Source: a virus
IMG/VR virus record: IMGVR_UViG_3300042446_001954
Span: 16,708 to 80,707 of that record
DNA length: 64,000 nt
Direction: 5' to 3' (one strand)
In this document: positions 1 through 64,000 of the stretch, piece by piece
Layout of the letters: each line of letters starts with the position of its first letter
Position numbering within the stretch: the stretch's first letter is position 1
Made by a program: the position numbers and the translations under genes
The notes under the pieces: generated by a model
Databases searched by the model: none
What the model saw: only the letters and a program-made list of their open reading frames with translations
What the model was told of the DNA's origin: nothing

Positions 1-1
1 T

Positions 2-889
2 ACTTTTGCACAAGCCGCTTTCAACAAAGCAAACTCGGCAATCGCAAATACTAATGGTGTACTCACTGCTGGTGATTTTTATATATCAGGTGATGGCTTT
101 GTCAATGGAACATTTGTATTAGCGAACTCAACATTCGGTGCAACAGAAGCGGCACTCACCATCAAAGCAACAGCAACTGTGCAACCGCTTTCTCAATCGG
201 GAACAATGATACATGTTACTGGTAGAGCAAATATACCTGCTCGTATCATATATGATTCATTCAGTACAGATGGTTCGGCTTATAGCTTAGTTGCTGGTCG
301 TTCTGCACGTGGTACAGTAGCATCACCAACAGCAACACAGAACAATGATGTGTTGATGCGAATGGCTGGTAACGGTTGGGGCACAACAGGTTTTGCACCA
401 CTTGGTGTTGGTCGTATTGATGTCGTTGCAACAGAAAATTACACAGACACTGCACGTGGTTCGAAAATTGTTTTCTATAATATTCCGAATGGTTCGAACA
501 CTGTACAAGAAATTGCATCTTTCAATGGCGATGCTGTACACTTTGACGGTTATGTTTACCCAGAAAAAGGTTTCATTTATGCACCCCGTCTTTTTGCAGC
601 CGCACAAACTGCAATTACAATTGACTTTGCAAACAATGCTGTTCTCCGTGCCAACGTTGCAGCCGATTATGCGGTGTCTTTCTCAAACTTTGTTCCAGGT
701 AAACAAGTGGAACTTTGGATGACAAATACTTCGGGGTCAAACAGAACTTTCACACACGGTTGTTCAGCACTCAACTCAACAACAAACTCAACTACGTTCG
801 TACACCCATCAACATCAACAATCGTTGCAAAGTATATGTGTTTCGGAACAGATACTGCGAACGTTCTTGTTCAGGTTGTAGGCGCTTAA
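2..889 (+). CDS. Virion structural / tail-fibre-like protein, 5' truncated
   Basis: The reading frame is open from base 2 to the stop at 889, so the true start lies upstream of the window; the GTG at 179 is only an internal codon. The first visible residues include QAAFNKANSA, a motif seen repeatedly in fibre and structural proteins of T4-like aquatic phages. The remainder is rich in Thr, Asn, Ala and Val with beta-strand-like alternation and no catalytic motif. Its position directly ahead of gp8 in the baseplate and fibre block supports a virion role. The C-terminal ~60 residues (NAAFNK-like, then TNTSGSNRTFTHG) resemble short beta domains that end many phage fibres. The exact part of the virion is not known. 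Confidence 0.7.
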   Translation, partial: TFAQAAFNKANSAIANTNGVLTAGDFYISGDGFVNGTFVLANSTFGATEAALTIKATATVQPLSQSGTMIHVTGRANIPARIIYDSFSTDGSAYSLVAGRSARGTVASPTATQNNDVLMRMAGNGWGTTGFAPLGVGRIDVVATENYTDTARGSKIVFYNIPNGSNTVQEIASFNGDAVHFDGYVYPEKGFIYAPRLFAAAQTAITIDFANNAVLRANVAADYAVSFSNFVPGKQVELWMTNTSGSNRTFTHGCSALNSTTNSTTFVHPSTSTIVAKYMCFGTDTANVLVQVVGA

Positions 890-901
890 TAGGATTATAT
901 A

Positions 902-2278
902 ATGTCAGCAAATAATGGAATTGTAACATATCAAAACGGCACATATCAAACTACTGCCGTTTATTATTCACCTATTGCATCTGTTGCAATAACCGGCCAA
1001 GCACTCGGCACTTTTTATTGTTTCCTATCCCGTGTGAAATCTTGGCCAACAGAATCTTTACCGCCTGCGCCTACACAGGATCAAAAGTATTTAAAAGAAA
1101 CATTTAAAAATATGTTTGTTGCGAAAAAAATAACATCTAATGATATGTCTCCTGTCGTTGAAAGAATCGACTGGACTTCAGGAGAAGTTTATGATTATTA
1201 TAGAGATGATGTTGATATGTTTGCACTCGACACGAACGGAACTATTTTAAAACGTTTCTATGTTAGAAATCGTTTCGACCAAGTTTTTAAATGCCTTTGG
1301 AATAATAATGGTGGAGTTACAACAACAGAACCATACTTCGAGCCAGGAACTTTTAATGCAAACCAGATTTTCCAAGGTGCCGATGATTATAAATGGAAAT
1401 ACATGTACACCATTACTTCTGGTAGTAAACTAAAGTTTATGGATGATGCATGGATGCCAGTTCCAATAACCTCTCGCATACCAAATCCATTTTCCACGTT
1501 TGCTGGTTCCGGTAGTATCGATGTAATTAATGTAACAAATGGTGGAACAGGATATGATCCTTCGAATGCTACTATTACTGTCACTGTTACTGGTGATGGG
1601 CTTTATGCAACAGCAAATGCTACAGTAGTTTCAAATTCTATAACAGATATTGTTGTAGCAAATACTGGATCAAATTATTCATATGCAAACGTAACGATAT
1701 CATCGTCTTTAGGTTCAGGTGCCATAGCTATTGCGCCAGCATCACCCATTGGTGGACATGCATATAATCCTATATCTGAACTAGGTACTAGACATATTAT
1801 GATGACTGCAAGATTTACCAAGGAAGAAGGTGGTAAATTACCCACCGATATTGACTTCAGACAACTTGGGCTTCTTGTAAACCCATATGCTTACTTCGGA
1901 ACTACAACCGGTATAGCAAATGCGGAGATTTACAAAACGACCACCGATTTTGTTATGTCACAAGGTTTTGGTTTATATACGCCAGATGAAACAGTGTATC
2001 AATCTCCGAATGGTTTATTGGCTTCAGCAACATTTACTGCAACAGTTTTAAGTTTTGATTCTGCACCCAATACTTTAAGGCTAATAAATACACAGGGAGT
2101 TGCCAATAATAGTGCGTTAATTTATGGCGCATCAACGGGAACAGCAAGAGTTGTTGTTCAACAACAAACACCAGATTTTATACCGTTTTCAGGTTATTTA
2201 ACTTACTTAGAAAATAGAGAACCAGTACAAAGAAACACAGATGGTTCGGAAATATTTAAATTGGTTTTAGGATACTAA
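902..2278 (+). CDS. gp8: Baseplate wedge subunit gp8
   Basis: This 458-residue protein resembles the T4-like gp8 family, which connects wedge components in the contractile-tail baseplate. Recognisable family features are the N-terminal FLSRVKSWP segment, VERIDWTSGEVYDYY, the YKWKYMYTI motif near residue 165, and a late ELGTRHIMM...DFRQLGLLVNP stretch. It is longer than T4 gp8 (334 aa) because of an insertion at about residues 205-280, where Gly-rich GYxxxN/P-type beta repeats (NGGTGYD, NTGSNYS) occur; such insertions are typical of cyanophage-type gp8. The start follows an AGGAT ribosome site 12 bases after the previous stop. The next gene begins 9 bases downstream, so the two are likely co-transcribed and co-assembled. 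Confidence 0.85.
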   Translation: MSANNGIVTYQNGTYQTTAVYYSPIASVAITGQALGTFYCFLSRVKSWPTESLPPAPTQDQKYLKETFKNMFVAKKITSNDMSPVVERIDWTSGEVYDYYRDDVDMFALDTNGTILKRFYVRNRFDQVFKCLWNNNGGVTTTEPYFEPGTFNANQIFQGADDYKWKYMYTITSGSKLKFMDDAWMPVPITSRIPNPFSTFAGSGSIDVINVTNGGTGYDPSNATITVTVTGDGLYATANATVVSNSITDIVVANTGSNYSYANVTISSSLGSGAIAIAPASPIGGHAYNPISELGTRHIMMTARFTKEEGGKLPTDIDFRQLGLLVNPYAYFGTTTGIANAEIYKTTTDFVMSQGFGLYTPDETVYQSPNGLLASATFTATVLSFDSAPNTLRLINTQGVANNSALIYGASTGTARVVVQQQTPDFIPFSGYLTYLENREPVQRNTDGSEIFKLVLGY

Positions 2279-2287
2279 AGGACAAAA

Positions 2288-5200
2288 ATGCTTAACTTCA
2301 ATGTCGATCCATACTACGACGATTTCGATCCAAACAACCATTACCATAGAGTTCTGTTCCGTCCAGGTCGTGCAGTGCAGGCTAGAGAATTAACACAATC
2401 TCAAACCATACTCCAAGACCAGATTAGTAAGTTTGCTAATCACATTTTTAAACAGAATACTCCTGTTTCCGGTGGCCAGGTTACAATAAACACAAATGCC
2501 GTTTATTTGAGACTGAATACCACTTATAATGACAATGATATTACAGCATCAGATTTTTTAAATCAAATCATTACAGACGGTACTGGTACAATTTATGCTA
2601 AAGTTGTAGCTACAGAAGAAGCAACATCCACAGATTCTCCAACACTTATTGTTACATACCTATCAGGTAAACAATTCTCCGCTTCTGATATAATCTATTC
2701 ATCAACCACATCAACAACGGCACAAATTGTTCCAACCGATTTTACGGGACTATCTTGTACGGCGTCCGTTTCTGAGGGTGTTTTCTACATCATAAATGGT
2801 TATTCTTTCTCTGATGTACAAAATGATGATGGAACATATTCACGTTACTCAATTGGTAACTTTGTTTCTCTACAACCACAAACTATCATTGTTCAAAAAT
2901 ATGGAAATACACCAACGAAACGTATTGGTTTATCCATTTCCGAATTTGTTTCCGACTATGTGACAGATCCAGCTTTGTTGGATCCTGCTGTTGGTGCCAC
3001 AAACTATCAAGCACCTGGTGCAGACCGTTACACAATTACGTTAACATTGGACACCAAAAATCTTACTCTTGGTTCCGATTCTGGATTTATCGAACTCACA
3101 CGCATTACGGAAGGCACAGTACAGCGCCTTGTTGATGGTACAGTTTATGGTGTTATCAACGATTACTTTGCAAAAAGAACATATGATACAAACGGAGACT
3201 TTGTTGTTCAAGATTTTAAAGTTATTCCAAAAGCGAACACAACAGCAGGCAGTTCAAATACAACATATCAATTGCAAGTTGGTAAAGGTGTTGCATACAA
3301 CAAAGGTTATCGTGTAGAAAATACACTCGATACGACACTAGAAACGACACGTGCTAGAACCACCGCATCGATTAACAATAACTTCCTGTCTGTAGATTAT
3401 GGTAACTTTTTGTATGTGAACAACGCAAATGGTGTGTTTGATACCTCTGCGATTGTTGCTGTTGATTTTCACTGTATCAACGCAAACAGTTCACTTGTGA
3501 CAACAAACACAACAACTTATAATTCAACTAAAGTTGGTTCAGGATACCTACGTGGATTGTCACACTATTCTGCAACAGATGCCGCAAACACACAATCATA
3601 TGTGTATAAAGCATATGTCTCCGATTTCCAAAGTTCTGTATTGACCGGCGCCGTATCTTCCGCAACACCTGCGGGTAACGTTGTTTTCACTGACACAACC
3701 GGTAAGTTTAATGGAACAGTAGCAAATACCTACTTCAACGTAACACTTACAATTGATTCTGGACCAGGTGCTGGTTACTCTGGAAGAATTGTTAGCTATA
3801 ATGAAGCGACAAAAACTGCAACAGTTGAAAATCCTTTCACAGTTGCACCAACTTCAAGTTCAACCTTCTCATTGAGGTTTGATACTAAAAATTATAACAT
3901 GATGGTTGTTCCAACTTCCACAGGTTTCAATAGGTCTGCATCTGCTGGTATTGATCCTATTGTCGGTAAAGTGCCAAACAATGTAAGCAACGGAAATACA
4001 ACTCTCTTTAACGGTGTATCTCCGGAACTATTGTTCAATGTAGGTTATCCATATCTCTTTAACTTGTCTGACACATCTTACAGTTCTTGGAAAACAACAA
4101 GAGCAGTTTCGTTTGCATCTGGTGTGGCGCAGTTCAACTTAGGCACTGCCGATTTAACATTTAACGGCACATCATCCGCAATTCAATCTTCGTCTGAAGT
4201 ACAGACTAACTGGATTGTTGTTGTTACTGATGGACAATCTAGTGGTTTTGGTACAGGTAACGTTATCAACTTCACAACAGGTTCGGGAACACGTAAGATC
4301 GAACTAGATTCAACGAAAAAGATTGCTACACTCACAGCAGGATCATCCACATTTACTGCTACAATCATTGCAAAAGTTGCAGTCACAAACGCTGGAACAA
4401 CATCACTTGCATTGAAATCTAAAAATCTTTTCACAGCAAATACAACTGGCGTCAACTTAACTGGCACAAACGTTGGTGGCGTTCGTGTTGACTTAACCAA
4501 TGCACAGGTTTACATTCCATATGTAAACTTGGTTACTCCAGGTTCAAAACAATCATTGTATATCTCTGACGTTAAGCGAATCGTTAAAATTATTGATACT
4601 GGAACACCAACTACTATTCCAACAAATGCAATGTTGACGAATTCTGCATATGATGTTACCAATAATTTCTTGTTTGATAATGGTCAAACAGATTCATACT
4701 ATGGTCATTCATCATTTAGATTGAAACCTGGTGGACCTCAACCTAAAGGTGCATTATTAGTATTGTTGGACTATTATCTACATTCTGGTGGTGATGGTTA
4801 TTTCTCAGTGAACTCATACCTTGGTGCTGGAGATGGTGGTGTATCAACCAGTCCAGAAAACTATGCTGAAATTAGTTCTTATACAAGTAAAGCCGGTACA
4901 ACATATACGTTGAGGGATGCAATTGACTTCAGACTTTCACAAGTGAATGCACAATCCACTTTTGCTTTCCGATATTCTGGTTCAATTGCAACAACTGGTG
5001 GTACACTTCTACCACAAGATTTGTCAAATTTCATAACCGATTACACATATTATCTTGGTAGAAAAGACCTGCTTGTTCTAACAAAAGATAATAATTTTAC
5101 AATTGTTAATGGTAAACCAGCAAACAATCCAACTTTCCCGACAACACCGGATGGAAGTTTGCTACTAGGAAAAATTACACTCGATCCTTATACCGCATAT

Positions 5201-8200
5201 TTACCAGGTGATTCAAATTACCGTGTTATGCCAAACCTTTCATTTGAAAAGGTACAACACAGACGTTGGGCAATGTCTGATATTTCGGACCTACAAACAC
5301 GTGTTAACAATATTGAATATTACACTTCACTGAGTTTGTTGGAAAAACAAGCGGCAGATTTGCAGGTGCCTGATGCAAGAGGTTTGAATCGTTTCAAGAA
5401 CGGTATTCTTGTTGATAACTTCACAAGTTTTTCAACAGCAGACACAGGAAATTCAGACTATTCCGCAAAAATTAATAAACGTCTTTCGTTAATGACTGCA
5501 ACAGATTGGGTTTTGAATGCTCCTTTGTTTGCTAAAGATGGTTTCAATGCATATGGAAGTCTTTCTGCGGCCGCACAAACAACATTAGGATACAAATACC
5601 ACACATCAACTGGTGGCGCTTCATCATTAATCACTTTACCGTACACAACAGCCAATTTGGCTGTACAAAAATTAGCGAGTAGCACTGTCAGTTTGAATCC
5701 ATTTGCAGTTACTATTGGTGAAGGCTTACTTGATATTAATCCGCCTTTGGATATGTGGATTTCTACAACGAGAGATCCAGATATTCTTATCACTGATCCA
5801 AATATGTCAATCTATCAGGCAGGTACAACCCTCAATCAGTTGGCGGCTACGGATTGGCAAGGAATTGCTGGCACAACTTATAGCGCAACAACTCAGGTTG
5901 GAAATAGAGTTACAGTAAGTACATACCAGAGTCAAGCACAACAAACCATTTCTGGAAACTATGATAAAGTTTCATCATTGAATGGAACTTATTTGACCGA
6001 TGTGACCTTGTTGCCATATATTCGTGGCCAAAATTTAATTGTTCGTGCGAAAGGTATGAAGATTAATACCCCTGTTTCCGTATTTTTTGATAATGTAAAA
6101 GTAAATGATTATTTTATTCAGCCAAATGCAATAACATTAACAAATGTTAACGGAACATTCGATGAAGGTGATGTGGTAGGTTTCTTCACAGCAGGAACAT
6201 TTACACCAACAGGTCGGGTTTTATCTGCAACGAAACTGAGTTCGACTTCTGTAAGACTGTATATTTCTTCTGATAAAAAATCATCTACATACAGCACAAA
6301 TGCGATAATGCAGAATGCGAGATTTGACCAAACTGGAACATACATAGCTAATACAGCTTTTGGAACATATTCGAATGCAACAGCTACACAAATTTCTTTG
6401 AGTGGTGAAATTCAAGCATCAACCGGATCAGCATCAACTTTACCTGGTGGCGGAACATATTACTCCAGTGTAACATCACTTACACTTGGTCCAACAGCAT
6501 CTTCTGTAACAGATTTTTATGTTGGTTCGAAAGTTAATATCACCACCGTAAATCAAAGAGCGATTGTAACCAGAGCAGTAATTGGACAACAATGGGTGGG
6601 TGATTGGGAAAGTGCAGCGTGGCTTGAAGATGTTTACGGTGATATCACAACATGGGAGAATAAAAATGAATATTATTCTGCCACAATTACAGCATACAAT
6701 GGTACAACAAAAGTTGCCACACTTGGAACACCAGTAAATATTTCTCTTGGCACAAACCAAACAACCTTTGGTGCACCTTCCGTAAGAGGTAGAATTAATT
6801 CTGGTTATTCTATTTCTGGAACAACATTCTTAATTTCACAGGCTGGAAGTTTAGGACAAGTTCCTATGCTCTCAACGGACGAACAGGGTAATTTTTCAGG
6901 CATTTTCCAAGTGCCGGCCAACACATTCAAGACGGGTGATAGACTGTTGAGGGTTGATAATCGATCAACTGATTTTGATCCTAATTCGGCTACAACATTT
7001 GCACAAGGTATTTTTACTGCATCCTCACTTGCAACAAAGAGTCAGTCACTAAATTTTGGTGCTACAGTGCAGGCGGCCGCCAAGTCTACCGTGTTCACAT
7101 CAATACAGAATCGTGATAATGTATTAATTAATCAATTTTCTTACACTGTTGATCCTGTTGCACAGACATTCATCATTGATAAAGCAACGTATCCAAATGG
7201 TGCATTCATCAGTTCTATTAAGGTTTACTTCAAATCTAAACCAACTGCAACAAATTCACCGGCAGTGAGATTGTTTATTACTGATACTGTGAATGGTTAT
7301 CCTGATGGTCAAGCACTTGATGGAACATTGGTGGTTAGGACTGCACAGCAAATTAATGTTTCAAACGCACCTCAATATTTGGATGCTTCAACATATACGG
7401 AATTCACATTTGATGCTCCCGTTTATATCAGACCAGGCAATTTGTATGCATTTGTGTTACAAACAACAACTCCGGATTATGAAATTTGGGTTGGTGCACA
7501 AAATGCTATTGCAGTTCCTTCTTCAGTTAAGAATCTTCCAACTGATGCAACACCAACATCACTGACAAAAATTGGTGGAACACCATATATTGGCTCATTA
7601 TTTGAATCTCAAAATGGTATTACTTGGACTGCCGATCAAACAAAACAAATGATGTTTGTAATTGATAATTGTGTGTTCAATACATTGTCTGCACCAACAG
7701 TACAGTACATCGTACCAAAACAAGTACCAATGAGAAAATTGATAAACACAGATTTGGAATATTTTGCAAACACAGGAAATAATTTGACAAACTTGGATGG
7801 TAACTACTTTGGTAGAGATGTTCGTGCTGATGCCTTTAACGTAACGGTTACTGATTTCACCCCAACAGGAACATCACTCTCTTATACTTACACATCTAGA
7901 CTATATTCAGACTATTCAACCGATTCAACAAGAGATGTTCAGCCAGGCAGATATGCTACTACAATGCAAGATCATATCTATTTGGATGATGGAAAAGGTC
8001 CAAGAGTTATTGATAGTAATTCAGCATCTTCGTTTGTATTAACTGCATCAATGACAACAACAGATAAGTATGTTTCTCCTGTTGTTGCTGATGATGGAAC
8101 ATCTGTTTATGTTATCAAGTATTCCATTAATAATATGTCGTTGGCTAATACAGATATTAATGTGACATCCGGTAATACCATTGGTGTAACAGCAAACTAT

Positions 8201-8851
8201 TCTTCAACACCACCAGCAGTTACAATCTCCGCACCAACAGCAGGTGATGGCACACAAGCATTTGCTACCGCAAACTTGGTATATAACCCAGCAACAACTG
8301 GTTTCTATGTTGATAAGATTAATATTACAACTCCAGGCTCCGGTTATATTGAAACACCAACAATTACTATCGCATCAAACGGTACAATTTCTGCCACAGC
8401 AACCGTTTCGGGTGAAACGTCAGCCAAAGGTGGTAACGGATTGGCAAGATATATAACAAAACCTGTTGTATTGTCCTTCGATAACATATCCGGTGATTTG
8501 AGAGTATACTATACTGCATATAAACCACTAGGTTCACAAGTTTATGTTTACTATAAAGTATTGAACAATAACGATACTGTTGCTTTGAATGACCAAAACT
8601 GGAAATTAATGACGAATATTGGTGAATCTCCAAATTCATTCTCATTAAGTCGAGAAGACATTAGAGAGTATGTTGCTGCACCAGGTACTGGTGGCCAGGC
8701 AGATAATCAAATTTCTTATACAAGTACCAGCGGTTCCACATTTACAACATTTGGCCAATTTGCAATTAAGATTGTTCTTGCAACATCAGATACAACAAAG
8801 ACTCCAATCGTGCATGACCTACGTGTTCTAGCGTTACCATCAGGTATTTAA
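2288..8851 (+). CDS. Giant DUF4815-like baseplate/virion structural protein
   Basis: At 2187 residues this is the longest gene in the window. Its N-terminus (NVDPYYDDFDPNNHYHRVLF, then RPGRAVQARELTQSQTILQDQ, residues ~4-45) matches the DUF4815 signature found in large structural proteins of T4-like cyanophages and relatives, where it sits next to gp8. The first ~500 residues form the conserved domain. The rest is Thr/Ser/Asn-rich beta structure, with a GSGYIETPTITI-type repeat near residue 2020 like the insertion in gp8. A baseplate-rim or fibre-attachment role is inferred from position; no enzymatic motif is visible. An AAAGGA ribosome site lies upstream. I cannot assign it a T4 gene number. 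Confidence 0.75.
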   Translation: MLNFNVDPYYDDFDPNNHYHRVLFRPGRAVQARELTQSQTILQDQISKFANHIFKQNTPVSGGQVTINTNAVYLRLNTTYNDNDITASDFLNQIITDGTGTIYAKVVATEEATSTDSPTLIVTYLSGKQFSASDIIYSSTTSTTAQIVPTDFTGLSCTASVSEGVFYIINGYSFSDVQNDDGTYSRYSIGNFVSLQPQTIIVQKYGNTPTKRIGLSISEFVSDYVTDPALLDPAVGATNYQAPGADRYTITLTLDTKNLTLGSDSGFIELTRITEGTVQRLVDGTVYGVINDYFAKRTYDTNGDFVVQDFKVIPKANTTAGSSNTTYQLQVGKGVAYNKGYRVENTLDTTLETTRARTTASINNNFLSVDYGNFLYVNNANGVFDTSAIVAVDFHCINANSSLVTTNTTTYNSTKVGSGYLRGLSHYSATDAANTQSYVYKAYVSDFQSSVLTGAVSSATPAGNVVFTDTTGKFNGTVANTYFNVTLTIDSGPGAGYSGRIVSYNEATKTATVENPFTVAPTSSSTFSLRFDTKNYNMMVVPTSTGFNRSASAGIDPIVGKVPNNVSNGNTTLFNGVSPELLFNVGYPYLFNLSDTSYSSWKTTRAVSFASGVAQFNLGTADLTFNGTSSAIQSSSEVQTNWIVVVTDGQSSGFGTGNVINFTTGSGTRKIELDSTKKIATLTAGSSTFTATIIAKVAVTNAGTTSLALKSKNLFTANTTGVNLTGTNVGGVRVDLTNAQVYIPYVNLVTPGSKQSLYISDVKRIVKIIDTGTPTTIPTNAMLTNSAYDVTNNFLFDNGQTDSYYGHSSFRLKPGGPQPKGALLVLLDYYLHSGGDGYFSVNSYLGAGDGGVSTSPENYAEISSYTSKAGTTYTLRDAIDFRLSQVNAQSTFAFRYSGSIATTGGTLLPQDLSNFITDYTYYLGRKDLLVLTKDNNFTIVNGKPANNPTFPTTPDGSLLLGKITLDPYTAYLPGDSNYRVMPNLSFEKVQHRRWAMSDISDLQTRVNNIEYYTSLSLLEKQAADLQVPDARGLNRFKNGILVDNFTSFSTADTGNSDYSAKINKRLSLMTATDWVLNAPLFAKDGFNAYGSLSAAAQTTLGYKYHTSTGGASSLITLPYTTANLAVQKLASSTVSLNPFAVTIGEGLLDINPPLDMWISTTRDPDILITDPNMSIYQAGTTLNQLAATDWQGIAGTTYSATTQVGNRVTVSTYQSQAQQTISGNYDKVSSLNGTYLTDVTLLPYIRGQNLIVRAKGMKINTPVSVFFDNVKVNDYFIQPNAITLTNVNGTFDEGDVVGFFTAGTFTPTGRVLSATKLSSTSVRLYISSDKKSSTYSTNAIMQNARFDQTGTYIANTAFGTYSNATATQISLSGEIQASTGSASTLPGGGTYYSSVTSLTLGPTASSVTDFYVGSKVNITTVNQRAIVTRAVIGQQWVGDWESAAWLEDVYGDITTWENKNEYYSATITAYNGTTKVATLGTPVNISLGTNQTTFGAPSVRGRINSGYSISGTTFLISQAGSLGQVPMLSTDEQGNFSGIFQVPANTFKTGDRLLRVDNRSTDFDPNSATTFAQGIFTASSLATKSQSLNFGATVQAAAKSTVFTSIQNRDNVLINQFSYTVDPVAQTFIIDKATYPNGAFISSIKVYFKSKPTATNSPAVRLFITDTVNGYPDGQALDGTLVVRTAQQINVSNAPQYLDASTYTEFTFDAPVYIRPGNLYAFVLQTTTPDYEIWVGAQNAIAVPSSVKNLPTDATPTSLTKIGGTPYIGSLFESQNGITWTADQTKQMMFVIDNCVFNTLSAPTVQYIVPKQVPMRKLINTDLEYFANTGNNLTNLDGNYFGRDVRADAFNVTVTDFTPTGTSLSYTYTSRLYSDYSTDSTRDVQPGRYATTMQDHIYLDDGKGPRVIDSNSASSFVLTASMTTTDKYVSPVVADDGTSVYVIKYSINNMSLANTDINVTSGNTIGVTANYSSTPPAVTISAPTAGDGTQAFATANLVYNPATTGFYVDKINITTPGSGYIETPTITIASNGTISATATVSGETSAKGGNGLARYITKPVVLSFDNISGDLRVYYTAYKPLGSQVYVYYKVLNNNDTVALNDQNWKLMTNIGESPNSFSLSREDIREYVAAPGTGGQADNQISYTSTSGSTFTTFGQFAIKIVLATSDTTKTPIVHDLRVLALPSGI

Positions 8852-8852
8852 T

Positions 8853-9080
8853 ATGTTAGTTGACGTAAGAGAATCTAAATTTGTACGTGACACTAAATCT
8901 ATGGCGCTGTTGAACAAAGACAGTGCCGCTAGAGATGAATATTATTCTAAAGTTAGAATGATGACCTTGCAAAAAGAAGAAATAAATAACATAAAGACTG
9001 AGATTGCGTCAGTGAAATCTGACGTAAATGATATCAAAGAACTACTGAAGCAATTAATAGGCAAAGGCAGCAATGGCTAA
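8853..9080 (+). CDS. Small conserved coiled-coil-like protein
   Basis: A 75-residue charged protein starts 1 base after the DUF4815 gene stop and overlaps the next fibre gene by 8 bases, so it is translationally coupled to both. The N-terminal half ([20 protein letters not shown]) is polar; the C-terminal half shows heptad-like spacing of Ile, Leu and Val ([24 protein letters not shown] is the visible pattern at residues ~45-68), consistent with a short coiled coil. Small proteins of this kind occur beside large fibre genes in aquatic T4-likes. A role in fibre trimerisation or attachment is only an inference from position. Confidence 0.65.
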
Positions 9081-12000
9081 TCAAATTACACCTCTAAGTT
9101 ATGCCAACACGTTTGGTGATTGGGTAACTACAACCAATAAAGTGTTGGCGGAAACCAATGATATTGGTGCGAACAATTATACCAAAAATACCGGTACTTT
9201 TATTATCAATTCCGCCGGAACTGGTTTACAAGTTGCAAATGATGCAATTGTTCAAGGTTCTTTTCAAGTTACTGGCACCGGTTCTTCTGCGACAATTCAG
9301 AATAACTTAACAGTTTCTCAGGGCACAATATTTGCGGCGAACACAATAGGTCTTGGACTTAACGTTGCAGGTGTGGCTAACATCGCAAACTTACAGGTTC
9401 TAGGGACGGGCTTGAATAATGCAGGTGGTCCTAGCCTTTATGTTGCAAATAATACTATCCTTAATGGTAACACAACACTTGCAAACAATTTAGTTGTTGG
9501 TGGTAATACAAGAGTTGCCAACATTATTTCAAATACTTGGGTACAATCCGCAACACTTTATACATCAACAGCTTATACACAAAACTTAACTGCAAACTTA
9601 GAAATTAATGCTGGTTGGGCAAACGTTGCTGGTGCAGTTAACGCAAGAACAATTTCAGCTAACGTATCTGTTAACACAGCATCATTATATACATCCAGTA
9701 ATGCGTATGTAATGTCGTTGAATTCGAATTCATACGTTACCACATCTAATGTATATTCATTGACGGCTAACGTTGATAGTTTATCGGCTAACGTTTTTGT
9801 TAACACCGCCACGTTATATACGTCTAGCAATGCATATGTAATGTCATTGAATTCTAATAGCTATGTTACAACAACGGAGGCATTCACTACAAGGCTTCAA
9901 GTTGGTAACATGGTTGCCAACACTGGTATTACAACTGCTGGTCTTGTTGCCAATAACACCGTGGTAACAGCCGGTTTAGTTGCCAATAACACCGTGGTAA
10001 CAGCCGGTTTAGTTGCCAATAACACCGTGGTAACAGCCGGTTTAGTTGCCAATAATACGGTCAACACAAACTTCTTAAGTGCTAATTCATTTGTTAACAC
10101 AGCATCATTATATACATCCAGTAATGCGTATGTAATGTCATTGAATTCTAATAGCTATGTTACCACATCCAATGTATATTCATTAACAGCCAACGTTAAT
10201 AGTGTGTCAGCTAACGTTTTTGTTAACACGGCCACATTATATACGTCTAGCAATGCATATGCAATGTCGTTAAACTCCAACAGTTATGTTACCACAACAG
10301 AAACATTTACAACCAGATTACAGGCTGGTAATATTGTTGCTAATACTGGAGTTATAACAACTGCCGTTGTTGCCAACACGGGCGTTGTGACCGCTGGTTT
10401 AGTGGCTAATAGTACCATTGTGACCGCTGGTTTAGTGGCTAATAGTACCATTGTGACCGCTGGTTTAGTGGCTAATAGTACCATTATAACTGCTGCTCTG
10501 GTTGCTAATACTGGTGTTAATACAAATTTCTTGAGTGCCAATTCTTTTGTCAATACAGCTTCACTCTATACATCTAGCAATGCATATGTAATGTCGTTGA
10601 ATTCGAATTCATACGTTACCACATCTAATGTATATTCATTGACGGCTAACGTTGATAGTTTATCGGCTAACATTTTTGTTAACACTAGAATTGTTTATGC
10701 GGATACGGCAAACATTAAAGGTATTACTGCTAACTCATACGTTAACACTGGCATTCTCTATGCTAATACCGTAGATTCAACAACATTGGCCGCCAATAGT
10801 TCCATCACATCACTTGGAACTTTGAACGTTGCTGGATCGGCAGTTTTGGCTGGTCAATTGAATGTAGATTCCGTTTCCGCCAACACAATGGTGAACACAG
10901 CATCATTATATACATCCAGTACTGCGTATGTAATGTCATTGAATTCAAATTCATATGTAACAACAACAGAATCATTCTCCACCAGAATTCAAGGTGGAAA
11001 TATTGTTGCTAACACTGGATTAATTGGTGGTACAATCACGGCTAACACTATACTATCTGGTGGTTCTGCTAACATTGTTGGTATTGCTAACGCAAACACT
11101 ATGAACACTGGCACATTGTCTGCGGTGACAACAGTTATTGGTGGTACAATCACTGCTAACACACAACTAAATGCCGATTCGGCTAACATTGTTGGCCTAC
11201 TGGATGCCGGCTCCGCTAGAATTGCTACGATAATTGCCAACACATCCTTAGTCGGTGGTACAATCACGGCTAATACCCAATTGAATGTTGGTTCAGCTAA
11301 CGTAGTTGGTTTATTAGATGCCGGCTCCGCTAGAATTGCTACGATAATTGCCAACACATCCTTAGTCGGTGGTACAATCACGGCTAACACCACACTCTCT
11401 GGTGGTTCAGCAAACATTATTAACGCTATCAATGCCGCTTCGGCTAATATTGTTGGTATTGCTAACGCAAACACTATGAACGCTGGTTCAATTTCAGCAG
11501 TCACACATGTATATACGAACAGATTAACATCCAATGGTATAGCTAACCTACAATCTGCAAACGTACAATATATTTCTGTTGTTGATAACATTAACGTAAA
11601 GTTCTTGACTGCTAATACAGACATTTACACTGCAAATATCAACGTAAATAACATCTTTGCAAACAACTCAATTATTGCTGGTAAAGATTTAACTGTTAAA
11701 GGTAACTTTGTTATCGATGGTGGCACAGTTTATAACTCCGCAGAGTTTGACTTGTACGGTGCAACACCAATCACAGCATCACAAACCGCACAATTCGGTG
11801 TACAACGACAGTTATCGACAACTTCTGGTATAACACCAACAAACTTTGTTGGTGATGGAACTACAACTGTAACATGTAACCATGCCGGTGCAGTTACAGT
11901 AGCCACTGGACAATCCATAACAGTTGCAGGTGCAACAGGTACACAACAAACTAAATTGAATGGTACTTGGACTGTAACAAATGTAAACTCGACTTCATTT

Positions 12001-15000
12001 ACTTTTGTTGTTACTGTTAATGTTTCAGCGGGAACACTTACAACAAATCTTGGAACAAGTACAATTGGTCCAGCTTTCTCACCAAATGCTTATATTAGAT
12101 TTGATAATGCTGATAGCATGTGGAAAATACGTGAGATTTCTGGTGCTAACCCTAACACATTTAATACAATCGTTACTGAAAAGTATACAGCTAACGTAAA
12201 CAATGCTGGTATTGTTCAGTTGAACGACACTGATACAAGCACAAGTACAACACAAGCCGCTACAGCAAACAGAATCAATCAGATGAGGTTGGATGTAAAT
12301 TCAAGAATTTCTTCCAACGTTGTTAACTCCGGTGCAGTTCTTGGTGTTGCACAACAGTATTCAACAACAATTACAGCCGCAGACCCTGGTGCAGGTTTCT
12401 TCCGACTGAACAATGCTACAATTTCTTCTGCAACCGCTGGTTACTTTGATAACCTTGACACATATGGTAATGATATTTCTACCATACTTACAGAATGGGG
12501 TCAATCAAACAGTGCAATCAAAGGTTACATCAGACTTTCTGTGTTTGGTTCACCAACATCGAAATATGCAGTATTTGCTATAGGTACAGTAACAGATTCA
12601 ACAGGCTTCAGAACAGTTGTTCTCACATACGTTTCTGGTGTGGGCACATTCACTGACAATGATTTAGTGATGGTGCAATTCACTAGAGCAGGTAACATTG
12701 GACCACAAGGACCTATTGGACCAATCGGACCTATTGGACCAATCGGACCTATTGGACCAATCGGACCTATTGGACCACAAGGACCTATTGGACCACAAGG
12801 ACCTATTGGACCAATCGGACCTATCGGACCACAAGGACCTATTGGACCCATTGGTAATACTGGACCACAGGGACCCATCGGACCAATCGGACCCATCGGA
12901 CCACAAGGACCTATTGGACCAATCGGACCTATTGGACCACAAGGACCTATTGGACCAATCGGGCCTATCGGACCACAAGGACCTATCGGACCCATTGGTA
13001 ATACTGGACCACAGGGACCCATCGGACCAATCGGACCTATTGGACCACAGGGACCTATTGGACCAATCGGGCCTATCGGACCACAGGGACCTATTGGACC
13101 TATTGGACCTATTGGACCACAAGGACCTATTGGACCTATTGGACCTATTGGACCTATTGGACCACAAGGACCTATCGGACCCATTGGTAATACTGGACCA
13201 CAGGGACCTATTGGACCTATTGGTAATATTGGACCACAGGGACCTATCGGACCCATCGGACCTATTGGACCTATTGGACCAATCGGACCTATTGGACCAC
13301 AAGGACCTATCGGACCCATAGGTGCACAAGGTACCACAAGTTTCAACGTATGTAATACAACAAACATTGTAAGTTGTATAAGTGGCACAGGCGGTGGAGG
13401 TACCAACAACTTCTTTGCTGGATTCTGTGCTGGCCGCTGCAACACCACTGGCGGCGACAGTAACAACTTCATTGGTCGCTGTGCTGGTTTCTTCAACACC
13501 ACCGGTAACTACAACACCTTCTTTGGTAACTCTGCTGGTCTCTGCAACACCACTGGCAGAGACAACTTCTTTGCTGGTCAATGTGCTGGTTTCAGCAACA
13601 CCACCGGTAGCTACAACACCTTCATTGGTCGCTGTGCCGGCCGCAACAACACCACTGGCTCCCACAACACCTTCATTGGTCAAGGTGCTGGTCAATGCAA
13701 CACCACTGGCGTCAGCAACAACTTTATTGGCAGGTATGCTGGTCTCCGCAACACCGGGGGCGTCAGCAACAACTTCTTTGGTCGTTATGCTGGTCAATAC
13801 AACACAACCGGCAGCAACAACAACTTCTTTGGTCAAGATGCTGGTCTCTGCAACACCACTGGCTCCCACAACACCTTCATTGGTCAAGATGCTGGTCGCT
13901 TCAACACAGGGGGCAACCACAACAACTTTGCTGGTAATTGTGCTGGTCGCAGTAACACCACTGGCTGCTACAACAACTTCTTTGGTATCTGTGCTGGTGC
14001 AAGTAACACCACCGGCAGCTTGAACAACTTCTTTGGTCGTTGTGCCGGCCGCAACAACACCACTGGTAGTAACAACAACTTTTTTGGTTCATATGCTGGT
14101 CGCTTCAACACCACCGGTTGCAGCAATATTTTCATTGGTAACGATGCTGGTTACTGCAACACCACTGGCAGCTTCAACAACTTTTTTGGTTTCTGTGCTG
14201 GTTGCAAAAATACCACTGCTTGCCACAACACGTTTATTGGTTACCGTGCTGGTCTATACAATACCACTGGCGAACATAACTTCTTTGCTGGTTTCTGTGC
14301 TGGTTTCACCAACACCACTGGCAGCAACAACAACTTCATTGGTCGGAGTGCTGGTCTCTGCAACACCACCGGCAGTCACAACAACTTCTTTGGAGAAGCT
14401 GGTCGCTTCAACACCACCGGCAGCTACAACAACTTCTTTGGTTGCTGTGCCGGCCGCAACAACACCACTGGTAGTAACAACAACTTTATTGGTTATGATG
14501 CTGGACGTTACAACACCACTGGCGCACATAACAACTTCTTTGGCCAAGCTGGTCGCTGCAACACAACCGGCAGCTACAACAACTTCTTTGGTGTCAATGC
14601 TGGTCTCAATAACACCACTGGTAGTAACAACAACTTTTTTGGCCAAAGTGCTGGTCGCTTAAACACCACTGGCCGCTACAACAACTTCTTTGGTTACTAT
14701 GCTGGTCGTAACAACACCACTGGCTGCCACAACACCTTCATTGGTTATGGTGCTGGTTGCTGTAACACCACAGGCGCCGATAACAACTTCATTGGTCAAT
14801 ATGCCGGGCGTTGCAACACTACTGGCTCCAACAACTTATTATTTGGATGCGTTTCTGGTGTAGGCGCCGCTGGTCTTGCCAACATTACGACAGAATCTAA
14901 CCGTATTATTATGGGCAATTCTGCCCATACTTGCGCCCAAATACAAATTGCATGGACCGTAGTTTCTGATATTCGTGATAAGTGTGTATTCAGACCTGTA

Positions 15001-15324
15001 CCACATGGGCGTGGCTTCTTCCAGAAAATCAATCCAATCGAGTTCGCATTTAAAGATCGAACCACTGGTTGTTTAACAGATGCTGAAGGAAAAACACGTT
15101 ACGGTTTCTCTGCTCAAGAAATTCTTGAAGCTGAAGGTGATCACAACGTTATTGTTTCGACAGAAAATGTTGATAAATTACAGATCACTAATGATTATAT
15201 GATACCTATTCTCGTGAATGCGATAAAAGAACTATCAGCAGAAGTCGATGAACTCACCGCCCTGAAAGTATTGGTCAACGAACTGTCAAATGAAATCGAA
15301 GAATTGAAGAAAAAAATAACCTAA
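9073..15324 (+). CDS. Giant collagen-like tail fibre with S74 intramolecular chaperone
   Basis: A 2083-residue modular fibre. Residues ~1-180 form an N-terminal attachment-type region ([16 protein letters not shown]). Residues ~180-880 are Ala/Asn/Thr/Val repeats of several kinds, including 11-residue [11 protein letters not shown] units and a 38-residue module. Residues ~1208-1416 are collagen-like Gly-Pro-Ile/Gln triplets. Residues ~1445-1925 hold about 28 copies of a 17-residue NNFFGxxAGxxNTTGxx repeat rich in cysteine. The end carries an S74 peptidase/chaperone domain with the SDIRDK motif (Ser1965, Lys1970) and the RYGFSAQEI motif, expected to help trimerise the fibre and then cleave itself off, removing about 118 residues. 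It is expected to be a host-recognition fibre; the receptor is unknown. Confidence 0.88.
9946..10044 (+). repeat. Three identical 33-base tandem repeats
   Basis: Three perfect direct copies of a 33-base unit (9946-9978, 9979-10011, 10012-10044), each encoding [11 protein letters not shown], lie in the giant fibre gene, and a fourth, partial copy follows. Base identity at synonymous positions shows recent expansion by slippage or unequal recombination. Confidence 0.85.
10402..10500 (+). repeat. Second 33-base tandem repeat
   Basis: Two identical 33-base units (10402-10434, 10435-10467) and a diverged third (10468-10500) encode [11 protein letters not shown], a variant of the array 456 bases upstream. 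Both arrays lie in duplicated ~450-base blocks of the same fibre gene. Confidence 0.82.
11203..11387 (+). repeat. 114-base (38-residue) direct repeat
   Basis: A 71-base segment at 11203-11273 recurs identically at 11317-11387, giving a 114-base period and a 38-residue protein module ([20 protein letters not shown] core). The same module and period recur in the gene at 16007-17320. Confidence 0.82.
12697..13320 (+). repeat. Collagen-like Gly-Pro-Ile/Gln coding repeat
   Basis: About 208 codons encode Gly-Pro-Ile and Gly-Pro-Gln triplets with occasional Gly-Asn-Thr interruptions. The DNA uses a few 9- to 18-base units that differ mainly at third positions. Such repeats form trimeric collagen-like shafts in phage fibres. 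Confidence 0.9.
13405..14843 (+). repeat. About 28 copies of a 51-base repeat (17-residue NNFFG/AG/NTTG)
   Basis: Consecutive units follow NNFFGxxAGxxNTTGxx, with the second position N/T, the fourth F/I/A, and Cys common at the variable sites. Two units (near 14390 and 14540) lack one residue. The pattern resembles the NTAxGxxALxxNTTG head repeats of other S74 fibres and predicts a beta-helical shaft. Confidence 0.88.
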
Positions 15325-15346
15325 GGTTTTTTGAATTCTAGAAGAC

Positions 15347-15354
15347 AATAAATA
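15347..15354 (+). promoter_or_regulatory. Late-promoter-like AATAAATA
   Basis: An AATAAATA octamer, one base from the T4 late consensus TATAAATA, lies 24 bases before the gene at 15379. Confidence 0.5.
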
Positions 15355-15378
15355 TACCATATTAAAAGGAACAACAAC

Positions 15379-15732
15379 ATGCCTGCGGGTTATTCAGAAC
15401 TATTCTTAGAGCAAGGCTCATCATTCAACGCATCCATTGAATTGGATGATGTTGCCGGAGTGTCGTTCAACCTTGCTACATATACTGCTACGTCACAGAT
15501 GCGTAAATCATATTACTCATCAAATGCGGCCGCAACATTCTCAGTATCAACAGGGGCAAACTCAGCACTCGGTATTATAACCATATCACTAGATTCTGCA
15601 AACACAGCAAACGTTTATCCCGGAAGATACGTGTATGATGTTTATGTAACTAATAATCAAACAAGGGTTCGTGTGTTAGAGGGTATCGTAAATGTATCTC
15701 CGCAGGTAACTAAGACAACTGGAATGTTATAA
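15379..15732 (+). CDS. Small virion-associated protein, beta-sandwich-like
   Basis: A 117-residue protein beginning MPAGYSELFLEQGSSF. It has alternating hydrophobic strands, a TSQMRKSYYSS motif and a PGRYVYDVYV strand near residue 80, which look like an immunoglobulin-like or small beta-sandwich fold. Comparable short proteins lie among fibre genes in T4-like cyanophages and have been called virion structural proteins. It follows a late-promoter-like motif and an AAAGGA ribosome site, and overlaps the next start by one base (TAATG). Attachment of a fibre is possible but not shown. Confidence 0.65.
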   Translation: MPAGYSELFLEQGSSFNASIELDDVAGVSFNLATYTATSQMRKSYYSSNAAATFSVSTGANSALGIITISLDSANTANVYPGRYVYDVYVTNNQTRVRVLEGIVNVSPQVTKTTGML

Positions 15733-16007
15733 TGTCTCAGGTTATAAGTAAAATAAAGGTACTAACAAGCCCCTTTCCTACGGCCAATGTTTCTACGGGT
15801 GGAGTAAAAGTTTCAGTTAATCCCGGAAATACACAAAGAGTAAAATCTTTTAATTATTTACCAAACCCAACTGATGTTATTATAGCAGATGCAATCGATG
15901 TTGAGATTTTGAACTCGGCAAATAATAATTCGGTTTTGACATATGACAGCACAATACAAAAATTCGTGGTTCAAAATATACCACGCTTAAACGGAGGCAC
16001 ATTCTAA
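15732..16007 (+). CDS. Small conserved fibre-region protein ending in GGTF
   Basis: A 91-residue protein translationally coupled on both sides by one-base TAATG overlaps. It contains a mid-protein stretch ANNNSVLTYDSTIQKFVVQ, similar to the sentence-like pattern 'VLTYD...KFV' frequently seen just before the C-terminus of phage fibre proteins. It ends with RLNGGTF, and the next gene ends with GLDGGTF, so the two share a terminal tag. Function is unknown; a structural or fibre-adaptor role is inferred from the neighbourhood. Confidence 0.62.
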   Translation: MSQVISKIKVLTSPFPTANVSTGGVKVSVNPGNTQRVKSFNYLPNPTDVIIADAIDVEILNSANNNSVLTYDSTIQKFVVQNIPRLNGGTF

Positions 16008-17320
16008 TGGCAGGCGCAACAAACACAATCATTCAAATTTTACGTTCAGACGTAACTTCTTTACCTAACACATTAAATCCAGGTGAACAAGCATACTCAT
16101 ACGTATCAGACAAATTATTTGTAGGTAATACAAATAACACTGTAATTACAATTGGTGGTAAATACTATGTCAATCTACTTGATAATGCCACCTCTTCGAA
16201 CACAGGCAATACAATTGTTCGCCGTGACACAGCAGGTAATGTTGCGTTCAAGATGGTGTCGATTGCCGATGACGCTTCACAATCTACAGATGCTGTCAAT
16301 AAGAGTTACTTAGATACCAGAATAAATGCAGTATCATCAAACACAATATATGCAGGAGACATAGGCACATCCGGTTATTCTAATGTACATGCATCAAACA
16401 CTGTTGGTGGTGGACAAGTTATTATTGTTGCAAATAATGCAACAGTTGCAACATTTACGCAAAATACAGCATCTTTTGTACAAGACGTAACTGTTACTGG
16501 TAACTTATTAGTTAAAGGTACAACATCTTATACTAACGTACAATCGTTGTTAGTGTCTAATAATGATATTGTATTGAATGCAAACGCCGCTGGCTATCCA
16601 CTCATCAATGCATACATCACAGTTAACCGTGGTGCAGCCGACAATGCAGCAATCATCTGGAACGAAGCAACTGATAATTGGCAAATTGATAAAGCTATTG
16701 GCACAAACTATGATATTGTTGATACGGGTGGCGGTCAATCAATTGGCGGAACAACAATATTCAACGTTGCTACCGTAAACACTCAATTGAATGCTGGCTC
16801 CGCCAATGTCATTGGTCTTCTGGATGCCGGCTCTGCTAGAATTGGTACAATCATTGCTAATACCAGTTTGCTAGGTGGTACTATCACGGCCAATACTCAA
16901 TTGAATGCTGGCTCCGCCAATGTCATTGGTCTTCTGGATGCCAACTCTGCTAGAATTGATACAGTTGTAGCAAACACAAGTTTATTGTCTGGAACTATCA
17001 CCGCTAATACCACACTGAATACTGGATCAGCCAACATTGTTAATCTATTAACTGCTGCTTCAATTAATGTTACGACATTAAATGCAACTACAGGTAATCT
17101 TGCATCCATTTATATTAATAACACACAAATATTAGGTGCAGGTTTTGCATTACCCGTATCTTTTGGTGGTACTGGGCTACAAACAGTTACAGCAAACGCT
17201 GTATTATTTGGTAATGGAACAGATGCATTTGGAATAACAAACGCACCAACAGCAGGGCAAGTTTTACAATACCGCACAGACGGTGTTAAATTTGGTGGGC
17301 TTGATGGAGGCACATTCTAA
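16007..17320 (+). CDS. Tail-fibre-like protein with 38-residue repeats
   Basis: A 437-residue protein. The N-terminus (QILRSDVTSLPNTLNPGEQA, then YSYVSDKLFVG) is the short head found on many phage fibres, followed by SLDNATSSNT-like and KSYLDTRI segments typical of tail-fibre shafts. Residues ~255-345 hold a 38-residue repeat ([20 protein letters not shown] core) whose DNA copies are spaced exactly 114 bases and which also occurs in the giant fibre gene at 9073-15324. It ends FGGTGLQT...GLDGGTF. There is no collagen or S74 domain. It is probably a shorter fibre or fibre-joint protein; the receptor-binding role is unproven. Confidence 0.72.
   Translation: MAGATNTIIQILRSDVTSLPNTLNPGEQAYSYVSDKLFVGNTNNTVITIGGKYYVNLLDNATSSNTGNTIVRRDTAGNVAFKMVSIADDASQSTDAVNKSYLDTRINAVSSNTIYAGDIGTSGYSNVHASNTVGGGQVIIVANNATVATFTQNTASFVQDVTVTGNLLVKGTTSYTNVQSLLVSNNDIVLNANAAGYPLINAYITVNRGAADNAAIIWNEATDNWQIDKAIGTNYDIVDTGGGQSIGGTTIFNVATVNTQLNAGSANVIGLLDAGSARIGTIIANTSLLGGTITANTQLNAGSANVIGLLDANSARIDTVVANTSLLSGTITANTTLNTGSANIVNLLTAASINVTTLNATTGNLASIYINNTQILGAGFALPVSFGGTGLQTVTANAVLFGNGTDAFGITNAPTAGQVLQYRTDGVKFGGLDGGTF
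16781..16942 (+). repeat. 114-base repeat in shorter fibre gene
   Basis: The 48 bases at 16781-16828 recur exactly at 16895-16942, giving the 114-base period also seen at 11203-11387. The encoded module (QLNAGSANVIGLLDA) is shared between the two genes. Confidence 0.82.
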
Positions 17321-17323
17321 ATA
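17316..17323 (+). promoter_or_regulatory. Weak late-promoter-like TCTAAATA
   Basis: TCTAAATA overlaps the stop codon of the fibre-like gene and lies 24 bases before the coiled-coil gene. It keeps only the TAAATA core. Confidence 0.35.
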
Positions 17324-17347
17324 CCAAATAATTGATGGAGATATAGT

Positions 17348-17887
17348 ATGAATCAAGAAAAATTTATTCAAGCATATATTGAATTATTATCGGCAACAGT
17401 CACAGAATCTATACAGAAAAATCTTGTTCTGCAAACTCAGAAAAAAATTGCAGAAGAAGATTTGCATGTTGCGTCCGAAAGTTTAAGACATTTTGAAAAT
17501 AAAAACATACAAGAAATTTCTATAAAACAAAATGAAATTGATTCTCTCAAACACCAATTGGGTGAAATAAGAAAACAAAAAGATGTAGTCGCTTCAGAAT
17601 CAAGTGAACTCAAAAAAAATGCTGAACACATTGATACTTTTAAAAATGAATTAGTTAAATCAAGAAAACATAATGAGAATTTAGTCATAAAAATTAATGA
17701 ACTTGAATCTCAAATAATGGAGAAGACTAAAACTTTTGAATTTGAATTAAATGAGAAGATAAAAATTATTGAATCTTTGACGACTGAACTAGCCCGAAAT
17801 TTGAAAAATGAAATTGAGTCTAAAAAAATTGGCAAAAAAATTCCATTCAAAGAAACAATAATAACTGAGGACGCCGGTAGCTTTTAA
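17348..17887 (+). CDS. Coiled-coil protein of the fibre region
   Basis: A 179-residue, strongly charged protein whose residues ~20-165 follow heptad patterning (repeated E/K with L/I spaced 3 and 4 apart), predicting a long alpha-helical coiled coil. It is much more Lys/Glu-rich than its neighbours, which are Thr/Asn-rich beta proteins. The last residues are TEDAGSF, echoing the GGTF ends of the two upstream genes. A GGAG ribosome site precedes the start, and the stop overlaps the start of the next gene (TAATG). It could be a fibre chaperone or a scaffold for the neighbouring fibre, but no family is recognised. Confidence 0.62.
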
Positions 17888-20013
17888 TGTCGAATACAGT
17901 AATTCAGATTAAGAAATCAGGTGAAACGGGTAACGTTCCTGTTGCGAATGGTTTAAATTATGGTGAATTAGCCATCAACTACAATGATGGTATTATCTAT
18001 TATAAAAATGAGTCGAATCAAATCAAAACGATTCGCCTACAGGATGTTTTCGAGTCGGTGAATGTGAATGGTACACTCTTAGTACCCACATCAGCAACAG
18101 ACATTCTATCGTTCGAGAGTACCAATGGCATTACACTTACTGGTTATTCATCGAACGATAAAATTATCATCGGTGAAACACTATCGCCAATTATTAATGC
18201 GGCTTTCAGTAAAGCCAATAGTGCAAATCTTACTGCACAAGCATCATTTGATTACGCCAATAACATTTCATTGACTCCAGGTCCAACTGGACCACAAGGA
18301 CCCATCGGACCCATTGGACCTATTGGTAATACTGGACCAATCGGACCGATTGGACCCATCGGTAATACTGGACCACAAGGACCCACAGGCTTGGATGGTC
18401 CAACAGGACCTATTGGACCAATCGGCAACACAGGACCACAAGGACCGATTGGACCGATTGGACCTATTGGTAATCAAGGACCTATTGGACCTATCGGACC
18501 AATTGGACCTACTGGACCAACAGGACCAATTGCTGGATCAAACACGCAAATTATTTACAATGACGCCGGTGTTGCTGGTGCAGATTCACGTTTAACATGG
18601 GATGAATCAACTGGCATACTTAGCACAAATTTACTCAGTGTAACTCAATCTGCCGGTGATGAAGGTGGTGAAATTCTTTTAGCTAAAGCTGTTTCGAATA
18701 CTACTTTAATTGGCACAGGCGTAACAATTGATGTATACCAAAATAGATTAAGATTTTTCGAACAAGGTGGTACTGCTCGGGGAGCATACATTGACATAAC
18801 TGCGGCATCTTCTGGCGTAAACACGAATCTTTTGGCTGGAGGTCCAACAGGACCACAAGGACCTATCGGTCCAACAGGACCACAAGGACCTATCGGTCCA
18901 ATCGGACCTATCGGTCCAATCGGACCTATTGGTAATACTGGACCACAAGGACCTATTGGACCTATCGGACCACAAGGACCCATCGGACCTATTGGTAATA
19001 CTGGACCAATCGGACCGATTGGACCCATCGGTAATACTGGACCACAGGGACCCATCGGACCCATTGGACCTATCGGACCACAGGGACCTATCGGACCTAT
19101 TGGTAATCAAGGACCTATTGGACCTATCGGACCACAAGGACCCATCGGACCTATTGGACCTATCGGACCACAGGGACCCATCGGACCTATTGGTAATACT
19201 GGACCACAGGGACCCATCGGACCCATCGGTAATACTGGACCACAAGGACCCATCGGACCCATCGGTAATACTGGACCACAGGGACCCATCGGACCTATTG
19301 GACCTATCGGACCACAGGGACCCATCGGACCTATTGGTAATACTGGACCACAGGGACCCATCGGACCCATCGGTAATACTGGACCACAGGGACCCATCGG
19401 ACCTATTGGACCTATCGGACCACAGGGACCTATCGGACCTATTGGTCCATCAGGACCACAGGGTCCTATCGGACCCATTGGCCCAATTGGACCATCAGGT
19501 CCACAAGGTCCTATTGGTCCAATAGGACCGTCGACCGCTATCAATGCAACAAATACAACAACATCACAAACATCATACATTGTTGGTGTGAATGCTGCCG
19601 GTTCGAATCAGACACCGTTTGTCTCTGCAACTAATGCAGTGTATTTTAATCCAAGTACTGGAACACTATTCGCTGTTGCAAAGTCATTCAGAATACCACA
19701 TCCAACCAAAGAAGGTAAGATGTTGGTGTATGGTGTGCTTGAAGGTCCAGAAAATGGTGTCTATGCTAGAGGCAGACTCACTGGTTCAAACACAATTGAG
19801 TTGCCGGAATATTGGACTAAATTAGTTGATCCGAATTCGATCACTGTGAATTTAACACCGATAGGTAGCTTTCAACAAATATATGTTCATGATATTGTCG
19901 ATAATGTTATTTACGTTGGTGGTGAAAGAGATGTAGATTGTTTCTTCACAGTCTGGGCTGAACGTGTGGATATTGAGAAACTTGTGGTGGAGACTGAGAG
20001 AGATGGCGATTAA
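17887..20013 (+). CDS. Collagen-like tail fibre with FRIPHPT C-terminal domain
   Basis: A 708-residue fibre. Residues 1-60 form a typical fibre head ([20 protein letters not shown]). Two collagen-like Gly-Pro-Ile/Gln/Asn-Thr blocks cover residues ~131-216 and ~318-548, separated by a ~100-residue globular linker. The C-terminal ~108 residues start [20 protein letters not shown] and continue with [12 protein letters not shown] and a late [12 protein letters not shown]; this domain recurs at fibre ends in many aquatic phages and some bacteria, and its biochemical role is unclear. Unlike the two other collagen fibres here it has no S74 domain. The next gene starts inside its last codons. Confidence 0.82.
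18277..18535 (+). repeat. Collagen-like coding block 1 of third fibre
   Basis: Codons for Gly-Pro-Ile/Thr/Gln triplets broken by Gly-Asn-Thr, encoding residues ~131-216 of the fibre at 17887-20013. Confidence 0.88.
18838..19530 (+). repeat. Collagen-like coding block 2 of third fibre
   Basis: About 230 codons of Gly-Pro-Ile/Gln triplets with regularly spaced Gly-Asn-Thr interruptions, encoding residues ~318-548 and leading into the conserved C-terminal domain. Confidence 0.88.
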
Positions 20014-20722
20014 TTATAATGGCAGATACAATTCAGTTTCGGAAATAACTGGACCTTCAGGTTGGTATTGGATCAATACAAGTTTAGGACCTGTGCATAC
20101 GTATGTTAACCAAGAATATGATGGTGGCGGCTGGGTACTTGCTTTGGCAAATAGAGCTGGTCAAGGTGCAATGAGTAACTTGACTTATAATGATGCAGTA
20201 AATACTTGTAATATTAGAACCAATTCCAATACACCAGTATCAATAGGAAGTAAACTGTCAGGATTAAGCAATTATGATATGTGGCTTGGTACTAAATTTT
20301 GGTCAATTCTATCTGGAAGAGTGACTGCAAATAAAGTAACAGTTGTTCAATTTGTTGCTGGTTCTAACGGCGTAGCTTTAAATTCAACGGGTTCACACAA
20401 CAAAAGATATCGATGGAGATTTGACAACTTTAACACCACATATGGTATGGTGGGTGCTGCTGCAATTAGTGATGAAACAGCAACTGGTGCACCTGGATTT
20501 TATTCATATCACGCATTAAACGGTTTTAGTTTAAGTGCTTTCGATTTAGATCAAGATGCTCACGGATCAAACTGTGCTACATTCTATGGAAACACACCAT
20601 GGTGGTTTGGGGCCTGTTGGGATGGATTTTATTTCCCTAATGGTGGAGGATATGCGAATTTTCCAAATTGGACAGGCGCAGGATCTGATCTGTATCAATA
20701 TGGAGCAGTGTATATAAAATGA
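20003..20722 (+). CDS. Fibrinogen-like domain adhesin
   Basis: The start is taken at the ATG at 20003 ([12 protein letters not shown]), which overlaps the preceding stop by 11 bases; an upstream in-frame start would add 13 residues that look like read-through of the previous gene. The 239-residue product has [20 protein letters not shown] followed by [12 protein letters not shown], matching the beginning of fibrinogen C-terminal-like domains (YWI, then DGGGWTL), and ends with [18 protein letters not shown] and QYGAVYIK. Such domains bind sugars or acetylated groups in other proteins. With two LamG-bearing neighbours this suggests a host-surface-binding role. Confidence 0.7.
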
Positions 20723-20934
20723 AAATTACTTTAAAACCTATGAAGTTAATTATTTCTAGAGATTGTGACACCTGGAATAAAGTTATTACAGATTTGGATG
20801 GCAATGTAGTATTTCAGCAATTGGGATTAAAATTGCATGAGGACCAAAATAATAAACAGCATTTTGATGATTGGGAGCAACAGCTAAAAAATGCTCCGTG
20901 GTGGAATATTGTTGAAGTGGAAAGATTTATATAA
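20719..20934 (+). CDS. Small hypothetical protein between two adhesin genes
   Basis: A 71-residue protein with an ATGA overlap with the fibrinogen-like gene and a one-base gap before the LamG gene. It is rich in Trp, Asp and Lys (DCDTWNKVITDLDGNVVF, APWWNIVEVERF) and has no signal or membrane segment. Its coupling to both adhesin genes suggests that it works with them, for example as an assembly factor or small chaperone. I do not recognise a family. Confidence 0.6.
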   Translation: MKITLKPMKLIISRDCDTWNKVITDLDGNVVFQQLGLKLHEDQNNKQHFDDWEQQLKNAPWWNIVEVERFI

Positions 20935-20935
20935 T

Positions 20936-22504
20936 ATGTCACTAGCACACTCACCCCAAATAGTGACCAACGGTCTCGCTTTTTACTATGACATGAGCAA
21001 TCCACAGAAGTCGTGGCAGGGCAGACCTACTATCAATTTAGTTTCAAATCCTAACGCTGCTATTAATGTAATTACAGATGATATTCCTCAAGGAATCGGA
21101 GGAAAAAATGTCACAGGATATGCATCTTACAGTACAGATTATGCAGTGTTAACATTAGGCACAACCAGTACAGCCGCAACAGGAAAAACATTTACTTATT
21201 CACTTTGGATGAGAAGTCCCGGCGCACAATCTACATATTTAATGTATGTGTTTGACGGCACAGGACCTGACGGTGGCTGGTGGAATTTTGGTAGCGGCAC
21301 ACTGACACAACAATGGCAACGATATACTGGCACAGTATCTGTTATGACTGGTACTGTTCAATATATCAGAATATACAGACTTAATCAAGTAGGAACTATT
21401 CAAATAGCTGCTCCACAGTTTGAAGAATCTACATTTGCAACACCGTTTGTTCTTGGCACAAGATTCGCAAACAATAACCTTGAATCTACGCCGAGTTTTC
21501 CATCTTGGAATACTCTATCAGGTTCTAGTGCTAGTGGAGGAACATTAACTTTTGCGTCAGGTTCATATAACAACAAGGGTGGATGGGACTTATACAAGAC
21601 ATACAGCGGGTTGACCGCTGGAGTGAATTATACTTGGTCTGCTTTAGTGAAATCTGGAACTGCGAGTAATCTTATAGTTACTATGAATAATACCTCGGCG
21701 TGGAACACTGGACCCGGAGAAGTGTTTGCTGGTTTTTCTAGCACAGAATGGAGAAGAATTTATATTACTGGCACCACAAACACAGGTTCTTTCAACATAC
21801 ATTTGGGTGCATCTTTTAATAACGACCTACAAAATATAGTACAGACAGGCGGCACAATATTTATACAAGATGTCAGTTTGCGATTGACCAACTCTCAAAC
21901 CACCATTAGTGATGTAACTGGAAATAATTCTGCCATTGCCGGCAATTTGGTTTATAATTCTGACGGCACGTTTCAGTTTTCATATGCAAATCCTAGTTAT
22001 ATTCAAATACCCAATAGTTTCCTTAATAAAACCGAAGGAACTATGAACTTTTGGGTTTATCCAACAAGATATAATGGAGGTAATGGTTATTTTGTAAATA
22101 GAGAAGACTCAACTGCAAATGCAACAGATTGGTTTTGGATAGGTCCTTACAGTGACAGCTTTTATTTTAGATTAGGTAATGGAAGTGATTGTTGTAGTAA
22201 TGACTTATCGTTTGGTAGTGTATCGTCAGTTATACCGTTAAACACTTGGACAAATATGTGTTTCACTTGGAAAATTAACGGAACATCTGCGATTTACAAA
22301 AATGGTGCGTTATATACATCAAGGTCTATTGGCAACATCCCTAACACTAATCCAGCATCAAATGGTAGGATTGGATTAGGTCATGGAAATGCAGACGACT
22401 ATTTTAATGGTATTATGCCTATAGTTTCAATATACAATCGGCAACTATCAGCTAATGAAATTAATCAAAACTTTAATGCACAACGTGGAAGATATGGTAT
22501 ATGA
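20936..22504 (+). CDS. LamG / concanavalin-like lectin adhesin
   Basis: The ATG at 20936 (MSLAHSPQIVTNGLAFYYDM) is chosen; it lies 1 base past the previous stop, whereas the longer frame begins within that gene. The 522-residue product opens with the GLAFYYDMSNPQKSW pattern typical of phage and bacterial LamG proteins. The middle (~residues 60-320) contains two carbohydrate-binding-module-like beta domains (FATPFVLGTR, GGWDLYKTYSGL). Residues ~350-522 form the LamG domain: MNFWVYP, NTWTNMCFTWK, YKNGALY, and the final SANEINQNFNAQRGRYGI. This is a probable receptor-binding protein; its sugar target is unknown. Confidence 0.78.
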   Translation: MSLAHSPQIVTNGLAFYYDMSNPQKSWQGRPTINLVSNPNAAINVITDDIPQGIGGKNVTGYASYSTDYAVLTLGTTSTAATGKTFTYSLWMRSPGAQSTYLMYVFDGTGPDGGWWNFGSGTLTQQWQRYTGTVSVMTGTVQYIRIYRLNQVGTIQIAAPQFEESTFATPFVLGTRFANNNLESTPSFPSWNTLSGSSASGGTLTFASGSYNNKGGWDLYKTYSGLTAGVNYTWSALVKSGTASNLIVTMNNTSAWNTGPGEVFAGFSSTEWRRIYITGTTNTGSFNIHLGASFNNDLQNIVQTGGTIFIQDVSLRLTNSQTTISDVTGNNSAIAGNLVYNSDGTFQFSYANPSYIQIPNSFLNKTEGTMNFWVYPTRYNGGNGYFVNREDSTANATDWFWIGPYSDSFYFRLGNGSDCCSNDLSFGSVSSVIPLNTWTNMCFTWKINGTSAIYKNGALYTSRSIGNIPNTNPASNGRIGLGHGNADDYFNGIMPIVSIYNRQLSANEINQNFNAQRGRYGI

Positions 22505-22698
22505 TTGAAGATCCTAATAATTTTGGAATTATGACAACACATGAGGAAGAACAACATAGAAGAAGTCTATGCAATTCTTGTGAAAAGAAAACGCTTATGA
22601 ATGACATAGAAACCTGTCATATGTGTGCATGTCCGATTGATTATGTAACGACTTATAAATTTAAAATTTGTCCTTTAAACAAGTGGGGTATAGAATAA
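22501..22698 (+). CDS. Small cysteine-rich, probably zinc-binding protein
   Basis: A 65-residue protein with an ATGA overlap upstream and a TAATG overlap downstream. It contains CNSCEKK, CHMCACP and a final KICPLNKWG, i.e. paired CxxC motifs plus further cysteines, a layout consistent with a small zinc ribbon. The K-C-P-x-x-K-W ending is found in short conserved phage proteins of fibre regions. Why a zinc protein should sit among adhesins is unclear; it may assist assembly rather than be in the particle. Confidence 0.65.
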   Translation: MIEDPNNFGIMTTHEEEQHRRSLCNSCEKKTLMNDIETCHMCACPIDYVTTYKFKICPLNKWGIE

Positions 22699-23075
22699 TG
22701 GCACATTACGCAAAAGTAGAAAACGGAATCGTCACAAATGTGATTGTAGCCGGTCAAGAATTTATTGATTCTGGTGCAGTTGGTGACCCATCAACTTGGA
22801 TTCAAACGTCATACAACACTTTTGGTGGTACACATCGCACGGGTGGCACACCTCTTAGAAAAAATTATGCAGGTGTTGGTTATAATTATTTTGCAGACAT
22901 TGATGCATTTGTACCGCCAAAACTTTTTGAGAGTTGGATTCTAGATACAGAAACTGGACTATGGAAACCACCAATACCTAGACCAGAAAATGGAGAGAAT
23001 TTAATTTGGGATGAAGACCTTCAGAATTGGAAAGAAGGCGCTAACATTCTGCCATCACCTATCGGAGAAGTCTGA
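22698..23075 (+). CDS. Conserved small structural protein of aquatic T4-like phages
   Basis: The ATG at 22698 gives MAHYAKVENGIVTNVIVAGQ, the standard opening of a short family common among fibre genes of cyanophages and related myoviruses; an upstream in-frame start would extend into the previous gene. The 125-residue protein contains WIQTSYNTFGGTHR, LRKNYAGVGYNYFADIDAF and a Trp/Pro-rich end (SWILDTETGLWKPPIPRP). The family is often encoded next to receptor-binding proteins, and a fibre-tip or tail-collar role is inferred. It overlaps both neighbours by one base, so expression is coupled. Confidence 0.7.
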   Translation: MAHYAKVENGIVTNVIVAGQEFIDSGAVGDPSTWIQTSYNTFGGTHRTGGTPLRKNYAGVGYNYFADIDAFVPPKLFESWILDTETGLWKPPIPRPENGENLIWDEDLQNWKEGANILPSPIGEV

Positions 23076-25513
23076 TGGGTGTATCTTCAGGTCCAAATCT
23101 TGTCCGTGACAGTAACTTTCAAGTACACGTTTGTACTGGTTCAGGGACTTTTTTACCCAACTTTACAGGAACGGTTGAGGTTCTAGTTGTTGCTGGAGGT
23201 GGAGGTGGTGGTATGGACATGGGTGGTGGAGGTGGCGGCGGTGGCGTACTCACAAGTACAACAGAATCAGTTACAGCAGGAACACCAATCACAGTAACAG
23301 TGGGTGCTGGTGGAGTTGGTGCTCCGGCAGGTGGTCCACCACAACCATGGGGACACCAATTCACAACTAGCGCAACAAATGGAGGCAATTCAGTTTTTGG
23401 CTCACTCACAGCAGTTGGTGGTGGATACGGCGGTAGTTCATATTTTGGATATACACCAAACTACGGATATGGAAACACTGGTGGGTCTGGCGGTGGCGCA
23501 TCAGGATACTCTGATGGAAATACGGGAAGAAATGGTGCAGGAACAGCGGGACAAGGAAATGCTGGCGGCACAAGTGTAGGTCAATATTATTCGGGTGGCG
23601 GCGGCGGCGCAGGTGCAGCCGGTTCCAATGGTGGCACAGCAAACGGCGGCGCAGGTTTACTGAATAATATTTTAGGTGGTGGCAGAAACTATTATTGGGC
23701 AGGTGGCGGGGGTGGCGCAGGTTATAGTAGCGGTGTCGGTGGCAACGGAGGCTTGGGTGGAGGCGGTGGCGGTTCATCTAATGGAATCGGAGATACAAAT
23801 GGATTAAATCCTGGAAGAAATGCTGGAGCAGGAGGTGGAGGTGATTGGGTTAATTCACCAGGAGGTGATGGTGGTAAAAGCACCGGCGGCGGCGGTGGAG
23901 GAGGGATGCATTATAACCGAAATAATCGAGGAGGCAATGGCGGCTCAGGTATCGTCATCATACGACACCTTAAATCTTTAGGAACATCCACCTTTAACGG
24001 TTTAGCTGATAACAGAAACTCAATAATATTTTCTATGGACCCTGCAAATTTAGGAAAAGGATTATCTGTTGAGGTTCTAGTTGTTGCTGGAGGTGGAGGT
24101 GGCGGTATGGACATGGGCGGCGGCGGAGGTGCAGGAGGTGTAGTTTATAATTCTGCCATGTCGGTGCAAATAAATTCTCCGATGAGTGTAATCGTAGGAG
24201 CAGGAGGTAATGGATCACCTGGAACTTATGGAAGTAATCCTGCCACTGGATCAACTGGAGGAAATTCATCAGTTGGTGAAGTTGTTGGTTATGGTGGAGG
24301 TGGAGGTGGATCAGGACACAGTAGTTCAATTGGTTATTCTGGAAATGCAAATGGAACAAGTGGCAATGGAGGTGGCGCCGGTGGAGATTCAGCCAAAAGT
24401 GGTGAAGGTAAAGGTATGGGAACAGATCCGGCACCTTTGGCTGTCCCTCAGGGTTACTCAGGAGGTTCGGCTATGCCATATGCATATGGCGCGGGCGGCG
24501 GAGGAGGTGCTACGCGCCCGGGTACAGGAGGGCGTTATTCTGGTGGCCTGGCCGGTGCAGGCGGTGCAGGTTATCAATCTTCTATAAATGGAACTTCTTA
24601 TTATTATGGTGGAGGAGGTGGCGGAGCATCTTGGACAAACAATGCAGGAAGTGGCGGCTTGGGCGGCGGTGGCGGCGGAAGCTGTTATCCGGGTTACACA
24701 GCAGGTTCGGGCGATACTAATGGAATAAATGCTGGAGGGTCCGGTACAGCAGTAATTAGTTCCAATGGTGGCAATGGTGGCACCAATACAGGCGGTGGAG
24801 GTGGCGGTGGTACACACTCAACATCTGTTGGGGGCAATGGCGGTTCTGGAATAGTTATCGTCAGATATTCAGGAAGTCAAAAAGCAACTGGCGGCACAAT
24901 AACATCATCTGGTGGATATACCATACACACTTTCACTGGCTCAGGAACATTTACACCCACAGAATGGATCGGTCCCAGAGATTTGAGTGAAATTGGTTCT
25001 GCACTCACAGTCAATGGAGCAACATATAGTTCCGATAATGGAGGGTGTTATGTATTCGACAATGATATAATTGATACTACTTTTCCAGCAACAACTATTC
25101 CAACAAGCACACTTGAGGCAGTAATATATCCAACAGTAAATGGAAGATACGTTGCCATCATACAAATTAACAGCAATTCAGATGATGCTTTGTACATATA
25201 TCCAGGCAATACATTAGGATTTTGGCCACATAGTGCATCATCATTGAGTGTCAATATAAATCAATGGTCATATGTTTGTGCTTCCTATGATGGATCCGGT
25301 GTAAGATATTGTGTTAATGGAAATTTTGATTATGCTGCCGGCGCATCGGCCGATTTTACAGATTATCAATATCTCAGAATAGGTGGAATATCAACCACCG
25401 ACGGAGAAAGATTTGTTGGTAAAATATCATTGGCGAAAGCATATAACCGAGCACTCACAGAATCTGAAATAATCCAAAACTTCAACGCACTCCGTGGTCG
25501 TTTCGGAATCTAA
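23075..25513 (+). CDS. Polyglycine-rich adhesin with C-terminal LamG domain
   Basis: An 812-residue protein. Residues ~36-300 and ~333-600 are two copies of a glycine-rich domain, each opening [20 protein letters not shown] and closing with a [10 protein letters not shown](I/V)R motif, showing an internal tandem duplication. The Gly runs resemble the polyglycine type II sandwiches of distal adhesins such as Salmonella phage S16 gp38, although overall homology cannot be shown here. Residues ~640-812 form a LamG-like domain ([30 protein letters not shown]) ending [14 protein letters not shown], closely matching the end of the 20936-22504 protein. It is likely a receptor-binding protein. Confidence 0.78.
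23165..24870 (+). repeat. Duplicated glycine-rich domain coding region
   Basis: Two ~900-base halves each encode an opening [15 protein letters not shown] and a close [10 protein letters not shown], with Gly runs of 4-8 in between. The codons are GGT/GGA/GGC-mixed, so the repetition is protein-driven rather than simple slippage. Confidence 0.8.
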
Positions 25514-25519
25514 TAAATA
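25512..25519 (+). promoter_or_regulatory. Late-promoter-like AATAAATA
   Basis: The octamer includes two bases of the stop codon of the polyglycine adhesin and lies 29 bases before the second S74 fibre start. Confidence 0.5.
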
Positions 25520-25548
25520 CCATTGGTACCAATAAAAAGAATAACATC

Positions 25549-28137
25549 ATGGCAAACTCAGACAAGAATATTTTAATCACACCGAGAACTGGATCAACGA
25601 CAGACGATCCTAGCATTGTATTCACGGGCGCAAACACTGCCGGTTTATTTCCAATTACTGTAAGGGCTTTACCCACTTCTAACGGCACATTGTCGTTTGA
25701 AGGTTCTGCGGGACAATTGTTTTCTGTCACAAATGATTTGACTGGTACAATTTTCTCTGTCAATGACGTATCTGGTATACCTTCAATTGAAGTATTGGAT
25801 ACAGGCACAGTCAAACTTGCACAATATTCCGGTAGTGTTTTGGTTGGTGGAACAGCAACTGATGGTGTTTCTAAACTGCAAGTTACAGGTTCTGCTAACG
25901 TTTCTTCTTTGAGAATACAAGGATTCGGCCAAGTCATTAGTAGCACAGGAACATGGACTGGACCAAATTCTGGATTAATAGGACCAACCGGACCACAGGG
26001 ACCTATCGGACCATTAGGACCTATCGGACCCATTGGACCTATCGGACCACAGGGTCCCATCGGACCTATCGGACCCATTGGACCTATCGGACCACAGGGA
26101 CCCATCGGTCCATTAGGACCTATCGGACCCATTGGACCTATCGGACCACAGGGACCTATCGGACCATTAGGACCTATCGGACCCATTGGACCTATCGGAC
26201 CACAGGGTCCCATCGGACCTATCGGACCCATTGGACCTATCGGACCACAGGGACCCATCGGTCCATTAGGACCTATCGGACCTATTGGACCTATCGGACC
26301 ACAGGGACCTATCGGACCACAGGGACCCATCGGACCATTAGGACCTATTGGACCTATTGGACCTATCGGACCACAGGGACCCATCGGTCCATTAGGACCT
26401 ATCGGACCTATTGGACCTATCGGACCACAGGGACCTATCGGACCTATTGGTAATCAAGGACCTATTGGACCTATTGGTAATCAAGGACCTATTGGACCAA
26501 TCGGACCTATCGGACCCATAGGTTCAACAGGCACCACAAGTTTCAACGTATGTAATACAACAAACATTGTAAGCTGCATTTCTGGTGGTGGTGGAACAGG
26601 AACAAACAACTTCTTTGCTGGTTTCTGTGCTGGTGTCTGCAACACCACTGGCAGCCACAACAACTTCTTTGGAGAAGCTGGTCGTTTCAATACCACTGGC
26701 TGCTACAACAACTTCTTTGGTTGCTGTGCCGGCCGCAACAACACCACCGGCGGCAACAACAACTTTATTGGTTCTGATGCTGGACGTTACAACACCACTG
26801 GCGCACATAACAACTTCTTTGGTAACGGTGCTGGTCGCTGCAACACCACTGGCTCCTACAACAACTTCTTTGGTGTCAATGCTGGTCGCAATAACACCAC
26901 CGGCGGTTACAACAACTTCTTTGGCCACAGTGCTGGTCGAGTCAACACCACTGGCTCCTTCAACACCTTCATTGGTTGCTATGCTGGACGTTACAACACC
27001 ACCGGTTGCAACAACAACTTCTTTGGCCCAAATGCTGGTCGTTTCAATACCACTGGCACCAACAACAACTTCTTTGGTTCTACTGCTGGTTTCAACAACA
27101 CCACCGGCGGCAACAACAACTTTATTGGTTGTAGTGCTGGTCGCAACAATACCACTGGCCAGGGCAACAACTTCATTGGTACTTATGCTGGTTGCTGCAA
27201 CACCGCTGGCAACTTCAACAACTTCTTTGGTGCTTGTGCTGGTCGATTCAACACCACCGGTAGCTACAACAACTTCATTGGTGGCTGTGCTGGTCTTTGC
27301 AACACCACTGGCAACTTCAACAACTTCTTTGGTCTGTGTGCTGGTCTCTTCAACACCACCGGTAGCCACAACTTCTTTGCTGGTTTCTGTGCTGGTCGCA
27401 ACAATACCACTGGCAGCTTCAACAACTTCTTTGGTTTAAATGCTGGTTTCTGCAACACCTCTGGCTGCTTTAACGCTTTTGCTGGTAACTGTGCTGGTTT
27501 CAGAAACACCACTGGTTGCCACAACACGTTTATTGGTTTATTTGCTGGTTTCGCTAGTACCATTGGCAGCAACAACTTCTTTGCTGGTTTCTGTTCTGGT
27601 CTCAATAACACCACTGGTTGTAACAACATCTTCATTGGTGCCAATGCTGGTCTCTGCAACACCACTGGCTCCAGCAACTTATTATTTGGCTGCAATTCTG
27701 GCGCAGGTCTACCCGTTGGTCTTGCCAACATTACAACACAAAATGGCCGCATCATTATGGGTAACAATACTCACACTTGCGCCCAAATACAAATTGCATG
27801 GACCACAGTTTCCGATATTCGGGATAAATGTATTTTTGGTAATGTGCCACACGGCCGTGGGTTCTTAAAGAAAATTAATCCAATCGAGTTTGCATTCAAG
27901 AACAGAGAAACAAATGAAATAACCGATCCTAATGGCAAGCGCCGTTACGGTTTCTCTGCTCAAGAAATTCTTGAAGCTGAAGGTGATAGCAATGTTGTAG
28001 TTTCTAATGAAGAACCAGATAAACTTCAAGTTACTAATGATTATTTGATACCCATTCTTGTGAACGCAGTGAACGAATTGACAGTAGAAGTTGATGAACT
28101 CAGAGCTAGAATTACAGCTATTGAGAGAGCAAATTAA
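25549..28137 (+). CDS. Second collagen-like tail fibre with S74 chaperone domain
   Basis: An 862-residue paralogue of the fibre at 9073-15324. Residues 1-140 form a beta-rich N-terminus ([20 protein letters not shown]). Residues ~144-324 are collagen-like Gly-Pro-Ile/Leu/Gln triplets. Residues ~350-715 carry about 21 copies of the 17-residue NNFFGxxAGxxNTTGxx repeat. The C-terminus is an S74 self-cleaving chaperone with SDIRDK (Ser755, Lys760) and RYGFSAQEI. Several DNA segments are identical to the first fibre, indicating recent duplication or gene conversion. It is preceded by a late-promoter-like motif and ends the fibre block. It probably supplies an alternative or additional receptor specificity. 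Confidence 0.87.
25978..26520 (+). repeat. Collagen-like coding block of second S74 fibre
   Basis: About 180 codons of Gly-Pro-Ile/Leu/Gln triplets; the regular insertion of Gly-Pro-Leu distinguishes it from the other collagen blocks. Confidence 0.88.
26605..27685 (+). repeat. About 21 copies of the 51-base repeat in second S74 fibre
   Basis: Units follow the same NNFFGxxAGxxNTTGxx pattern as 13405-14843, and the second to fourth units are nearly identical in DNA to units near 14385-14560 of the first fibre. Confidence 0.86.
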
Positions 28138-28146
28138 ACATGGATA

Positions 28147-28152
28147 TATAAT
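28147..28152 (+). promoter_or_regulatory. Possible -10 box of the accessory cassette
   Basis: A TATAAT hexamer lies 20 bases before the first glycosyltransferase start. The best upstream partner is TTGAGA at 28121, with a 20-base spacer, which is too long for a normal sigma-70 promoter, so this is only a candidate. Confidence 0.3.
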
Positions 28153-28172
28153 GTGAACGTGAAAGGATTGTT

Positions 28173-28823
28173 ATGAAGAAAGTTTTGATTGCTACGCCAT
28201 GTTTGGACCAAAAGGTTGATGCATATTTTGTGCATAGCCTTTGTGAGTCGATAAAGTTAGGTCTCAAACACGACCTAGATATTCGCTGTGTATTTCTTGC
28301 AAATGAAAGTATTCTTCCAATGGCTCGGAATGAACTTTTTACATTAGCACACAAAGAAAATTACGATATAATGGTATTCATCGATGATGACGAATATTGG
28401 AAAGAATCTGTTTTAATAGATATCATCTTATCGGAAAAAGATGTTATCACAGTCCCCGTTGTGAACAAAGGTGATAAAGATATATCATATAATATTTGGC
28501 TTCCTAAGACTCCAGAGATTGATCCAACCGATGGTTATGTAAAGGTTGAAAAATCAGGAACAGGTTTCCTAAAACTATCTCGTAAAGTCATAGTCGATCT
28601 CTGGGAATCAAATACCGAATTAAATTTCCGAGGCAAACAACTAAGAAACATCTGTGAGTATACATATTCAGATGGTGGGTTTGTTGGCGAAGACATTACA
28701 TTGTCCAAAAAAATCAAAGAATTAGGTTACACAATCTGGTGTAACCCACACCATACAGTGTCGCACATCGGTAATAAAATGTACAAAGGCGACTTTAAGA
28801 AAAGCAATTCTTCTCTTTTGTGA
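28173..28823 (+). CDS. GT-A-type glycosyltransferase-like protein
   Basis: A 216-residue protein starting KKVLIATPCLDQ, with FIDDDEYW (a DxD-like DDD motif, residues ~67-70) that in GT-A glycosyltransferases binds the metal and sugar nucleotide. It also has a SGTGFLKLSRKV segment and GEDITLSKKIKELGY, the acceptor-side Glu-Asp expected for this fold. Its layout parallels the protein at 58243-59040 (ATPMYGGQ, DSD, IGTGFMMIKREV, SEDYMF), so the two are probably distant paralogues. It opens the accessory cassette behind an AAAGGATTG ribosome site. The donor and acceptor are not known. Confidence 0.72.
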   Translation: MKKVLIATPCLDQKVDAYFVHSLCESIKLGLKHDLDIRCVFLANESILPMARNELFTLAHKENYDIMVFIDDDEYWKESVLIDIILSEKDVITVPVVNKGDKDISYNIWLPKTPEIDPTDGYVKVEKSGTGFLKLSRKVIVDLWESNTELNFRGKQLRNICEYTYSDGGFVGEDITLSKKIKELGYTIWCNPHHTVSHIGNKMYKGDFKKSNSSLL

Positions 28824-30115
28824 TGAGCAAACAATTTGACATTATTATACCCACGATGTGGGCTGCTAAAAGTTTTTTAAAATCTTTAGAAAAATATATC
28901 TCTTATGACTCAGTGAGGTCGATCATTATAATCGACAATAACAAATCACGAAAGCCAAAGACAGATTTACTCAAACATAAAAAGGTCCAACTGATCAGTT
29001 ATGGCTTTAACATGTACGTCAATCCGGCATGGAATGAGGGTGTTTCAGCAGCAAAGTCTAATCTTTTATGTATTGCAAATGACGATATCACGATAGAAGA
29101 ATCTATATTTAAAATGATATCTGATCAAGGAATGAACACTGGTGATCTGGTCGGTGTGAACCTTCGTGGCTATCACGACAACTATAAGATTGACGATTAC
29201 ATAGAAACGGATGAAAAAATTGTTCATCTGAACTATGACAGAACAAAGCCTATTGGCTCTCAAGCATGGGCATTTGGTATATGTATGTTCATGCAGAAAG
29301 ACACATATTGCCAGATACCTAGCCTCTATAAGGTATGGTTTGGTGATGATTACTTGGCACAAAAAGCAAAGAAAATCTACGCCATAAATACTAACAGAAT
29401 CAAGGGTACAATCTCTGAGACACTGAAGCGACACGATCACAAAACGGATATTCATAAACGATTGATACTTGACTGTAAAAATCTAATTCGTTTTGATCAC
29501 TTTGAAAATGGAAAAAATTGGGACATCCCAAAAAATATGATATCTGCAAATTATGAACAAACACCAAATAATGTGTTAGAATCGGAATACAATAAAGCTA
29601 GAAATGTTATTTCCGACATAAACGAAAACGTACACATTCTTTATGATCTAGCAAAAGAATGCACACATGTAACAGAAATGGGCGTTAGAACTGGTGTTAG
29701 TACGAGAGCACTACTTTACTCTGGTGTGAATAAGTTAATATCATATGACTTGAATTTAGATTCAAAAGTCGAAAGTCTTTTTAAGTATGCAAAATCGATT
29801 GGAAGAGATGCTGAATATATAAAGGCAGATGTACTCAAAATTGAGATTGAAGAAACTGACTTACTCTTCATTGACACTTACCACACCTATAGTCAGCTTA
29901 AACAGGAACTTCAATTACACGGAAACAAAGCTAGAAAATATTTGGCTTTCCATGATACTATGACATTTGGACTCACAGGTGAGAATACAAAAGAGGGAAA
30001 CGGCCTTTTATCGGCAATCATAGAGTTTATTATCAAGAATCCGCACTGGAAATTCAAGATATATAAAACAAATAATAATGGTTTTACAGTATTAGAAAGA
30101 GTGATGAATAAATGA
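28823..30115 (+). CDS. Glycosyltransferase-like / SAM-methyltransferase fusion
   Basis: The ATG at 28823 overlaps the previous stop by one base; a GTG one codon earlier is possible. The ~430-residue product has two parts. Residues ~1-240 resemble a GT2-like enzyme: FDIIIPTMW, IIIDNNKS, NEGVSAAKSNLLCIANDD (NDD as DxD equivalent) and WFGDDY. Residues ~265-430 look like a class I methyltransferase of the FkbM/Methyltransf_24 type: VTEMGVRTGVSTRALL (glycine-rich SAM loop), LISYDLNL and LLFIDTYHTYSQLKQEL. A combined enzyme could add and methylate a sugar. It is followed with ATGA overlap by a GT-B protein. Confidence 0.68.
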   Translation: MSKQFDIIIPTMWAAKSFLKSLEKYISYDSVRSIIIIDNNKSRKPKTDLLKHKKVQLISYGFNMYVNPAWNEGVSAAKSNLLCIANDDITIEESIFKMISDQGMNTGDLVGVNLRGYHDNYKIDDYIETDEKIVHLNYDRTKPIGSQAWAFGICMFMQKDTYCQIPSLYKVWFGDDYLAQKAKKIYAINTNRIKGTISETLKRHDHKTDIHKRLILDCKNLIRFDHFENGKNWDIPKNMISANYEQTPNNVLESEYNKARNVISDINENVHILYDLAKECTHVTEMGVRTGVSTRALLYSGVNKLISYDLNLDSKVESLFKYAKSIGRDAEYIKADVLKIEIEETDLLFIDTYHTYSQLKQELQLHGNKARKYLAFHDTMTFGLTGENTKEGNGLLSAIIEFIIKNPHWKFKIYKTNNNGFTVLERVMNK

Positions 30116-31017
30116 GCAACCAAAAATACAGTATATTTCACATTCAAGGTGGAATTGGTAAACATATCGCCGCAACCGCAGTTGCAAGAGCAATTAAAAA
30201 CAACCACCCAGATCGTAAACTGATTATTGTTTGTGCATATACAGACATATTCATTAACCTTCCGTTCGTTGATAGAGTGTATCAAATAGGTGCAACACAA
30301 TATTTTTACCAAGAATACATTCATGAAAAAGATTCGATAATTTTTCATCATGAGCCTTACTATACCACGAATCATATTCATAAGAGAAAATCACTTATAC
30401 CAAACTGGTGTGAGTTGTATGGACTCGCCTATTCAGGTGAGAAGCCTGAACTAAAATTTAATAAACTCCAGTTTGATGTATCAAAACAATTTTGGAATCG
30501 TAAGAAACCGATAATGTTGATACAGACAAATGGTGGTCCAATGTCACCAGATGCAAAATCACATTCTTGGACCCGTGATATGCCAGAAGATGTTGCTCAA
30601 AAATTGGTTGATCACTACAAGAATAATTATCACATCTATCAAGTAACTAAAATGAATTCGGTAAAGTTGATCGGCGCAGAACACATCTATGGAACACCAA
30701 CAAAAGTTCTCAGCCTTATGGAATTTTTTAGTGTTTTACTTCATGCGAAAAAAAGAATTTTAATAGATTCATGTTTGCAACATGCGGCTGCGGCAATGAA
30801 TCGCAAGTCTACCGTATTGTGGAATGGAACAAGTCCCAAAGTATTCGGCTATGACTTACACGACAATATTACAACAGATGTTCCTTATGATTTTAAACTT
30901 CCAGGAAGCTATCTGTTTGATTTTGACTTTAATGGGAATGAGGTTGAGTATCCATACACAGAAACAACTCAACTATACGACATAAATAAGATCATAGATT
31001 CTGTTGATAAACAATGA
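30112..31017 (+). CDS. GT-B heptosyltransferase-like glycosyltransferase
   Basis: A 301-residue protein opening with IFHIQGGIGKHIAATAVARA, the nucleotide-free N-terminal motif (GGxGKxxAAT) of heptosyltransferase-type (GT9-like) enzymes. It continues with LIIVCAYTDIFINLP and, in the C-terminal domain, LIQTNGGP, SHSWTRDMP and a DSCLQHAAAAM helix that corresponds to the donor-binding region. Family members transfer heptose or related sugars to lipopolysaccharide core. The gene is coupled upstream by ATGA. The sequence cannot tell whether its acceptor is host LPS or a virion protein. Confidence 0.68.
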   Translation: MSNQKYSIFHIQGGIGKHIAATAVARAIKNNHPDRKLIIVCAYTDIFINLPFVDRVYQIGATQYFYQEYIHEKDSIIFHHEPYYTTNHIHKRKSLIPNWCELYGLAYSGEKPELKFNKLQFDVSKQFWNRKKPIMLIQTNGGPMSPDAKSHSWTRDMPEDVAQKLVDHYKNNYHIYQVTKMNSVKLIGAEHIYGTPTKVLSLMEFFSVLLHAKKRILIDSCLQHAAAAMNRKSTVLWNGTSPKVFGYDLHDNITTDVPYDFKLPGSYLFDFDFNGNEVEYPYTETTQLYDINKIIDSVDKQ

Positions 31018-31032
31018 AAAGGACAATGTGAA

Positions 31033-32001
31033 ATGAAAGAAATGATTAAAGAAATTATCCGTGAAGAAATGGCTCGCGCACAGGAAAAGACTTATTACTT
31101 TATGGCAGGACTACCCCGTTCAGGTAGCACAATGCTCTCTGCGATTTTAAATCAAAATCCACGATTTTATTCTGGTCCCAGTTCTCCAGTAACTGGTTTG
31201 ATGATCATGTTAGAACAACAAATATCTCAAGATGAACTTTTCCGAGCATTTCCAAAAAATGAACAAGCTGGACAAATTATCGCAAATGTGATTAAACACT
31301 ATTATAGTGATGTTGAGGAACCGGTAATCTTTGACAAAAATCGGTCATGGGTCAACCGTATTCATTATATTCCAGGATACTTCGGATGTGAAGCTAAAAT
31401 TATTTGCCCAGTGAGAAACACCTCCGAAATCTTATCTTCATTCATCGCAATGCACAAGAGAAATCCATATGAAGTGAATGGTAAAATAAACTTTCTTGAT
31501 GAGATGCTTGTAAAGTCGAATATTTCACTCACTGATGAAAATCGTTGCCAACTACTTATGTCCGAAATGGGAATTGTTGGTCAGAGCTATACTGGTCTCA
31601 AACAAGCATTGATGGAAGGCAAACAAAAGAACCTTCATTTTGTAGAGTATGAGGACCTAGTTACAAATGCTGAAGCTACCATGCGAAAGTTATATGAATT
31701 TCTTGGTGAAGAATATTACGAAGCACACGATTATGAAAATTTAGAAAATGTGCATAAAGAAAATGACGCTGAAGTTTATGGCTTTTCGGACATGCACGAC
31801 ATTCGCAAATCGGTAGGAAAATCTGGAATTAATCCAGAAGAAATTCTTCCAGAATCAATACTTAAAGCATGTGAAGGTTCTGAATTTTGGAGATCAATTG
31901 AAGAAGATATAAATACCGGCGATACAACATATCAAGAATCTGTAACGGATGATGTTGATAATAACTCATCAACAAATAATGAAAAACTAATAGGAGCATA
32001 A
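31033..32001 (+). CDS. PAPS-dependent sulfotransferase
   Basis: A 322-residue protein with the 5'-phosphosulfate-binding loop GLPRSGSTML (residues 26-35) and a downstream CPVRNTSEILSSF segment, whose Arg and Ser correspond to the 3'-phosphate-binding residues of sulfotransferases. The family moves sulfate from PAPS to a hydroxyl or amino group on sugars, proteins or small molecules. The acidic tail (residues ~295-322, DDVDNNSSTNN) is unlike the core. The APS-kinase-like gene three genes downstream could supply PAPS. An AAAAGGAC ribosome site precedes the start. The acceptor is not evident. Confidence 0.75.
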   Translation: MKEMIKEIIREEMARAQEKTYYFMAGLPRSGSTMLSAILNQNPRFYSGPSSPVTGLMIMLEQQISQDELFRAFPKNEQAGQIIANVIKHYYSDVEEPVIFDKNRSWVNRIHYIPGYFGCEAKIICPVRNTSEILSSFIAMHKRNPYEVNGKINFLDEMLVKSNISLTDENRCQLLMSEMGIVGQSYTGLKQALMEGKQKNLHFVEYEDLVTNAEATMRKLYEFLGEEYYEAHDYENLENVHKENDAEVYGFSDMHDIRKSVGKSGINPEEILPESILKACEGSEFWRSIEEDINTGDTTYQESVTDDVDNNSSTNNEKLIGA

Positions 32002-32003
32002 AA

Positions 32004-32288
32004 ATGGAAACACCACGCACAATCGAACAAATTCGAGGCACTATTCGATCCGCTAGAGACAGCGTTTGGGTCATTACAGATGAAATCGAAAAACTGAATG
32101 CCGGCGGAACACCAAACGAAAATGCCAAAGGTAATATTGATCGTAACGTTTCGCATCTGAAGTTGGTCGTTTCTGATCAGGAAATAATCGATTCTGGTGA
32201 AGATATTGCTGACCTCACCGCAGCAATTACAACTGGTGAAGCAAAACTTGCCGAAGATATTTGGCCTGCGGACGAAGACACAGTTTAA
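32004..32288 (+). CDS. Hypothetical small acidic protein
   Basis: A 94-residue protein (TIEQIRGTIRSARDSVWVIT start) that is helix-rich, acidic towards its end (WPADEDTV) and without membrane or metal motifs. It has an AGGAG ribosome site inside the end of the sulfotransferase gene and starts two bases after it, so it is in the same operon. The sequence gives no family. A regulatory or accessory role in the cassette is possible only by association. Confidence 0.55.
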   Translation: METPRTIEQIRGTIRSARDSVWVITDEIEKLNAGGTPNENAKGNIDRNVSHLKLVVSDQEIIDSGEDIADLTAAITTGEAKLAEDIWPADEDTV

Positions 32289-32303
32289 AAACTGATTTAT
32301 ATT

Positions 32304-33065
32304 ATGGACAATATTGTTATTTTTACAGGTGGTTTTGATCCAATTCACAGTGGACATATTTCTTGCATTAAAGAAGCAAGAAAACTGGGTAGAGTCGTAA
32401 TCGGTTTAAACTCAGACGAATGGCTTACACGTAAAAAAGGTAAGCCATTTTTAACTTTCGAAGAGCGTAAAGCCGTTCTTGATGAGTTTAAAGACATTTT
32501 ATGTGTAATTGCTTTTGATGACTCAGATGACACAGCATCGGACGCTATTCGACAGGTTATGAATTTGTTTCCAAAAAACAAAATTATTTTTGTCAACGGC
32601 GGCGATAGAACAGAAGGCAATATTCCCGAACTGGAAGTTTTTCGTGACCAACCCAAAGTATCATTTCAATTCGGTATAGGCGGCCAAAATAAAAAAAATA
32701 GTTCCAGTTCTTTATTGTATGATTGGAATCAATCAACTGAAAAAAGAATTTGGGGCGATTCAAAGACCTATTACGACACTAAAGAGTCGAAGGTCAAAAG
32801 ATTGGTGATCGAGCCAGGTAAATCAATTTCGATGCAATATCACCTGAGAAGAAACGAATTCTGGTTCATCGAATCTGGTGCAGGAACAATATACACACTA
32901 GACGGTGAAAACATCATAAAACTGAAGACTATATATAAGCATGAAACCCATCATGTTTCTGTTGGTCAATGGCACATGATCAAAGCAGATACAGATGAAA
33001 AGCTGTGCATCATTGAAATTCAATATGGTAAATTATGTGAAGAAAAGGACATCGTAAGATTATGA
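32304..33065 (+). CDS. Cytidylyltransferase-type nucleotidyltransferase fused to a cupin
   Basis: Residues 1-~145 form a HIGH-type nucleotidylyltransferase: FTGGFDPIHSGH (His15, His18) and a SSSSLLYDW segment in place of the usual ISST. This fold makes CDP- or ADP-activated sugars, as in RfaE/HldE or TagD. Residues ~160-253 are a cupin like the C-terminal half of type II mannose-6-phosphate isomerase/GDP-mannose pyrophosphorylase: RLVIEPGKSISMQYHLRRNE, FWFIESGAGT, GQWH, IIEIQYG. The predicted product activates a sugar phosphate while the cupin isomerises or binds it. The ribosome site is weak. The next gene starts in its stop codon (ATGA). Confidence 0.7.
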   Translation: MDNIVIFTGGFDPIHSGHISCIKEARKLGRVVIGLNSDEWLTRKKGKPFLTFEERKAVLDEFKDILCVIAFDDSDDTASDAIRQVMNLFPKNKIIFVNGGDRTEGNIPELEVFRDQPKVSFQFGIGGQNKKNSSSSLLYDWNQSTEKRIWGDSKTYYDTKESKVKRLVIEPGKSISMQYHLRRNEFWFIESGAGTIYTLDGENIIKLKTIYKHETHHVSVGQWHMIKADTDEKLCIIEIQYGKLCEEKDIVRL

Positions 33066-33919
33066 AAAAAATTCTAGTAATGGGTCTTCCTGGTTCAGGA
33101 AAAACATATCTCGCAGAAAGACTTAAAAAGTATCTAGAAGATAATGGTGATATCATGAAGATATCACCTGGTAAAGTTTTAAATTGTGAAGGAATTCCAG
33201 ACCACTCAATCTGGAAAGTTAGTGTCGATTGGTTTAATGCAGACGAAGTTCGCAAAAGATTTAACGATTGGGATTTTAGTAAAGAAGGTCGCATTCGTCA
33301 AAGTATACGAATGTTTGAGTTTGCAATGAAGTGTAGTGGTGAATTTGTCATTTGCGACTTTGTTGCACCTCTACCAGAAATGCGTCACAATTTTAAAGCT
33401 GATTGGACGATTTGGATGGACACAATTGATGCTGGCAGATATGATGATACGAATAAAGCATTTGTACCACCAGATGTTTACGACTTTAGAATCACCGAAC
33501 AAAACGCAGAAAAATGGGTAGAATTCGTAGGCAACCACATACTTGAGGAGCGCCGTAGACCAAGATTCGATTGGCAAAAAGAAACTGTTCAAATGTTAGG
33601 TCGTTGGCAGCCATGGCATCCAGGCCACAGAGCATTGTTTAACCGTGCTATCGCTAAGACAGGTCAGGTAGTCATTCAAATTCGTGACTGTCAAGGATGG
33701 CAAGGTAGTAATCCATTCGCAATCGAGCAAGTTAAGAACTATATTCGCAGAGACTTAGATCCACTCTATCAAGGCCAATACGAAATTCAAGTTGTTCCTA
33801 ATATTGTAAATATTACCTACGGGCGTGACGTTGGTTATAAGATAGAACAAGAAGTTTTTACCGAAGAGGTACATTCAATCTCAGCCACAAAAATTCGAGA
33901 ACAAATGGGTTTAAAATAG
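33062..33919 (+). CDS. APS-kinase-like P-loop kinase fused to HxGH nucleotidylyltransferase
   Basis: Residues 1-~165 form a P-loop kinase: GLPGSGKT (8-15), FNADEVRKRFNDWDFSKEGR, VICDFVAPLPEMRH and GRYDDTNKAF, which is the pattern of adenylylsulfate-kinase-like proteins. Residues ~175-285 form a nucleotidylyltransferase with WQPWHPGH (His186, His189) and the closing ISATKIR (273-279). If the kinase is real, it would phosphorylate APS to PAPS, the donor used by the upstream sulfotransferase; the second half may activate a nicotinamide-type or sugar substrate or make APS. The exact substrate of either half cannot be proved from sequence. Confidence 0.66.
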   Translation: MKKILVMGLPGSGKTYLAERLKKYLEDNGDIMKISPGKVLNCEGIPDHSIWKVSVDWFNADEVRKRFNDWDFSKEGRIRQSIRMFEFAMKCSGEFVICDFVAPLPEMRHNFKADWTIWMDTIDAGRYDDTNKAFVPPDVYDFRITEQNAEKWVEFVGNHILEERRRPRFDWQKETVQMLGRWQPWHPGHRALFNRAIAKTGQVVIQIRDCQGWQGSNPFAIEQVKNYIRRDLDPLYQGQYEIQVVPNIVNITYGRDVGYKIEQEVFTEEVHSISATKIREQMGLK

Positions 33920-33953
33920 ACTCAAAAGCAAATTTACTGATGGCATAAATACT

Positions 33954-33961
33954 TGGTAGTT
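33954..33961 (+). promoter_or_regulatory. Late-promoter-like CATAAATA before gp13
   Basis: CATAAATA in a 61-base intergenic space, 19 bases before gp13. It separates the accessory cassette from the neck genes. Confidence 0.55.
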
Positions 33962-33980
33962 TTAAAAATAAGGTATAATA

Positions 33981-34757
33981 ATGCCATCAGTAACAAATAG
34001 ACAAACATTCAAAGAATACTGCTTACGTAGATTAGGTTTTCCAGTGATCGAAATCAATATTGACGACGACCAACTGGAAGACAGAATAGATGATGCGTTT
34101 TCATACTGGCAAGACTACCATTTTGACGCACTGCAAAAGGTGTATTACATCAAACAGCTTGACGCTACAGATATCACAAATAAATATATCAATATGTCAC
34201 CAAGCGTCACAAGAGATACAGGTAATAATGCAGTAAATATTGTCGGTGTAACAAGAGTATTTCCAATATCAGATTCGATCAACACAAATAATATGTTCGA
34301 TCTGCGTTATCAACTCCGTTTGAACGAACTGTACGACTTTACTTCTGCATCATATGTTAATTACACATTGACAATGCAACACCTACGTTCACTTGAGATC
34401 ATGTTTACGGGTGAAGTACCTATTCGATTCCAAAGACACATGCATAAGCTATTTTGTGATTGGGGTTGGGGCACAGCCGTAAAAGCCGGAGATGTAGTGA
34501 TTGCTGAATCATATGCAATGATTGATTCCGCACAATACGCATCGGTTTGGAATGACCGTTGGCTTAAAAAATATGCAACAGCCCTCATCAAAAGAACTTG
34601 GGGAAACAATCTTAAAAAGTTTGCCGGCGTACAACTTCCTGGTGGTGTTGTGCTGAACGGTGATAAGATTTATGAAGAAGCTATGGAAGAAATCAAAGAA
34701 TTAGAAGAAGAAATGACAAATAGCTATTCGTTACCAGTTGAATTCTATTTAAACTAA
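33981..34757 (+). CDS. gp13: Neck protein gp13
   Basis: A 258-residue protein of the T4 gp13 neck family. The opening TFKEYCLRRLGFPVIEINID and DDQLEDRIDDAFSYWQDYH are the family signature, and the ending SLPVEFYLN is typical of cyanophage-type members. In T4, gp13 and gp14 seal the filled head and form the connector to which the tail binds. It is slightly shorter than T4 gp13 (309 aa). A late-promoter-like CATAAATA at 33954 and an AAGG ribosome site precede it, and the stop overlaps the gp14 start by one base. Confidence 0.88.
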   Translation: MPSVTNRQTFKEYCLRRLGFPVIEINIDDDQLEDRIDDAFSYWQDYHFDALQKVYYIKQLDATDITNKYINMSPSVTRDTGNNAVNIVGVTRVFPISDSINTNNMFDLRYQLRLNELYDFTSASYVNYTLTMQHLRSLEIMFTGEVPIRFQRHMHKLFCDWGWGTAVKAGDVVIAESYAMIDSAQYASVWNDRWLKKYATALIKRTWGNNLKKFAGVQLPGGVVLNGDKIYEEAMEEIKELEEEMTNSYSLPVEFYLN

Positions 34758-35632
34758 TGCCTACTAATTCGTATTTCAATAACTATAATTCAAATCCGGA
34801 GCAAAGGCTCATCGAAGATTTGATGATTGAAACCATTAAAATTAATGGTGTGGATTGTTATTACATGACGAATGATAACGATGTTGCCAGAGATTTATTG
34901 TATGGTGAAGACCCACTGAAACGATTCACATCGGCCTATCCACTTGATCTATACATTACAAACGTAGATGGCTATGAAGGTGAACGGGAGTTTTTCTCTA
35001 AATTTGGTCTAGAAATTCGTAATAACATGTCTGTGATTGTATCTAAACGTACTTTTGCACGTTGGGTACCGCAGACATATAGCAGACCAAGAGAAGGTGA
35101 TTTGATTTATATACCGTTTTTCTCACAAACAGGTGAGATGTATGAAATCAAGTATGTAAATTATACAGAAGCATTCTACATTATGGGTAACAAATACCCA
35201 TATTTCTACAAGCTAGAGCTAGAGAAGTTCAAATATTCACAAGAAACAATCGATGTTGGTATTTCAGATATTGATGATGTTGTTAATCTAGATGCTTATA
35301 ATATAACATTGAACGTGTCAGCAAATGTAAACTCAAATAACTTCATTGTTGGTGAAAGAGTGCGTGCAAATAATTCAGCAAACAATGTTGGAACAGTTGT
35401 ATACTGGAATAGACCAGACGGTGTGTTGAAAATCACCGACACACTTGGAACTTTTGCAAATAACTCAATAATGCAAGGTGCAAATAGTAATGCAACATTT
35501 ACTATCTCATCAACACCAGACACTCTCTTAGACCCACAATCACGTGAAATGTATGATAATAAACTCATACAAACAGAGGCAACAGACTTTGTTGACTTAT
35601 CTGAAATTAATCCATTCGGTACACCAACATGA
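34757..35632 (+). CDS. gp14: Neck protein gp14
   Basis: A 291-residue protein with the gp14 pattern: EQRLIEDLMIETIKINGVD, YMTNDN, LYGEDPLKRFTSAY, GYEGEREFFSKFGLEI and PREGDLIYIPFF. It forms the neck ring with gp13 at the head-tail joint. A Gly/Asn-rich beta insertion (residues ~190-245) extends the C-terminal part. It overlaps gp13 by one base and gp15 by four bases, so the three neck and tail-completion genes are translationally coupled. Confidence 0.88.
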   Translation: MPTNSYFNNYNSNPEQRLIEDLMIETIKINGVDCYYMTNDNDVARDLLYGEDPLKRFTSAYPLDLYITNVDGYEGEREFFSKFGLEIRNNMSVIVSKRTFARWVPQTYSRPREGDLIYIPFFSQTGEMYEIKYVNYTEAFYIMGNKYPYFYKLELEKFKYSQETIDVGISDIDDVVNLDAYNITLNVSANVNSNNFIVGERVRANNSANNVGTVVYWNRPDGVLKITDTLGTFANNSIMQGANSNATFTISSTPDTLLDPQSREMYDNKLIQTEATDFVDLSEINPFGTPT

Positions 35633-36627
35633 GTTACGCATATCATAGAACAATTAGAAAAGTTGTTATCGCTTTTGGTAATCTTTTCAATGAAATTAAA
35701 TTATCAAGGTATGATGATAACGGAGTAGAGCAGGAGAATTTTCTTGTTCCAATTGTGTATGGTGGAAAAGAGAAATATGTTTCACGTTTAGACGGCGATC
35801 CAGAGTTGGACAAAAAAGTACAGATCACGTTACCTATTATGTCGTTTGAAATGACAAATATGACTTATGATCCTTCTCGTAAGTTAAACACCAACATGAA
35901 GACAACAGCACACTCTGGTCAATCTGGATCTACACTGGCGGTTTATAATCCAGTTCCATTTGATTTTGAATTCTCACTCTTTGCATATGTACGAAACATC
36001 GAAGATGGCGCGCAACTTATGGAAAAGATTCTTCCATACTTTACACCAGATTATACTGTAAGTGTTAATTTAGTTCCAGAGATGGGTATTGTTAAACAAT
36101 TACCTATTATACTAAAAGGTGTTACAAATGAAGTTGATTATGAGGGTGATTATAATTCAAAAGTTCGAAATGTTATCTGGACACTAACGTTCACTGTAAA
36201 AGGTTACCTGTACGGTGCAATTAGAGAACCTAAAATAGTCAGAACAGCAATCACAAACATACTTGATGATAACAAATTAAAATACAATACAGTAACGGCC
36301 ACAATGTCTTCTGGTGGGCTTGGTAATTATCAACTTGATGAAATTGTATACCAAGGTTACTCTTATGAAACTGCAACTGCAACAGCAAAAGTACGTTCTT
36401 GGTATAGCACCACACGTAAACTAGAATTAACAGATTTGAACGGTCACTTTGTAACTGGCACCGGTGTCAAAGGTTATACAACAAACACAACTTGGGTACC
36501 ATCATCTTTTGTGGCCACACCAATTAATACGGTTAGAGTGGAGATAAAACCTAATCCACTTAATGTTGTAATGCCTAACAACTATACATATACCACACAA
36601 ATAACAGAATTCCCCAATATTGTTTAA
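35629..36627 (+). CDS. gp15: Tail sheath stabiliser / completion protein gp15
   Basis: A 332-residue protein of the gp15 family, which caps the tail tube and sheath and joins the tail to the neck. It has the opening YHRTIRKVVIAFGNLFNEIK, then VPIVYGGKEKYVSRL, LPIMSFEMTNMTYDP and VPFDFEFSLFAYVRN. The C-terminal ~100 residues contain an extra beta-rich stretch (GNYQLDEIVYQGYSYETA) absent from T4 gp15 (272 aa). The start overlaps the gp14 stop as ATGA. Confidence 0.85.
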   Translation: MSYAYHRTIRKVVIAFGNLFNEIKLSRYDDNGVEQENFLVPIVYGGKEKYVSRLDGDPELDKKVQITLPIMSFEMTNMTYDPSRKLNTNMKTTAHSGQSGSTLAVYNPVPFDFEFSLFAYVRNIEDGAQLMEKILPYFTPDYTVSVNLVPEMGIVKQLPIILKGVTNEVDYEGDYNSKVRNVIWTLTFTVKGYLYGAIREPKIVRTAITNILDDNKLKYNTVTATMSSGGLGNYQLDEIVYQGYSYETATATAKVRSWYSTTRKLELTDLNGHFVTGTGVKGYTTNTTWVPSSFVATPINTVRVEIKPNPLNVVMPNNYTYTTQITEFPNIV

Positions 36628-36644
36628 GTACAATACACCAAAAA

Positions 36645-37067
36645 ATGTCCAAATTTGAAAACAGTATGAGTGAAATATTTGATGTGGTACCAAAGACCAT
36701 CGAAAAAACCGAACACTTACCCGCAAAAATAGAATCACAAGTTACCAAAAACCTTGATGGTGACCTCGATGATGATTATCAAGAATCGAGACAAACACTT
36801 AAAGAGTTGGTTGTAAAAGGTAATCAAGCAATCGACCATCTCCTTGCTATTGCATCAGAGACAGAACACCCACGTGCATTTGAAGTTGTTGCTACTCTCA
36901 TTAAGAATACAGCAGAAGCAAATGAAAAATTAATGGCGATGCAGAAGACCATTAGAGAACTAAAGAACATTAAGAAGAATGATTCTGGTTTTAATGTAGA
37001 CAAGGCCATTTTTGTAGGCTCAACTTCAGAACTTTCAAAATTGTTAAAAGCAAAGAATGCCGATTAA
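36645..37067 (+). CDS. gp16: Terminase small subunit gp16
   Basis: A 140-residue protein with the gp16 layout: an acidic N-terminal tail, a central helical region (KELVVKGNQAIDHLLAIASE) that forms the oligomerising coiled coil, and the C-terminal signature VDKAIFVGSTSELSKLLK. It recognises or regulates DNA for packaging and stimulates the gp17 ATPase. The start has only a weak ribosome site. Its last 11 bases overlap the gp17 start, a coupling found throughout T4-likes. Confidence 0.88.
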   Translation: MSKFENSMSEIFDVVPKTIEKTEHLPAKIESQVTKNLDGDLDDDYQESRQTLKELVVKGNQAIDHLLAIASETEHPRAFEVVATLIKNTAEANEKLMAMQKTIRELKNIKKNDSGFNVDKAIFVGSTSELSKLLKAKNAD

Positions 37068-38727
37068 TAATAAAGATTCTTACCGTGACAATCCGTTACT
37101 AAAAAGAGCCGGAGTTGAACACGCATATACACAGGAAGAAGTTGATGAGTACATAATGTGTGCCAAAGATCCTGTGTATTTTGCAATGAAATATATCAAG
37201 ATTGTCAACGTTGATCTAGGTCTCATTCCGTTTCGTATGTGGGAATTTCAAAAAGAAATGATTCGCACATACCATGAAAATCGTTTTTCAATTACAAAAT
37301 GTCCTCGTCAGGTCGGTAAAACAACCACATCAGTTGCATATCTTCTTTGGGTAACACTTTTCCAAGACTCACAAAACATTGCCGTTCTTGCTAACAAAGG
37401 CTCACTAGCCCGTGACATTCTAGCAAAGTATCAACTAGCATACGAAAACCTTCCTATGTGGCTCCAACAGGGTGTGGTGACATGGAACAAGGGTAATGTA
37501 GAACTTGAAAACGGGTCAAAAATTATTGCGGCATCCACATCAAGTTCAGCAGTTCGTGGTGGAGCATTCAACATTGTATTCTTGGACGAATTTGCATTCG
37601 TTCCGGCTAACATTGCCAATGAGTTTTTTAACTCTGTTTACCCTGTTATATCATCTGGTAAGACCACAAAAATTATCATTGTGTCAACACCTAATGGTAT
37701 GAATTTATTCTACAAATTGTGGATGGACGCTATTGGTAAGAAGAACGGTTACAAAACGTTTCAAATTCACTGGTCTATGGTTCCAGGTCGAGATGAAAAG
37801 TGGAAAGAAGAAACAATTGAGAACACGTCCGAAGAACAGTTTCGTCAGGAGTTTGAATGTGAATTCTTGGGTTCCACAAATACGCTTATCTCAGGATCAA
37901 AACTGGCTCAGTTGGTGTATCAAGAGCCAATTGCCAAACATGAGATGTTGCACATTTATGAATATCCAATTAAAGGTGATGAAGAACGTTCTGCTGACCA
38001 TATCTATGCTATCACAGTTGATCCAGCGGAAGGTAGAAACCTTGACGGTTCTGCATTCTCGGTATTTGACGTTTCATCGATACCATATCGTCAGGTCGCC
38101 AAATACAACTCATCATCCATTTCACCAGTTCTATTCCCAACTGTCATCTACAATACAGCGAAACTGTTCAATGATGCATACGTTCTAATAGAAATAAATA
38201 ATACACCTCAAATTGCCGACACTCTCCACCAAGACCTTGAGTATGAAAACGTGGTTAAGATTGAGACTGGAAACAAAAAAGCGCAGGCAATGGGTACAGG
38301 TTTTGGTCGTGGCATTCAGCTTGGTCTAAAAATGTCACCACAAGTTAAAAGGATTGGATGTTCCAACCTGAAAACTTTAATAGAAAATGACAAGTTAATT
38401 ATTAATGACTTTGATACCATCTCAGAATTAACAACTTTTGTGTCAAATCACAACAGTTTCAAAGCTGAAGAAGGTGCAAATGATGACATTGTGATGACTT
38501 TGGTTATGTTTGCATGGATGACAACCAACCAGTATTTTAAAGAAATTGTCAACCATGATTTGAGAAAGCAGATGCAGTTAGAAATGTTGAATCAATCAGA
38601 CGAAGAAATGCCATCTTTTGGTATCTTTGATGATGGTACTGATAAAAATTACATCGTAGAGAGTGGTGACGTTTGGCTTAAAAAAGAAGAAGATTCGAAT
38701 TCTCCTTCTAACTTTTTTATGTACTAA
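37057..38727 (+). CDS. gp17: Terminase large subunit gp17 (packaging ATPase-nuclease)
   Basis: A 556-residue DNA-packaging motor. Walker A is CPRQVGKTT (82-90), Walker B is NIVFLDEF (172-179), and the nuclease domain has the first acidic residue in TVDPAEGRN (Asp322). FRMWEFQKEMIRTYHENRF supplies the adenine-binding motif. The length is close to that of T4 gp17 (610 aa). The protein docks on the portal to translocate and cut concatemeric DNA. The ATG at 37057 lies inside the gp16 gene; the next gene begins 75 bases later behind a late-promoter-like motif. Confidence 0.95.
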   Translation: MPINNKDSYRDNPLLKRAGVEHAYTQEEVDEYIMCAKDPVYFAMKYIKIVNVDLGLIPFRMWEFQKEMIRTYHENRFSITKCPRQVGKTTTSVAYLLWVTLFQDSQNIAVLANKGSLARDILAKYQLAYENLPMWLQQGVVTWNKGNVELENGSKIIAASTSSSAVRGGAFNIVFLDEFAFVPANIANEFFNSVYPVISSGKTTKIIIVSTPNGMNLFYKLWMDAIGKKNGYKTFQIHWSMVPGRDEKWKEETIENTSEEQFRQEFECEFLGSTNTLISGSKLAQLVYQEPIAKHEMLHIYEYPIKGDEERSADHIYAITVDPAEGRNLDGSAFSVFDVSSIPYRQVAKYNSSSISPVLFPTVIYNTAKLFNDAYVLIEINNTPQIADTLHQDLEYENVVKIETGNKKAQAMGTGFGRGIQLGLKMSPQVKRIGCSNLKTLIENDKLIINDFDTISELTTFVSNHNSFKAEEGANDDIVMTLVMFAWMTTNQYFKEIVNHDLRKQMQLEMLNQSDEEMPSFGIFDDGTDKNYIVESGDVWLKKEEDSNSPSNFFMY

Positions 38728-38744
38728 CTATAAAACCATCAATT

Positions 38745-38752
38745 CATAAATA
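38745..38752 (+). promoter_or_regulatory. Late-promoter-like CATAAATA before gp18
   Basis: CATAAATA in the 74-base gap between gp17 and gp18, 49 bases before the sheath start. This allows independent strong expression of the abundant sheath. Confidence 0.55.
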
Positions 38753-38801
38753 TATTATAGGTTATTACTGCCAAATAACATTATAAAACAAGGAGAGTAA
38801 A

Positions 38802-40562
38802 ATGGCGTTTCAAATTTCTCCAGGCGTAAATGTATCCGAGATCGACTTAACAACAGTTGTTCCTGCGGTATCTACTACAGCCGGTGCATTCGCTGGACCA
38901 TTTCAATGGGGACCAGTAGGACGAAGAACACTCGTATCACACGAAACAGATTTAGTTAACAAGTTTGGGAATCCAGACGGCAACACTGCAACTTCATTCT
39001 TTTCAGCGGCTAACTTCTTAGCTTATGGAAACAATCTACAAGTTGTTCGTGCAGCCAACAGCAATTCTAGAAATGCTTCTTCAAATACGAACAATCTTTT
39101 GACAATTAACAATGTTGATGTATATGATACTACATATGTTGTTGACACATTAGGACAAACATTTGTTGCTCGTTACCCAGGCGCATTAGGAAACTCATTA
39201 AAAGTTTCTGTTTGGGATTCTAACACAGCAAATGCTAACACCCTCAGCGGTAATACATTCACCTCTTGGACTTACAAATCATATTTCCCTGCGGCTCCAA
39301 ATACTTCGTCATTTGTTGCTTCTTCTGGTGGTGCAAACGACCAATTTCACTTAGTTGTTATAGACGAAGATGGTTTGTTTAGTCAAGGCGCTAAAGGCGC
39401 CGTTCTTGAAGTGTTTCCATACCTATCAAAAGCATCTAATGCGACAGGCGATGATGGTTCAACTTCATACTACAGAACAGTGTTGCGTGAACAATCAAAA
39501 TATATTTACGCATTAGGTCCAGTAGATCCTGCAAACACTTCTGCTACGTGGGGGCAAACAGCAAACACGCAATTCTCTGGTTGCTTCATGGCAGCGGCTA
39601 ACACCGGTTCAACAGTTTCACTTGCAAACGGTACAAACTTACCTTTGACAACAGCAGATTATACAAGAGGTTACAGTGAGTTTACCAATCCAGATGTAGT
39701 TGATATTTCATTAATAATTACTGGTGACGCAGGTGTGTCTTCAAACACCATCAGTCCTAATACAGCCATTGAAACTGTGCAACAATATACAATCGATTCT
39801 ATTGCTGCCGCACGTAAAGATTGTATAACGTTCTTGTCTCCACCACAATCTGGTATTGTTGGCGGCGCAACTCCTGAAACTTCTGTTACCACTTGGATTA
39901 CAACATTGAGCCGTGCATCAACATATGCAGTCGCAGACTGTGGTTGGAAATACCAATTCGACAAGTATAACAACGTGTACCGTTGGATTCCACTAAACGG
40001 TGATATTGCTGGACTATGTGTTCGTACAGACCAAACACGTGATCCTTGGTTCTCTCCAGCAGGCGTAAGTCGTGGTGCAATTAAAAACGTAGTAAAACTT
40101 GCATGGAATCCAACACAAGCACAACGTGATGCCATTTATTCTATTGGTGTAAACCCTGTTGTTTCCTTCCCAGGTCAAGGAACCATTTTGTACGGTGACA
40201 AGACTTTGATAACACAACCATCTGCATTCAGCCGTATTAATGTTCGTAGATTGTTTATTGTTCTGGAAAAAGCAATTGCATCAGCATCTAAGTTTTCTCT
40301 ATTTGAATTGAATGATGAGTTTACTCGTGCCCAATTTATTGCTTTAGTTGAGCCATTCTTACGTGACGTTAAAGGTCGCCGTGGCATTTATGACTATCGT
40401 GTTGTTTGTGATACCACAAATAATACTCCAGAAGTTATTGATGGCAACAAATTCATTGGTGACATTTACATCAAGCCTGCGCGTTCTATCAACTACATTC
40501 AGTTGAATTTCATTGCAGTTCGCTCTGGTGTACAATTCAGCGAAATTGTTGGTGGCGTTTAA
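38802..40562 (+). CDS. gp18: Contractile tail sheath protein gp18
   Basis: A 586-residue sheath subunit opening FQISPGVNVSEIDLTTVVPA and containing STTAGAFAGPFQWGPV, the conserved start of the family. The C-terminal half is the most conserved (NPVVSFPGQGTILYGDKTL, FINVRRLFIVLEKAIA-type, KPARSINYIQLNFIAVRSG), as in other sheaths where it forms the inner core of the contractile shell. It is shorter than T4 gp18 (659 aa). A strong AAGGAGAG ribosome site lies 4 bases before the start and a CATAAATA motif at 38745. Confidence 0.95.
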   Translation: MAFQISPGVNVSEIDLTTVVPAVSTTAGAFAGPFQWGPVGRRTLVSHETDLVNKFGNPDGNTATSFFSAANFLAYGNNLQVVRAANSNSRNASSNTNNLLTINNVDVYDTTYVVDTLGQTFVARYPGALGNSLKVSVWDSNTANANTLSGNTFTSWTYKSYFPAAPNTSSFVASSGGANDQFHLVVIDEDGLFSQGAKGAVLEVFPYLSKASNATGDDGSTSYYRTVLREQSKYIYALGPVDPANTSATWGQTANTQFSGCFMAAANTGSTVSLANGTNLPLTTADYTRGYSEFTNPDVVDISLIITGDAGVSSNTISPNTAIETVQQYTIDSIAAARKDCITFLSPPQSGIVGGATPETSVTTWITTLSRASTYAVADCGWKYQFDKYNNVYRWIPLNGDIAGLCVRTDQTRDPWFSPAGVSRGAIKNVVKLAWNPTQAQRDAIYSIGVNPVVSFPGQGTILYGDKTLITQPSAFSRINVRRLFIVLEKAIASASKFSLFELNDEFTRAQFIALVEPFLRDVKGRRGIYDYRVVCDTTNNTPEVIDGNKFIGDIYIKPARSINYIQLNFIAVRSGVQFSEIVGGV

Positions 40563-40568
40563 TAAATA
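40561..40568 (+). promoter_or_regulatory. Late-promoter-like AATAAATA before gp19
   Basis: AATAAATA overlaps the gp18 stop codon and lies 20 bases before the gp19 start. Confidence 0.52.
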
Positions 40569-40588
40569 ATAAGAAATAGGAGAAACAA

Positions 40589-41131
40589 ATGGCTTTCAAC
40601 GTAACAGAGTTTCGTGCAAATCTCATCGGAGATGGTGCCCGCCCTAACCTGTTCCAAGTCACAATGACTTTCCCAACATTCGCTAACGACCCAGTAAATT
40701 CTGGACAAGCACTAACATTCCTTTGCAAGACTGCACAATTGCCAGGTTCAACTGTTGGTACTGTTCCACTTTATTACTTTGGTCGTGAGTTGAAGTTTGT
40801 TGGAAACAGAAACTTTGCTGACTGGACAGTTACTATTATCAATGATGAAAACTTCAAGGTTCGTAAAGGATTCGAATCATGGATGAATGGCATCAATTCA
40901 CACGGTGGAAACTTGCGTAATGCAGCAGCAACTTCACCTATTGGTTATTCAGTTGATGCTAAAGTAGATCAATTTGACAAAGCAGGCAATGTAATAAAAT
41001 CTTATAAGTTTGTTGGTGCTTTCCCTGTTGATTTATCACCTATTGATTTGGATTGGGGTTCTAACGATACTATCGAAGAATTTTCAGCAACCCTAGCATA
41101 TCAGTGGTGGGAATCGGACACTACATCTTAA
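40589..41131 (+). CDS. gp19: Tail tube protein gp19
   Basis: A 180-residue tube subunit: MAFNVTEFRANLIGDGARPN, FLCKTAQLPGSTVGTVPLYY, GRELKFVGNRNFADWTVTII and a final TLAYQWWESD. The QLPGS motif and the beta-barrel-like pattern are hallmarks of myovirus tail tubes. The gene has an ATAGGAG ribosome site and a late-type AATAAATA overlapping the sheath stop codon. A G5A/TC5 hairpin follows at 41140. Confidence 0.93.
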   Translation: MAFNVTEFRANLIGDGARPNLFQVTMTFPTFANDPVNSGQALTFLCKTAQLPGSTVGTVPLYYFGRELKFVGNRNFADWTVTIINDENFKVRKGFESWMNGINSHGGNLRNAAATSPIGYSVDAKVDQFDKAGNVIKSYKFVGAFPVDLSPIDLDWGSNDTIEEFSATLAYQWWESDTTS

Positions 41132-41139
41132 TTATATAC

Positions 41140-41157
41140 GGGGGATTAATTTCCCCC
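41140..41157 (+). terminator. Possible terminator after gp19
   Basis: GGGGGA (41140-41145) and TCCCCC (41152-41157) form a stable 6-base stem with a 6-base loop. The following TCATGTTTATTTG is only moderately T-rich, so termination may be partial, or the hairpin may protect the mRNA end. Confidence 0.55.
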
Positions 41158-41188
41158 TCATGTTTATTTGAATTGGAACTAAACTAAT

Positions 41189-42883
41189 ATGGCACTAAAT
41201 CTTTTCGGTTTCCAAATCTCCAGGCAAAAGACTGATGTTGATCAACAGTCGGAGAAAACCTTTGCGCCGCCTTCTAATGAAGACGGTGCTTTGACGATTT
41301 CTTCTGCCGCCTATTATGGCACATATGTTGATTTGGATGGTACTGCCAAAAATGAAGTTGAGTTGATTTCTCGTTATCGTGAGATGGCAATGCAACCAGA
41401 AATTGAATCAGCTATCGATGATATTATCAACGAAGCAATCGTTCAAAACGATAATGGAAAATCAATTCGTATTGTTATGGACGATTTGAAACAACCTGAA
41501 AAAATTAAAAGGGCGATTGAAGAAGAATTTAGTATTGTTCTACGATTGTTAAATTATCAAAACATGGCTACAGATACTTTCCGTAGATTCTATGTTGACG
41601 GCCGATTATTTTATCATATTATTCTAGATGAAAAAAATCCAACGCAAGGTATCAAAGCACTCCGTTATATTGATCCACGCAAAATTCGTAAAGTACGTGA
41701 GATTAAAAAAGATAAAGACACAGGAACATCAGTTGACGTAGTACAAACAGTTAACGAATACTACATCTATAACGATAAAGTAACATCAGGTTCTTCTTCT
41801 AGTTACGGTCCAGTTGGTGTTCGTATTGCTAAAGACGCAATTATCAACGTTAATTCTGGTTTAATGGATTCTCGCCGTGCTGTTGTGTTATCGTACTTAC
41901 ATAAAGCCATTAAACCATTAAACCAGTTGCGAATGATTGAAGATGCAACGGTTATCTACCGTATTTCACGTGCGCCTGAACGTAGAATTTTTTATATTGA
42001 CGTAGGTAATTTACCTAAATTAAAAGCAGAACAATATCTACGTGATATCATGGTCAAGTATAAAAACAAGTTGGTGTATGATGCACAGACTGGTGAAATA
42101 CGTGATGACCGTAAACACCTATCAATGATGGAAGACTTCTGGCTACCTCGCCGTGAAGGAGGCAAAGGTACTGAAATCACAACACTACCAGGCGGTCAAA
42201 ATCTTGGTGAATTGGAAGATGTAAAGTATTTCGAAAAGAAACTATACAAGTCACTGAACGTTCCAGTTTCACGTTTGGATCCAAACCAATCTGGATTTTC
42301 ACTAGGTCGTGTTGGTGAAATATCACGTGATGAAGTTAAGTTTGGCAAGTTTGTAGATCGTCAACGTCAAAAGTTTTCTGAAATTTTTGACCAAGCACTC
42401 AGAGTTCAGTGTGTACTTAAAGGTATTTGTACAGCAGAAGAATTTGATGAGTTCAAAGAAAACATTTATTATGACTTCATAAAAGATAATAATTTTGCCG
42501 AACTTAAAGAAGCAGAATTGGTGCGTGAACGTCTATCACTTCTTGGCTCAGTTGATCCATATGTTGGTAGATACTATTCTATGGAATGGATTCAACGTAA
42601 TGTACTGAGACTAACAGACGAAGACATTAAATTGATGCAAGACCAAATCGATGCAGAAAAGAAAGCTGGATTGATTATGGATCCAATGCAAATCGCACAG
42701 CAAGGTCAACAAGAGTTGATGAATCCTGATGGCGCTGGAGGCGCAGGTGGTGTCACTGGAGGCGGTGCACCAGCACCTGCTTCAAATCCAGCGCCACAAG
42801 ATAATGCACAATCACCCAAAGGTGATTTGAGCCTAAACAATGATTACACTCCAACGATGCGTATGCTTCAAAGAGTGTTATAA
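41189..42883 (+). CDS. gp20: Portal protein gp20
   Basis: A 564-residue portal subunit. Family markers are ISRYREMAMQPEIESAIDDI, INEAIVQND, FYVDGRLFYHIILDEKNP, YIDPRKIRKVREI and the later SRLDPNQSGFSLGRVGEISR with DEVKFGKFVDRQRQKFS. Twelve copies form the dodecameric vertex through which gp17 pumps DNA. The C-terminal ~50 residues are Gly/Ala/Pro-rich (GGAGGVTGGGAPAPAS) and probably disordered. The stop codon is part of a perfect T4 late-promoter octamer, TATAAATA, at 42879. Confidence 0.95.
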   Translation: MALNLFGFQISRQKTDVDQQSEKTFAPPSNEDGALTISSAAYYGTYVDLDGTAKNEVELISRYREMAMQPEIESAIDDIINEAIVQNDNGKSIRIVMDDLKQPEKIKRAIEEEFSIVLRLLNYQNMATDTFRRFYVDGRLFYHIILDEKNPTQGIKALRYIDPRKIRKVREIKKDKDTGTSVDVVQTVNEYYIYNDKVTSGSSSSYGPVGVRIAKDAIINVNSGLMDSRRAVVLSYLHKAIKPLNQLRMIEDATVIYRISRAPERRIFYIDVGNLPKLKAEQYLRDIMVKYKNKLVYDAQTGEIRDDRKHLSMMEDFWLPRREGGKGTEITTLPGGQNLGELEDVKYFEKKLYKSLNVPVSRLDPNQSGFSLGRVGEISRDEVKFGKFVDRQRQKFSEIFDQALRVQCVLKGICTAEEFDEFKENIYYDFIKDNNFAELKEAELVRERLSLLGSVDPYVGRYYSMEWIQRNVLRLTDEDIKLMQDQIDAEKKAGLIMDPMQIAQQGQQELMNPDGAGGAGGVTGGGAPAPASNPAPQDNAQSPKGDLSLNNDYTPTMRMLQRVL

Positions 42884-42886
42884 ATA
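42879..42886 (+). promoter_or_regulatory. Perfect T4 late promoter octamer TATAAATA
   Basis: TATAAATA covers the gp20 stop codon and lies 23 bases before the small gp67-position gene. It is an exact match to the T4 late -10 element. Confidence 0.65.
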
Positions 42887-42909
42887 TTTGATGTTTAATG
42901 GAGAATAAT

Positions 42910-43086
42910 ATGAATGATAATCTTAGAACGGTAGTTGACAATGCATTTACAGATAACGCAACGCAAATGCGGGACGCATTGTACAATGAAATCAATGATA
43001 AAATCTTTGCCGCTATCGAGCAAAGAAAACAAGTTATTGCACAAAATTTAATTGCACAACATCAACCTGAAACAGAAACGGAATAA
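42910..43086 (+). CDS. Small prohead-core-like protein (gp67 position)
   Basis: A 58-residue acidic/amphipathic protein (MNDNLRTVVDNAFTDNATQM). The ATG at 42910 is preferred because GGAG at 42900 sits 6 bases upstream; an ATG at 42898 would contain that ribosome site itself. Between portal and prohead protease genes T4 encodes the core proteins gp67 and gp68, so this is a candidate equivalent, but length and sequence similarity are too weak to prove it. A perfect late-type octamer lies 23 bases before the start. It overlaps the next gene by one base. Confidence 0.6.
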   Translation: MNDNLRTVVDNAFTDNATQMRDALYNEINDKIFAAIEQRKQVIAQNLIAQHQPETETE

Positions 43087-43793
43087 TGAAAAGTCTAAAA
43101 GATTTTCTTCAGAGAGAAATTAAAGAAGACGGTTCTCCAGATGAAAATGGAGATGGTGTACTGTCGCCGACAGAATTGCACCATCATTTAGATATCCAGA
43201 AACGTGGTACTGTTGACCTTGGTGATTATGCGGCACATATTATGTTTCACGCACATCATCCAGAATATCTTGCTCCAATTATGGAGAAACTTAATGATGT
43301 TCAACGATTACATGCGGCTGGCCATGAAATAAATGCACACGATCCGGTTCTCTCTAAGTTAAAAAACAATTCCGCTTTAATGGCAACTTCTACTCCAGTT
43401 ATGGAAGGTAAAACTTCTCTATCACGTGAATTGGATCCGCCTGCCGTTTTAATAATGCGTAGAAAATCTGTGCGCCAATTTCCAAATGGTCAACGGGTTG
43501 CGCTCTATTACGTAGATAAAATTAACAAGTATGTTACTGTTCCATATGAAGATATGCAATGGTCTACTTCTGAAGAAACTGTTTTCGATAAGATTAAACA
43601 GGTAAATGAAGACAAGAAATCCATTGTAGTAGAACACATGGATGGTTCAACATCAGAGATAACTCCTCAAATGGCAAAACAGATGATGGAGTTACACAAA
43701 AAAATTAATGAGGCTAATAAAGCGAAGATGCTGGATATGTTGGAAGCCTCCGCAAAACATTTTCAAACTATCGCAAAGTTTTCTAAGGAATAA
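43086..43793 (+). CDS. Prohead-region protein with a canonical EF-hand-like loop
   Basis: A 235-residue protein with one EF-hand-type loop at residues 19-30, DENGDGVLSPTE, which has Asp/Asn/Asp/Ser at positions 1, 3, 5 and 9, Gly at 6, a hydrophobic at 8 and Glu at 12 of the calcium-binding consensus. A His-rich helix follows (LHHHL). Residues ~80-235 are mixed helix and beta (LIMRRKSVRQFPNGQRVALY) without an enzyme motif. Its place between gp20 and gp21 points to head assembly or internal-protein function; it is not recognisable as T4 gp67 or gp68. Calcium binding is an inference from the motif. Confidence 0.65.
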   Translation: MKSLKDFLQREIKEDGSPDENGDGVLSPTELHHHLDIQKRGTVDLGDYAAHIMFHAHHPEYLAPIMEKLNDVQRLHAAGHEINAHDPVLSKLKNNSALMATSTPVMEGKTSLSRELDPPAVLIMRRKSVRQFPNGQRVALYYVDKINKYVTVPYEDMQWSTSEETVFDKIKQVNEDKKSIVVEHMDGSTSEITPQMAKQMMELHKKINEANKAKMLDMLEASAKHFQTIAKFSKE

Positions 43794-43795
43794 AA

Positions 43796-44329
43796 ATGGC
43801 AAACGTATTTGGAATTAACGTATTAAAAGATGATACACAACACGTTGTTATTAAATTGACAGCTAGATTTGATGGTACAGGCCAAGAATCAAACACATCA
43901 AGAATTACAGCTAACTCACTGTCTGGTGCTTTAGCAACGAATGGTTTTCTTGTAGCAAACGTACATGGTGGTTCTGCAAACACAACACTTCCATATTACG
44001 GTTTATCTGTAAACAGAATGTGGTACGACACACCAGGTACTTCTAATACCGATGTGGAATTATTTTGGTCTGCAACTGCATCAAATACTATATTCTATTT
44101 GAATGCCAATGGTGAGTATGATGGTGCTGGCAACTGGATTACAATTCCAAACCCAACAGCGGGTGCAGCCGGTTCAAACGGTAACATTGGTATCACAACA
44201 AGAAACATGGGTAACGGAGATAGTTATACAATTATTTTAGAACTACGTAAAGACAATGCATATTATCAGCGTGGTCAGTTCAATGATCCTGCGGCATTCA
44301 ACTACGGCAATTACGGTTTGAGACCATAA
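43796..44329 (+). CDS. Putative virion protein in the head-assembly block
   Basis: A 177-residue beta-rich protein (KLTARFDGTGQESNTS, NANGEYDGAGNWITIPNPTA) that ends NYGNYGLRP. It is low in charge, without membrane or catalytic motifs, and resembles small phage capsid-decoration or internal proteins in composition only. The gene starts two bases after the previous one behind an AAGGAATA ribosome site and overlaps the next by one base. It probably belongs to the virion or prohead; the exact role is unknown. Confidence 0.58.
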   Translation: MANVFGINVLKDDTQHVVIKLTARFDGTGQESNTSRITANSLSGALATNGFLVANVHGGSANTTLPYYGLSVNRMWYDTPGTSNTDVELFWSATASNTIFYLNANGEYDGAGNWITIPNPTAGAAGSNGNIGITTRNMGNGDSYTIILELRKDNAYYQRGQFNDPAAFNYGNYGLRP

Positions 44330-44739
44330 TGTCACTTGTTGATAGTTTTCTTTCTGGTAACCTAACGGAAGCCAGAAAGTTAATAGACGAAAGAATTAAA
44401 GAAATATTCGAAGAAAAATTAGAAATAATTAAACAACGAATAGTTGTAGAAGAAGCCGAGAAATTAGGCTTGGATGAGGCAAACATCCTAAAAATGGGCA
44501 GAACAAAGTTGGTGCGTGTGCGTATACGTGCTGGCAAAGTACAGAGAAGAAAAAAATTCTCATCTGTACCGGGATATACAATACGTGGAGGCAAAGTCGT
44601 AAGAATGTCTTCACAAGAGCGGCGTCATCGTAAGATGGGGGCACGTAGGGCAAAAATTAAACTTAGAAGTAAGAAAAACCAAATCTTACGAAAAAGAAAA
44701 ATATCGTTAAGAAAACGAAAGGCAATGGGTGTAAGATGA
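44329..44739 (+). CDS. Highly basic prohead-associated protein
   Basis: A 136-residue protein with two parts. Residues ~1-55 are helical and mixed-charge (LDERIKEIFEEKLEIIKQR), and residues ~62-136 are strongly Arg/Lys-rich (RVRIRAGKVQRRKKFSS, SSQERRHRKMGARRAKIK, RKRKISLRKRK). Similar small basic proteins lie just before the prohead protease gene in other T4-like aquatic phages. A DNA-neutralising or core role, like T4 gp68 or internal proteins, is plausible but unproven. The start and end overlap its neighbours, so it is tightly coupled to gp21. Confidence 0.65.
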   Translation: MSLVDSFLSGNLTEARKLIDERIKEIFEEKLEIIKQRIVVEEAEKLGLDEANILKMGRTKLVRVRIRAGKVQRRKKFSSVPGYTIRGGKVVRMSSQERRHRKMGARRAKIKLRSKKNQILRKRKISLRKRKAMGVR

Positions 44740-45380
44740 AACTTATTAAAGAAATTACCGAAACAGTCAGCTATCTCACGGAAGAAGCTGATGGTAAAAA
44801 AGTTCTTCATATTGAAGGACCGTTCCTTGTTGCCGAAAAGAAAAATAAAAACGGTCGTATCTACGAATTCAACACTCTACGTAAAGAAGTTCACAGATAC
44901 ACCGAAGACTATATCAATAAGCATCGTGCTTTTGGTGAATTAGGACATCCTGATTCTCCAACAATCAATTTAGATCGTGTGTCTCACATGATTACTGGTC
45001 TCCGTGAAGACGGTAACCAGTGGGTTGGTAAAGCAAAGATACTTGATACGCCTATGGGTAACATCGCAAGAAGCCTTATCGAAGGTGGCGCACAATTAGG
45101 TGTGTCTTCCCGTGGTATGGGTTCTTTAAAGATGGTCAACGGTGTGAACGTTGTGCAACCCGATTTCTATCTTGCCACAGCGGCAGATATTGTAGCCGAC
45201 CCTTCTGCACCTGGTGCATTTGTACAGGGAATTATGGAAGGCAAAGAATGGATGTTAGTAGAAGGTAAGTGGACCGAAGTTCATCTTCAAGAAGCAATAC
45301 AACAAGTTCGTAAGGCTTCACGTAAAGAAATCGAACAAGTAAGTTTACATATTTTCGAATCCTTTCTTAAAAAATTGTAA
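44736..45380 (+). CDS. gp21: Prohead core protease gp21
   Basis: A 214-residue serine protease of the T4 gp21 (S77/herpes assemblin-like) type. The catalytic His is in GELGHPDS (His71) and the Ser in GVSSRGMG (124-125). ADIVADPSAPGAFV near residue 150 is also conserved. It cleaves scaffold gp22, gp23 and itself during head maturation, usually after (I/L)xE. The start overlaps the upstream stop as ATGA. The length matches T4 gp21 (212 aa). Confidence 0.93.
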   Translation: MKLIKEITETVSYLTEEADGKKVLHIEGPFLVAEKKNKNGRIYEFNTLRKEVHRYTEDYINKHRAFGELGHPDSPTINLDRVSHMITGLREDGNQWVGKAKILDTPMGNIARSLIEGGAQLGVSSRGMGSLKMVNGVNVVQPDFYLATAADIVADPSAPGAFVQGIMEGKEWMLVEGKWTEVHLQEAIQQVRKASRKEIEQVSLHIFESFLKKL

Positions 45381-45383
45381 TAT

Positions 45384-45391
45384 TATAAATA
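45384..45391 (+). promoter_or_regulatory. Perfect T4 late promoter octamer TATAAATA
   Basis: TATAAATA in the gp21-gp22 gap, 29 bases before the scaffold gene; exact match to the T4 late -10 element. Confidence 0.68.
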
Positions 45392-45420
45392 TCCACATAC
45401 AAAACCAAGGAGAGTTTTAA

Positions 45421-46623
45421 ATGGTTAAAAAGTTCAATCTGTCTGAAGCTGCCGCTGATATTCTAAACAAAAGCATTTCTTCAGCAAAAAAAGGTACCGA
45501 AGGTTCTTCTAGACTGCCTACATCCGTAGTTGCAGGTCAAAAAGAAGTCGGTGAAATTGGTACAGAAGTTACCAAAACAACAGACTCTGGTCCAGATGCT
45601 ACTAAAGGTGTTGCAACAGCTACACCTCCAGGCGCTACACCACCAGTTGGTTCAGATCCAATGAAAAAGTTATCAGGTCAACCTGCTGAACAAGGTTCAG
45701 TTGAAGCACCTGAAGGCAAAGCCGGTAAACAAATGATGGCCAAAAACAAAGGTGCTACATTCCAATCTTACGGTGGCCAAAACGAAGAAATTGACGAAGA
45801 CGGCGAAGTTTTTTCTGAAGCAGAAGAAAAAGAAGACCATGAAGACGAAAAGAAAGACAAAGCCATGATGAAAAAAATGATGTCTAAAAAAGGTCTGAAA
45901 GAAGACATTGATGCATTGCTTCAAGGTGAAGACCTATCAGAAGAATTTGTTTCTAAAGCTACTACAATTTTCGAAGCTGCCGTTATGTCACGTGTAGAAG
46001 AACTTGCAGAAGAAGTAGAGTCACAACTTCATGAACAATTCGAACAAGCAGTTGAAGAACTGAAAGAAGACTTTGCATCTAAAATCGATGACTACCTAAA
46101 TTACATGGTAGAAGAATGGATGAAAGAAAATGAACTAGCAATCGAGTCCGGTCTACGTGCTGAAATCGTAGAAGACTTTATTGGTGGTCTAAAGAATCTA
46201 TTCGCCGAACACTACATTGACATTCCAGAAGAAAAAGTGGATGTTGTTCAAGAAATGGCTGACAAAGTTGAAGAACTAGAAGCTAAATTGAACGAAGAAA
46301 TTTCACGTTCTATTGAATTTAAAAAAGAAATCAATGAACATAAAAAAGTACAGGCCGTGCAAGCAGTTTGCGAAGGCCTAACGCAGACTCAGGTAGAAAA
46401 ACTTAAGTCACTCGCAGAGAGTGTTGAGTTCACAACTGAGGAAGATTTCACCGAAAAAGTTAGTACATTGAAAGAAGCATATACTCCTTCCAATATTAAG
46501 ACTGGTGAAAAATCTGCCCTAGAAGAAGGCGTAGAAGTGCCAGAAGATAAGCCATCGAAGGTTTCTTATGATCCTCTAATCAACGCCGCTGTTAATTCAA
46601 TCTCAAAATCTGTGGTTAAATAA
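45421..46623 (+). CDS. gp22: Prohead scaffold / core protein gp22
   Basis: A 400-residue scaffold, strongly acidic and helical through residues ~150-370 (EEVESQLHEQFEQAVEELKE, EELEAKLNEEISRSIEFKKE). The N-terminal 150 residues are low-complexity and Gly/Thr/Glu-rich, an extension over T4 gp22 (269 aa). The C-terminal part has NIKTGEKSALEEGVE, typical of gp22 ends. It forms the core around which gp23 assembles and is then digested by gp21. A perfect TATAAATA lies 29 bases before the AAGGAGAG-led start. Confidence 0.88.
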   Translation: MVKKFNLSEAAADILNKSISSAKKGTEGSSRLPTSVVAGQKEVGEIGTEVTKTTDSGPDATKGVATATPPGATPPVGSDPMKKLSGQPAEQGSVEAPEGKAGKQMMAKNKGATFQSYGGQNEEIDEDGEVFSEAEEKEDHEDEKKDKAMMKKMMSKKGLKEDIDALLQGEDLSEEFVSKATTIFEAAVMSRVEELAEEVESQLHEQFEQAVEELKEDFASKIDDYLNYMVEEWMKENELAIESGLRAEIVEDFIGGLKNLFAEHYIDIPEEKVDVVQEMADKVEELEAKLNEEISRSIEFKKEINEHKKVQAVQAVCEGLTQTQVEKLKSLAESVEFTTEEDFTEKVSTLKEAYTPSNIKTGEKSALEEGVEVPEDKPSKVSYDPLINAAVNSISKSVVK

Positions 46624-46626
46624 ATA
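46619..46626 (+). promoter_or_regulatory. Late-promoter-like AATAAATA before gp23
   Basis: AATAAATA overlaps the gp22 stop codon and lies 36 bases before the major capsid gene. Confidence 0.58.
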
Positions 46627-46662
46627 TACCACATTTAATTTTTAAAAATAGGAGTTACTTAA

Positions 46663-48015
46663 ATGTTACTATCTGAAGAACTAAAACAAAAATGGCAACC
46701 AATTCTGGAGCACCCAGAATTAGAAGCTATTAAGGATCCATACAAGAAGGCTGTTACAGCCATGGTCCTTGAAAATCAATCTCAAGCTATGGCATCCGAC
46801 CGTGCTCAAATGGGTCTAATTAACGAAACTACTTCCAGCGGCCCATCTATGGCTACTGGTTCTGGTATTCAGAATTTTGATCCAATCTTGATCTCTTTGG
46901 TTCGCCGTGCATTGCCTAACCTGATTGCGTATGATGTTGCTGGCGTTCAGCCAATGACAGGTCCAACAGGCTTGATCTTTGCAATGCGTGCCAAATACGG
47001 TGAAAACAACAAAGCATCTGGTGTAGAAGCATTCTTCAACGAAGCCAACACCCAGTTCTCTGGTCTTAGTTCTAACACCAACCGTTTCGGTTTCGCTAAC
47101 AACACTACTGGTGACACAATCACCAACCCAGTTGGTAACGGTTTCACTACAGCTAACACATTCACAACCGGTATCGGCATGCCTACGGCTACTGCTGAAT
47201 ACTTGGGTTCTGAGTCAAACACAGCTTTCGGTCAAATGGCTTTCTCTATCGAGAAGGTTACTGTTACTGCTCAAAGCCGTGCATTGAAAGCTGAATACTC
47301 ACTAGAACTTGCACAAGACTTGAAAGCAATCCACGGTCTTGACGCTGAAACAGAATTGTCTAACATTCTGTCTACAGAAATTCTAGCTGAAATTAACCGT
47401 GAAGTTATCCGTACAATCTACACTGTTGCTAAGAACGGTGCTCAGTATGGTACAACAACTGCTGGTACATTCGACCTTGACACAGACTCTAACGGTCGTT
47501 GGTCTGTTGAGCGTTTCAAAGGCTTGATTTTCCAAGTTGAACGTGACGCTAACGTTATTGCCAAAGAAACTCGTAGAGGTAAGGGCAACGTGATGATCGT
47601 ATCATCTGACGTTGCATCCGCTATGGCTATGGCTGGTGTTCTACAGTACACTCCTGCATTGTCTACTGACTTGCAAGTTGATGACACTGGCAACACATTC
47701 GCTGGTTTGCTCCACGGTCGTATCAAGGTCTATATCGACCCGTACTTCGGTGGTTACACATCTAACCAAGAATTGGTAACAATCGGTTATAAGGGTTCTT
47801 CTCCTTATGACGCTGGTCTATTCTACTGCCCATACGTTCCGCTACAAATGGTTCGTGCAGTTGACCAGTACACATTCCAACCAAAGATTGGTTTCAAGAC
47901 ACGTTACGGCATGGTTGCAAATCCGTTTGCTGCTGGTACAGACGCTGATCTAGGTCAGTTGTACTCTAAGCGTAATACGTACTACCGTATTTTCAGAGTC
48001 GCCAACCTAATGTGA
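46663..48015 (+). CDS. gp23: Major capsid protein precursor gp23
   Basis: A 450-residue HK97-fold capsid protein. Recognised stretches are FDPILISLVRRALPNLIAYD, GVQPMTGPTGLIFAMRAKY, YSLELAQDLKAIHGLDAETE and DPYFGGYTSNQELVTIGYKG. The first ~55 residues form the delta-type propeptide; GLINETTSSG offers an I-N-E cleavage site at residue 55 for the gp21 protease. It is shorter than T4 gp23 (521 aa). The late-type motif AATAAATA overlaps the gp22 stop 36 bases upstream, and tandem terminators follow. Confidence 0.96.
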   Translation: MLLSEELKQKWQPILEHPELEAIKDPYKKAVTAMVLENQSQAMASDRAQMGLINETTSSGPSMATGSGIQNFDPILISLVRRALPNLIAYDVAGVQPMTGPTGLIFAMRAKYGENNKASGVEAFFNEANTQFSGLSSNTNRFGFANNTTGDTITNPVGNGFTTANTFTTGIGMPTATAEYLGSESNTAFGQMAFSIEKVTVTAQSRALKAEYSLELAQDLKAIHGLDAETELSNILSTEILAEINREVIRTIYTVAKNGAQYGTTTAGTFDLDTDSNGRWSVERFKGLIFQVERDANVIAKETRRGKGNVMIVSSDVASAMAMAGVLQYTPALSTDLQVDDTGNTFAGLLHGRIKVYIDPYFGGYTSNQELVTIGYKGSSPYDAGLFYCPYVPLQMVRAVDQYTFQPKIGFKTRYGMVANPFAAGTDADLGQLYSKRNTYYRIFRVANLM

Positions 48016-48029
48016 TTCTGTGATACAGA

Positions 48030-48047
48030 GCCACCATTAAGAGTGGC
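48030..48047 (+). terminator. First hairpin after gp23
   Basis: GCCAC (48030-48034) and GTGGC (48043-48047) form a 5-base stem with an 8-base loop, followed by CTTTT. It is the weaker of two tandem terminators. Confidence 0.5.
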
Positions 48048-48053
48048 ACTTTT

Positions 48054-48079
48054 AGAGGAACCTTCGGGTTCCTCTTTTT
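48054..48079 (+). terminator. Strong intrinsic terminator after gp23
   Basis: AGAGGAACC (48054-48062), a TTCG loop and GGTTCCTCT (48067-48075) form a perfect 9-base stem followed by T5. It should stop transcription of the capsid genes. Confidence 0.9.
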
Positions 48080-48105
48080 GTATAACCATTACATTAAGTT
48101 AACAA

Positions 48106-48501
48106 ATGGACGATATATTAGAATCATTAAAAAATTTCAAATATGAATTTGATAAAAACGAATCGAGCGTTGTACATAGATTTTTTGTCAAAGAACATTC
48201 AGAAGAAACTAAAAGATTAATAAGTGAAATGAAAAAAGGACATAAACAAACTCCTGAACACATTGAAAAGGTGCGCCAATCTAGAATAGGTAAACCACAA
48301 ACAGATCATCAAAAACAAAGAGCAAAAGAAAGTTTGGAGTGCGCTTGGTTGTTGACAACACCAGAAGGTAAACAAATTAATATTGTTAACCTTAGACAAT
48401 TTTGTTTAGAAAATGGATTGGATCAAGGCAATATGGTCAAGGTTTCTCAGGGAAGAATCAAACAAAACAAAGGTTGGAAATGCACAAAAGTTGGTTCCTA
48501 A
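48106..48501 (+). CDS. NUMOD-type homing-endonuclease-related protein (no nuclease core seen)
   Basis: A 131-residue, Lys/Gln-rich protein. Residues ~30-80 (SEETKRLISEMKKGHKQTPE, HIEKVRQSRIGKP) match NUMOD3-like DNA-binding helices that tail GIY-YIG or HNH homing endonucleases. The C-terminal ~45 residues (INIVNLRQFCLENGLDQGNM, VKVSQGRIKQNKGWKC) match the IENR/NUMOD1-type repeat. No GIY-YIG or HNH catalytic motif is visible. It could therefore be a remnant, a DNA-binding protein derived from one, or a protein whose nuclease part was lost. It has no clear ribosome site and sits after the gp23 terminators. Confidence 0.68.
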   Translation: MDDILESLKNFKYEFDKNESSVVHRFFVKEHSEETKRLISEMKKGHKQTPEHIEKVRQSRIGKPQTDHQKQRAKESLECAWLLTTPEGKQINIVNLRQFCLENGLDQGNMVKVSQGRIKQNKGWKCTKVGS

Positions 48502-48504
48502 ATA
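48497..48504 (+). promoter_or_regulatory. Weak late-promoter-like CCTAAATA
   Basis: CCTAAATA overlaps the stop codon of the NUMOD gene and lies 22 bases before the tail-tube-like gene. It keeps only the TAAATA core. Confidence 0.38.
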
Positions 48505-48526
48505 CTAAGATCATTAAGGAGATAAT

Positions 48527-49024
48527 ATGAGTGGAGCTATCATAACTACACCAAGTACAACAAATTTATTGCAACCCACAAAATATGTGGTCACGTTCCC
48601 GGAAATATCTCAGACCATGTATTTTTGCCAAAAAGCCAACATACCTGGTGTCACTTTAGGCATGGCTGTACAACAAACACCGAACATAGATTTGTTTCAC
48701 TCCGGTACAAAGCTAGAATACAATACGTTTGATATCACGTTTATGGTAAATGAAGACCTCTCTGCATGGACAAATATTTACAAATGGATGGATGATCTAT
48801 CAAAAGTCAATAGTAGTTATACAAAAAGAAAACAAAATACGAAGCAAGCTATATTTACCGTAATGTCGAATCAAAACAATCCAAAATTTAGAATCAAACT
48901 GAATAACATTTTTCCAACCTCTCTTAGTGACTTAGAATTCGATACCACTTTGTCGGCAGAAGACCACATGGTTGCAACAGCAACTTTTAAATATGATTGG
49001 TTTGACTTGGAAAAAATATCGTGA
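48527..49024 (+). CDS. Tail-tube-like structural protein
   Basis: A 165-residue protein with the tail-tube superfamily pattern: LLQPTKYVVTFPEISQTMYF, then CQKANIPGVTLGMAV and PNIDLFHSGTKLEYNTFDIT, with a closing NPKFRIKLNNIFPTSLSDLE. The xxxIPGV motif parallels gp19 (QLPGS). In cyanophages a gene at the same place, between gp23 and uvsY, is usually annotated as a tail or completion protein (often called gp3). A tube initiator or terminator role similar to gp54 or gp3 is possible. Its last codons contain the -35 box of the uvsY promoter. Confidence 0.72.
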   Translation: MSGAIITTPSTTNLLQPTKYVVTFPEISQTMYFCQKANIPGVTLGMAVQQTPNIDLFHSGTKLEYNTFDITFMVNEDLSAWTNIYKWMDDLSKVNSSYTKRKQNTKQAIFTVMSNQNNPKFRIKLNNIFPTSLSDLEFDTTLSAEDHMVATATFKYDWFDLEKIS

Positions 49025-49030
49025 TATAAT
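49002..49030 (+). promoter_or_regulatory. Near-consensus sigma-70 promoter for uvsY
   Basis: TTGACT (49002-49007) and TATAAT (49025-49030) are separated by 17 bases. The promoter overlaps the end of the tail-tube-like gene and fires about 17 bases before the uvsY start region, isolating the recombination operon from the late genes. Confidence 0.75.
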
Positions 49031-49053
49031 GTAATTTTGCAATGGAGATTATG

Positions 49054-49494
49054 ATGAGCAAACTTGAAGAAATTTTGAAAGAGTGGGAAAAAGATTCTGT
49101 GATTGATTCCACGGAACCAGGAAAAGAACTGCTAAAAATACCCACACTACATAATAAGTATCTAAAGATTCTTGTGAACCACAGACTTGCTATGAAACGT
49201 GTGAACTTTGATTATTCACGTATGCGTAAAGTCAAAGAAGAATACTATAATGGTTCTCTTTCACAGGAAGAACTAGAAGAATATGGTTGGGAACCTTTTC
49301 TGTTAAATGTAAAGACGAAACAGGGAATTGAGAAGTACATTGAATCTGACGCAGAACTTATTCGTTTGTTAGAAAAGAAAATGTATCACGATGAAGCAAT
49401 TGCCGTGTGTGAATCTATTCTACAAGAACTTAGAAGCAGAACTTTCCAATTGAAAGATTATATTGCATGGGAAAGATTCATCGGTGGAAACTAA
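49054..49494 (+). CDS. uvsY: Recombination mediator UvsY
   Basis: A 146-residue protein (MSKLEEILKEWEKDSVID) like the UvsY of cyanophage-type T4-likes, which loads UvsX recombinase onto ssDNA coated with gp32. The start at 49054 is chosen because GGAG lies 6 bases upstream; ATGs at 49042 and 49051 are in frame but overlap or crowd it. It has the helical Leu/Glu pattern of the family and the end LQELRSRTFQLKDYIAWERF. A near-consensus sigma-70 promoter at 49002 is immediately upstream, and the next gene starts in the last codons. Confidence 0.85.
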   Translation: MSKLEEILKEWEKDSVIDSTEPGKELLKIPTLHNKYLKILVNHRLAMKRVNFDYSRMRKVKEEYYNGSLSQEELEEYGWEPFLLNVKTKQGIEKYIESDAELIRLLEKKMYHDEAIAVCESILQELRSRTFQLKDYIAWERFIGGN

Positions 49495-51010
49495 AATAAT
49501 TGTATCAAAAAGAAACGAATCATATGTAAAAATAAAATGTGAACGGTCTACTGCTCAAGAACTTTCAGACCACTTCACATTTTATGTACCTGGTCACCAA
49601 TTCACTCCAGCATTCAGAAACAAAATCTGGGACGGTAAAATAAGGTTATTTGATTTACGCACCTTTGAACTGTATCATGGATTGCTTCCGTACATAGAGG
49701 CGTTTTGTTCCGAGCGTGAGTACATTCTGGAGTATGGTGATCCAAGACCAGACTTGACTGATGACTACCCCGTATATCATGCCGATAAGTTCATTGCTGG
49801 TCTCTCCTTGCAGTCGAGAAATAAAGACATTGAAGTGAGAGACTATCAGAAGAATGCATATGTACATGCCATGAGAAAACAAAGATGTTTGTTGTTATCA
49901 CCAACGGCATCAGGTAAGTCTCTCATCATATATCTCATCATACGTCAATTGCTGGACTATAAGTGTAGTAAAGGTCTTATCATTGTTCCAACAACATCAT
50001 TGGTGGAGCAGTTACATGCAGACTTCACAGACTATTCTACTGCGAATGGCTGGGACGTGGCAACCAGCGTCCATCGTATTTACCAAGGAAAAGATAAGAG
50101 TACCGATGCTCCGTTGACAATATCAACTTGGCAGTCGATCTACACACAATCTAAAGAATACTTTGAGCAGTTCGATTTTGTTATTGGTGATGAAGCACAT
50201 TTGTTTAAAGCACAATCACTCACAGGTATCTTGTCTCAGTGCAAAAATGCGAAATACAGGATTGGGCTCACAGGTACACTTGATGGAACAAAAACACACA
50301 AGTTGGTGTTAGAAGGTCTTTTTGGTAAAGTTGAAAAGGTAACAACGACCAAAGAACTGATGGACAACAAACAACTAGCAGACTTTATGATAAAGTGTTT
50401 GGTACTAAAGCATGATGATGAAATCTGTAAATTGATGAAAGATAAAACCTATCAAGAAGAAATTGAATATTTAATTCTAAATGAAAATAGAAATAAATTT
50501 ATTAAAAATCTTGCGGTATCTTTGAATGGAAACTCTCTAATTCTTTACCAATATGTTGACAAACATGGTAAAATATTGTATGATATGATAACTAAGACCG
50601 AAAACATCGGTACTAGGAAGGTCTTCTTTGTTTATGGTAAAACCGACACTGAAGCACGTGAAGAAGTAAGACGTATAACGGAAGATGAAAATGACGCTAT
50701 TATTGTGGCTAGTTATGGTACCTTTAGCACTGGAATTAATATTAGGAATCTCCATAATATTATATTCGCATCTCCATCCAAATCAAGAGTTCGAAATCTC
50801 CAATCTATTGGACGCGGTTTACGAATCAGTGACAGTAAGACTGAAGCCGTTCTTTACGATATAGCAGATGACCTCCGTTATAAGAGTTATATGAATTTTA
50901 CACTCAAACATTTCGTAGAACGAACTAAGATATATAATGAGGAGAAATTCACCTACAAACTCTATAAGATAGGATTAAAAAATGGAAGCAATAAAAATAC
51001 TACGTCTTAA
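49484..51010 (+). CDS. uvsW: UvsW-type RNA/DNA helicase
   Basis: A 508-residue SF2 helicase. The GTG start at 49484 places the N-terminus (METKIIVSKRNESYVKIKCE) in line with T4 UvsW; a TTG at 49463 is an alternative. Walker A is PTASGKS (140-146), motif II is DEAH (236-239) and later helicase motifs are SYGTFSTGINIRNLHN and QSIGRGLRIS. UvsW unwinds R-loops and branched DNA and helps the switch to recombination-dependent replication. It overlaps uvsY by 11 bases and the next gene by 29. Confidence 0.92.
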   Translation: METKIIVSKRNESYVKIKCERSTAQELSDHFTFYVPGHQFTPAFRNKIWDGKIRLFDLRTFELYHGLLPYIEAFCSEREYILEYGDPRPDLTDDYPVYHADKFIAGLSLQSRNKDIEVRDYQKNAYVHAMRKQRCLLLSPTASGKSLIIYLIIRQLLDYKCSKGLIIVPTTSLVEQLHADFTDYSTANGWDVATSVHRIYQGKDKSTDAPLTISTWQSIYTQSKEYFEQFDFVIGDEAHLFKAQSLTGILSQCKNAKYRIGLTGTLDGTKTHKLVLEGLFGKVEKVTTTKELMDNKQLADFMIKCLVLKHDDEICKLMKDKTYQEEIEYLILNENRNKFIKNLAVSLNGNSLILYQYVDKHGKILYDMITKTENIGTRKVFFVYGKTDTEAREEVRRITEDENDAIIVASYGTFSTGINIRNLHNIIFASPSKSRVRNLQSIGRGLRISDSKTEAVLYDIADDLRYKSYMNFTLKHFVERTKIYNEEKFTYKLYKIGLKNGSNKNTTS

Positions 51011-51374
51011 ATCAGGTGAAGATATTATAGCATATCTCGAACAAGTAGATAAATTAAATTTCATTGTTAGAGAACCTATGGTAGTTCTACTTAAGAGTGA
51101 TGTAAGATCGGGTAAACAAATTATTATGATGGATCATTGGCTACCTGCACCACTCATACAAAACAATGAGGCATTTATTACGGAGAGTGAGATTGTTACT
51201 ATTTTGGAACCCACATCTGAATTTTCTGAATACTTTGAGGGTGCTGTGGATTCTATCCACAAAGCTAAGTCGGTGGAGGAAGATTCATCCGAAATGAATG
51301 AAGAAGAAATGAGTAAAGATTTGATGACTATGATGCTGGACTCTGTTGGTCCAGATATATCCGTAGTTCATTAA
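50982..51374 (+). CDS. Conserved Sm-like-fold hypothetical protein
   Basis: A 130-residue protein opening IKILRLKSGEDIIAYLEQVD, a strand-rich start of the kind seen in LSm/Hfq-like beta barrels, followed by REPMVVLLKSDVRSGKQI and an acidic C-terminus (VEEDSSEMNEEEMSKDLM). Proteins with this start lie between uvsW and gene 55 in many cyanophages. RNA or protein binding would fit an Sm-like fold, but this is inferred only. The start lies inside the uvsW gene, so translation is coupled. Confidence 0.62.
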   Translation: MEAIKILRLKSGEDIIAYLEQVDKLNFIVREPMVVLLKSDVRSGKQIIMMDHWLPAPLIQNNEAFITESEIVTILEPTSEFSEYFEGAVDSIHKAKSVEEDSSEMNEEEMSKDLMTMMLDSVGPDISVVH

Positions 51375-51385
51375 TTAACATGCAG

Positions 51386-51412
51386 AGGCTACATTCTGGA
51401 GTGTAGACCTTT
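51386..51412 (+). terminator. Hairpin between Sm-like gene and gp55
   Basis: AGGCTACA (51386-51393) pairs with TGTAG-A-CCT (51402-51410) with one bulge, followed by TTTG. It may be an attenuating terminator or a structured leader ahead of gp55. Confidence 0.4.
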
Positions 51413-51450
51413 GTCAAGTGGAAGTCAAGCAATTTAAAGGTACATATATC

Positions 51451-52014
51451 ATGGAACAAGAAACAATACCAATGCCGGTTGCAAAACCAAAAAGGCATTA
51501 CATCAACAACGCAGATTTTTGCCAAGCACTCTTGCAATACCAAGCGGCTGTAGCTGAGGCAAAAAAGACTGGTGCACCGAAACCAAAAATTCCCAACTAC
51601 ATTGGCGAATGCTTTATGAAGATTGCTGAAGGTCTGTCACACAAACCAAACTTTATTAACTATTCATACCGAGATGAGATGGTCGGTGACGGAATTGAAA
51701 ACTGTCTTATGTACTTTGAAAACTTTGACGTTTCTAAGTCGAGCAATCCCTTTGCATACTTCACACAAATTATTTACTTTGCATTCTTACGTAGAATACA
51801 AAAAGAAAAGAAACAACTCTATGTAAAGTACAAAGCAACAGAACAGTTTGGTATCTTCAATGAATCTGAACTGATGGGTTACGATGATACTCCAGCTAAG
51901 CCTTTTGAACTATACGAAAACATTTCCGACTTCATTGAAACATTTGAAGAAACCAAGAAAAAGAAAAAGGAAATAAAGAAGAACAAAGGTATTGAGAAGT
52001 TTTTGGAAGAATAA
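51451..52014 (+). CDS. gp55: Late transcription sigma factor gp55
   Basis: A 187-residue protein. The ATG at 51451 (MEQETIPMPVAKPKRHYINN) follows an AAAGGT ribosome site; an in-frame GTG at 51418 is less likely. Family features are the YINNADFCQALLQYQ start, ECFMKIAEGLSHKPNFINYS, RDEMVGDGIENCLMYFENFD and NPFAYFTQIIYFAFLRRIQK, equivalent to sigma region 2. In T4, gp55 directs RNA polymerase to TATAAATA promoters together with gp33 and the gp45 clamp. Such motifs are present before structural genes here. gp33 is not seen in this window. Confidence 0.9.
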   Translation: MEQETIPMPVAKPKRHYINNADFCQALLQYQAAVAEAKKTGAPKPKIPNYIGECFMKIAEGLSHKPNFINYSYRDEMVGDGIENCLMYFENFDVSKSSNPFAYFTQIIYFAFLRRIQKEKKQLYVKYKATEQFGIFNESELMGYDDTPAKPFELYENISDFIETFEETKKKKKEIKKNKGIEKFLEE

Positions 52015-52015
52015 T

Positions 52016-52420
52016 ATGAAAATCGGTTTTACATGTTCATGCTTTGATTTATTCCATGCTGGTCACGTATTGATGCTTGAAGAAGCAAAACAACACTGTG
52101 ATTACCTGATTGTTGGTCTTCAGACCGATCCAACAATAGATAGACCGGAGAAAAATAAACCGGTACAAAAAGTTTACGAACGGTATGTGCAACTCAAAGG
52201 TTGCAAGTACGTTGATGAAATTATACCGTATTCCACTGAGGAAGACTTGTTGAATCTATTGACAACAGTGAACTATCATGTTAGAATACTTGGCGAGGAG
52301 TATAGGACTAAAACCTTTACTGGCAAACATCTGGACAAAGAGTTTTATTACAACTCCCGACCACATACGTATAGCAGTACCGAATTGAGGAAACGAATTG
52401 AGAGTCGCAATAATAACTGA
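52016..52420 (+). CDS. Cytidylyltransferase-like protein (TagD family)
   Basis: A 134-residue nucleotidylyltransferase. The start at 52016 (MKIGFTCSCFDLFHAGHVLM) follows the gp55 stop by one base; a longer frame runs inside gp55. FHAGH (His14, His17) is the HxGH catalytic motif and a YSSTELRKRI stretch near residue 119 corresponds to the ISST-type motif. It resembles glycerol-3-phosphate or ADP-heptose-type cytidylyltransferases, which activate small phosphorylated polyols or sugars. Its place between gp55 and gp47 does not reveal the pathway. Confidence 0.75.
   Translation: MKIGFTCSCFDLFHAGHVLMLEEAKQHCDYLIVGLQTDPTIDRPEKNKPVQKVYERYVQLKGCKYVDEIIPYSTEEDLLNLLTTVNYHVRILGEEYRTKTFTGKHLDKEFYYNSRPHTYSSTELRKRIESRNNN
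52386..52400 (+). promoter_or_regulatory. Ribosome site deciding a TTG start for gp47
   Basis: GAGGAA at 52386-52391 is 6 bases before TTG at 52398, which is the only plausible initiation codon upstream of the essential DQH motif of gp47. Confidence 0.6.
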
Positions 52421-53465
52421 CCAACACTTTGGCGCAAGAAATGATTCACTACACTTTCTGGATTTTTATGAAAAATTTTATGATGAAACATTTTTTCCTA
52501 CTATTGATTCTGCCGGAATTAATACTGTTCTTATTCTTGGTGACACGTTTGACAGGCGCAAGTATGTAAACTTCTATTCACTTCAACGTGCGAAGAAGAT
52601 GTTCTTTGATAAACTTCAAGAACGTGGCATTCATGTTCATATGTTGGTCGGTAATCACGACACATATTACAAGAACACTAACGATGTTAATTCACCGAAG
52701 TTAGTGTTGGAAGAATATGATAACATTAATATCATAAAGAGTCCGACACCTCAGCTTGTTATTGGTGATACTTCAATTTGCATGATGCCATGGATTTGTT
52801 CAGAGAACTATAATGATTCTATGGATACATTGAAACTTACAGATTCCACAATCTGTATGGGTCACTTTGAGATTGAAGGTTTCCAAATGTATCGTGGTGC
52901 ACCTTCACATGAAGGTCTGGAACCAAAGATGTTCAACAAGTTTGATATGGTATTCTCCGGTCACTACCACCACAAGTCTAGCCGTGCAAACATACATTAT
53001 CTTGGTAATCCATATGAATTGACATGGCAGGACTATGATGATCCAAGAGGTTTTCACCTGTTTGATTTGAAGACACATGAATTAGAATTTATCCAAAATC
53101 CAAACAAGATGTTCAAAAAACTTATCTATGATGATAAAGTTGATGACATTAAAACCATTACATCCATGGATTTAACACAGTTAAAGACTAGCTATGTCAA
53201 AGTTGTGGTGGTTAATAAAACCAATCCATACCTATTCGACACACTAATCAATAGACTTTACCAGATTGGACCTATCGACATTACGATTGCCGAAGATTTC
53301 ACCGAACAAGAAGACCTCCAAGATGATGATGTGGATCAAGCAGAAGATACCACAACAATTTTAAATAAGTACGTTGATAACTTGACAACTGATTTGGAAA
53401 AAGATAAAATAAAAAACCTTTTAAGAGTGTTGTATGTTGAAGCATTAAATGAGGAATCAGAATGA
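52398..53465 (+). CDS. gp47: Recombination nuclease subunit gp47 (Mre11/SbcD-like)
   Basis: A 355-residue metallophosphoesterase of the Mre11/SbcD type. Motifs are ITDQHFG (Asp8, His10), ILGDTFDRRK, VGNHDTY and SGHYHHKS, all typical of the dinuclear metal centre. The first codon is TTG at 52398, supported by GAGGAA at 52386-52391, 6 bases upstream; no suitable ATG exists before DQHFG. With gp46 it resects double-strand ends during recombination-dependent replication. It overlaps the previous gene by 23 bases and the next by 4. Confidence 0.9.
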   Translation: MRVAIITDQHFGARNDSLHFLDFYEKFYDETFFPTIDSAGINTVLILGDTFDRRKYVNFYSLQRAKKMFFDKLQERGIHVHMLVGNHDTYYKNTNDVNSPKLVLEEYDNINIIKSPTPQLVIGDTSICMMPWICSENYNDSMDTLKLTDSTICMGHFEIEGFQMYRGAPSHEGLEPKMFNKFDMVFSGHYHHKSSRANIHYLGNPYELTWQDYDDPRGFHLFDLKTHELEFIQNPNKMFKKLIYDDKVDDIKTITSMDLTQLKTSYVKVVVVNKTNPYLFDTLINRLYQIGPIDITIAEDFTEQEDLQDDDVDQAEDTTTILNKYVDNLTTDLEKDKIKNLLRVLYVEALNEESE

Positions 53466-54097
53466 GCGCACCAACAATAATGGTTAATAATGAGTTGGCG
53501 GAAAAAATGTTTTTTATTCCACGATTCATTGTTAATAATGAATTTTTTACACACAGTGAATGTGATTTCATTTCACAATACTTCGAGTTGAATCATACCA
53601 CACATCCAGGTGGTGAATATGCAGACACATCACATATACCAGAACAACGTAAAACAAATGTTGTACTGATGAGTCAACCTGATGAACAAACCATTTGGAT
53701 GTGGGAGAAGTTTAATAACATCATTGCACATTACAACGACAAAAGTTTCAACTTTGATTTGTATGGATTTAACTATCTGCAATTTGCAAAGTATAATGTT
53801 GGCGATAAGCATGAATTTCATATGGATTTACCACTAGGTAGTAAAAACGTTGACTACAATCTTATGGAAAACCTCCGTAAGTTGACGGTTGTTTTACTTT
53901 TAAATGAGCCGGGAGTTGATTTTGAGGGAGGTAATTTTCAGATCAATCACTTCTCTGAACAATTTCCGTGGGAAACAAACCTTAAAAAAGGATCAGTATT
54001 GATGTTCCCCTCATTTTTGCTACATAAAGTAGCACCAATCATTTCAGGTAATAGACAATCTATAACAGTGTGGGCTGTAGGTCCAAAATTTAAATAA
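53462..54097 (+). CDS. 2OG-Fe(II) oxygenase, prolyl-4-hydroxylase-like
   Basis: A 211-residue oxygenase with the facial triad His120-x-Asp122 (HEFHMDLP), a distal His188 (LHKVAPI) and Arg198 for 2-oxoglutarate. This HxD...H...R layout is that of P4Hc-type dioxygenases. Oxygenases of this family are frequent in aquatic T4-likes, but their substrates are seldom known; nucleic-acid or protein hydroxylation is possible. It lies between gp47 and gp46 with ATGA and TAATG overlaps, so it appears locked into the recombination operon. Confidence 0.8.
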   Translation: MSAPTIMVNNELAEKMFFIPRFIVNNEFFTHSECDFISQYFELNHTTHPGGEYADTSHIPEQRKTNVVLMSQPDEQTIWMWEKFNNIIAHYNDKSFNFDLYGFNYLQFAKYNVGDKHEFHMDLPLGSKNVDYNLMENLRKLTVVLLLNEPGVDFEGGNFQINHFSEQFPWETNLKKGSVLMFPSFLLHKVAPIISGNRQSITVWAVGPKFK

Positions 54098-55812
54098 TGA
54101 TTATTTTTCAAAAAGTTCGGTGGAAAAATTTTCTTTCCACAGGTAACGCATTTACAGAAATTGACCTGACAAGGTCAACAAATACCCTAATAGTTGGTCA
54201 CAACGGTGCAGGTAAGTCAACCATACTGGATGCACTCACGTTCGGGCTCTTTGGTAAACCTTTCCGTAAGATTAACAAACCTCAGTTGATGAACACAATC
54301 AATAACTCGGACTGTGTAGTTGAGATCGAGTTATTGATTGGTAAAAAACAATACAAGGTTGTTAGGAGTATTAAACCCAATACGTTTGAAATCTATTGTG
54401 ACGCTGTACTTGTTAATCAGGATGCAAAAGCAAAAGACTATCAAGAACACCTCGAAAAGTTCATTCTTAAACTTAATTATAAATCGTTTACGCAAGTAGT
54501 GATACTTGGTTCCGCGTCTTTTGTTCCGTTCATGCAGTTATCGCCTGCTGACCGCAGAGCAATTATTGAGGACTTGCTTGACATTCAAATTTTCTCCTCT
54601 ATGAATGCCATCGTAAAGAATAAGATTTCAACAATTAAAGATGAACAGAAAACGGTTGAATATACGGTCAAGTTGACCACTGAAAAAATAAATTTACAGA
54701 AACAGAATCTGGAAGAAAACAAGAAGAACCATCTTGTTGAAATCAACAAAAAGGTTAAAGAAGTAACAGACAACGACACGTATCTGAACAAAGTTGCAAA
54801 AGATATTGTACTGATACAGAAACACATCAAACAGTTGACGGATAAAATTTCAGATAAAACTACTGTTGCATCCAGAAGTACAAAGTTGATAACTCTACAA
54901 TCTAAGTTTGAAGACAATGTAAGAAAGTTAAACAAAGAAATTTCTTTCTATGAGAACAACGATAACTGTCCGACATGTCAACAAGCTATTGCAATAGAAA
55001 CAAAAGATAGCCAAGTAACAGGTAAACAACTTAAGATTACAGAAATAACAACCGCCACAACAAAGCTGGAGCAAGAACTACAGAACGTTTATGACCGTTT
55101 GGAAGAAATTGAAGGCGTACAAAAGCATATCAATGCACATAATTCCGAAATCGTTAAGTTAAATACGCAAGTATCAAGCATCAATACGTACAATGCAAAA
55201 CTACTAAAAGAAATTGCAGAACTTAGAACACGTACCGTTTCAACGGAAAATGATGATGAAAAGTTAAAAGTTTTGAATGCTGAACTCCAAGAAGCCGAAA
55301 CTCTTGCAGAAAAACTATCCTTAGATAAACAATATCATGAGTTTGCCGCAACACTTCTTAGAGATACTGGCATTAAAACTAAAATTATTAAACAGTATCT
55401 CCCTGTTATGAACAAGTTAATTAACAAGTACCTAACATCAATGGACTTCTTTGTTAACTTTAATTTGAATGAATCGTTCGAAGAAACAATCAAGTCTCGT
55501 CATCGTGATGAATTCTCCTATGCATCATTCTCTGAAGGAGAAAAGATGCGTATTGATCTTGCTCTCCTGTTCACATGGAGACAGATTGCCAAGATGAAGA
55601 ACTCGGTGAATACAAATCTATTGGTTCTTGACGAAGTGTTCGATTCTTCTCTTGACGGTGTTGGTACAGAAGAATTCCTTAAACTTCTGAACAGCCTAGA
55701 TAATAATACAAATGTATTTGTAATCTCACATAAAGGTGACCAACTTTTTGATAAGTTCAGGTCCGTAATTAAATTTCAAAAGACAAATAACTTCTCACAG
55801 GTCGTAAAATGA
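54097..55812 (+). CDS. gp46: Recombination nuclease subunit gp46 (Rad50/SbcC-like)
   Basis: A 571-residue SMC-like ATPase. Walker A is GHNGAGKST (34-42); the two coiled-coil arms meet at a zinc-hook CPTC (Cys291, Cys294); the signature SFSEGEKMRIDLALLF and Walker B LLVLDEVFDSSLD are in the C-terminal part. It forms the gp46-gp47 nuclease that processes DNA ends. The length is close to T4 gp46 (560 aa). It overlaps the upstream and downstream genes by 1 and 4 bases. Confidence 0.93.
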   Translation: MIIFQKVRWKNFLSTGNAFTEIDLTRSTNTLIVGHNGAGKSTILDALTFGLFGKPFRKINKPQLMNTINNSDCVVEIELLIGKKQYKVVRSIKPNTFEIYCDAVLVNQDAKAKDYQEHLEKFILKLNYKSFTQVVILGSASFVPFMQLSPADRRAIIEDLLDIQIFSSMNAIVKNKISTIKDEQKTVEYTVKLTTEKINLQKQNLEENKKNHLVEINKKVKEVTDNDTYLNKVAKDIVLIQKHIKQLTDKISDKTTVASRSTKLITLQSKFEDNVRKLNKEISFYENNDNCPTCQQAIAIETKDSQVTGKQLKITEITTATTKLEQELQNVYDRLEEIEGVQKHINAHNSEIVKLNTQVSSINTYNAKLLKEIAELRTRTVSTENDDEKLKVLNAELQEAETLAEKLSLDKQYHEFAATLLRDTGIKTKIIKQYLPVMNKLINKYLTSMDFFVNFNLNESFEETIKSRHRDEFSYASFSEGEKMRIDLALLFTWRQIAKMKNSVNTNLLVLDEVFDSSLDGVGTEEFLKLLNSLDNNTNVFVISHKGDQLFDKFRSVIKFQKTNNFSQVVK

Positions 55813-56447
55813 ATGAAATAAAAAATGATGTTTTAGTAATTGATACCGATTCTTGGAAAAAAGATTTACCTACAATCTCCAAAAAGATTGAAATTTTTCC
55901 TCTCGTACCCGAAACACACCCCGAATTAAAATCTAAACTACCAGAGTTTGACTTTTCTAATCCACCAGTTAATCCGTCAGAATTTGCCAGTTCTTTAGTC
56001 GAGACTTGTAAGAAGTACAATGGTTTAGGTCTCTCAGCTAACCAATGTGGGTACAACTATCGTGTATTCGTCATGGGTTCAGGTGATGAGTACGTAGCGT
56101 TCTTTAATCCAAAAATTATTTCTGTTTCAGAAGAAACAACCAGAATGGAAGAAGGATGCCTTTCATATATGGATTTATTCCTGAACATTGAACGTCCATC
56201 CACAATTGAAGTGGAGTACCAAGATTTCACCGGTGCTACCAAAACAGCAAAGTTTGCCGGAATAACTGCACGTTGCTTTCAACATGAACTTGACCACATG
56301 AATGGAGTAGTGTATACTATGCATGTGAAGCCATTGGCTATGCAAATGGCAATGAGGAAGCGTTCCAAACTTGCCGAGAAAAGACGCAAGGCACAAAAAA
56401 TGATGATTAACAAGGTGAAAGAAAAATTTAATGTCAAACGATTCTGA
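55809..56447 (+). CDS. def: Peptide deformylase
   Basis: A 212-residue metal-dependent deformylase. The three active-site motifs are present: GLGLSANQCG (72-81), EGCLS (115-119) and HELDH (159-163), with Cys117, His159 and His163 as metal ligands. It removes the formyl group from nascent proteins. Compared with ~170-residue bacterial enzymes it has a ~60-residue N-terminal extension and a basic tail (RKRSKLAEKRRKAQKM). Phage-borne deformylases are known in cyanophages and Vibrio phages. It follows gp46 with an ATGA overlap and overlaps the next gene by 17 bases. Confidence 0.88.
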   Translation: MNEIKNDVLVIDTDSWKKDLPTISKKIEIFPLVPETHPELKSKLPEFDFSNPPVNPSEFASSLVETCKKYNGLGLSANQCGYNYRVFVMGSGDEYVAFFNPKIISVSEETTRMEEGCLSYMDLFLNIERPSTIEVEYQDFTGATKTAKFAGITARCFQHELDHMNGVVYTMHVKPLAMQMAMRKRSKLAEKRRKAQKMMINKVKEKFNVKRF

Positions 56448-57786
56448 TGTTGAAAACGAAAAGTGGCCCACACATGTGCAGAAACAGTGGGAAGAATGGT
56501 CGGAAAAGAATCCAAAAAGTTCATTTGAACACATCGATACCGAAGAACTGAAAAAAGTCCTCACAGAAGATTTGACCTATGCGTCCAACATGGACGTTAA
56601 AGAATATACTTTGTTCCAGAAGTGGTGTGAAGTTCAAGAAAAGTTTCCAACAAAAACCAATAACACTTTTTGGGGTGATGAGAAGGTTCTGGTTGATGAA
56701 GAACAAGGTAAGTACATCGACATTGCCAAGAGCAACATCTGGATACCAGAATCGCCTGATGACTTTATGAATCTGCGCCCTGTTATGGAATTCACTGATG
56801 ACTCCGGATCAAAATTCACGACAGGAATTGACGGTACGACCATAAAAAGCGACAAGAAGCGTACTAAAGACCTTCCTATATTGTGGAACACGACACGTAC
56901 CTTTATCTCAACGATGAAGAACAACTCGAACATTGGTCGAAATCTTAACTTTATCGTGAAGGATGATGTGACCGGTAAGTATCTTGGTGTTGTTTGTATT
57001 TCTTCCGACTTTCTTGATTTGACCCCACGTGATACTGCTATTGGATGGGAACGTGAAAAGAAAACTCAAGGTGGTATGATTAACCACACTGCAATCGGTT
57101 CGTCTATTGTTCCACTCCAGCCGCTCGGTTTCAATTACATGGGTGGTAAACTACTTGCGTTGCTTTGCCTGTCTGATACAGTTCAGAAATTGTGGAAAGA
57201 AAAATATGGTGATGTTCTTGCCGGAGTTACAACCACTTCTCTGTATGGAAATACTAAGTCTGGTGGGCTTTCTCAATATGATGGGCTTGAACACTGGAAC
57301 AAGATGGGTTTCTCATCTGGTTCTGTTGCTTTTGAACCACGGAAGTCCACACTAAACATGCTTTGGAACTGGCTGAAAGAGAACCACACAGAAAAATACT
57401 TTGAGTGGTGGGAAGCTAAGAACGATAAAGGTCTTCCGTTCAAACGTGACCACAAGAATCGTTCACTACACTTCTTGTATCCAAAACTTGGCATACCAAA
57501 AGAGTTAACACGCACCGCACACCAACGTGGTATCTATTTCTCACCTCTCTACAATAATACGAATGAGTTTCTCCGTGGAGAAATTGCCGAAGAACAACTC
57601 GTAAAGTCTTTCGACACCTCTGAGGAAGCCCTTTCGGAACTATGGAAGATCAAGTATGCCAAAGGTCGTATCCGCCAATTGCAGAAGAAAAATAATGTTT
57701 CATATGAAACTCTTTTCTATGATGACCTGGTCTACATGACTTGGGAAGAAACTAAATCTAAGTACCTTGGCCAGGTGGGTAGGTGA
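56431..57786 (+). CDS. DUF4338 (DruA-like) family protein
   Basis: A 451-residue protein. The central region (NFIVKDDVTGKYLGVVCISS, DTAIGWEREKKTQGGMINHT, LGFNYMGGKLLALLCLSD, YGDVLAGVTTTSLYGNT) resembles the DUF4338 family that includes DruA of Druantia systems; this assignment is from memory of the pattern and needs a profile search. It has no obvious nuclease or ATPase motif. In a bacterium such a gene could be defensive, whereas here it sits in the phage recombination operon. It overlaps the deformylase gene by 17 bases, and a strong promoter region follows it. Confidence 0.6.
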   Translation: MSNDSDVENEKWPTHVQKQWEEWSEKNPKSSFEHIDTEELKKVLTEDLTYASNMDVKEYTLFQKWCEVQEKFPTKTNNTFWGDEKVLVDEEQGKYIDIAKSNIWIPESPDDFMNLRPVMEFTDDSGSKFTTGIDGTTIKSDKKRTKDLPILWNTTRTFISTMKNNSNIGRNLNFIVKDDVTGKYLGVVCISSDFLDLTPRDTAIGWEREKKTQGGMINHTAIGSSIVPLQPLGFNYMGGKLLALLCLSDTVQKLWKEKYGDVLAGVTTTSLYGNTKSGGLSQYDGLEHWNKMGFSSGSVAFEPRKSTLNMLWNWLKENHTEKYFEWWEAKNDKGLPFKRDHKNRSLHFLYPKLGIPKELTRTAHQRGIYFSPLYNNTNEFLRGEIAEEQLVKSFDTSEEALSELWKIKYAKGRIRQLQKKNNVSYETLFYDDLVYMTWEETKSKYLGQVGR

Positions 57787-57803
57787 TTTATTTTGGCAAA
57801 TTC

Positions 57804-57828
57804 TCAAGTGTACCGCTAAAACACTTGA
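57804..57828 (+). promoter_or_regulatory. Perfect 8-base inverted repeat at HTH promoter
   Basis: TCAAGTGT (57804-57811) and ACACTTGA (57821-57828) are exact inverted copies with a 9-base centre. The right arm covers four bases of the -35 box at 57825. It could be an operator or a weak terminator of the upstream gene. Confidence 0.55.
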
Positions 57829-57853
57829 CTTTTATCCTACATAATTGTATACT
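57825..57853 (+). promoter_or_regulatory. Near-consensus sigma-70 promoter for HTH gene
   Basis: TTGACT (57825-57830), a 17-base spacer and TATACT (57848-57853) lie about 50 bases before the start of the small DNA-binding protein. This is an early-type promoter by comparison with host consensus. Confidence 0.75.
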
Positions 57854-57902
57854 GTGAATTGCTTGTATGAGCAGTGTTCTTAAATTTAAAATGGAGTTTA
57901 TT

Positions 57903-58175
57903 ATGAAAAAATTATCCGCTAAGGAAAAAATGTTGCAAACCTTGACCAAGAAGGAAGGTTACAACACATTCAGCGTAGCACAGGCTCGCTCACGTTTCGG
58001 TATCAGTAATGTTGCCGCACGTATTGCTGAGTTGCGTACCGAAGGCTATGCTATCTACACCAACATTAAGTCACGTGCTGATGGCTCTAAGGTTGCTGTT
58101 TATCGTCTTGGAACTCCTTCCAAGTCTTTCAAAGCACAATGCCGTGCTATGGGCGTTCGTCCACAAACCGCTTAA
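57903..58175 (+). CDS. Small winged-helix / HTH DNA-binding protein
   Basis: A 90-residue basic protein (MKKLSAKEKMLQTLTKKEGY). The ATG at 57903 has GGAG 6 bases upstream; in-frame ATGs at 57867 and 57891 are less suitable. Residues ~20-60 (TFSVAQARSRFGISNVAARI, then AELRTEGYAIYTN) form a helix-turn-helix followed by a wing. It is a monocistronic gene with its own sigma-70 promoter at 57825 and terminator at 58191, suggesting high early expression. It is a possible regulator or host-takeover factor; the target is unknown. Confidence 0.78.
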   Translation: MKKLSAKEKMLQTLTKKEGYNTFSVAQARSRFGISNVAARIAELRTEGYAIYTNIKSRADGSKVAVYRLGTPSKSFKAQCRAMGVRPQTA

Positions 58176-58190
58176 TTTTGGTTTGATACG

Positions 58191-58227
58191 GGAGAGTACC
58201 ATTTCTTAATGGTCTCTCCTTTTTTTT
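58191..58227 (+). terminator. Strong intrinsic terminator after HTH gene
   Basis: GGAGAGTACCATT (58191-58203) pairs with AATGGTCTCTCC (58208-58219), one base bulged, followed by T8. It isolates the HTH gene as a single transcription unit. Confidence 0.88.
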
Positions 58228-58242
58228 ATTTTTGGAGCACAA

Positions 58243-59040
58243 ATGGAAATTCAAATTAAAACAGATGAACTTAGAAAACATAAGTTGTTTGTAGCCACAC
58301 CGATGTATGGTGGGCAAAACCATGGACTCTATATGAAGGCATGCCTTGATCTACAAGGTATGTGTATTCAATATGGAATCGAAGTTAAATTCTCATTCTT
58401 GTTTAATGAGTCTTTAATTACACGTGCAAGGAACTATTTGGTAGATGAATTCCTAAATCGTTCTGATTGCTCACATATGTTGTTTATCGATTCGGATATC
58501 AACTTCAATCCACAAGATGTGATTGCATTGTTGGCACTAGATAAAGATGTTATTGGTGGTCCTTATCCTAAGAAGGCTATCAAATGGGGTAACGTCAAGA
58601 AGGCAGTTCAAATGCATCCTGACATTGAACCACATCTGCTTGAAAAGGTTACTGGTGATTATGTTTTCAATCCAGTTAAAGGTACCGCACAATTCTCTGT
58701 GTCTGAACCACTTGAAGTCATGGAAATTGGTACCGGTTTTATGATGATTAAGCGTGAAGTGTTCCCTAAGTTTGCAGAACAATATCCACAACTCAAGTAC
58801 AAGCCAGACCATGTTGGTCAAGCACACTTTGACGGCTCTCGTTACATTCATGCATACTTTGATACTGTGATTGATCCAGTATCCGAACGTTATCTCTCAG
58901 AAGATTACATGTTCTGCCAATGGTGGCGTAACATGGGTGGTCAAATTTGGCTCTGCCCTTGGATGCGTACACAACACATTGGCACATACCATTTCCAAGG
59001 TGACATGCCTGCCGTAGCGAATTATGTTGGAGAAATGTAA
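58243..59040 (+). CDS. GT-A-type glycosyltransferase-like protein
   Basis: A 265-residue protein with FVATPMYGG near residue 16, a DSD metal-binding motif in LFIDSDINFN and, near the end, SEDYMFCQWWRNMGGQIWLC and HIGTYHFQGD. This is the layout of an ANP1/MNN9-like GT-A enzyme found in many cyanophages close to gp45 and gp44. It is a distant paralogue of the protein at 28173-28823. An HTH gene terminator lies upstream and a GGAG ribosome site precedes the start. DNA-base or surface glycosylation are both possible; the sequence does not decide. Confidence 0.75.
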   Translation: MEIQIKTDELRKHKLFVATPMYGGQNHGLYMKACLDLQGMCIQYGIEVKFSFLFNESLITRARNYLVDEFLNRSDCSHMLFIDSDINFNPQDVIALLALDKDVIGGPYPKKAIKWGNVKKAVQMHPDIEPHLLEKVTGDYVFNPVKGTAQFSVSEPLEVMEIGTGFMMIKREVFPKFAEQYPQLKYKPDHVGQAHFDGSRYIHAYFDTVIDPVSERYLSEDYMFCQWWRNMGGQIWLCPWMRTQHIGTYHFQGDMPAVANYVGEM

Positions 59041-59690
59041 TGATTGTGGGTTTACTTGGATTTATTGGTTCAGGTAAAGGTACAGCAGGTGACCTGCTAA
59101 AAGACATGGGTTTTACACCCGTGTCCTTTGCTAAAGGTGTTAAGGATGTCACAGCAGAAATGTTTGGATGGCCTCGTCATTTACTAGAAGGTGATACACA
59201 ACATTCACGTGAATGGCGAGAAAAGCCGGATGATTTTTGGTCATACGAACTTGGAAAAGAATTTACACCTAGGCTGGCACTACAACTCATGGGTACAGAA
59301 GTTGGTCGTGATGTATTTCATAAAGATTTTTGGGTGATTAAGTTGAAAAACTATATCGATAATGCACCTGAACAAAATTATGTTATCACTGATGTTAGAT
59401 TTCAGAATGAAATTTCTTTTATCAATAAGCACCGTGGCACATTAATTGAAATTAAACGTGGCATCAAACCACATTGGTATGAAATTGCCGCAAAAGCAAA
59501 CCGTGATGACCATAAAGCTGAAGCATTTATGATTAACCAATCTGGTGTGCATGAATCTGAATGGAGATGGGTTGGTGGTGATATTGACCACACTATCGAC
59601 AATGATGGAAGTCTGGAAGACTTGAAGAAAAAATTGAAGAATTGCTTGATTAGTTCCTTCGGACCTGATACAATTCAAGAACCTACTTAA
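59040..59690 (+). CDS. Deoxynucleoside monophosphate kinase (T4 gene 1-like)
   Basis: A 216-residue P-loop kinase. GFIGSGKGT (7-15) is the Walker A motif; GDTQHSREWREKPDDFWSYE and LQLMGTEVGRDVFHKDFWV are typical of T4 gp1-like dNMP kinases, with NYVITDVRFQNE as the later acidic motif. It supplies dNDPs, and so dNTPs, for phage replication. It overlaps the preceding glycosyltransferase gene by one base and gp45 follows 11 bases later. Confidence 0.85.
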   Translation: MIVGLLGFIGSGKGTAGDLLKDMGFTPVSFAKGVKDVTAEMFGWPRHLLEGDTQHSREWREKPDDFWSYELGKEFTPRLALQLMGTEVGRDVFHKDFWVIKLKNYIDNAPEQNYVITDVRFQNEISFINKHRGTLIEIKRGIKPHWYEIAAKANRDDHKAEAFMINQSGVHESEWRWVGGDIDHTIDNDGSLEDLKKKLKNCLISSFGPDTIQEPT

Positions 59691-59692
59691 GG

Positions 59693-59707
59693 AGTATTGT
59701 TATGAAA
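59693..59707 (+). promoter_or_regulatory. RegA operator-like site over the gp45 start
   Basis: The 15-mer AGTATTGTTATGAAA matches 12 of 15 positions of the T4 RegA selected consensus AAAATTGTTATGTAA, as I recall it, including the whole TTGTTATG core. It covers the ribosome site edge and start codon. Confidence 0.55.
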
Positions 59708-60385
59708 CTTTCCACAAATACAATGAGTATTTTTAAAAACTTTGCCACGATTAATGAGGGTATCTATGTTAAGCCCGGTAATGTTATTGAAACTATCTCT
59801 AAACAAAAAAACATTCTTGCGAGAGCAGAATTAACCGATACCTTTGAGTCTGAATTTGGTATTCACGACCTCAACAATTTCTTGGGCACACTCACACTAG
59901 CACGTGATGCACAACCTGAAATTGAAGTTGAAGAAAAGAACATTGTCATCAAGGGTCTTGGTGGCCGTTCTAGCACCAAGTATCGCAAAGCGGCTAAAGA
60001 AACTATTCTCGTTCCACCCGATAAAACCATTTCGATGGAGAATGCAGAGATTAAATTCCCACTTGATGCACAAGACCTTGAGTGGATTTCTAAAGTTGCA
60101 TCAGCACTTGGTTCTCCTAACATTGCTTTTGTCTCAAATGGTGAATCTGTTTCTATTGAAACTTTTGATGCCAAAGATGATGCATCACATGTTAACTCGA
60201 CAACCTTAAACGTACAGGGAACTGGTACAAAATATCGTATGTTCTTTGCAACCGAAAACCTACGTTTTGTTCCTGGTGCATATGAAGTTACTATTGCTTC
60301 TAAAGGTATTGGTCACTTCAAGAACACAACTGTTCCTGTCGAATATTGGGTGACAACTGAAACTGGTTCTAAGTACGGAGAATAA
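59702..60385 (+). CDS. gp45: Sliding clamp gp45
   Basis: A 227-residue clamp. MKLSTNTMSIFKNFATINEG closely follows the T4 gp45 N-terminus, supporting the ATG at 59702 over the internal one at 59726; the length equals that of T4 gp45 (228 aa). Three copies form a ring that tethers DNA polymerase and, in T4, activates late promoters with gp55 and gp33. The AGGAG ribosome site and start lie in a sequence resembling a RegA binding site, so translation may be repressed by the RegA encoded at 62225. Confidence 0.93.
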   Translation: MKLSTNTMSIFKNFATINEGIYVKPGNVIETISKQKNILARAELTDTFESEFGIHDLNNFLGTLTLARDAQPEIEVEEKNIVIKGLGGRSSTKYRKAAKETILVPPDKTISMENAEIKFPLDAQDLEWISKVASALGSPNIAFVSNGESVSIETFDAKDDASHVNSTTLNVQGTGTKYRMFFATENLRFVPGAYEVTIASKGIGHFKNTTVPVEYWVTTETGSKYGE

Positions 60386-60387
60386 TT

Positions 60388-60663
60388 ATGACTGCTGTGA
60401 CTACACTCTATGGTTCTTTTGATGAGAACCAACTCAAATCCATTCGTGATGCTCTCTCTGAAATTTCAAATGAAATGACAGTTATCGATTCACACAAAGA
60501 AGCTATCAAAGATGTTATCGATGCACTTTATGATAACTTTAAAATTCCAAAAAAGGTTCTTCGCCGTATGGCAAAGACACACCACAAACAATCTTTCCAA
60601 GAAGAAGTCACGGAAGATAATGAGTTTGAAGCACTCTACATCGGAATGACTGAAACGAAATGA
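60388..60663 (+). CDS. DsbA-like small DNA-binding protein
   Basis: A 91-residue protein. Its middle and end (KEAIKDVIDALYDNFKIPKK, then VLRRMAKTHHKQSFQEEV) follow the pattern of T4 DsbA, a dsDNA-binding protein linked to late transcription, in which ELIKDIRIRAKDELGVDGKM and a LYHKDNRDVFEAET stretch occur. This is a by-eye alignment. The gene starts two bases after gp45 and overlaps the next as ATGA, so it probably acts with clamp-dependent transcription or replication. It lacks a clear alternative family. Confidence 0.58.
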   Translation: MTAVTTLYGSFDENQLKSIRDALSEISNEMTVIDSHKEAIKDVIDALYDNFKIPKKVLRRMAKTHHKQSFQEEVTEDNEFEALYIGMTETK

Positions 60664-60866
60664 GTGAGCCTAACTCATCCCCTTACATAACGAATGCGGC
60701 TACTCAGCCATATAGTTTTTATGTACCGCCAAAATATTCTGGTTTTTATCGAATTGGTGGAAATTATGGGTTGAGTATTTCTATCGTGAAAAAACCAAAC
60801 TGGTTTCATCGTAAAATGATGGCACTATGTTTGGGTTGGGAGTGGCAAGACGGCTCACTCCTTTAA
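60660..60866 (+). CDS. Hypothetical small protein in the gp45-gp44 interval
   Basis: A 68-residue, Tyr/Trp-rich protein (YSFYVPPKYSGFYRIGGNYG, KPNWFHRKMMALCLGWEWQD) with no signal peptide or membrane helix of sufficient length. It is translationally coupled to the upstream gene by ATGA and followed by gp44 after 26 bases. Its role in replication is unknown. Confidence 0.58.
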   Translation: MSEPNSSPYITNAATQPYSFYVPPKYSGFYRIGGNYGLSISIVKKPNWFHRKMMALCLGWEWQDGSLL

Positions 60867-60892
60867 TTATTATATTATTATGGAGAATTTGA

Positions 60893-61834
60893 ATGGAAAG
60901 CAACCAAATGCTATGGGTGGAAAAGTATCGTCCTCACAAAATTGAGGACTGTATTCTTCCGGAGTCTATTAAAACAACCTTTCAGGAATATGTTAACAGA
61001 AAAGAAATCCCAAATTTGCTACTTGCTGGATCCGCAGGGGTCGGCAAAACTACAATCGCAAAAGCCCTATGTGAAGAAGTTGGCTGTGACTACATCGTCA
61101 TCAACGGGTCGGACGAAAGCGGCATTGACACATTCCGCAACAAAATCAAAAACTATGCATCATCAATGAGCCTTTCTGGTGGCCGCAAGGTCATCATTAT
61201 TGATGAAGCTGATTATCTAAATCCAAATTCCACACAACCTGCACTCCGTGGTGCAATGGAAGAATTCGCAGTTAACTGTTCTTTCATCTTTACTTGTAAC
61301 TTCAAGAATCGTATCATTGATCCGTTACATTCTCGTTGTTCTGTTGTTGAATTCAAGATTCAAAATGGTCAAAAAGCTAAGATGGCCGCACAGTTCTTCA
61401 AGCGTGTGGAATGGATTCTTGAACAAGAGAACGTTGTATACGACAAGCAAGTTGTAGCATCAGTTATTACAAAACACTTTCCAGATAATCGCCGTGTTCT
61501 CAATGAACTACAGCGTTATTCTGTTGGTGGTACAATTGACAAGGGCATCCTTGCATCTGTATCCGACCTACAAATTTCTGATTTAATTAAAGCCGTAAAA
61601 GAGAAAGACTTTGGTCTGGCTCGAAAGTGGGTTATCAATAATATTGACTCCGATTCAGCTTCTATCTTCAGAAAGATTTATGAATCTCTTTATGAGGTTA
61701 TGACACCAGATAGTATTCCTCAAGCAGTTTTGCATCTTGCAAAATATCAGTATCAATCTGCATTCGTTGCAGACCAAGAGATTAACCTGATGGCATTCCT
61801 GACAGAATTGATGGCCGATTGTTCTTTTAAGTGA
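60893..61834 (+). CDS. gp44: Clamp loader large subunit gp44
   Basis: A 313-residue AAA+ ATPase. LWVEKYRPHKIEDCILPE is the family opening, Walker A is GSAGVGKT (46-53), the DEAD box is IIIDEADYL (104-107), and HSRCSVVEFKI gives the SRC arginine-finger motif. Four copies with one gp62 load the gp45 clamp. The length is near T4 gp44 (319 aa). A GGAG ribosome site lies 7 bases upstream. Confidence 0.95.
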   Translation: MESNQMLWVEKYRPHKIEDCILPESIKTTFQEYVNRKEIPNLLLAGSAGVGKTTIAKALCEEVGCDYIVINGSDESGIDTFRNKIKNYASSMSLSGGRKVIIIDEADYLNPNSTQPALRGAMEEFAVNCSFIFTCNFKNRIIDPLHSRCSVVEFKIQNGQKAKMAAQFFKRVEWILEQENVVYDKQVVASVITKHFPDNRRVLNELQRYSVGGTIDKGILASVSDLQISDLIKAVKEKDFGLARKWVINNIDSDSASIFRKIYESLYEVMTPDSIPQAVLHLAKYQYQSAFVADQEINLMAFLTELMADCSFK

Positions 61835-61841
61835 GAATAAT

Positions 61842-62225
61842 ATGAGCCCATTTGATTTTGTTGAAGTAGTTCTAAACAAAAGAAATAAGTTTTCTGATGA
61901 AGAATTAGATTTCAAATCATATAAACCCTTTCTCATTAATCGTTCACTCTCATATCAACTCGATTGCATTTTATATGTAAATGAGTTGAATATGAATCAT
62001 CATCTACCAGAAACTTTACAATTCCAATATCTTCTAAATACAATTAGACCTATGAAACGCAAGTTTCACGCTTGGCAAAAACAGGCGGCGGTCAAGGATT
62101 TAGAGTGTGTTAAAGAATACTTTGGCTATTCCAACGAAAAAGCTAAAGAGGCATTACGTGTTCTTTCAGATGAACAAATCGCTTTGATAAAAGAAAAACT
62201 AGATAAAGGCGGAGTGAAAAAATAA
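61842..62225 (+). CDS. gp62: Clamp loader small subunit gp62
   Basis: A 127-residue protein (MSPFDFVEVVLNKRNKFSDE) that is shorter than T4 gp62 (187 aa) but occupies its place directly behind gp44 and carries the family pattern FLINRSLSYQLDCILYVNEL and MNHHLPETLQFQYLLNTIRP, plus KRKFHAWQKQ. It completes the clamp-loader complex. The gene starts 8 bases after gp44 and overlaps regA by one base. Confidence 0.88.
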   Translation: MSPFDFVEVVLNKRNKFSDEELDFKSYKPFLINRSLSYQLDCILYVNELNMNHHLPETLQFQYLLNTIRPMKRKFHAWQKQAAVKDLECVKEYFGYSNEKAKEALRVLSDEQIALIKEKLDKGGVKK

Positions 62226-62638
62226 TGATTAAAATAGAAGATATGGTAGAGGTGACACTAGGTGAAAAGGACGACTTTTTAAAAGTACGTGAAACTCTCA
62301 CACGCATCGGTGTTGCATCCAAAAAAGAAAAAATACTTTACCAATCTTGCCACATTCTACATAAGCAAGGTAAGTATTATATTGTACATTTTAAAGAACT
62401 GTTTTCTTTGGATGGTAAACCAACCGATCTCACCGAGAATGATATTGCTCGGAGAAACACTGTCACCAACTTGCTGGAAGACTGGGAACTTATTAAAATT
62501 GTTAGAAAAGAACAGACTGTGGAGCCGACAGTCTCTTTATCTCAAGTTAAAATTCTGTCTCACAAAGAGAAGAACGATTGGCAACTTGTACCCAAATATA
62601 ACATTGGTAGCAAAAAACCACAATCGGCGGATAAATAA
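62225..62638 (+). CDS. regA: Translational repressor RegA
   Basis: A 137-residue RNA-binding repressor very similar to T4 RegA (122 aa): DDFLKVRETLTRIGVASKKE, KILYQSCHILHKQGKYYIVH, LTENDIARRNTVTNLLEDWE and WQLVPKYNIGS. In T4 it blocks ribosome binding on early mRNAs, including gene 45 and its own operon. It is the last gene of the gp45-gp44-gp62 cluster. A RegA-like site is visible at the gp45 start; no good match is seen at gp44, gp62 or regA. Confidence 0.93.
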   Translation: MIKIEDMVEVTLGEKDDFLKVRETLTRIGVASKKEKILYQSCHILHKQGKYYIVHFKELFSLDGKPTDLTENDIARRNTVTNLLEDWELIKIVRKEQTVEPTVSLSQVKILSHKEKNDWQLVPKYNIGSKKPQSADK

Positions 62639-62709
62639 AAAGAGCCCACCTTAGGGCTGTTTGATGCTATGGTAAAAGGCGTCCGGGCAATTGCACTGTC
62701 ACTCGTTAG

Positions 62710-62739
62710 TTGACCCTGTATTAAGTAAGCAGGAATACT
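62710..62739 (+). promoter_or_regulatory. Weak candidate promoter upstream of Hsp20
   Basis: TTGACC (62710-62715) and AATACT (62734-62739) are separated by 18 bases. Only four of six -10 bases match, so this is tentative. The -10 overlaps the start of a hairpin. Confidence 0.3.
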
Positions 62740-62762
62740 ATGCCTTCGGGGTAGTAATTTTA
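62736..62762 (+). terminator. UUCG hairpin upstream of Hsp20
   Basis: TACTAT-G-CC (62736-62744), loop TTCG (62745-62748) and GGGTAGTA (62749-62756) form a stem with a bulged G and a C(UUCG)G closing pair, then ATTTTAATT. It resembles a terminator for the regA operon, or a 5' leader structure. Confidence 0.5.
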
Positions 62763-62787
62763 ATTAACTCGCTTTTAGGAGAAAACT

Positions 62788-63258
62788 ATGACACATCTAT
62801 CACTGCCATACGGCAAATCTTTGCTTCCGTCCACTGTCGGTTTCGACCGACTACTAAGCACTATCAAGGAATACGACAATCTTCTTGGTCAAGGTGTTAA
62901 GGTTCAAAGCTATCCACCATACAACATTCTTAAAGAAGATGATGAAAATTACACGATTGAAATTGCCGTTTCAGGCTTCAAGCGTGATGAAATTGAAATC
63001 ACTTCGGAAGGTGGAAAACTTTACGTGAATGGATCAATCAAGACCGCAAGAACCTCCGATAAGTATCTACACCGTGGTATCGGTACAAGGGATTTTTCCC
63101 ACAAATTTGTACTTTCTGATACCATCGTTGTTAAAGATGCTGATATCGCTGACGGTTTATTGGTCATCAATCTGGTAAACATCATTCCAGAAGAAAAGAA
63201 ACCACGAAAAATTGAGATCGGTTGTAGCAAAAATACAACAGAAGCCTTGACAAAGTGA
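62788..63258 (+). CDS. Small heat-shock protein (Hsp20/alpha-crystallin)
   Basis: A 156-residue Hsp20. PPYNILKEDDENYTIEIAVS begins the alpha-crystallin domain, followed by GFKRDEIEITSEGGKLYVNG, GIGTRDFSHKFVLSDTIVVK and DGLLVINLVNIIPEEKKPRK. Such proteins are widely carried by cyanophages and are thought to prevent aggregation during infection. A TAGGAG ribosome site lies upstream in a 149-base leader with a possible promoter and a UUCG hairpin. Confidence 0.92.
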   Translation: MTHLSLPYGKSLLPSTVGFDRLLSTIKEYDNLLGQGVKVQSYPPYNILKEDDENYTIEIAVSGFKRDEIEITSEGGKLYVNGSIKTARTSDKYLHRGIGTRDFSHKFVLSDTIVVKDADIADGLLVINLVNIIPEEKKPRKIEIGCSKNTTEALTK

Positions 63259-63275
63259 CGTAGCTCTGTTAGAAT
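63247..63275 (+). promoter_or_regulatory. Near-consensus sigma-70 promoter for small membrane-protein operon
   Basis: TTGACA (63247-63252, exact consensus), a 17-base spacer and TAGAAT (63270-63275). The -35 box lies in the last codons of the Hsp20 gene; the -10 lies inside the left arm of a perfect inverted repeat. Confidence 0.75.
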
Positions 63276-63300
63276 CCTTGTAAGTAACTCGGATTCTAAC
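63268..63300 (+). promoter_or_regulatory. Perfect 10-base inverted repeat over -10 box and up to ATG
   Basis: GTTAGAATCC (63268-63277) and GGATTCTAAC (63291-63300) are exact inverted copies separated by 13 bases. The left arm contains the -10 box, and the right arm ends directly before the ATG at 63301. It looks like an operator. Confidence 0.65.
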
Positions 63301-63426
63301 ATGGAAATTTTCTTATCCTCATATAGTCTTTTTGTTTTAGGTACATTCCTAGGCGCACTATTGGGTCGGACATTTACTTTTGGAATCCTTGCCGTTTGTT
63401 TTTTGATTATGTTGATTAGATTATGA
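63301..63426 (+). CDS. 41-residue single-span membrane protein (short ORF)
   Basis: The ATG at 63301 opens a 41-residue frame to the TGA at 63426. The product (MEIFLSSYSLFVLGTFLGAL and then LGRTFTFGILAVCFLIMLIR) is almost entirely hydrophobic, with one or two membrane segments and a Gly-rich centre. The start sits immediately after a perfect 10-base inverted repeat and behind a strong promoter. No Shine-Dalgarno sequence is visible, so translation may be leaderless-like. The next gene begins inside its stop codon (ATGA), which supports it being translated. The function is unknown. Confidence 0.62.
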   Translation: MEIFLSSYSLFVLGTFLGALLGRTFTFGILAVCFLIMLIRL

Positions 63427-63614
63427 AAATGTATAACCCAATTAAAATGCGTAATAGAATTTCCCAAGCAGAAGTGTATTACACATATTCTCATTGGCCA
63501 TCTAAAGAAATAGATGGTGTTGAATTCTTGCCGGTTGTAAAACAACCACCCTCACAATCAAATACACAATCTATTCACTATATGCGGAAAGATTCTTTGG
63601 AGAAAATAAAATGA
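63423..63614 (+). CDS. Small conserved hypothetical protein
   Basis: A 63-residue protein (MKMYNPIKMRNRISQAEVYY) with Pro-rich centre KEIDGVEFLPVVKQPP and IHYMRKDSLEKIK end. It is coupled by ATGA overlaps both to the small membrane-protein gene and to the metallophosphoesterase gene, showing an early operon. Similar short proteins with KEIDGVxFLxV motifs occur in T4-like phages, without an assigned role. Confidence 0.65.
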   Translation: MKMYNPIKMRNRISQAEVYYTYSHWPSKEIDGVEFLPVVKQPPSQSNTQSIHYMRKDSLEKIK

Positions 63615-64000
63615 AAGTTGCTCTCTGTTCTGATGTTCATCTGGAATTCGGTACGATTTCTTTGGAGAACACCGAAAATGCGGATGTGTTGATTCTCTCT
63701 GGTGATATTTGTGTTGCCAAGGAAGTCTTTGCCCGTGATACTTATAACCTCCGAGGTGAGCATGATAAGTCTAATAAAATTCATACTTTCTTCCAAGAAT
63801 GCTCTGCACGATTTCCTCATGTCATTTACATTCTCGGAAACCATGAACATTATCACGGTGACTTTGCTAAGTCTCTTACAAATCTCCGTACTAACCTTGG
63901 TTATCTGGTCAATCTTCATATTCTAGAAAAAGAATGTGTTGATATCAATGGCACAATGTTTTTTGGTGCGTCACTATGGACCGATATGAACAAGGAAGAT
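63611..64000 (+). CDS. Metallophosphoesterase, 3' truncated
   Basis: The first 130 residues of a calcineurin-like phosphoesterase, open to the end of the window. Motifs are CSDVHLE (Asp8, His10), LILSGDICV and LGNHEHYHGD, with ENADVLIL between. These form the dinuclear metal site. It is distinct from gp47, having the short-spaced layout of standalone phosphatases; the substrate could be a nucleotide or a phosphoprotein. The start overlaps the preceding stop as ATGA. Confidence 0.82.
   Translation, partial: MKVALCSDVHLEFGTISLENTENADVLILSGDICVAKEVFARDTYNLRGEHDKSNKIHTFFQECSARFPHVIYILGNHEHYHGDFAKSLTNLRTNLGYLVNLHILEKECVDINGTMFFGASLWTDMNKED

Follow-up and report, generated by a model that had tools for sequence, protein, structure and literature searches.

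A candidate small PAPS synthase encoded with a sulfotransferase in a gene cassette of a marine T4-like virus

Described sulfate-activating systems and the viral locus

In bifunctional PAPS synthases, such as human PAPSS1/2 and the Aquifex Sat-APS kinase (PDB 2gks), an APS kinase is fused to an adenylyltransferase of the HxGH type. The viral protein described here, g7, has the same composition, its APS kinase domain is homologous to theirs, and we propose for it the same two-step formation of PAPS. It differs from them in size (285 aa, compared with 546 residues in 2gks and 630 in 1x6v) and in its adenylyltransferase half, which is Sat-like in the known enzymes and NMNAT-like in g7, where the activity is predicted. 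The canonical ATP sulfurylases Sat (PF01747) and CysDN carry out the reaction proposed for g7 and have the same genomic place, beside aprBA or APS kinase. However, g7 has neither PF01747 nor CysD homology, the canonical forms are rare in our SAR11 set, and CysD never occurs there with the g7-type kinase. Archaeal NMN adenylyltransferase (NadM) has the GRFQPxHxGH and ISxTxIR motifs and the fold in common with the second half of g7, but it has ~168 residues to the ~112 of g7, the alignment spans the first ~75 only, and the genomic partners of the g7 half handle APS.

Phage-borne APS kinase has been annotated as cysC, an auxiliary metabolic gene (Kieft et al. 2021, PMC8190135). These phages have the APS kinase in common with g7; no sulfate adenylyltransferase was reported in them, and sulfotransferases were unmentioned. 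The sulfotransferases of the cyanophages S-SKS1 and S-SRM01 and of Marine virus AG-345-L05 are homologous to g4 of our locus (31-49%), and AG-345-L05 encodes a homolog of g3 close to its sulfotransferase, but no g7 match was found in these three records. The literature, of which we covered a part, yielded no description of an APS kinase-nucleotidyltransferase fusion or of a g7-type nucleotidyltransferase.

The source virus is a marine T4-like myovirus, with a neck gp13 gene and a T4-type TerL gene 3' of the cassette. In the window, which is the whole 64,000-nt stretch of DNA analysed, seven plus-strand ORFs (g1 to g7) occupy positions 28173-33919. They overlap by 4 bp at g1/g2, g2/g3 and g6/g7, and the remaining junctions are spaced by 2-15 bp. 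Upstream lies a collagen-like (GPIGPIGP) fibre gene (25549..28137, + strand) related to tail fibre PHROGs, whose product is a possible substrate of the cassette; the downstream border is the gene for a gp13-like neck protein (Ad2) (33981..34757, + strand; phrog_211, E=5e-40). The first-pass annotation had described six enzyme genes and one small gene, overlapping on a single strand between fibre and neck genes, and all seven ORFs were recovered just where it had placed them.

The two halves of g7

The g7 gene (33062..33919, + strand) encodes a fusion of an APS kinase (residues ~1-150) and an HxGH nucleotidyltransferase (residues ~174-285), which we propose to be a miniature PAPS synthase. The kinase half matches PF01583 above the cut-off (E=4.5e-6; 27.2 bits, cut-off 21.1) and TIGR00455 below it (18.5 bits, cut-off 138.7), and it does not have the classical lid. 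When a profile of the g7 family was compared with the PDB, APS kinases matched first (E=1.7e-13). The AF2 model of g7 (pLDDT 90) had APS kinases as its top four Foldseek matches, the best of them with bound APS. In M. tuberculosis CysC, residues K456, D480, R483, F492 and R497 hold APS (PMC4373884). By motif, spacing and an alignment with PAPSS1, these residues map to K14, D61, R64, F72 and R77 of g7, which are kept in 47-48 of 48 relatives. The dN/dS of g7 is 0.04-0.06. An active-site loss in the kinase, which would have spoken against the first-pass annotation, was not seen, as the Walker A motif and the APS-contact residues are intact. The profile, the AlphaFold/Foldseek match and the conserved APS-contact residues together indicate that the first half of g7 is very probably an APS kinase.

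The second half, of ~112 aa, carries the motifs GRWQPWHPGH and ISATKIR, with H186 conserved in 47 and H189 in all 48 of the 48 relatives. As a single sequence it falls below the cut-off (E=0.008), scoring 24.8 bits against NF002243 (cut-off 127) and 22.1 against TIGR01527 (cut-off 181.2), with the profile covered to about position 75 only. The signature motifs and fold of NMN adenylyltransferase are present: NMNAT is the closest family by profile (PDB 2qjt, E=3e-9) and NadM/NMNAT by Foldseek, with PPAT also near. ATP sulfurylase Sat was not among the top profile and fold matches shown for this half. The PPAT fold matches led us to consider a CoA synthase (PPAT with dephospho-CoA kinase), which was ruled out, the kinase being APS-kinase-like and without a CoaE match. 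In viruses, SAR11, SAR86 and Alphaproteobacteria, the nucleotidyltransferase is fused to the kinase or adjoins it.

Genomic partners in SAR11 and SAR86

SAR11 ranks among the ocean's most abundant bacterial groups. In the 99 SAR11 genomes that we counted, many of them incomplete, the kinase and the nucleotidyltransferase are usually separate genes. Sulfotransferases are present in 28 of 37 kinase-bearing genomes and in 13 of the 62 others (28/9/13/49, p=1.6e-7), and the nucleotidyltransferase in 37 of 43 aprA-bearing genomes and in 9 of the 56 others (37/9/6/47, p=1.8e-12; both n=99, uncorrected for phylogeny). Outside the aprA genomes, the link between kinase and sulfotransferase was not significant (3/5/7/41, p=0.14). 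In nine genomes that lack the kinase, the nucleotidyltransferase lies directly upstream of aprM-aprB-aprA (AprA, E=6e-299; AprB, E=1e-55), and in a further nine both genes lie within that operon. APS is the metabolite that these genomic partners of the two g7 halves have in common.

Canonical routes to APS are scarce in these genomes. CysD occurs in none of the 37 kinase-bearing genomes compared with 7 of the 62 others, and PF01747 in 3 of the 43 with aprA; the whole set has Sat in 5/99 and CysD in 7/99, a count that includes a partial match in G060. Pelagibacter has been described as having AprBA (APS reductase) and lacking sat (PMC5069961). One complete SAR86 genome has the kinase-nucleotidyltransferase pair and two sulfotransferases, and neither CysD nor PF01747 was found in it.

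These genomes bear on two other readings of g7. The NMNAT likeness of the second half (2qjt by profile, NadM/NMNAT by Foldseek), together with the NADAR-domain and MazG-like neighbours of the homolog in phage Bhz60, would fit NAD salvage, with g7 as a nicotinamide riboside kinase and NMN adenylyltransferase (NadR-like, in reversed domain order) that restores NAD during infection and lies near a sulfotransferase incidentally. However, profile and fold both identify the kinase half as an APS kinase, the arginines that bind the phosphosulfate are kept, canonical NadD is over its cut-off in 78 of the 99 SAR11 genomes, including many with the nucleotidyltransferase, and the association with aprBA operons and sulfotransferases is left unexplained. 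Because the kinase residues are conserved and SAR11 retains NadD, which is thus not replaced, we consider NAD salvage unlikely.

Alternatively, the kinase half could make PAPS from host APS, leaving the virus dependent on its host for APS, with the nucleotidyltransferase performing other APS chemistry, for example as an APS:phosphate adenylyltransferase (APAT-like), or serving in regulation. Homology does not identify the substrate of the nucleotidyltransferase, and its expected role in the SAR11 aprBA operons would be the consumption of APS, not its formation. Yet a source of APS is needed where both aprBA and canonical ATP sulfurylase are missing, as in such viruses and SAR86, and the adenylyl transfer with PPi that HxGH enzymes catalyse is reversible, in keeping with an ATP sulfurylase acting in either direction. 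The known APAT has a different fold. We give this reading a low probability as well, and from the genomic context we infer that the g7 nucleotidyltransferase has ATP-sulfurylase activity and that g7 supplies PAPS to g4.

The cassette and its proposed function

The sulfotransferase g4 (31033..32001, + strand) matches PF13469 (E=2e-19; 71 bits, cut-off 27), and its nearest solved relatives are protein-tyrosine sulfotransferases (E=2e-13). Both PAPS-binding motifs, the 5'-PSB (GLPRSGST) and the 3'-PB (R...S), are intact and conserved, so that in g4, too, no loss of the active site was seen. The g6 gene (32304..33065, + strand) encodes a fusion of an HldE/TagD-type nucleotidyltransferase (CTP_transf_like, PF01467, E=1.5e-11) and a PMI-type cupin (MannoseP_isomer, PF01050, E=8.5e-15), above the curated cut-offs. 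The GT-A-like glycosyltransferase g1 (28173..28823, + strand) belongs with phrog_1574 (E=1e-15); its single-sequence GT2 match is below cut-off (E=0.09), and its family profile does better, matching the archaeal-virus protein A197 (PDB 2c0n) at E=1.1e-6. In g2 (28820..30115, + strand, GTG start), a GT2-like glycosyltransferase (PF00535, residues 8-120, E=2e-4) is fused to a class I methyltransferase (Methyltransf_24, PF13578, residues 286-372, E=6e-4), both just under cut-off. The g3 product (30112..31017, + strand) resembles GT-B/GT9 heptosyltransferases (PF01075, E=8e-4, below cut-off), and its family profile is still weak (E=0.014). No family match was found in profile searches for the 94-aa protein g5 (32004..32288, + strand), which follows the sulfotransferase in related cassettes too and is 51-79% identical in L010, L011, L012, L014, L036, L048, L053, L055 and L056. 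The first assignment of families is right or plausible; g4, g6 and the kinase half of g7 exceed curated cut-offs, and g1, g2, g3 and the g7 nucleotidyltransferase half fall below them as single sequences.

A comparison of synteny in related phages, suggested with the first-pass annotation, bore out the arrangement. The cassette is present in order or nearly so in the contigs L010, L036, L048, L055 and L056, all of which retain g1-g2-g3-g4-g5-g7, and partly in L011, L012, L014 and L053; g6 has changed position in L036, and no g6 was found in L011, L048, L053, L055 or L056. Identity in L012 and L014 is 60-88% for the cassette genes and only 33-46% for gp13-TerL, which suggests that the block moves as a whole. 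Given the recurrence in related contigs and a dN/dS of 0.04-0.20 in the five genes tested (pairs with unsaturated dS), we do not attribute the cassette to chance. A hypervariable region holding a loose set of glycan genes that are unrelated and form no joint sulfation pathway would agree with the scattered HldE-like, sulfotransferase and glycosyltransferase genes of cyanophages and with the movement and absences of g6, but is improbable in view of the gene order kept in five contigs and the high cassette identity in L012 and L014.

Among 65 well-flanked viral g7 loci, 29 carry a sulfotransferase and 12 a divergent sulfotransferase-like gene, 41 in all, and the other 24 have no recognisable sulfotransferase nearby. 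The HMM used covered the sulfotransferase domain only, leaving out the C-terminal domains of 591-aa fusions. The 12 divergent genes encode ~190-230 aa and match PF13469 in some members only, below cut-off; we rejected counting their loci as sulfotransferase-lacking, since each carries such a gene. In a TerL-anchored control, a sulfotransferase accompanied g7 in 3/3 cases and occurred in 1/17 without it (p=0.0035). A sulfotransferase is also present in two of eight TerL contigs without g7; therefore g7 is not required for one. Some viral g7 loci lie near QueE and GTP cyclohydrolase genes. Homologs of g7 in Stenotrophomonas and Xanthomonas phages (34-38%) had no sulfotransferase in the stretches examined; that of Stenotrophomonas phage Bhz60 adjoins a NADAR-domain gene, near a MazG-like gene.

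We think it likely that the cassette makes and attaches a sulfated, perhaps methylated, glycan or a sulfated residue, with its own sulfate activation by g7 as a very small bifunctional PAPS synthase. The C-terminal nucleotidyltransferase of g7 would act as an ATP sulfurylase (ATP + sulfate -> APS + PPi), the N-terminal kinase would phosphorylate APS at its 3'-OH, yielding PAPS, and g4 would move the sulfuryl group from PAPS to an acceptor. Meanwhile g6 may supply a nucleotide-activated sugar, which g1-g3 may transfer and methylate. Family membership is what suggests this joint pathway of activation, transfer and methylation, and likewise the candidate targets (a sugar or a tyrosine, on the host surface or on the virion fibre). 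The enzymes had first been proposed to act together on a sugar; g7 most likely makes PAPS for g4 rather than activating a sugar, its halves being in bacteria separate genes beside APS-using enzymes.

On balance we also favor, somewhat less firmly, the view that, besides Sat and CysDN, there is a further class of ATP sulfurylase, NMNAT-like and ~112-126 aa long, founded by the nucleotidyltransferase half of g7. This nucleotidyltransferase would close sulfite oxidation and supply PAPS in SAR11 and supply PAPS in SAR86, both mostly without Sat/CysDN, and in viruses, fused to APS kinase, would form a PAPS synthase of 285 aa that moves together with sulfotransferase cassettes. A synthase of this size could be of practical use in enzymatic sulfation. 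The ~126-aa gene in the SAR11 aprBA operon is a direct candidate for the missing ATP sulfurylase step. If the proposal is true, many viruses, with at least 598 candidate stretches in IMG/VR, would bring their own sulfate-activation enzyme to infection.

Order and borders of the cassette

The window takes in 64,000 bases from an IMG/VR virus record that is 80,707 bases long. Its TerL has no more than 55% identity to any phage record, the nearest being those of cyanomyoviruses, which on sequence identifies the source as a T4-like myovirus. The first-pass annotation had placed seven genes, with overlaps, on one strand at 28173-33919; they lie on the + strand, and both the coordinates and the overlaps of g1-g7 are correct. 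Two repetitive fibre-like genes precede the cassette, one for a glycine-rich protein (23075-25513) and one for a fibre that is collagen-like (GPIGPIGP) and has NNFFG-type repeats (25549-28137). The latter adjoins the cassette as its upstream border, as gp13 (33981-34757) does downstream. Both fibre-like genes are plausible decoration targets.

The order g1-g2-g3-g4-g5-(g6)-g7 ahead of gp13 is retained in related contigs L010, L036, L055, and L056, with g6 lying upstream of g1 in L036. L048 keeps the cassette order and stops after g7, and a partial cassette occurs in L011, L012, L014, and L053. Sequence comparison suggests that the cassette moves as a module, because the L012 and L014 cassette genes are far closer to those of the window (60-88% identity) than are their gp13-TerL regions (33-46%).

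Scores for the g4 sulfotransferase, for the nucleotidyltransferase and the PMI-type cupin of g6, and for the APS kinase half of g7 exceed curated cut-offs; g1, g2, g3, and the nucleotidyltransferase half of g7 fall below as single sequences. With family profiles, g1 matches a viral glycosyltransferase-like structure (E=1e-6) and the g3 match is still weak (E=0.014). The PAPS-binding motifs of g4 are kept. Its closest solved structures are protein-tyrosine sulfotransferases, and a fibre tyrosine is therefore no less possible an acceptor than a sugar. Among pairs with unsaturated dS, dN/dS was 0.04-0.06 for g7 and 0.12-0.20 for g4.

The two halves of g7

APS kinases and human PAPSS were the top PDB matches to a 48-member g7 profile (E=1.7e-13). 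The AlphaFold2 model (pLDDT 90) likewise best matched APS kinases, the top entry having bound APS. In M. tuberculosis CysC, APS is held by K456, D480, R483, F492, and R497 (PMC4373884). The g7 counterparts, mapped indirectly by motif and spacing via a PAPSS1 alignment, are K14, D61, R64, F72, and R77, conserved in 47-48 of 48 members. In alphaproteobacterial members the classical form, NRDLGF..DR, is present. Several contigs (L025:2299-3246, L027:9428-10408, L069:9449-10408, L039:2-1015) encode a second APS-kinase-like domain, which is degenerate, with Walker A lost and no nucleotidyltransferase half; it is fused to an unrelated N-terminal domain of ~200 aa and is found upstream of g7, either directly or no more than ~1.5 kb away.

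The last ~112 residues of g7 form an HxGH domain (GRWQPWHPGH ... ISATKIR). Its relatives by sequence and fold are NMNAT and PPAT, with ATP sulfurylase among neither, so its substrate must be told by genome context and not by homology.

Bacterial relatives in SAR11 and SAR86

A genome scan turned up relatives in SAR11, SAR86, Rhodospirillaceae, Bradyrhizobium, and others. The halves are mostly encoded by separate, neighbouring genes (~136 and ~125 aa) in SAR11 and SAR86. Nine kinase-less SAR11 genomes have the nucleotidyltransferase gene directly 5' of aprM-aprB-aprA (AprA E=6e-299, AprB E=1e-55), and another nine have kinase and nucleotidyltransferase, fused in two, within that operon. Across 99 SAR11 genomes, many incomplete and with no phylogenetic correction, the nucleotidyltransferase was associated with aprA (p=1.8e-12) and the kinase with sulfotransferase (p=1.6e-7). 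Among aprA-bearing genomes, kinase against sulfotransferase gave 25/4/6/8 (p=0.009, likewise uncorrected); in those lacking aprA the link was not significant (p=0.14). In SAR11 genome G030 (L263), the nucleotidyltransferase is retained next to CADD and TauE genes and aprM-B-A is gone.

Canonical ATP sulfurylases are scarce in these genomes. CysD occurred in 0/37 kinase-bearing versus 7/62 kinase-less SAR11 genomes (p=0.04, not corrected for phylogeny; one of the seven matches is partial and under cut-off), and just 3 of the 43 aprA-bearing genomes had PF01747 Sat. Pelagibacter has been reported to have AprBA and to lack sat (PMC5069961). The complete SAR86 genome L163 (CP097973) carries the kinase/nucleotidyltransferase pair and two sulfotransferases; neither CysD nor PF01747 was found in it. 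The simplest reading, we infer, is that the nucleotidyltransferase is an ATP sulfurylase, because APS is the compound common to APS kinase and APS reductase.

Viral relatives and the predicted pathway

At least 598 candidate stretches in IMG/VR encode relatives. In a midpoint-rooted tree that left out the Stenotrophomonas/Xanthomonas phage homologs, the viral members formed one clade adjoining the SAR86 pairs (support 100/99). Those distant homologs include Stenotrophomonas phages Suzuki, Bhz60, and DLP_6 (L002, L003, L004); around the homolog of Bhz60, a Sanovirus phage, the genes include NADAR, MazG-like, and DNA methyltransferase genes. For three of five such phages, the regions covered (most of two Sanovirus genomes and 20.7 kb of DLP_6) gave no detectable sulfotransferase, and the Stenotrophomonas phage branch may therefore have another role.

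A sulfotransferase lies near g7 in 29 of 65 well-flanked viral loci, a divergent sulfotransferase-like gene in 12, and neither in 24. In a small TerL-anchored control, whose loci are not independent, sulfotransferase was present in 3/3 loci with g7 versus 1/17 without (p=0.0035). Among whole TerL-anchored contigs lacking g7, two of eight have a sulfotransferase, so g7 is not required for these enzymes.

Large phage contigs carry, near g7, a protein family of ~190-230 aa (L033:8081-8707, L078:7854-8477, and relatives) with weak sulfotransferase similarity (PF13469 below cut-off) and the motifs GAPGSKWSS and HRNDDACLGWW. Some sulfotransferases reach ~590 aa (L051:4680-6452, L063:7065-8837, L067:7107-8879) through an additional C-terminal region, whose relatives elsewhere are separate TPR-like proteins of ~355 aa. 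Five sulfotransferase-less viral g7 loci (L037, L040, L045, L172, L200) have genes resembling QueE and GTP cyclohydrolase I in their vicinity, possibly for 7-deazaguanine synthesis.

Most likely, the C-terminal half of g7 would form APS from ATP and sulfate, the N-terminal half would convert APS and ATP to PAPS, and g4 would then use PAPS to sulfate its acceptor, all three being predicted activities. Where this nucleotidyltransferase stands in SAR11 aprBA operons, it would work in reverse, from APS and PPi to ATP and sulfate.

What the first reader, a model, noticed from the sequence alone, without database searches (positions are those of the whole stretch)
63247..63426. Palindrome over a strong promoter followed by a tiny membrane-protein gene
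A perfect 10-base inverted repeat holds the -10 box in its left arm and touches the ATG with its right arm, leaving a short leader without a visible ribosome site. This suggests a tight repressor operator and a leaderless-like start for a 41-residue hydrophobic protein, missed by length-limited gene callers. It could be a toxin-like or membrane-disturbing early protein whose timing must be controlled.
Basis: partly seen in the sequence, partly recalled or inferred. Interest (0 to 1): 0.6.

Follow-up and report, generated by a model that had tools for sequence, protein, structure and literature searches.

The report
Read-through silencing hairpin around phage promoter
In a T4-like virus of bacteria, a promoter sits inside an inverted repeat that would fold into an RNA hairpin only when a message runs in from the gene upstream, probably hiding the start codon of a tiny membrane-protein gene so that the gene is read only from its own promoter; related viruses keep the trick while changing the letters.

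Summary
In detail: TTGACA-17-TAGAAT with an extended -10, a perfect 11-bp inverted repeat with the -10 in its left arm, and the right arm reaching into the ATG of a 41-codon frame. The frame is a real gene: it is conserved in about 90 viral contigs, under purifying selection, and joined by ATGA overlaps to a 63-aa gene and a metallophosphoesterase. The operator/leaderless/toxin reading is not the best one. The predicted leader is about 19 nt. Across 51 distinct upstream regions at the same junction, the repeat changes sequence while pairing persists (18 alignable: 97.8% standard pairs, changes on both sides at 4 of 10 pairs, nine G·U cells, no A·C). The right arm usually covers the start codon or Shine-Dalgarno slot. 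Some relatives instead carry a terminator with the -35 in its loop, or a leaderless-like start. Best explanation: an RNA hairpin formed only in read-through transcripts from hsp20 silences the operon unless it is transcribed from its own host-type promoter. This works like T4 genes e, soc and I-TevI, but with a sigma70-type rather than a late promoter. A DNA operator is not excluded, because the loop is also conserved within the window's clade. New variant of a known kind.

The parts
62788..63258 (+). hsp20 (small heat-shock protein) gene; its last codons hold the -35 box and its stop codon lies in the promoter spacer
   Evidence: ORF; Pfam HSP20 5.3e-16 and PHROG 432
63247..63275 (+). sigma70-type promoter TTGACA-17-TAGAAT with extended -10 (TG); predicted start about 63282
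   Evidence: -35 and -10 kept in relatives; start site inferred, not measured
63267..63277 (+). left arm of inverted repeat (contains -10); present only in read-through RNA
   Evidence: covariation
63278..63290 (+). 13-nt loop; predicted transcription start lies in it; conserved 10-12 of 13 within the window's clade
63291..63301 (+). right arm; contains weak GGA ribosome-site core and the A of the start codon
   Evidence: fold
63301..63426 (+). p41: 41-aa hydrophobic, probably membrane protein; motif GAFxGALxGRxxTF
   Evidence: alignment A2, contigs, pN/pS 0.06-0.64; no Pfam hit and no significant PHROG hit
63423..63614 (+). p63: 63-aa conserved protein, ATGA overlap with p41; predicted small beta fold
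   Evidence: alignment A1, contigs; model pLDDT 84; no significant PDB fold match
63611..64000 (+). metallophosphoesterase gene, ATGA overlap with p63, runs off the contig end
   Evidence: Pfam PF00149 5.3e-06, PHROG 1649 1.5e-21

Best explanation
The inverted repeat is an RNA device that insulates the p41-p63-phosphoesterase operon from read-through. No terminator-like site lies between hsp20 and p41, so RNA that comes through the replication genes (clamp loader, regA, hsp20) should run into p41. In that RNA both arms are present, the 11-bp hairpin forms, and the start codon and the slot for ribosome binding are paired, so p41 and the genes overlapping it are poorly translated. RNA begun at the promoter embedded in the left arm starts in the loop, lacks the left arm, leaves the start codon open and is translated. 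The operon's output is thereby tied to its own host-type (probably early) promoter. Shown by computation: the anatomy, the conservation of pairing with changing letters, and the gene's conservation. Inferred: the start site, actual read-through, the translational block and the timing.
For: (1) Pairing outlives sequence: on 18 distinct alignable relatives (A3), 97.8% of cells are standard pairs, 4 of 10 pairs change on both sides, the covariation score is 0.324 against 0.151 shuffled (0 of 500) and at most 0.14 when slid; nine G·U cells, zero A·C. (2) Other relatives have unrelated repeats at the same junction, e.g. TATACTCCAGGTGT/ACACCTGGAGTATA (L238) with GGAG in the right arm, GTGTAGGATTC/GAGTCCTACAC (L261), ATTCCAAGTAAG/CTTACTTGGAAT (L078); the left arm always begins upstream of the predicted start, so RNA from the promoter lacks all or most of it. 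(3) The region -12..+3 is on average about 0.22 unpaired in read-through RNA and about 0.5 in RNA from the promoter, for the window class. (4) Of 51 distinct upstream regions, 36 have a hairpin over the start codon or Shine-Dalgarno slot; six have a terminator, five of them with the -35 box in its loop (L253, L254, L259, L263, L270): a different part for the same job. (5) A 1-nt loop insertion is tolerated (L210). (6) When p41 is absent the hairpin sits on the next gene, p63 (L219, L240, L078). (7) The gp45 promoter of the same phage has no such hairpin and an open AAGGAG. (8) The same logic is described for T4 e, soc, 49 and I-TevI (PMC3014915, PMC2988022).
Against: Within the window's clade the loop and the exact arm letters are kept too: 33 of 34 bases against L220, where the -35/-10 spacer keeps 5 of 13 and hsp20 third positions 65%. 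A bare hairpin does not need that. In two relatives (L269, L272) the hairpin lies upstream of the Shine-Dalgarno slot, and six (L245, L246, L257, L266, L338, L350) have no clear hairpin. No transcript data exist; read-through is inferred from the lack of a terminator. A wider test over 58 promoter clusters in the held loci gave only a weak excess of cross-start pairing (22 against mean 14.4, max 21, at -10 kcal/mol), so the device is mostly specific to this junction rather than general.
Confidence: 0.68

Rival explanations
1. The palindrome is a DNA operator: a phage or host repressor dimer binds it, covers the -10 and start site, and shuts the promoter off.
For: Perfect dyad over the -10; in the window's clade both arms and most of the loop are nearly invariant while flanks diverge; one copy per genome record fits an autoregulated operon.
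Against: Sequence turnover between clades with kept pairing; G·U but no A·C mismatches in the aligned stems; tolerated 1-bp change of spacing (L210); the repeat tracks the start codon or Shine-Dalgarno slot and is replaced by terminators in relatives; no repressor-like gene recognised in the operon.
Confidence: 0.18
2. The hairpin serves the upstream hsp20 message, as a 3' stabiliser or processing site, and its contact with the p41 start is incidental.
For: It lies directly downstream of the hsp20 stop; L269, L272 and L097 have hairpins that end short of the start codon.
Against: In most lineages the right arm ends at or within a few bases of the ATG although its sequence and the leader length differ; no U tract follows it; the hairpin straddles the downstream promoter's start.
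Confidence: 0.08
3. Face-to-face promoters: the right arm carries the same extended -10 on the opposite strand and makes antisense RNA to hsp20.
For: The mirror TGTTAGAAT is present on the minus strand at 63301-63293.
Against: The minus strand has no -35 at the right distance (TGAGGA at 63321-63316); the scan finds no minus-strand promoter there.
Confidence: 0.03
4. Chance palindrome over an ordinary promoter.
For: An 11-bp repeat by itself is expected up to about twice per contig.
Against: 43 contigs with the exact repeat and compensatory changes elsewhere.
Confidence: 0.02

Closest known systems
T4 gene e, soc, 49 and I-TevI: hairpin at the translation start formed only in longer upstream transcripts (PMC3014915, PMC2988022)
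   Same: The promoter sits so that its own RNA lacks the 5' half of a hairpin that hides the Shine-Dalgarno and/or AUG; read-through RNA is silenced.
   Different: There the embedded promoters are T4 late promoters and the regulated genes are described as all being late genes (PMC2988022); here the promoter is a near-consensus host sigma70 type, the -10 itself is in the stem, and the gene is an unknown small membrane protein. Sequence families unrelated.
Phage Aeh1 mobE hairpin (Gibb and Edgell 2009, cited in PMC2988022)
   Same: An RNA hairpin hides the ribosome site of a gene embedded in another transcription unit.
   Different: A homing endonuclease gene in an nrd operon; no operon with a phosphoesterase.
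IS10/IS50/IS200 transposase protection from read-through (own knowledge, not tested)
   Same: External transcripts fold and hide the transposase start; the element's own promoter escapes.
   Different: Mobile element ends, not a phage operon.
Palindromic repressor operators over -10 boxes
   Same: Dyad symmetry over the -10.
   Different: Here the dyad covaries like RNA and follows the start codon.

Membership tests
T4-type read-through-silenced genes (e, soc, I-TevI) | Left arm upstream of, right arm downstream of the transcription start of an embedded promoter | tested here: met
   Predicted start 63282 lies in the loop; start not measured
T4-type read-through-silenced genes (e, soc, I-TevI) | Right arm pairs the Shine-Dalgarno and/or AUG | tested here: met
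   Right arm covers GGA and the A of ATG; unpaired fraction 0.22 against 0.55
T4-type read-through-silenced genes (e, soc, I-TevI) | Upstream transcription reads into the gene | tested here: inconclusive
   Upstream genes co-directional and no terminator-like site between 62535 and 63301 on the + strand, but no RNA data
T4-type read-through-silenced genes (e, soc, I-TevI) | Embedded promoter is a phage late promoter (TATAAATA) | tested here: not met
   Promoter is sigma70-type TTGACA-17-TAGAAT; no TATAAATA near
T4-type read-through-silenced genes (e, soc, I-TevI) | Structure reduces translation in vivo | not testable with these tools
   needs a reporter assay
Repressor operator | Same half-sites recur at other regulated promoters or are kept across relatives | tested here: inconclusive
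   One copy per genome record; kept within the clade, replaced outside it
Repressor operator | A cognate DNA-binding protein | not tested
   none identified; p63 fold search not significant
Leaderless mRNA | Transcription start at or within about 5 nt of the ATG | tested here: not met
   Predicted leader 19 nt in the window; near 0 only in L338 and L350, 3 in the L253 type
Small toxin of a toxin-antitoxin pair | Match to a toxin family or an adjacent antitoxin | tested here: not met
   No Pfam or significant PHROG match; the neighbours are p63 and a phosphoesterase

The most novel reading that the evidence does not exclude
A T4-like phage lineage keeps one small operon strictly uncoupled from read-through of the replication genes, and evolution swaps the insulating part freely: a promoter-embedding start-codon hairpin, a terminator with the -35 box in its loop, or a leaderless start. 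This would be the reverse-timing counterpart of T4's late-gene hairpins, possibly doubling as a DNA operator in the window's clade.
Probability: 0.4. Interest if true: 0.62.

Novelty: new variant of a known kind. Interest (0 to 1): 0.5.

Why it matters
The T4 hairpins are described as a way to hold back late genes on early transcripts. Here the same trick appears with a host-type promoter, so it would hold back what is probably an early operon on later read-through RNA. That repeated, differently built insulators stand at one junction suggests that mistimed expression of this unknown membrane-protein operon is costly to the phage, which makes p41 and p63 good candidates for functional study. 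It also warns that palindromes over -10 boxes in compact genomes may be RNA parts and not operators.

Tried and rejected
Rfam scan of the window: nothing. Named phage records: no relative of p41 or p63; the only DNA match of the 61000-64000 region is a short stretch, annotated as the translation repressor gene, of Synechococcus phage ACG-2014e. Fold search for p63: best hits are PWWP/chromo-like barrels at E about 0.6, not significant. Generality of the device over all strong promoters in the held loci: weak excess only, much of it from this junction. gp45 promoter as a second instance in the same genome: rejected, no sequestering hairpin there. Search of cellular genomes for p63: one weak, 21-residue partial match in a MAG, no host clue. 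The literature search on transposon read-through gave no directly usable text.

Full report
What is there. The window is the last 64 kb of an 80.7-kb viral contig of a T4-like phage: clamp-loader genes, regA and hsp20 lead into the finding, and the capsid protein is about 62% identical to those of Pelagibacter phage Mosig, Methylophilales phage Melnitz and cyanophage S-SKS1. The promoter TTGACA-17-TAGAAT starts inside the last codons of hsp20, and the hsp20 stop codon lies in its spacer. The 11-bp inverted repeat 63267-63277/63291-63301 contains the -10 box on its left and ends in the ATG on its right. Downstream are three genes joined by ATGA overlaps: p41, p63 and a metallophosphoesterase.

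The small frame is a gene. p41 relatives occur in 92 matched viral stretches with invariant positions M1 E2 F11 G14 F16 G18 A19 L20 G22 R23 T26 F27. Substitutions against the window copy are mainly synonymous per site, pN/pS 0.06-0.64. p63 relatives are in 323 stretches. p41 has no Pfam match and only a non-significant PHROG one (E 0.051); p63 has neither. Neither has a relative in the named phage records. p41 also occurs elsewhere without p63, after an unrelated gene and with a good GGAG ribosome site.

Operator or RNA. The exact palindrome is in 43 other contigs. Relatives collected by their proteins rather than by the repeat gave 51 distinct upstream regions of the p41 or p63 start. My sorting of their folds: 20 of the window's class; 3 of the TAGAATTC class (L224, L243, L244); 6 of the TATACTCCAGGTG class; 3 of the GTGTAGGA class; 4 with other repeats over the start slot (L078, L097, L239, L242); 2 with a hairpin upstream of the slot (L269, L272); 6 with an intrinsic terminator (five with the -35 box in its loop, plus L095); one with a repeat before the -35 (L273); and 6 with none. 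On the 18 alignable hairpins pairing is kept at 97.8% with changes on both sides at four pairs, and departures from Watson-Crick inside the stem include nine G·U cells and no A·C. Related sequences inflate such counts: independent events are perhaps five or six by my reading, and the left arm is also held by the -10. Still, sliding the partner by 1-3 columns removes most of the signal. A one-base insertion in the loop is tolerated (L210). These facts favour RNA pairing.

How it would work. In read-through RNA the region -12..+3 is mostly paired, in RNA begun in the loop it is open: 0.22 against 0.55 unpaired for the window. The window's p41 start is the third most occluded of 79 scored in the contig, and the gp45 promoter of the same phage shows an open strong ribosome site and no such hairpin. 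No terminator-like site on the + strand separates hsp20 from p41. The same logic is described for T4 e, soc, 49 and I-TevI, where the structure on long gene e transcripts reduces lysozyme synthesis about 100-fold (PMC3014915), and where all such genes were noted to be late (PMC2988022). Here the promoter is host-type, so the timing would be reversed: silent on RNA from the replication genes, active from its own, probably early, promoter. That it is early is inference from promoter type.

What does not fit. Within the window's clade the loop and exact letters are conserved too: 33 of 34 against L220, where the -35/-10 spacer keeps 5 of 13 and third codon positions of hsp20 65%. This may reflect leader or start-site function, recent exchange, or a protein that also binds there; so an operator is kept at 18%. 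Six lineages lack the hairpin; two of them (L338, L350) seem leaderless, which would also make translation depend on their own promoter, but this is speculation.

Verdict. Observation confirmed; interpretation partly supported. A new variant of a known kind of control, with good comparative support and no experiment.

Noticed in passing
L253, L254, L259, L263, L270 (upstream of p63): Intrinsic terminator whose loop holds the -35 box of the next promoter (e.g. GGGTCTTGACAGACCCTTTTTTTT...TATAAT), followed by a predicted leader of only about 3 nt.
   Followed up: partly
window 62639-62787: Strongly structured stretch between regA and hsp20, including ACTATGCC-TTCG-GGGTAGT just upstream of the hsp20 ribosome site; no Rfam match.
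   Followed up: no
window 52259-52287: The only other exact extended -10 promoter match (TTGACA-17-TAGAAT with TG) lies inside an open reading frame, 51992-52420.
   Followed up: no
L118, L119, L120, L124 and others, between p63 and the phosphoesterase: An extra small hydrophobic ORF (MNKNSLDIAMVLCYNLAVLSG...) whose coding sequence itself contains a consensus promoter TTGACATTGCAATGGTTTTGTGTTATAAT; it is absent from the window.
   Followed up: no
L142, L146, L165, L170 (before other genes upstream of the phosphoesterase): Hairpins with the left arm in the -35/-10 spacer and the right arm holding a Shine-Dalgarno-like stretch (e.g. CCACCTTTTG/CAAAAGGTGG).
   Followed up: partly
L300-L343: p41 family also occurs without p63, directly overlapping another gene's end and with a strong GGAG ribosome site.
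   Followed up: partly
window 54298-54338: Perfect 12-bp inverted repeat with a 17-nt loop inside a coding region.
   Followed up: no
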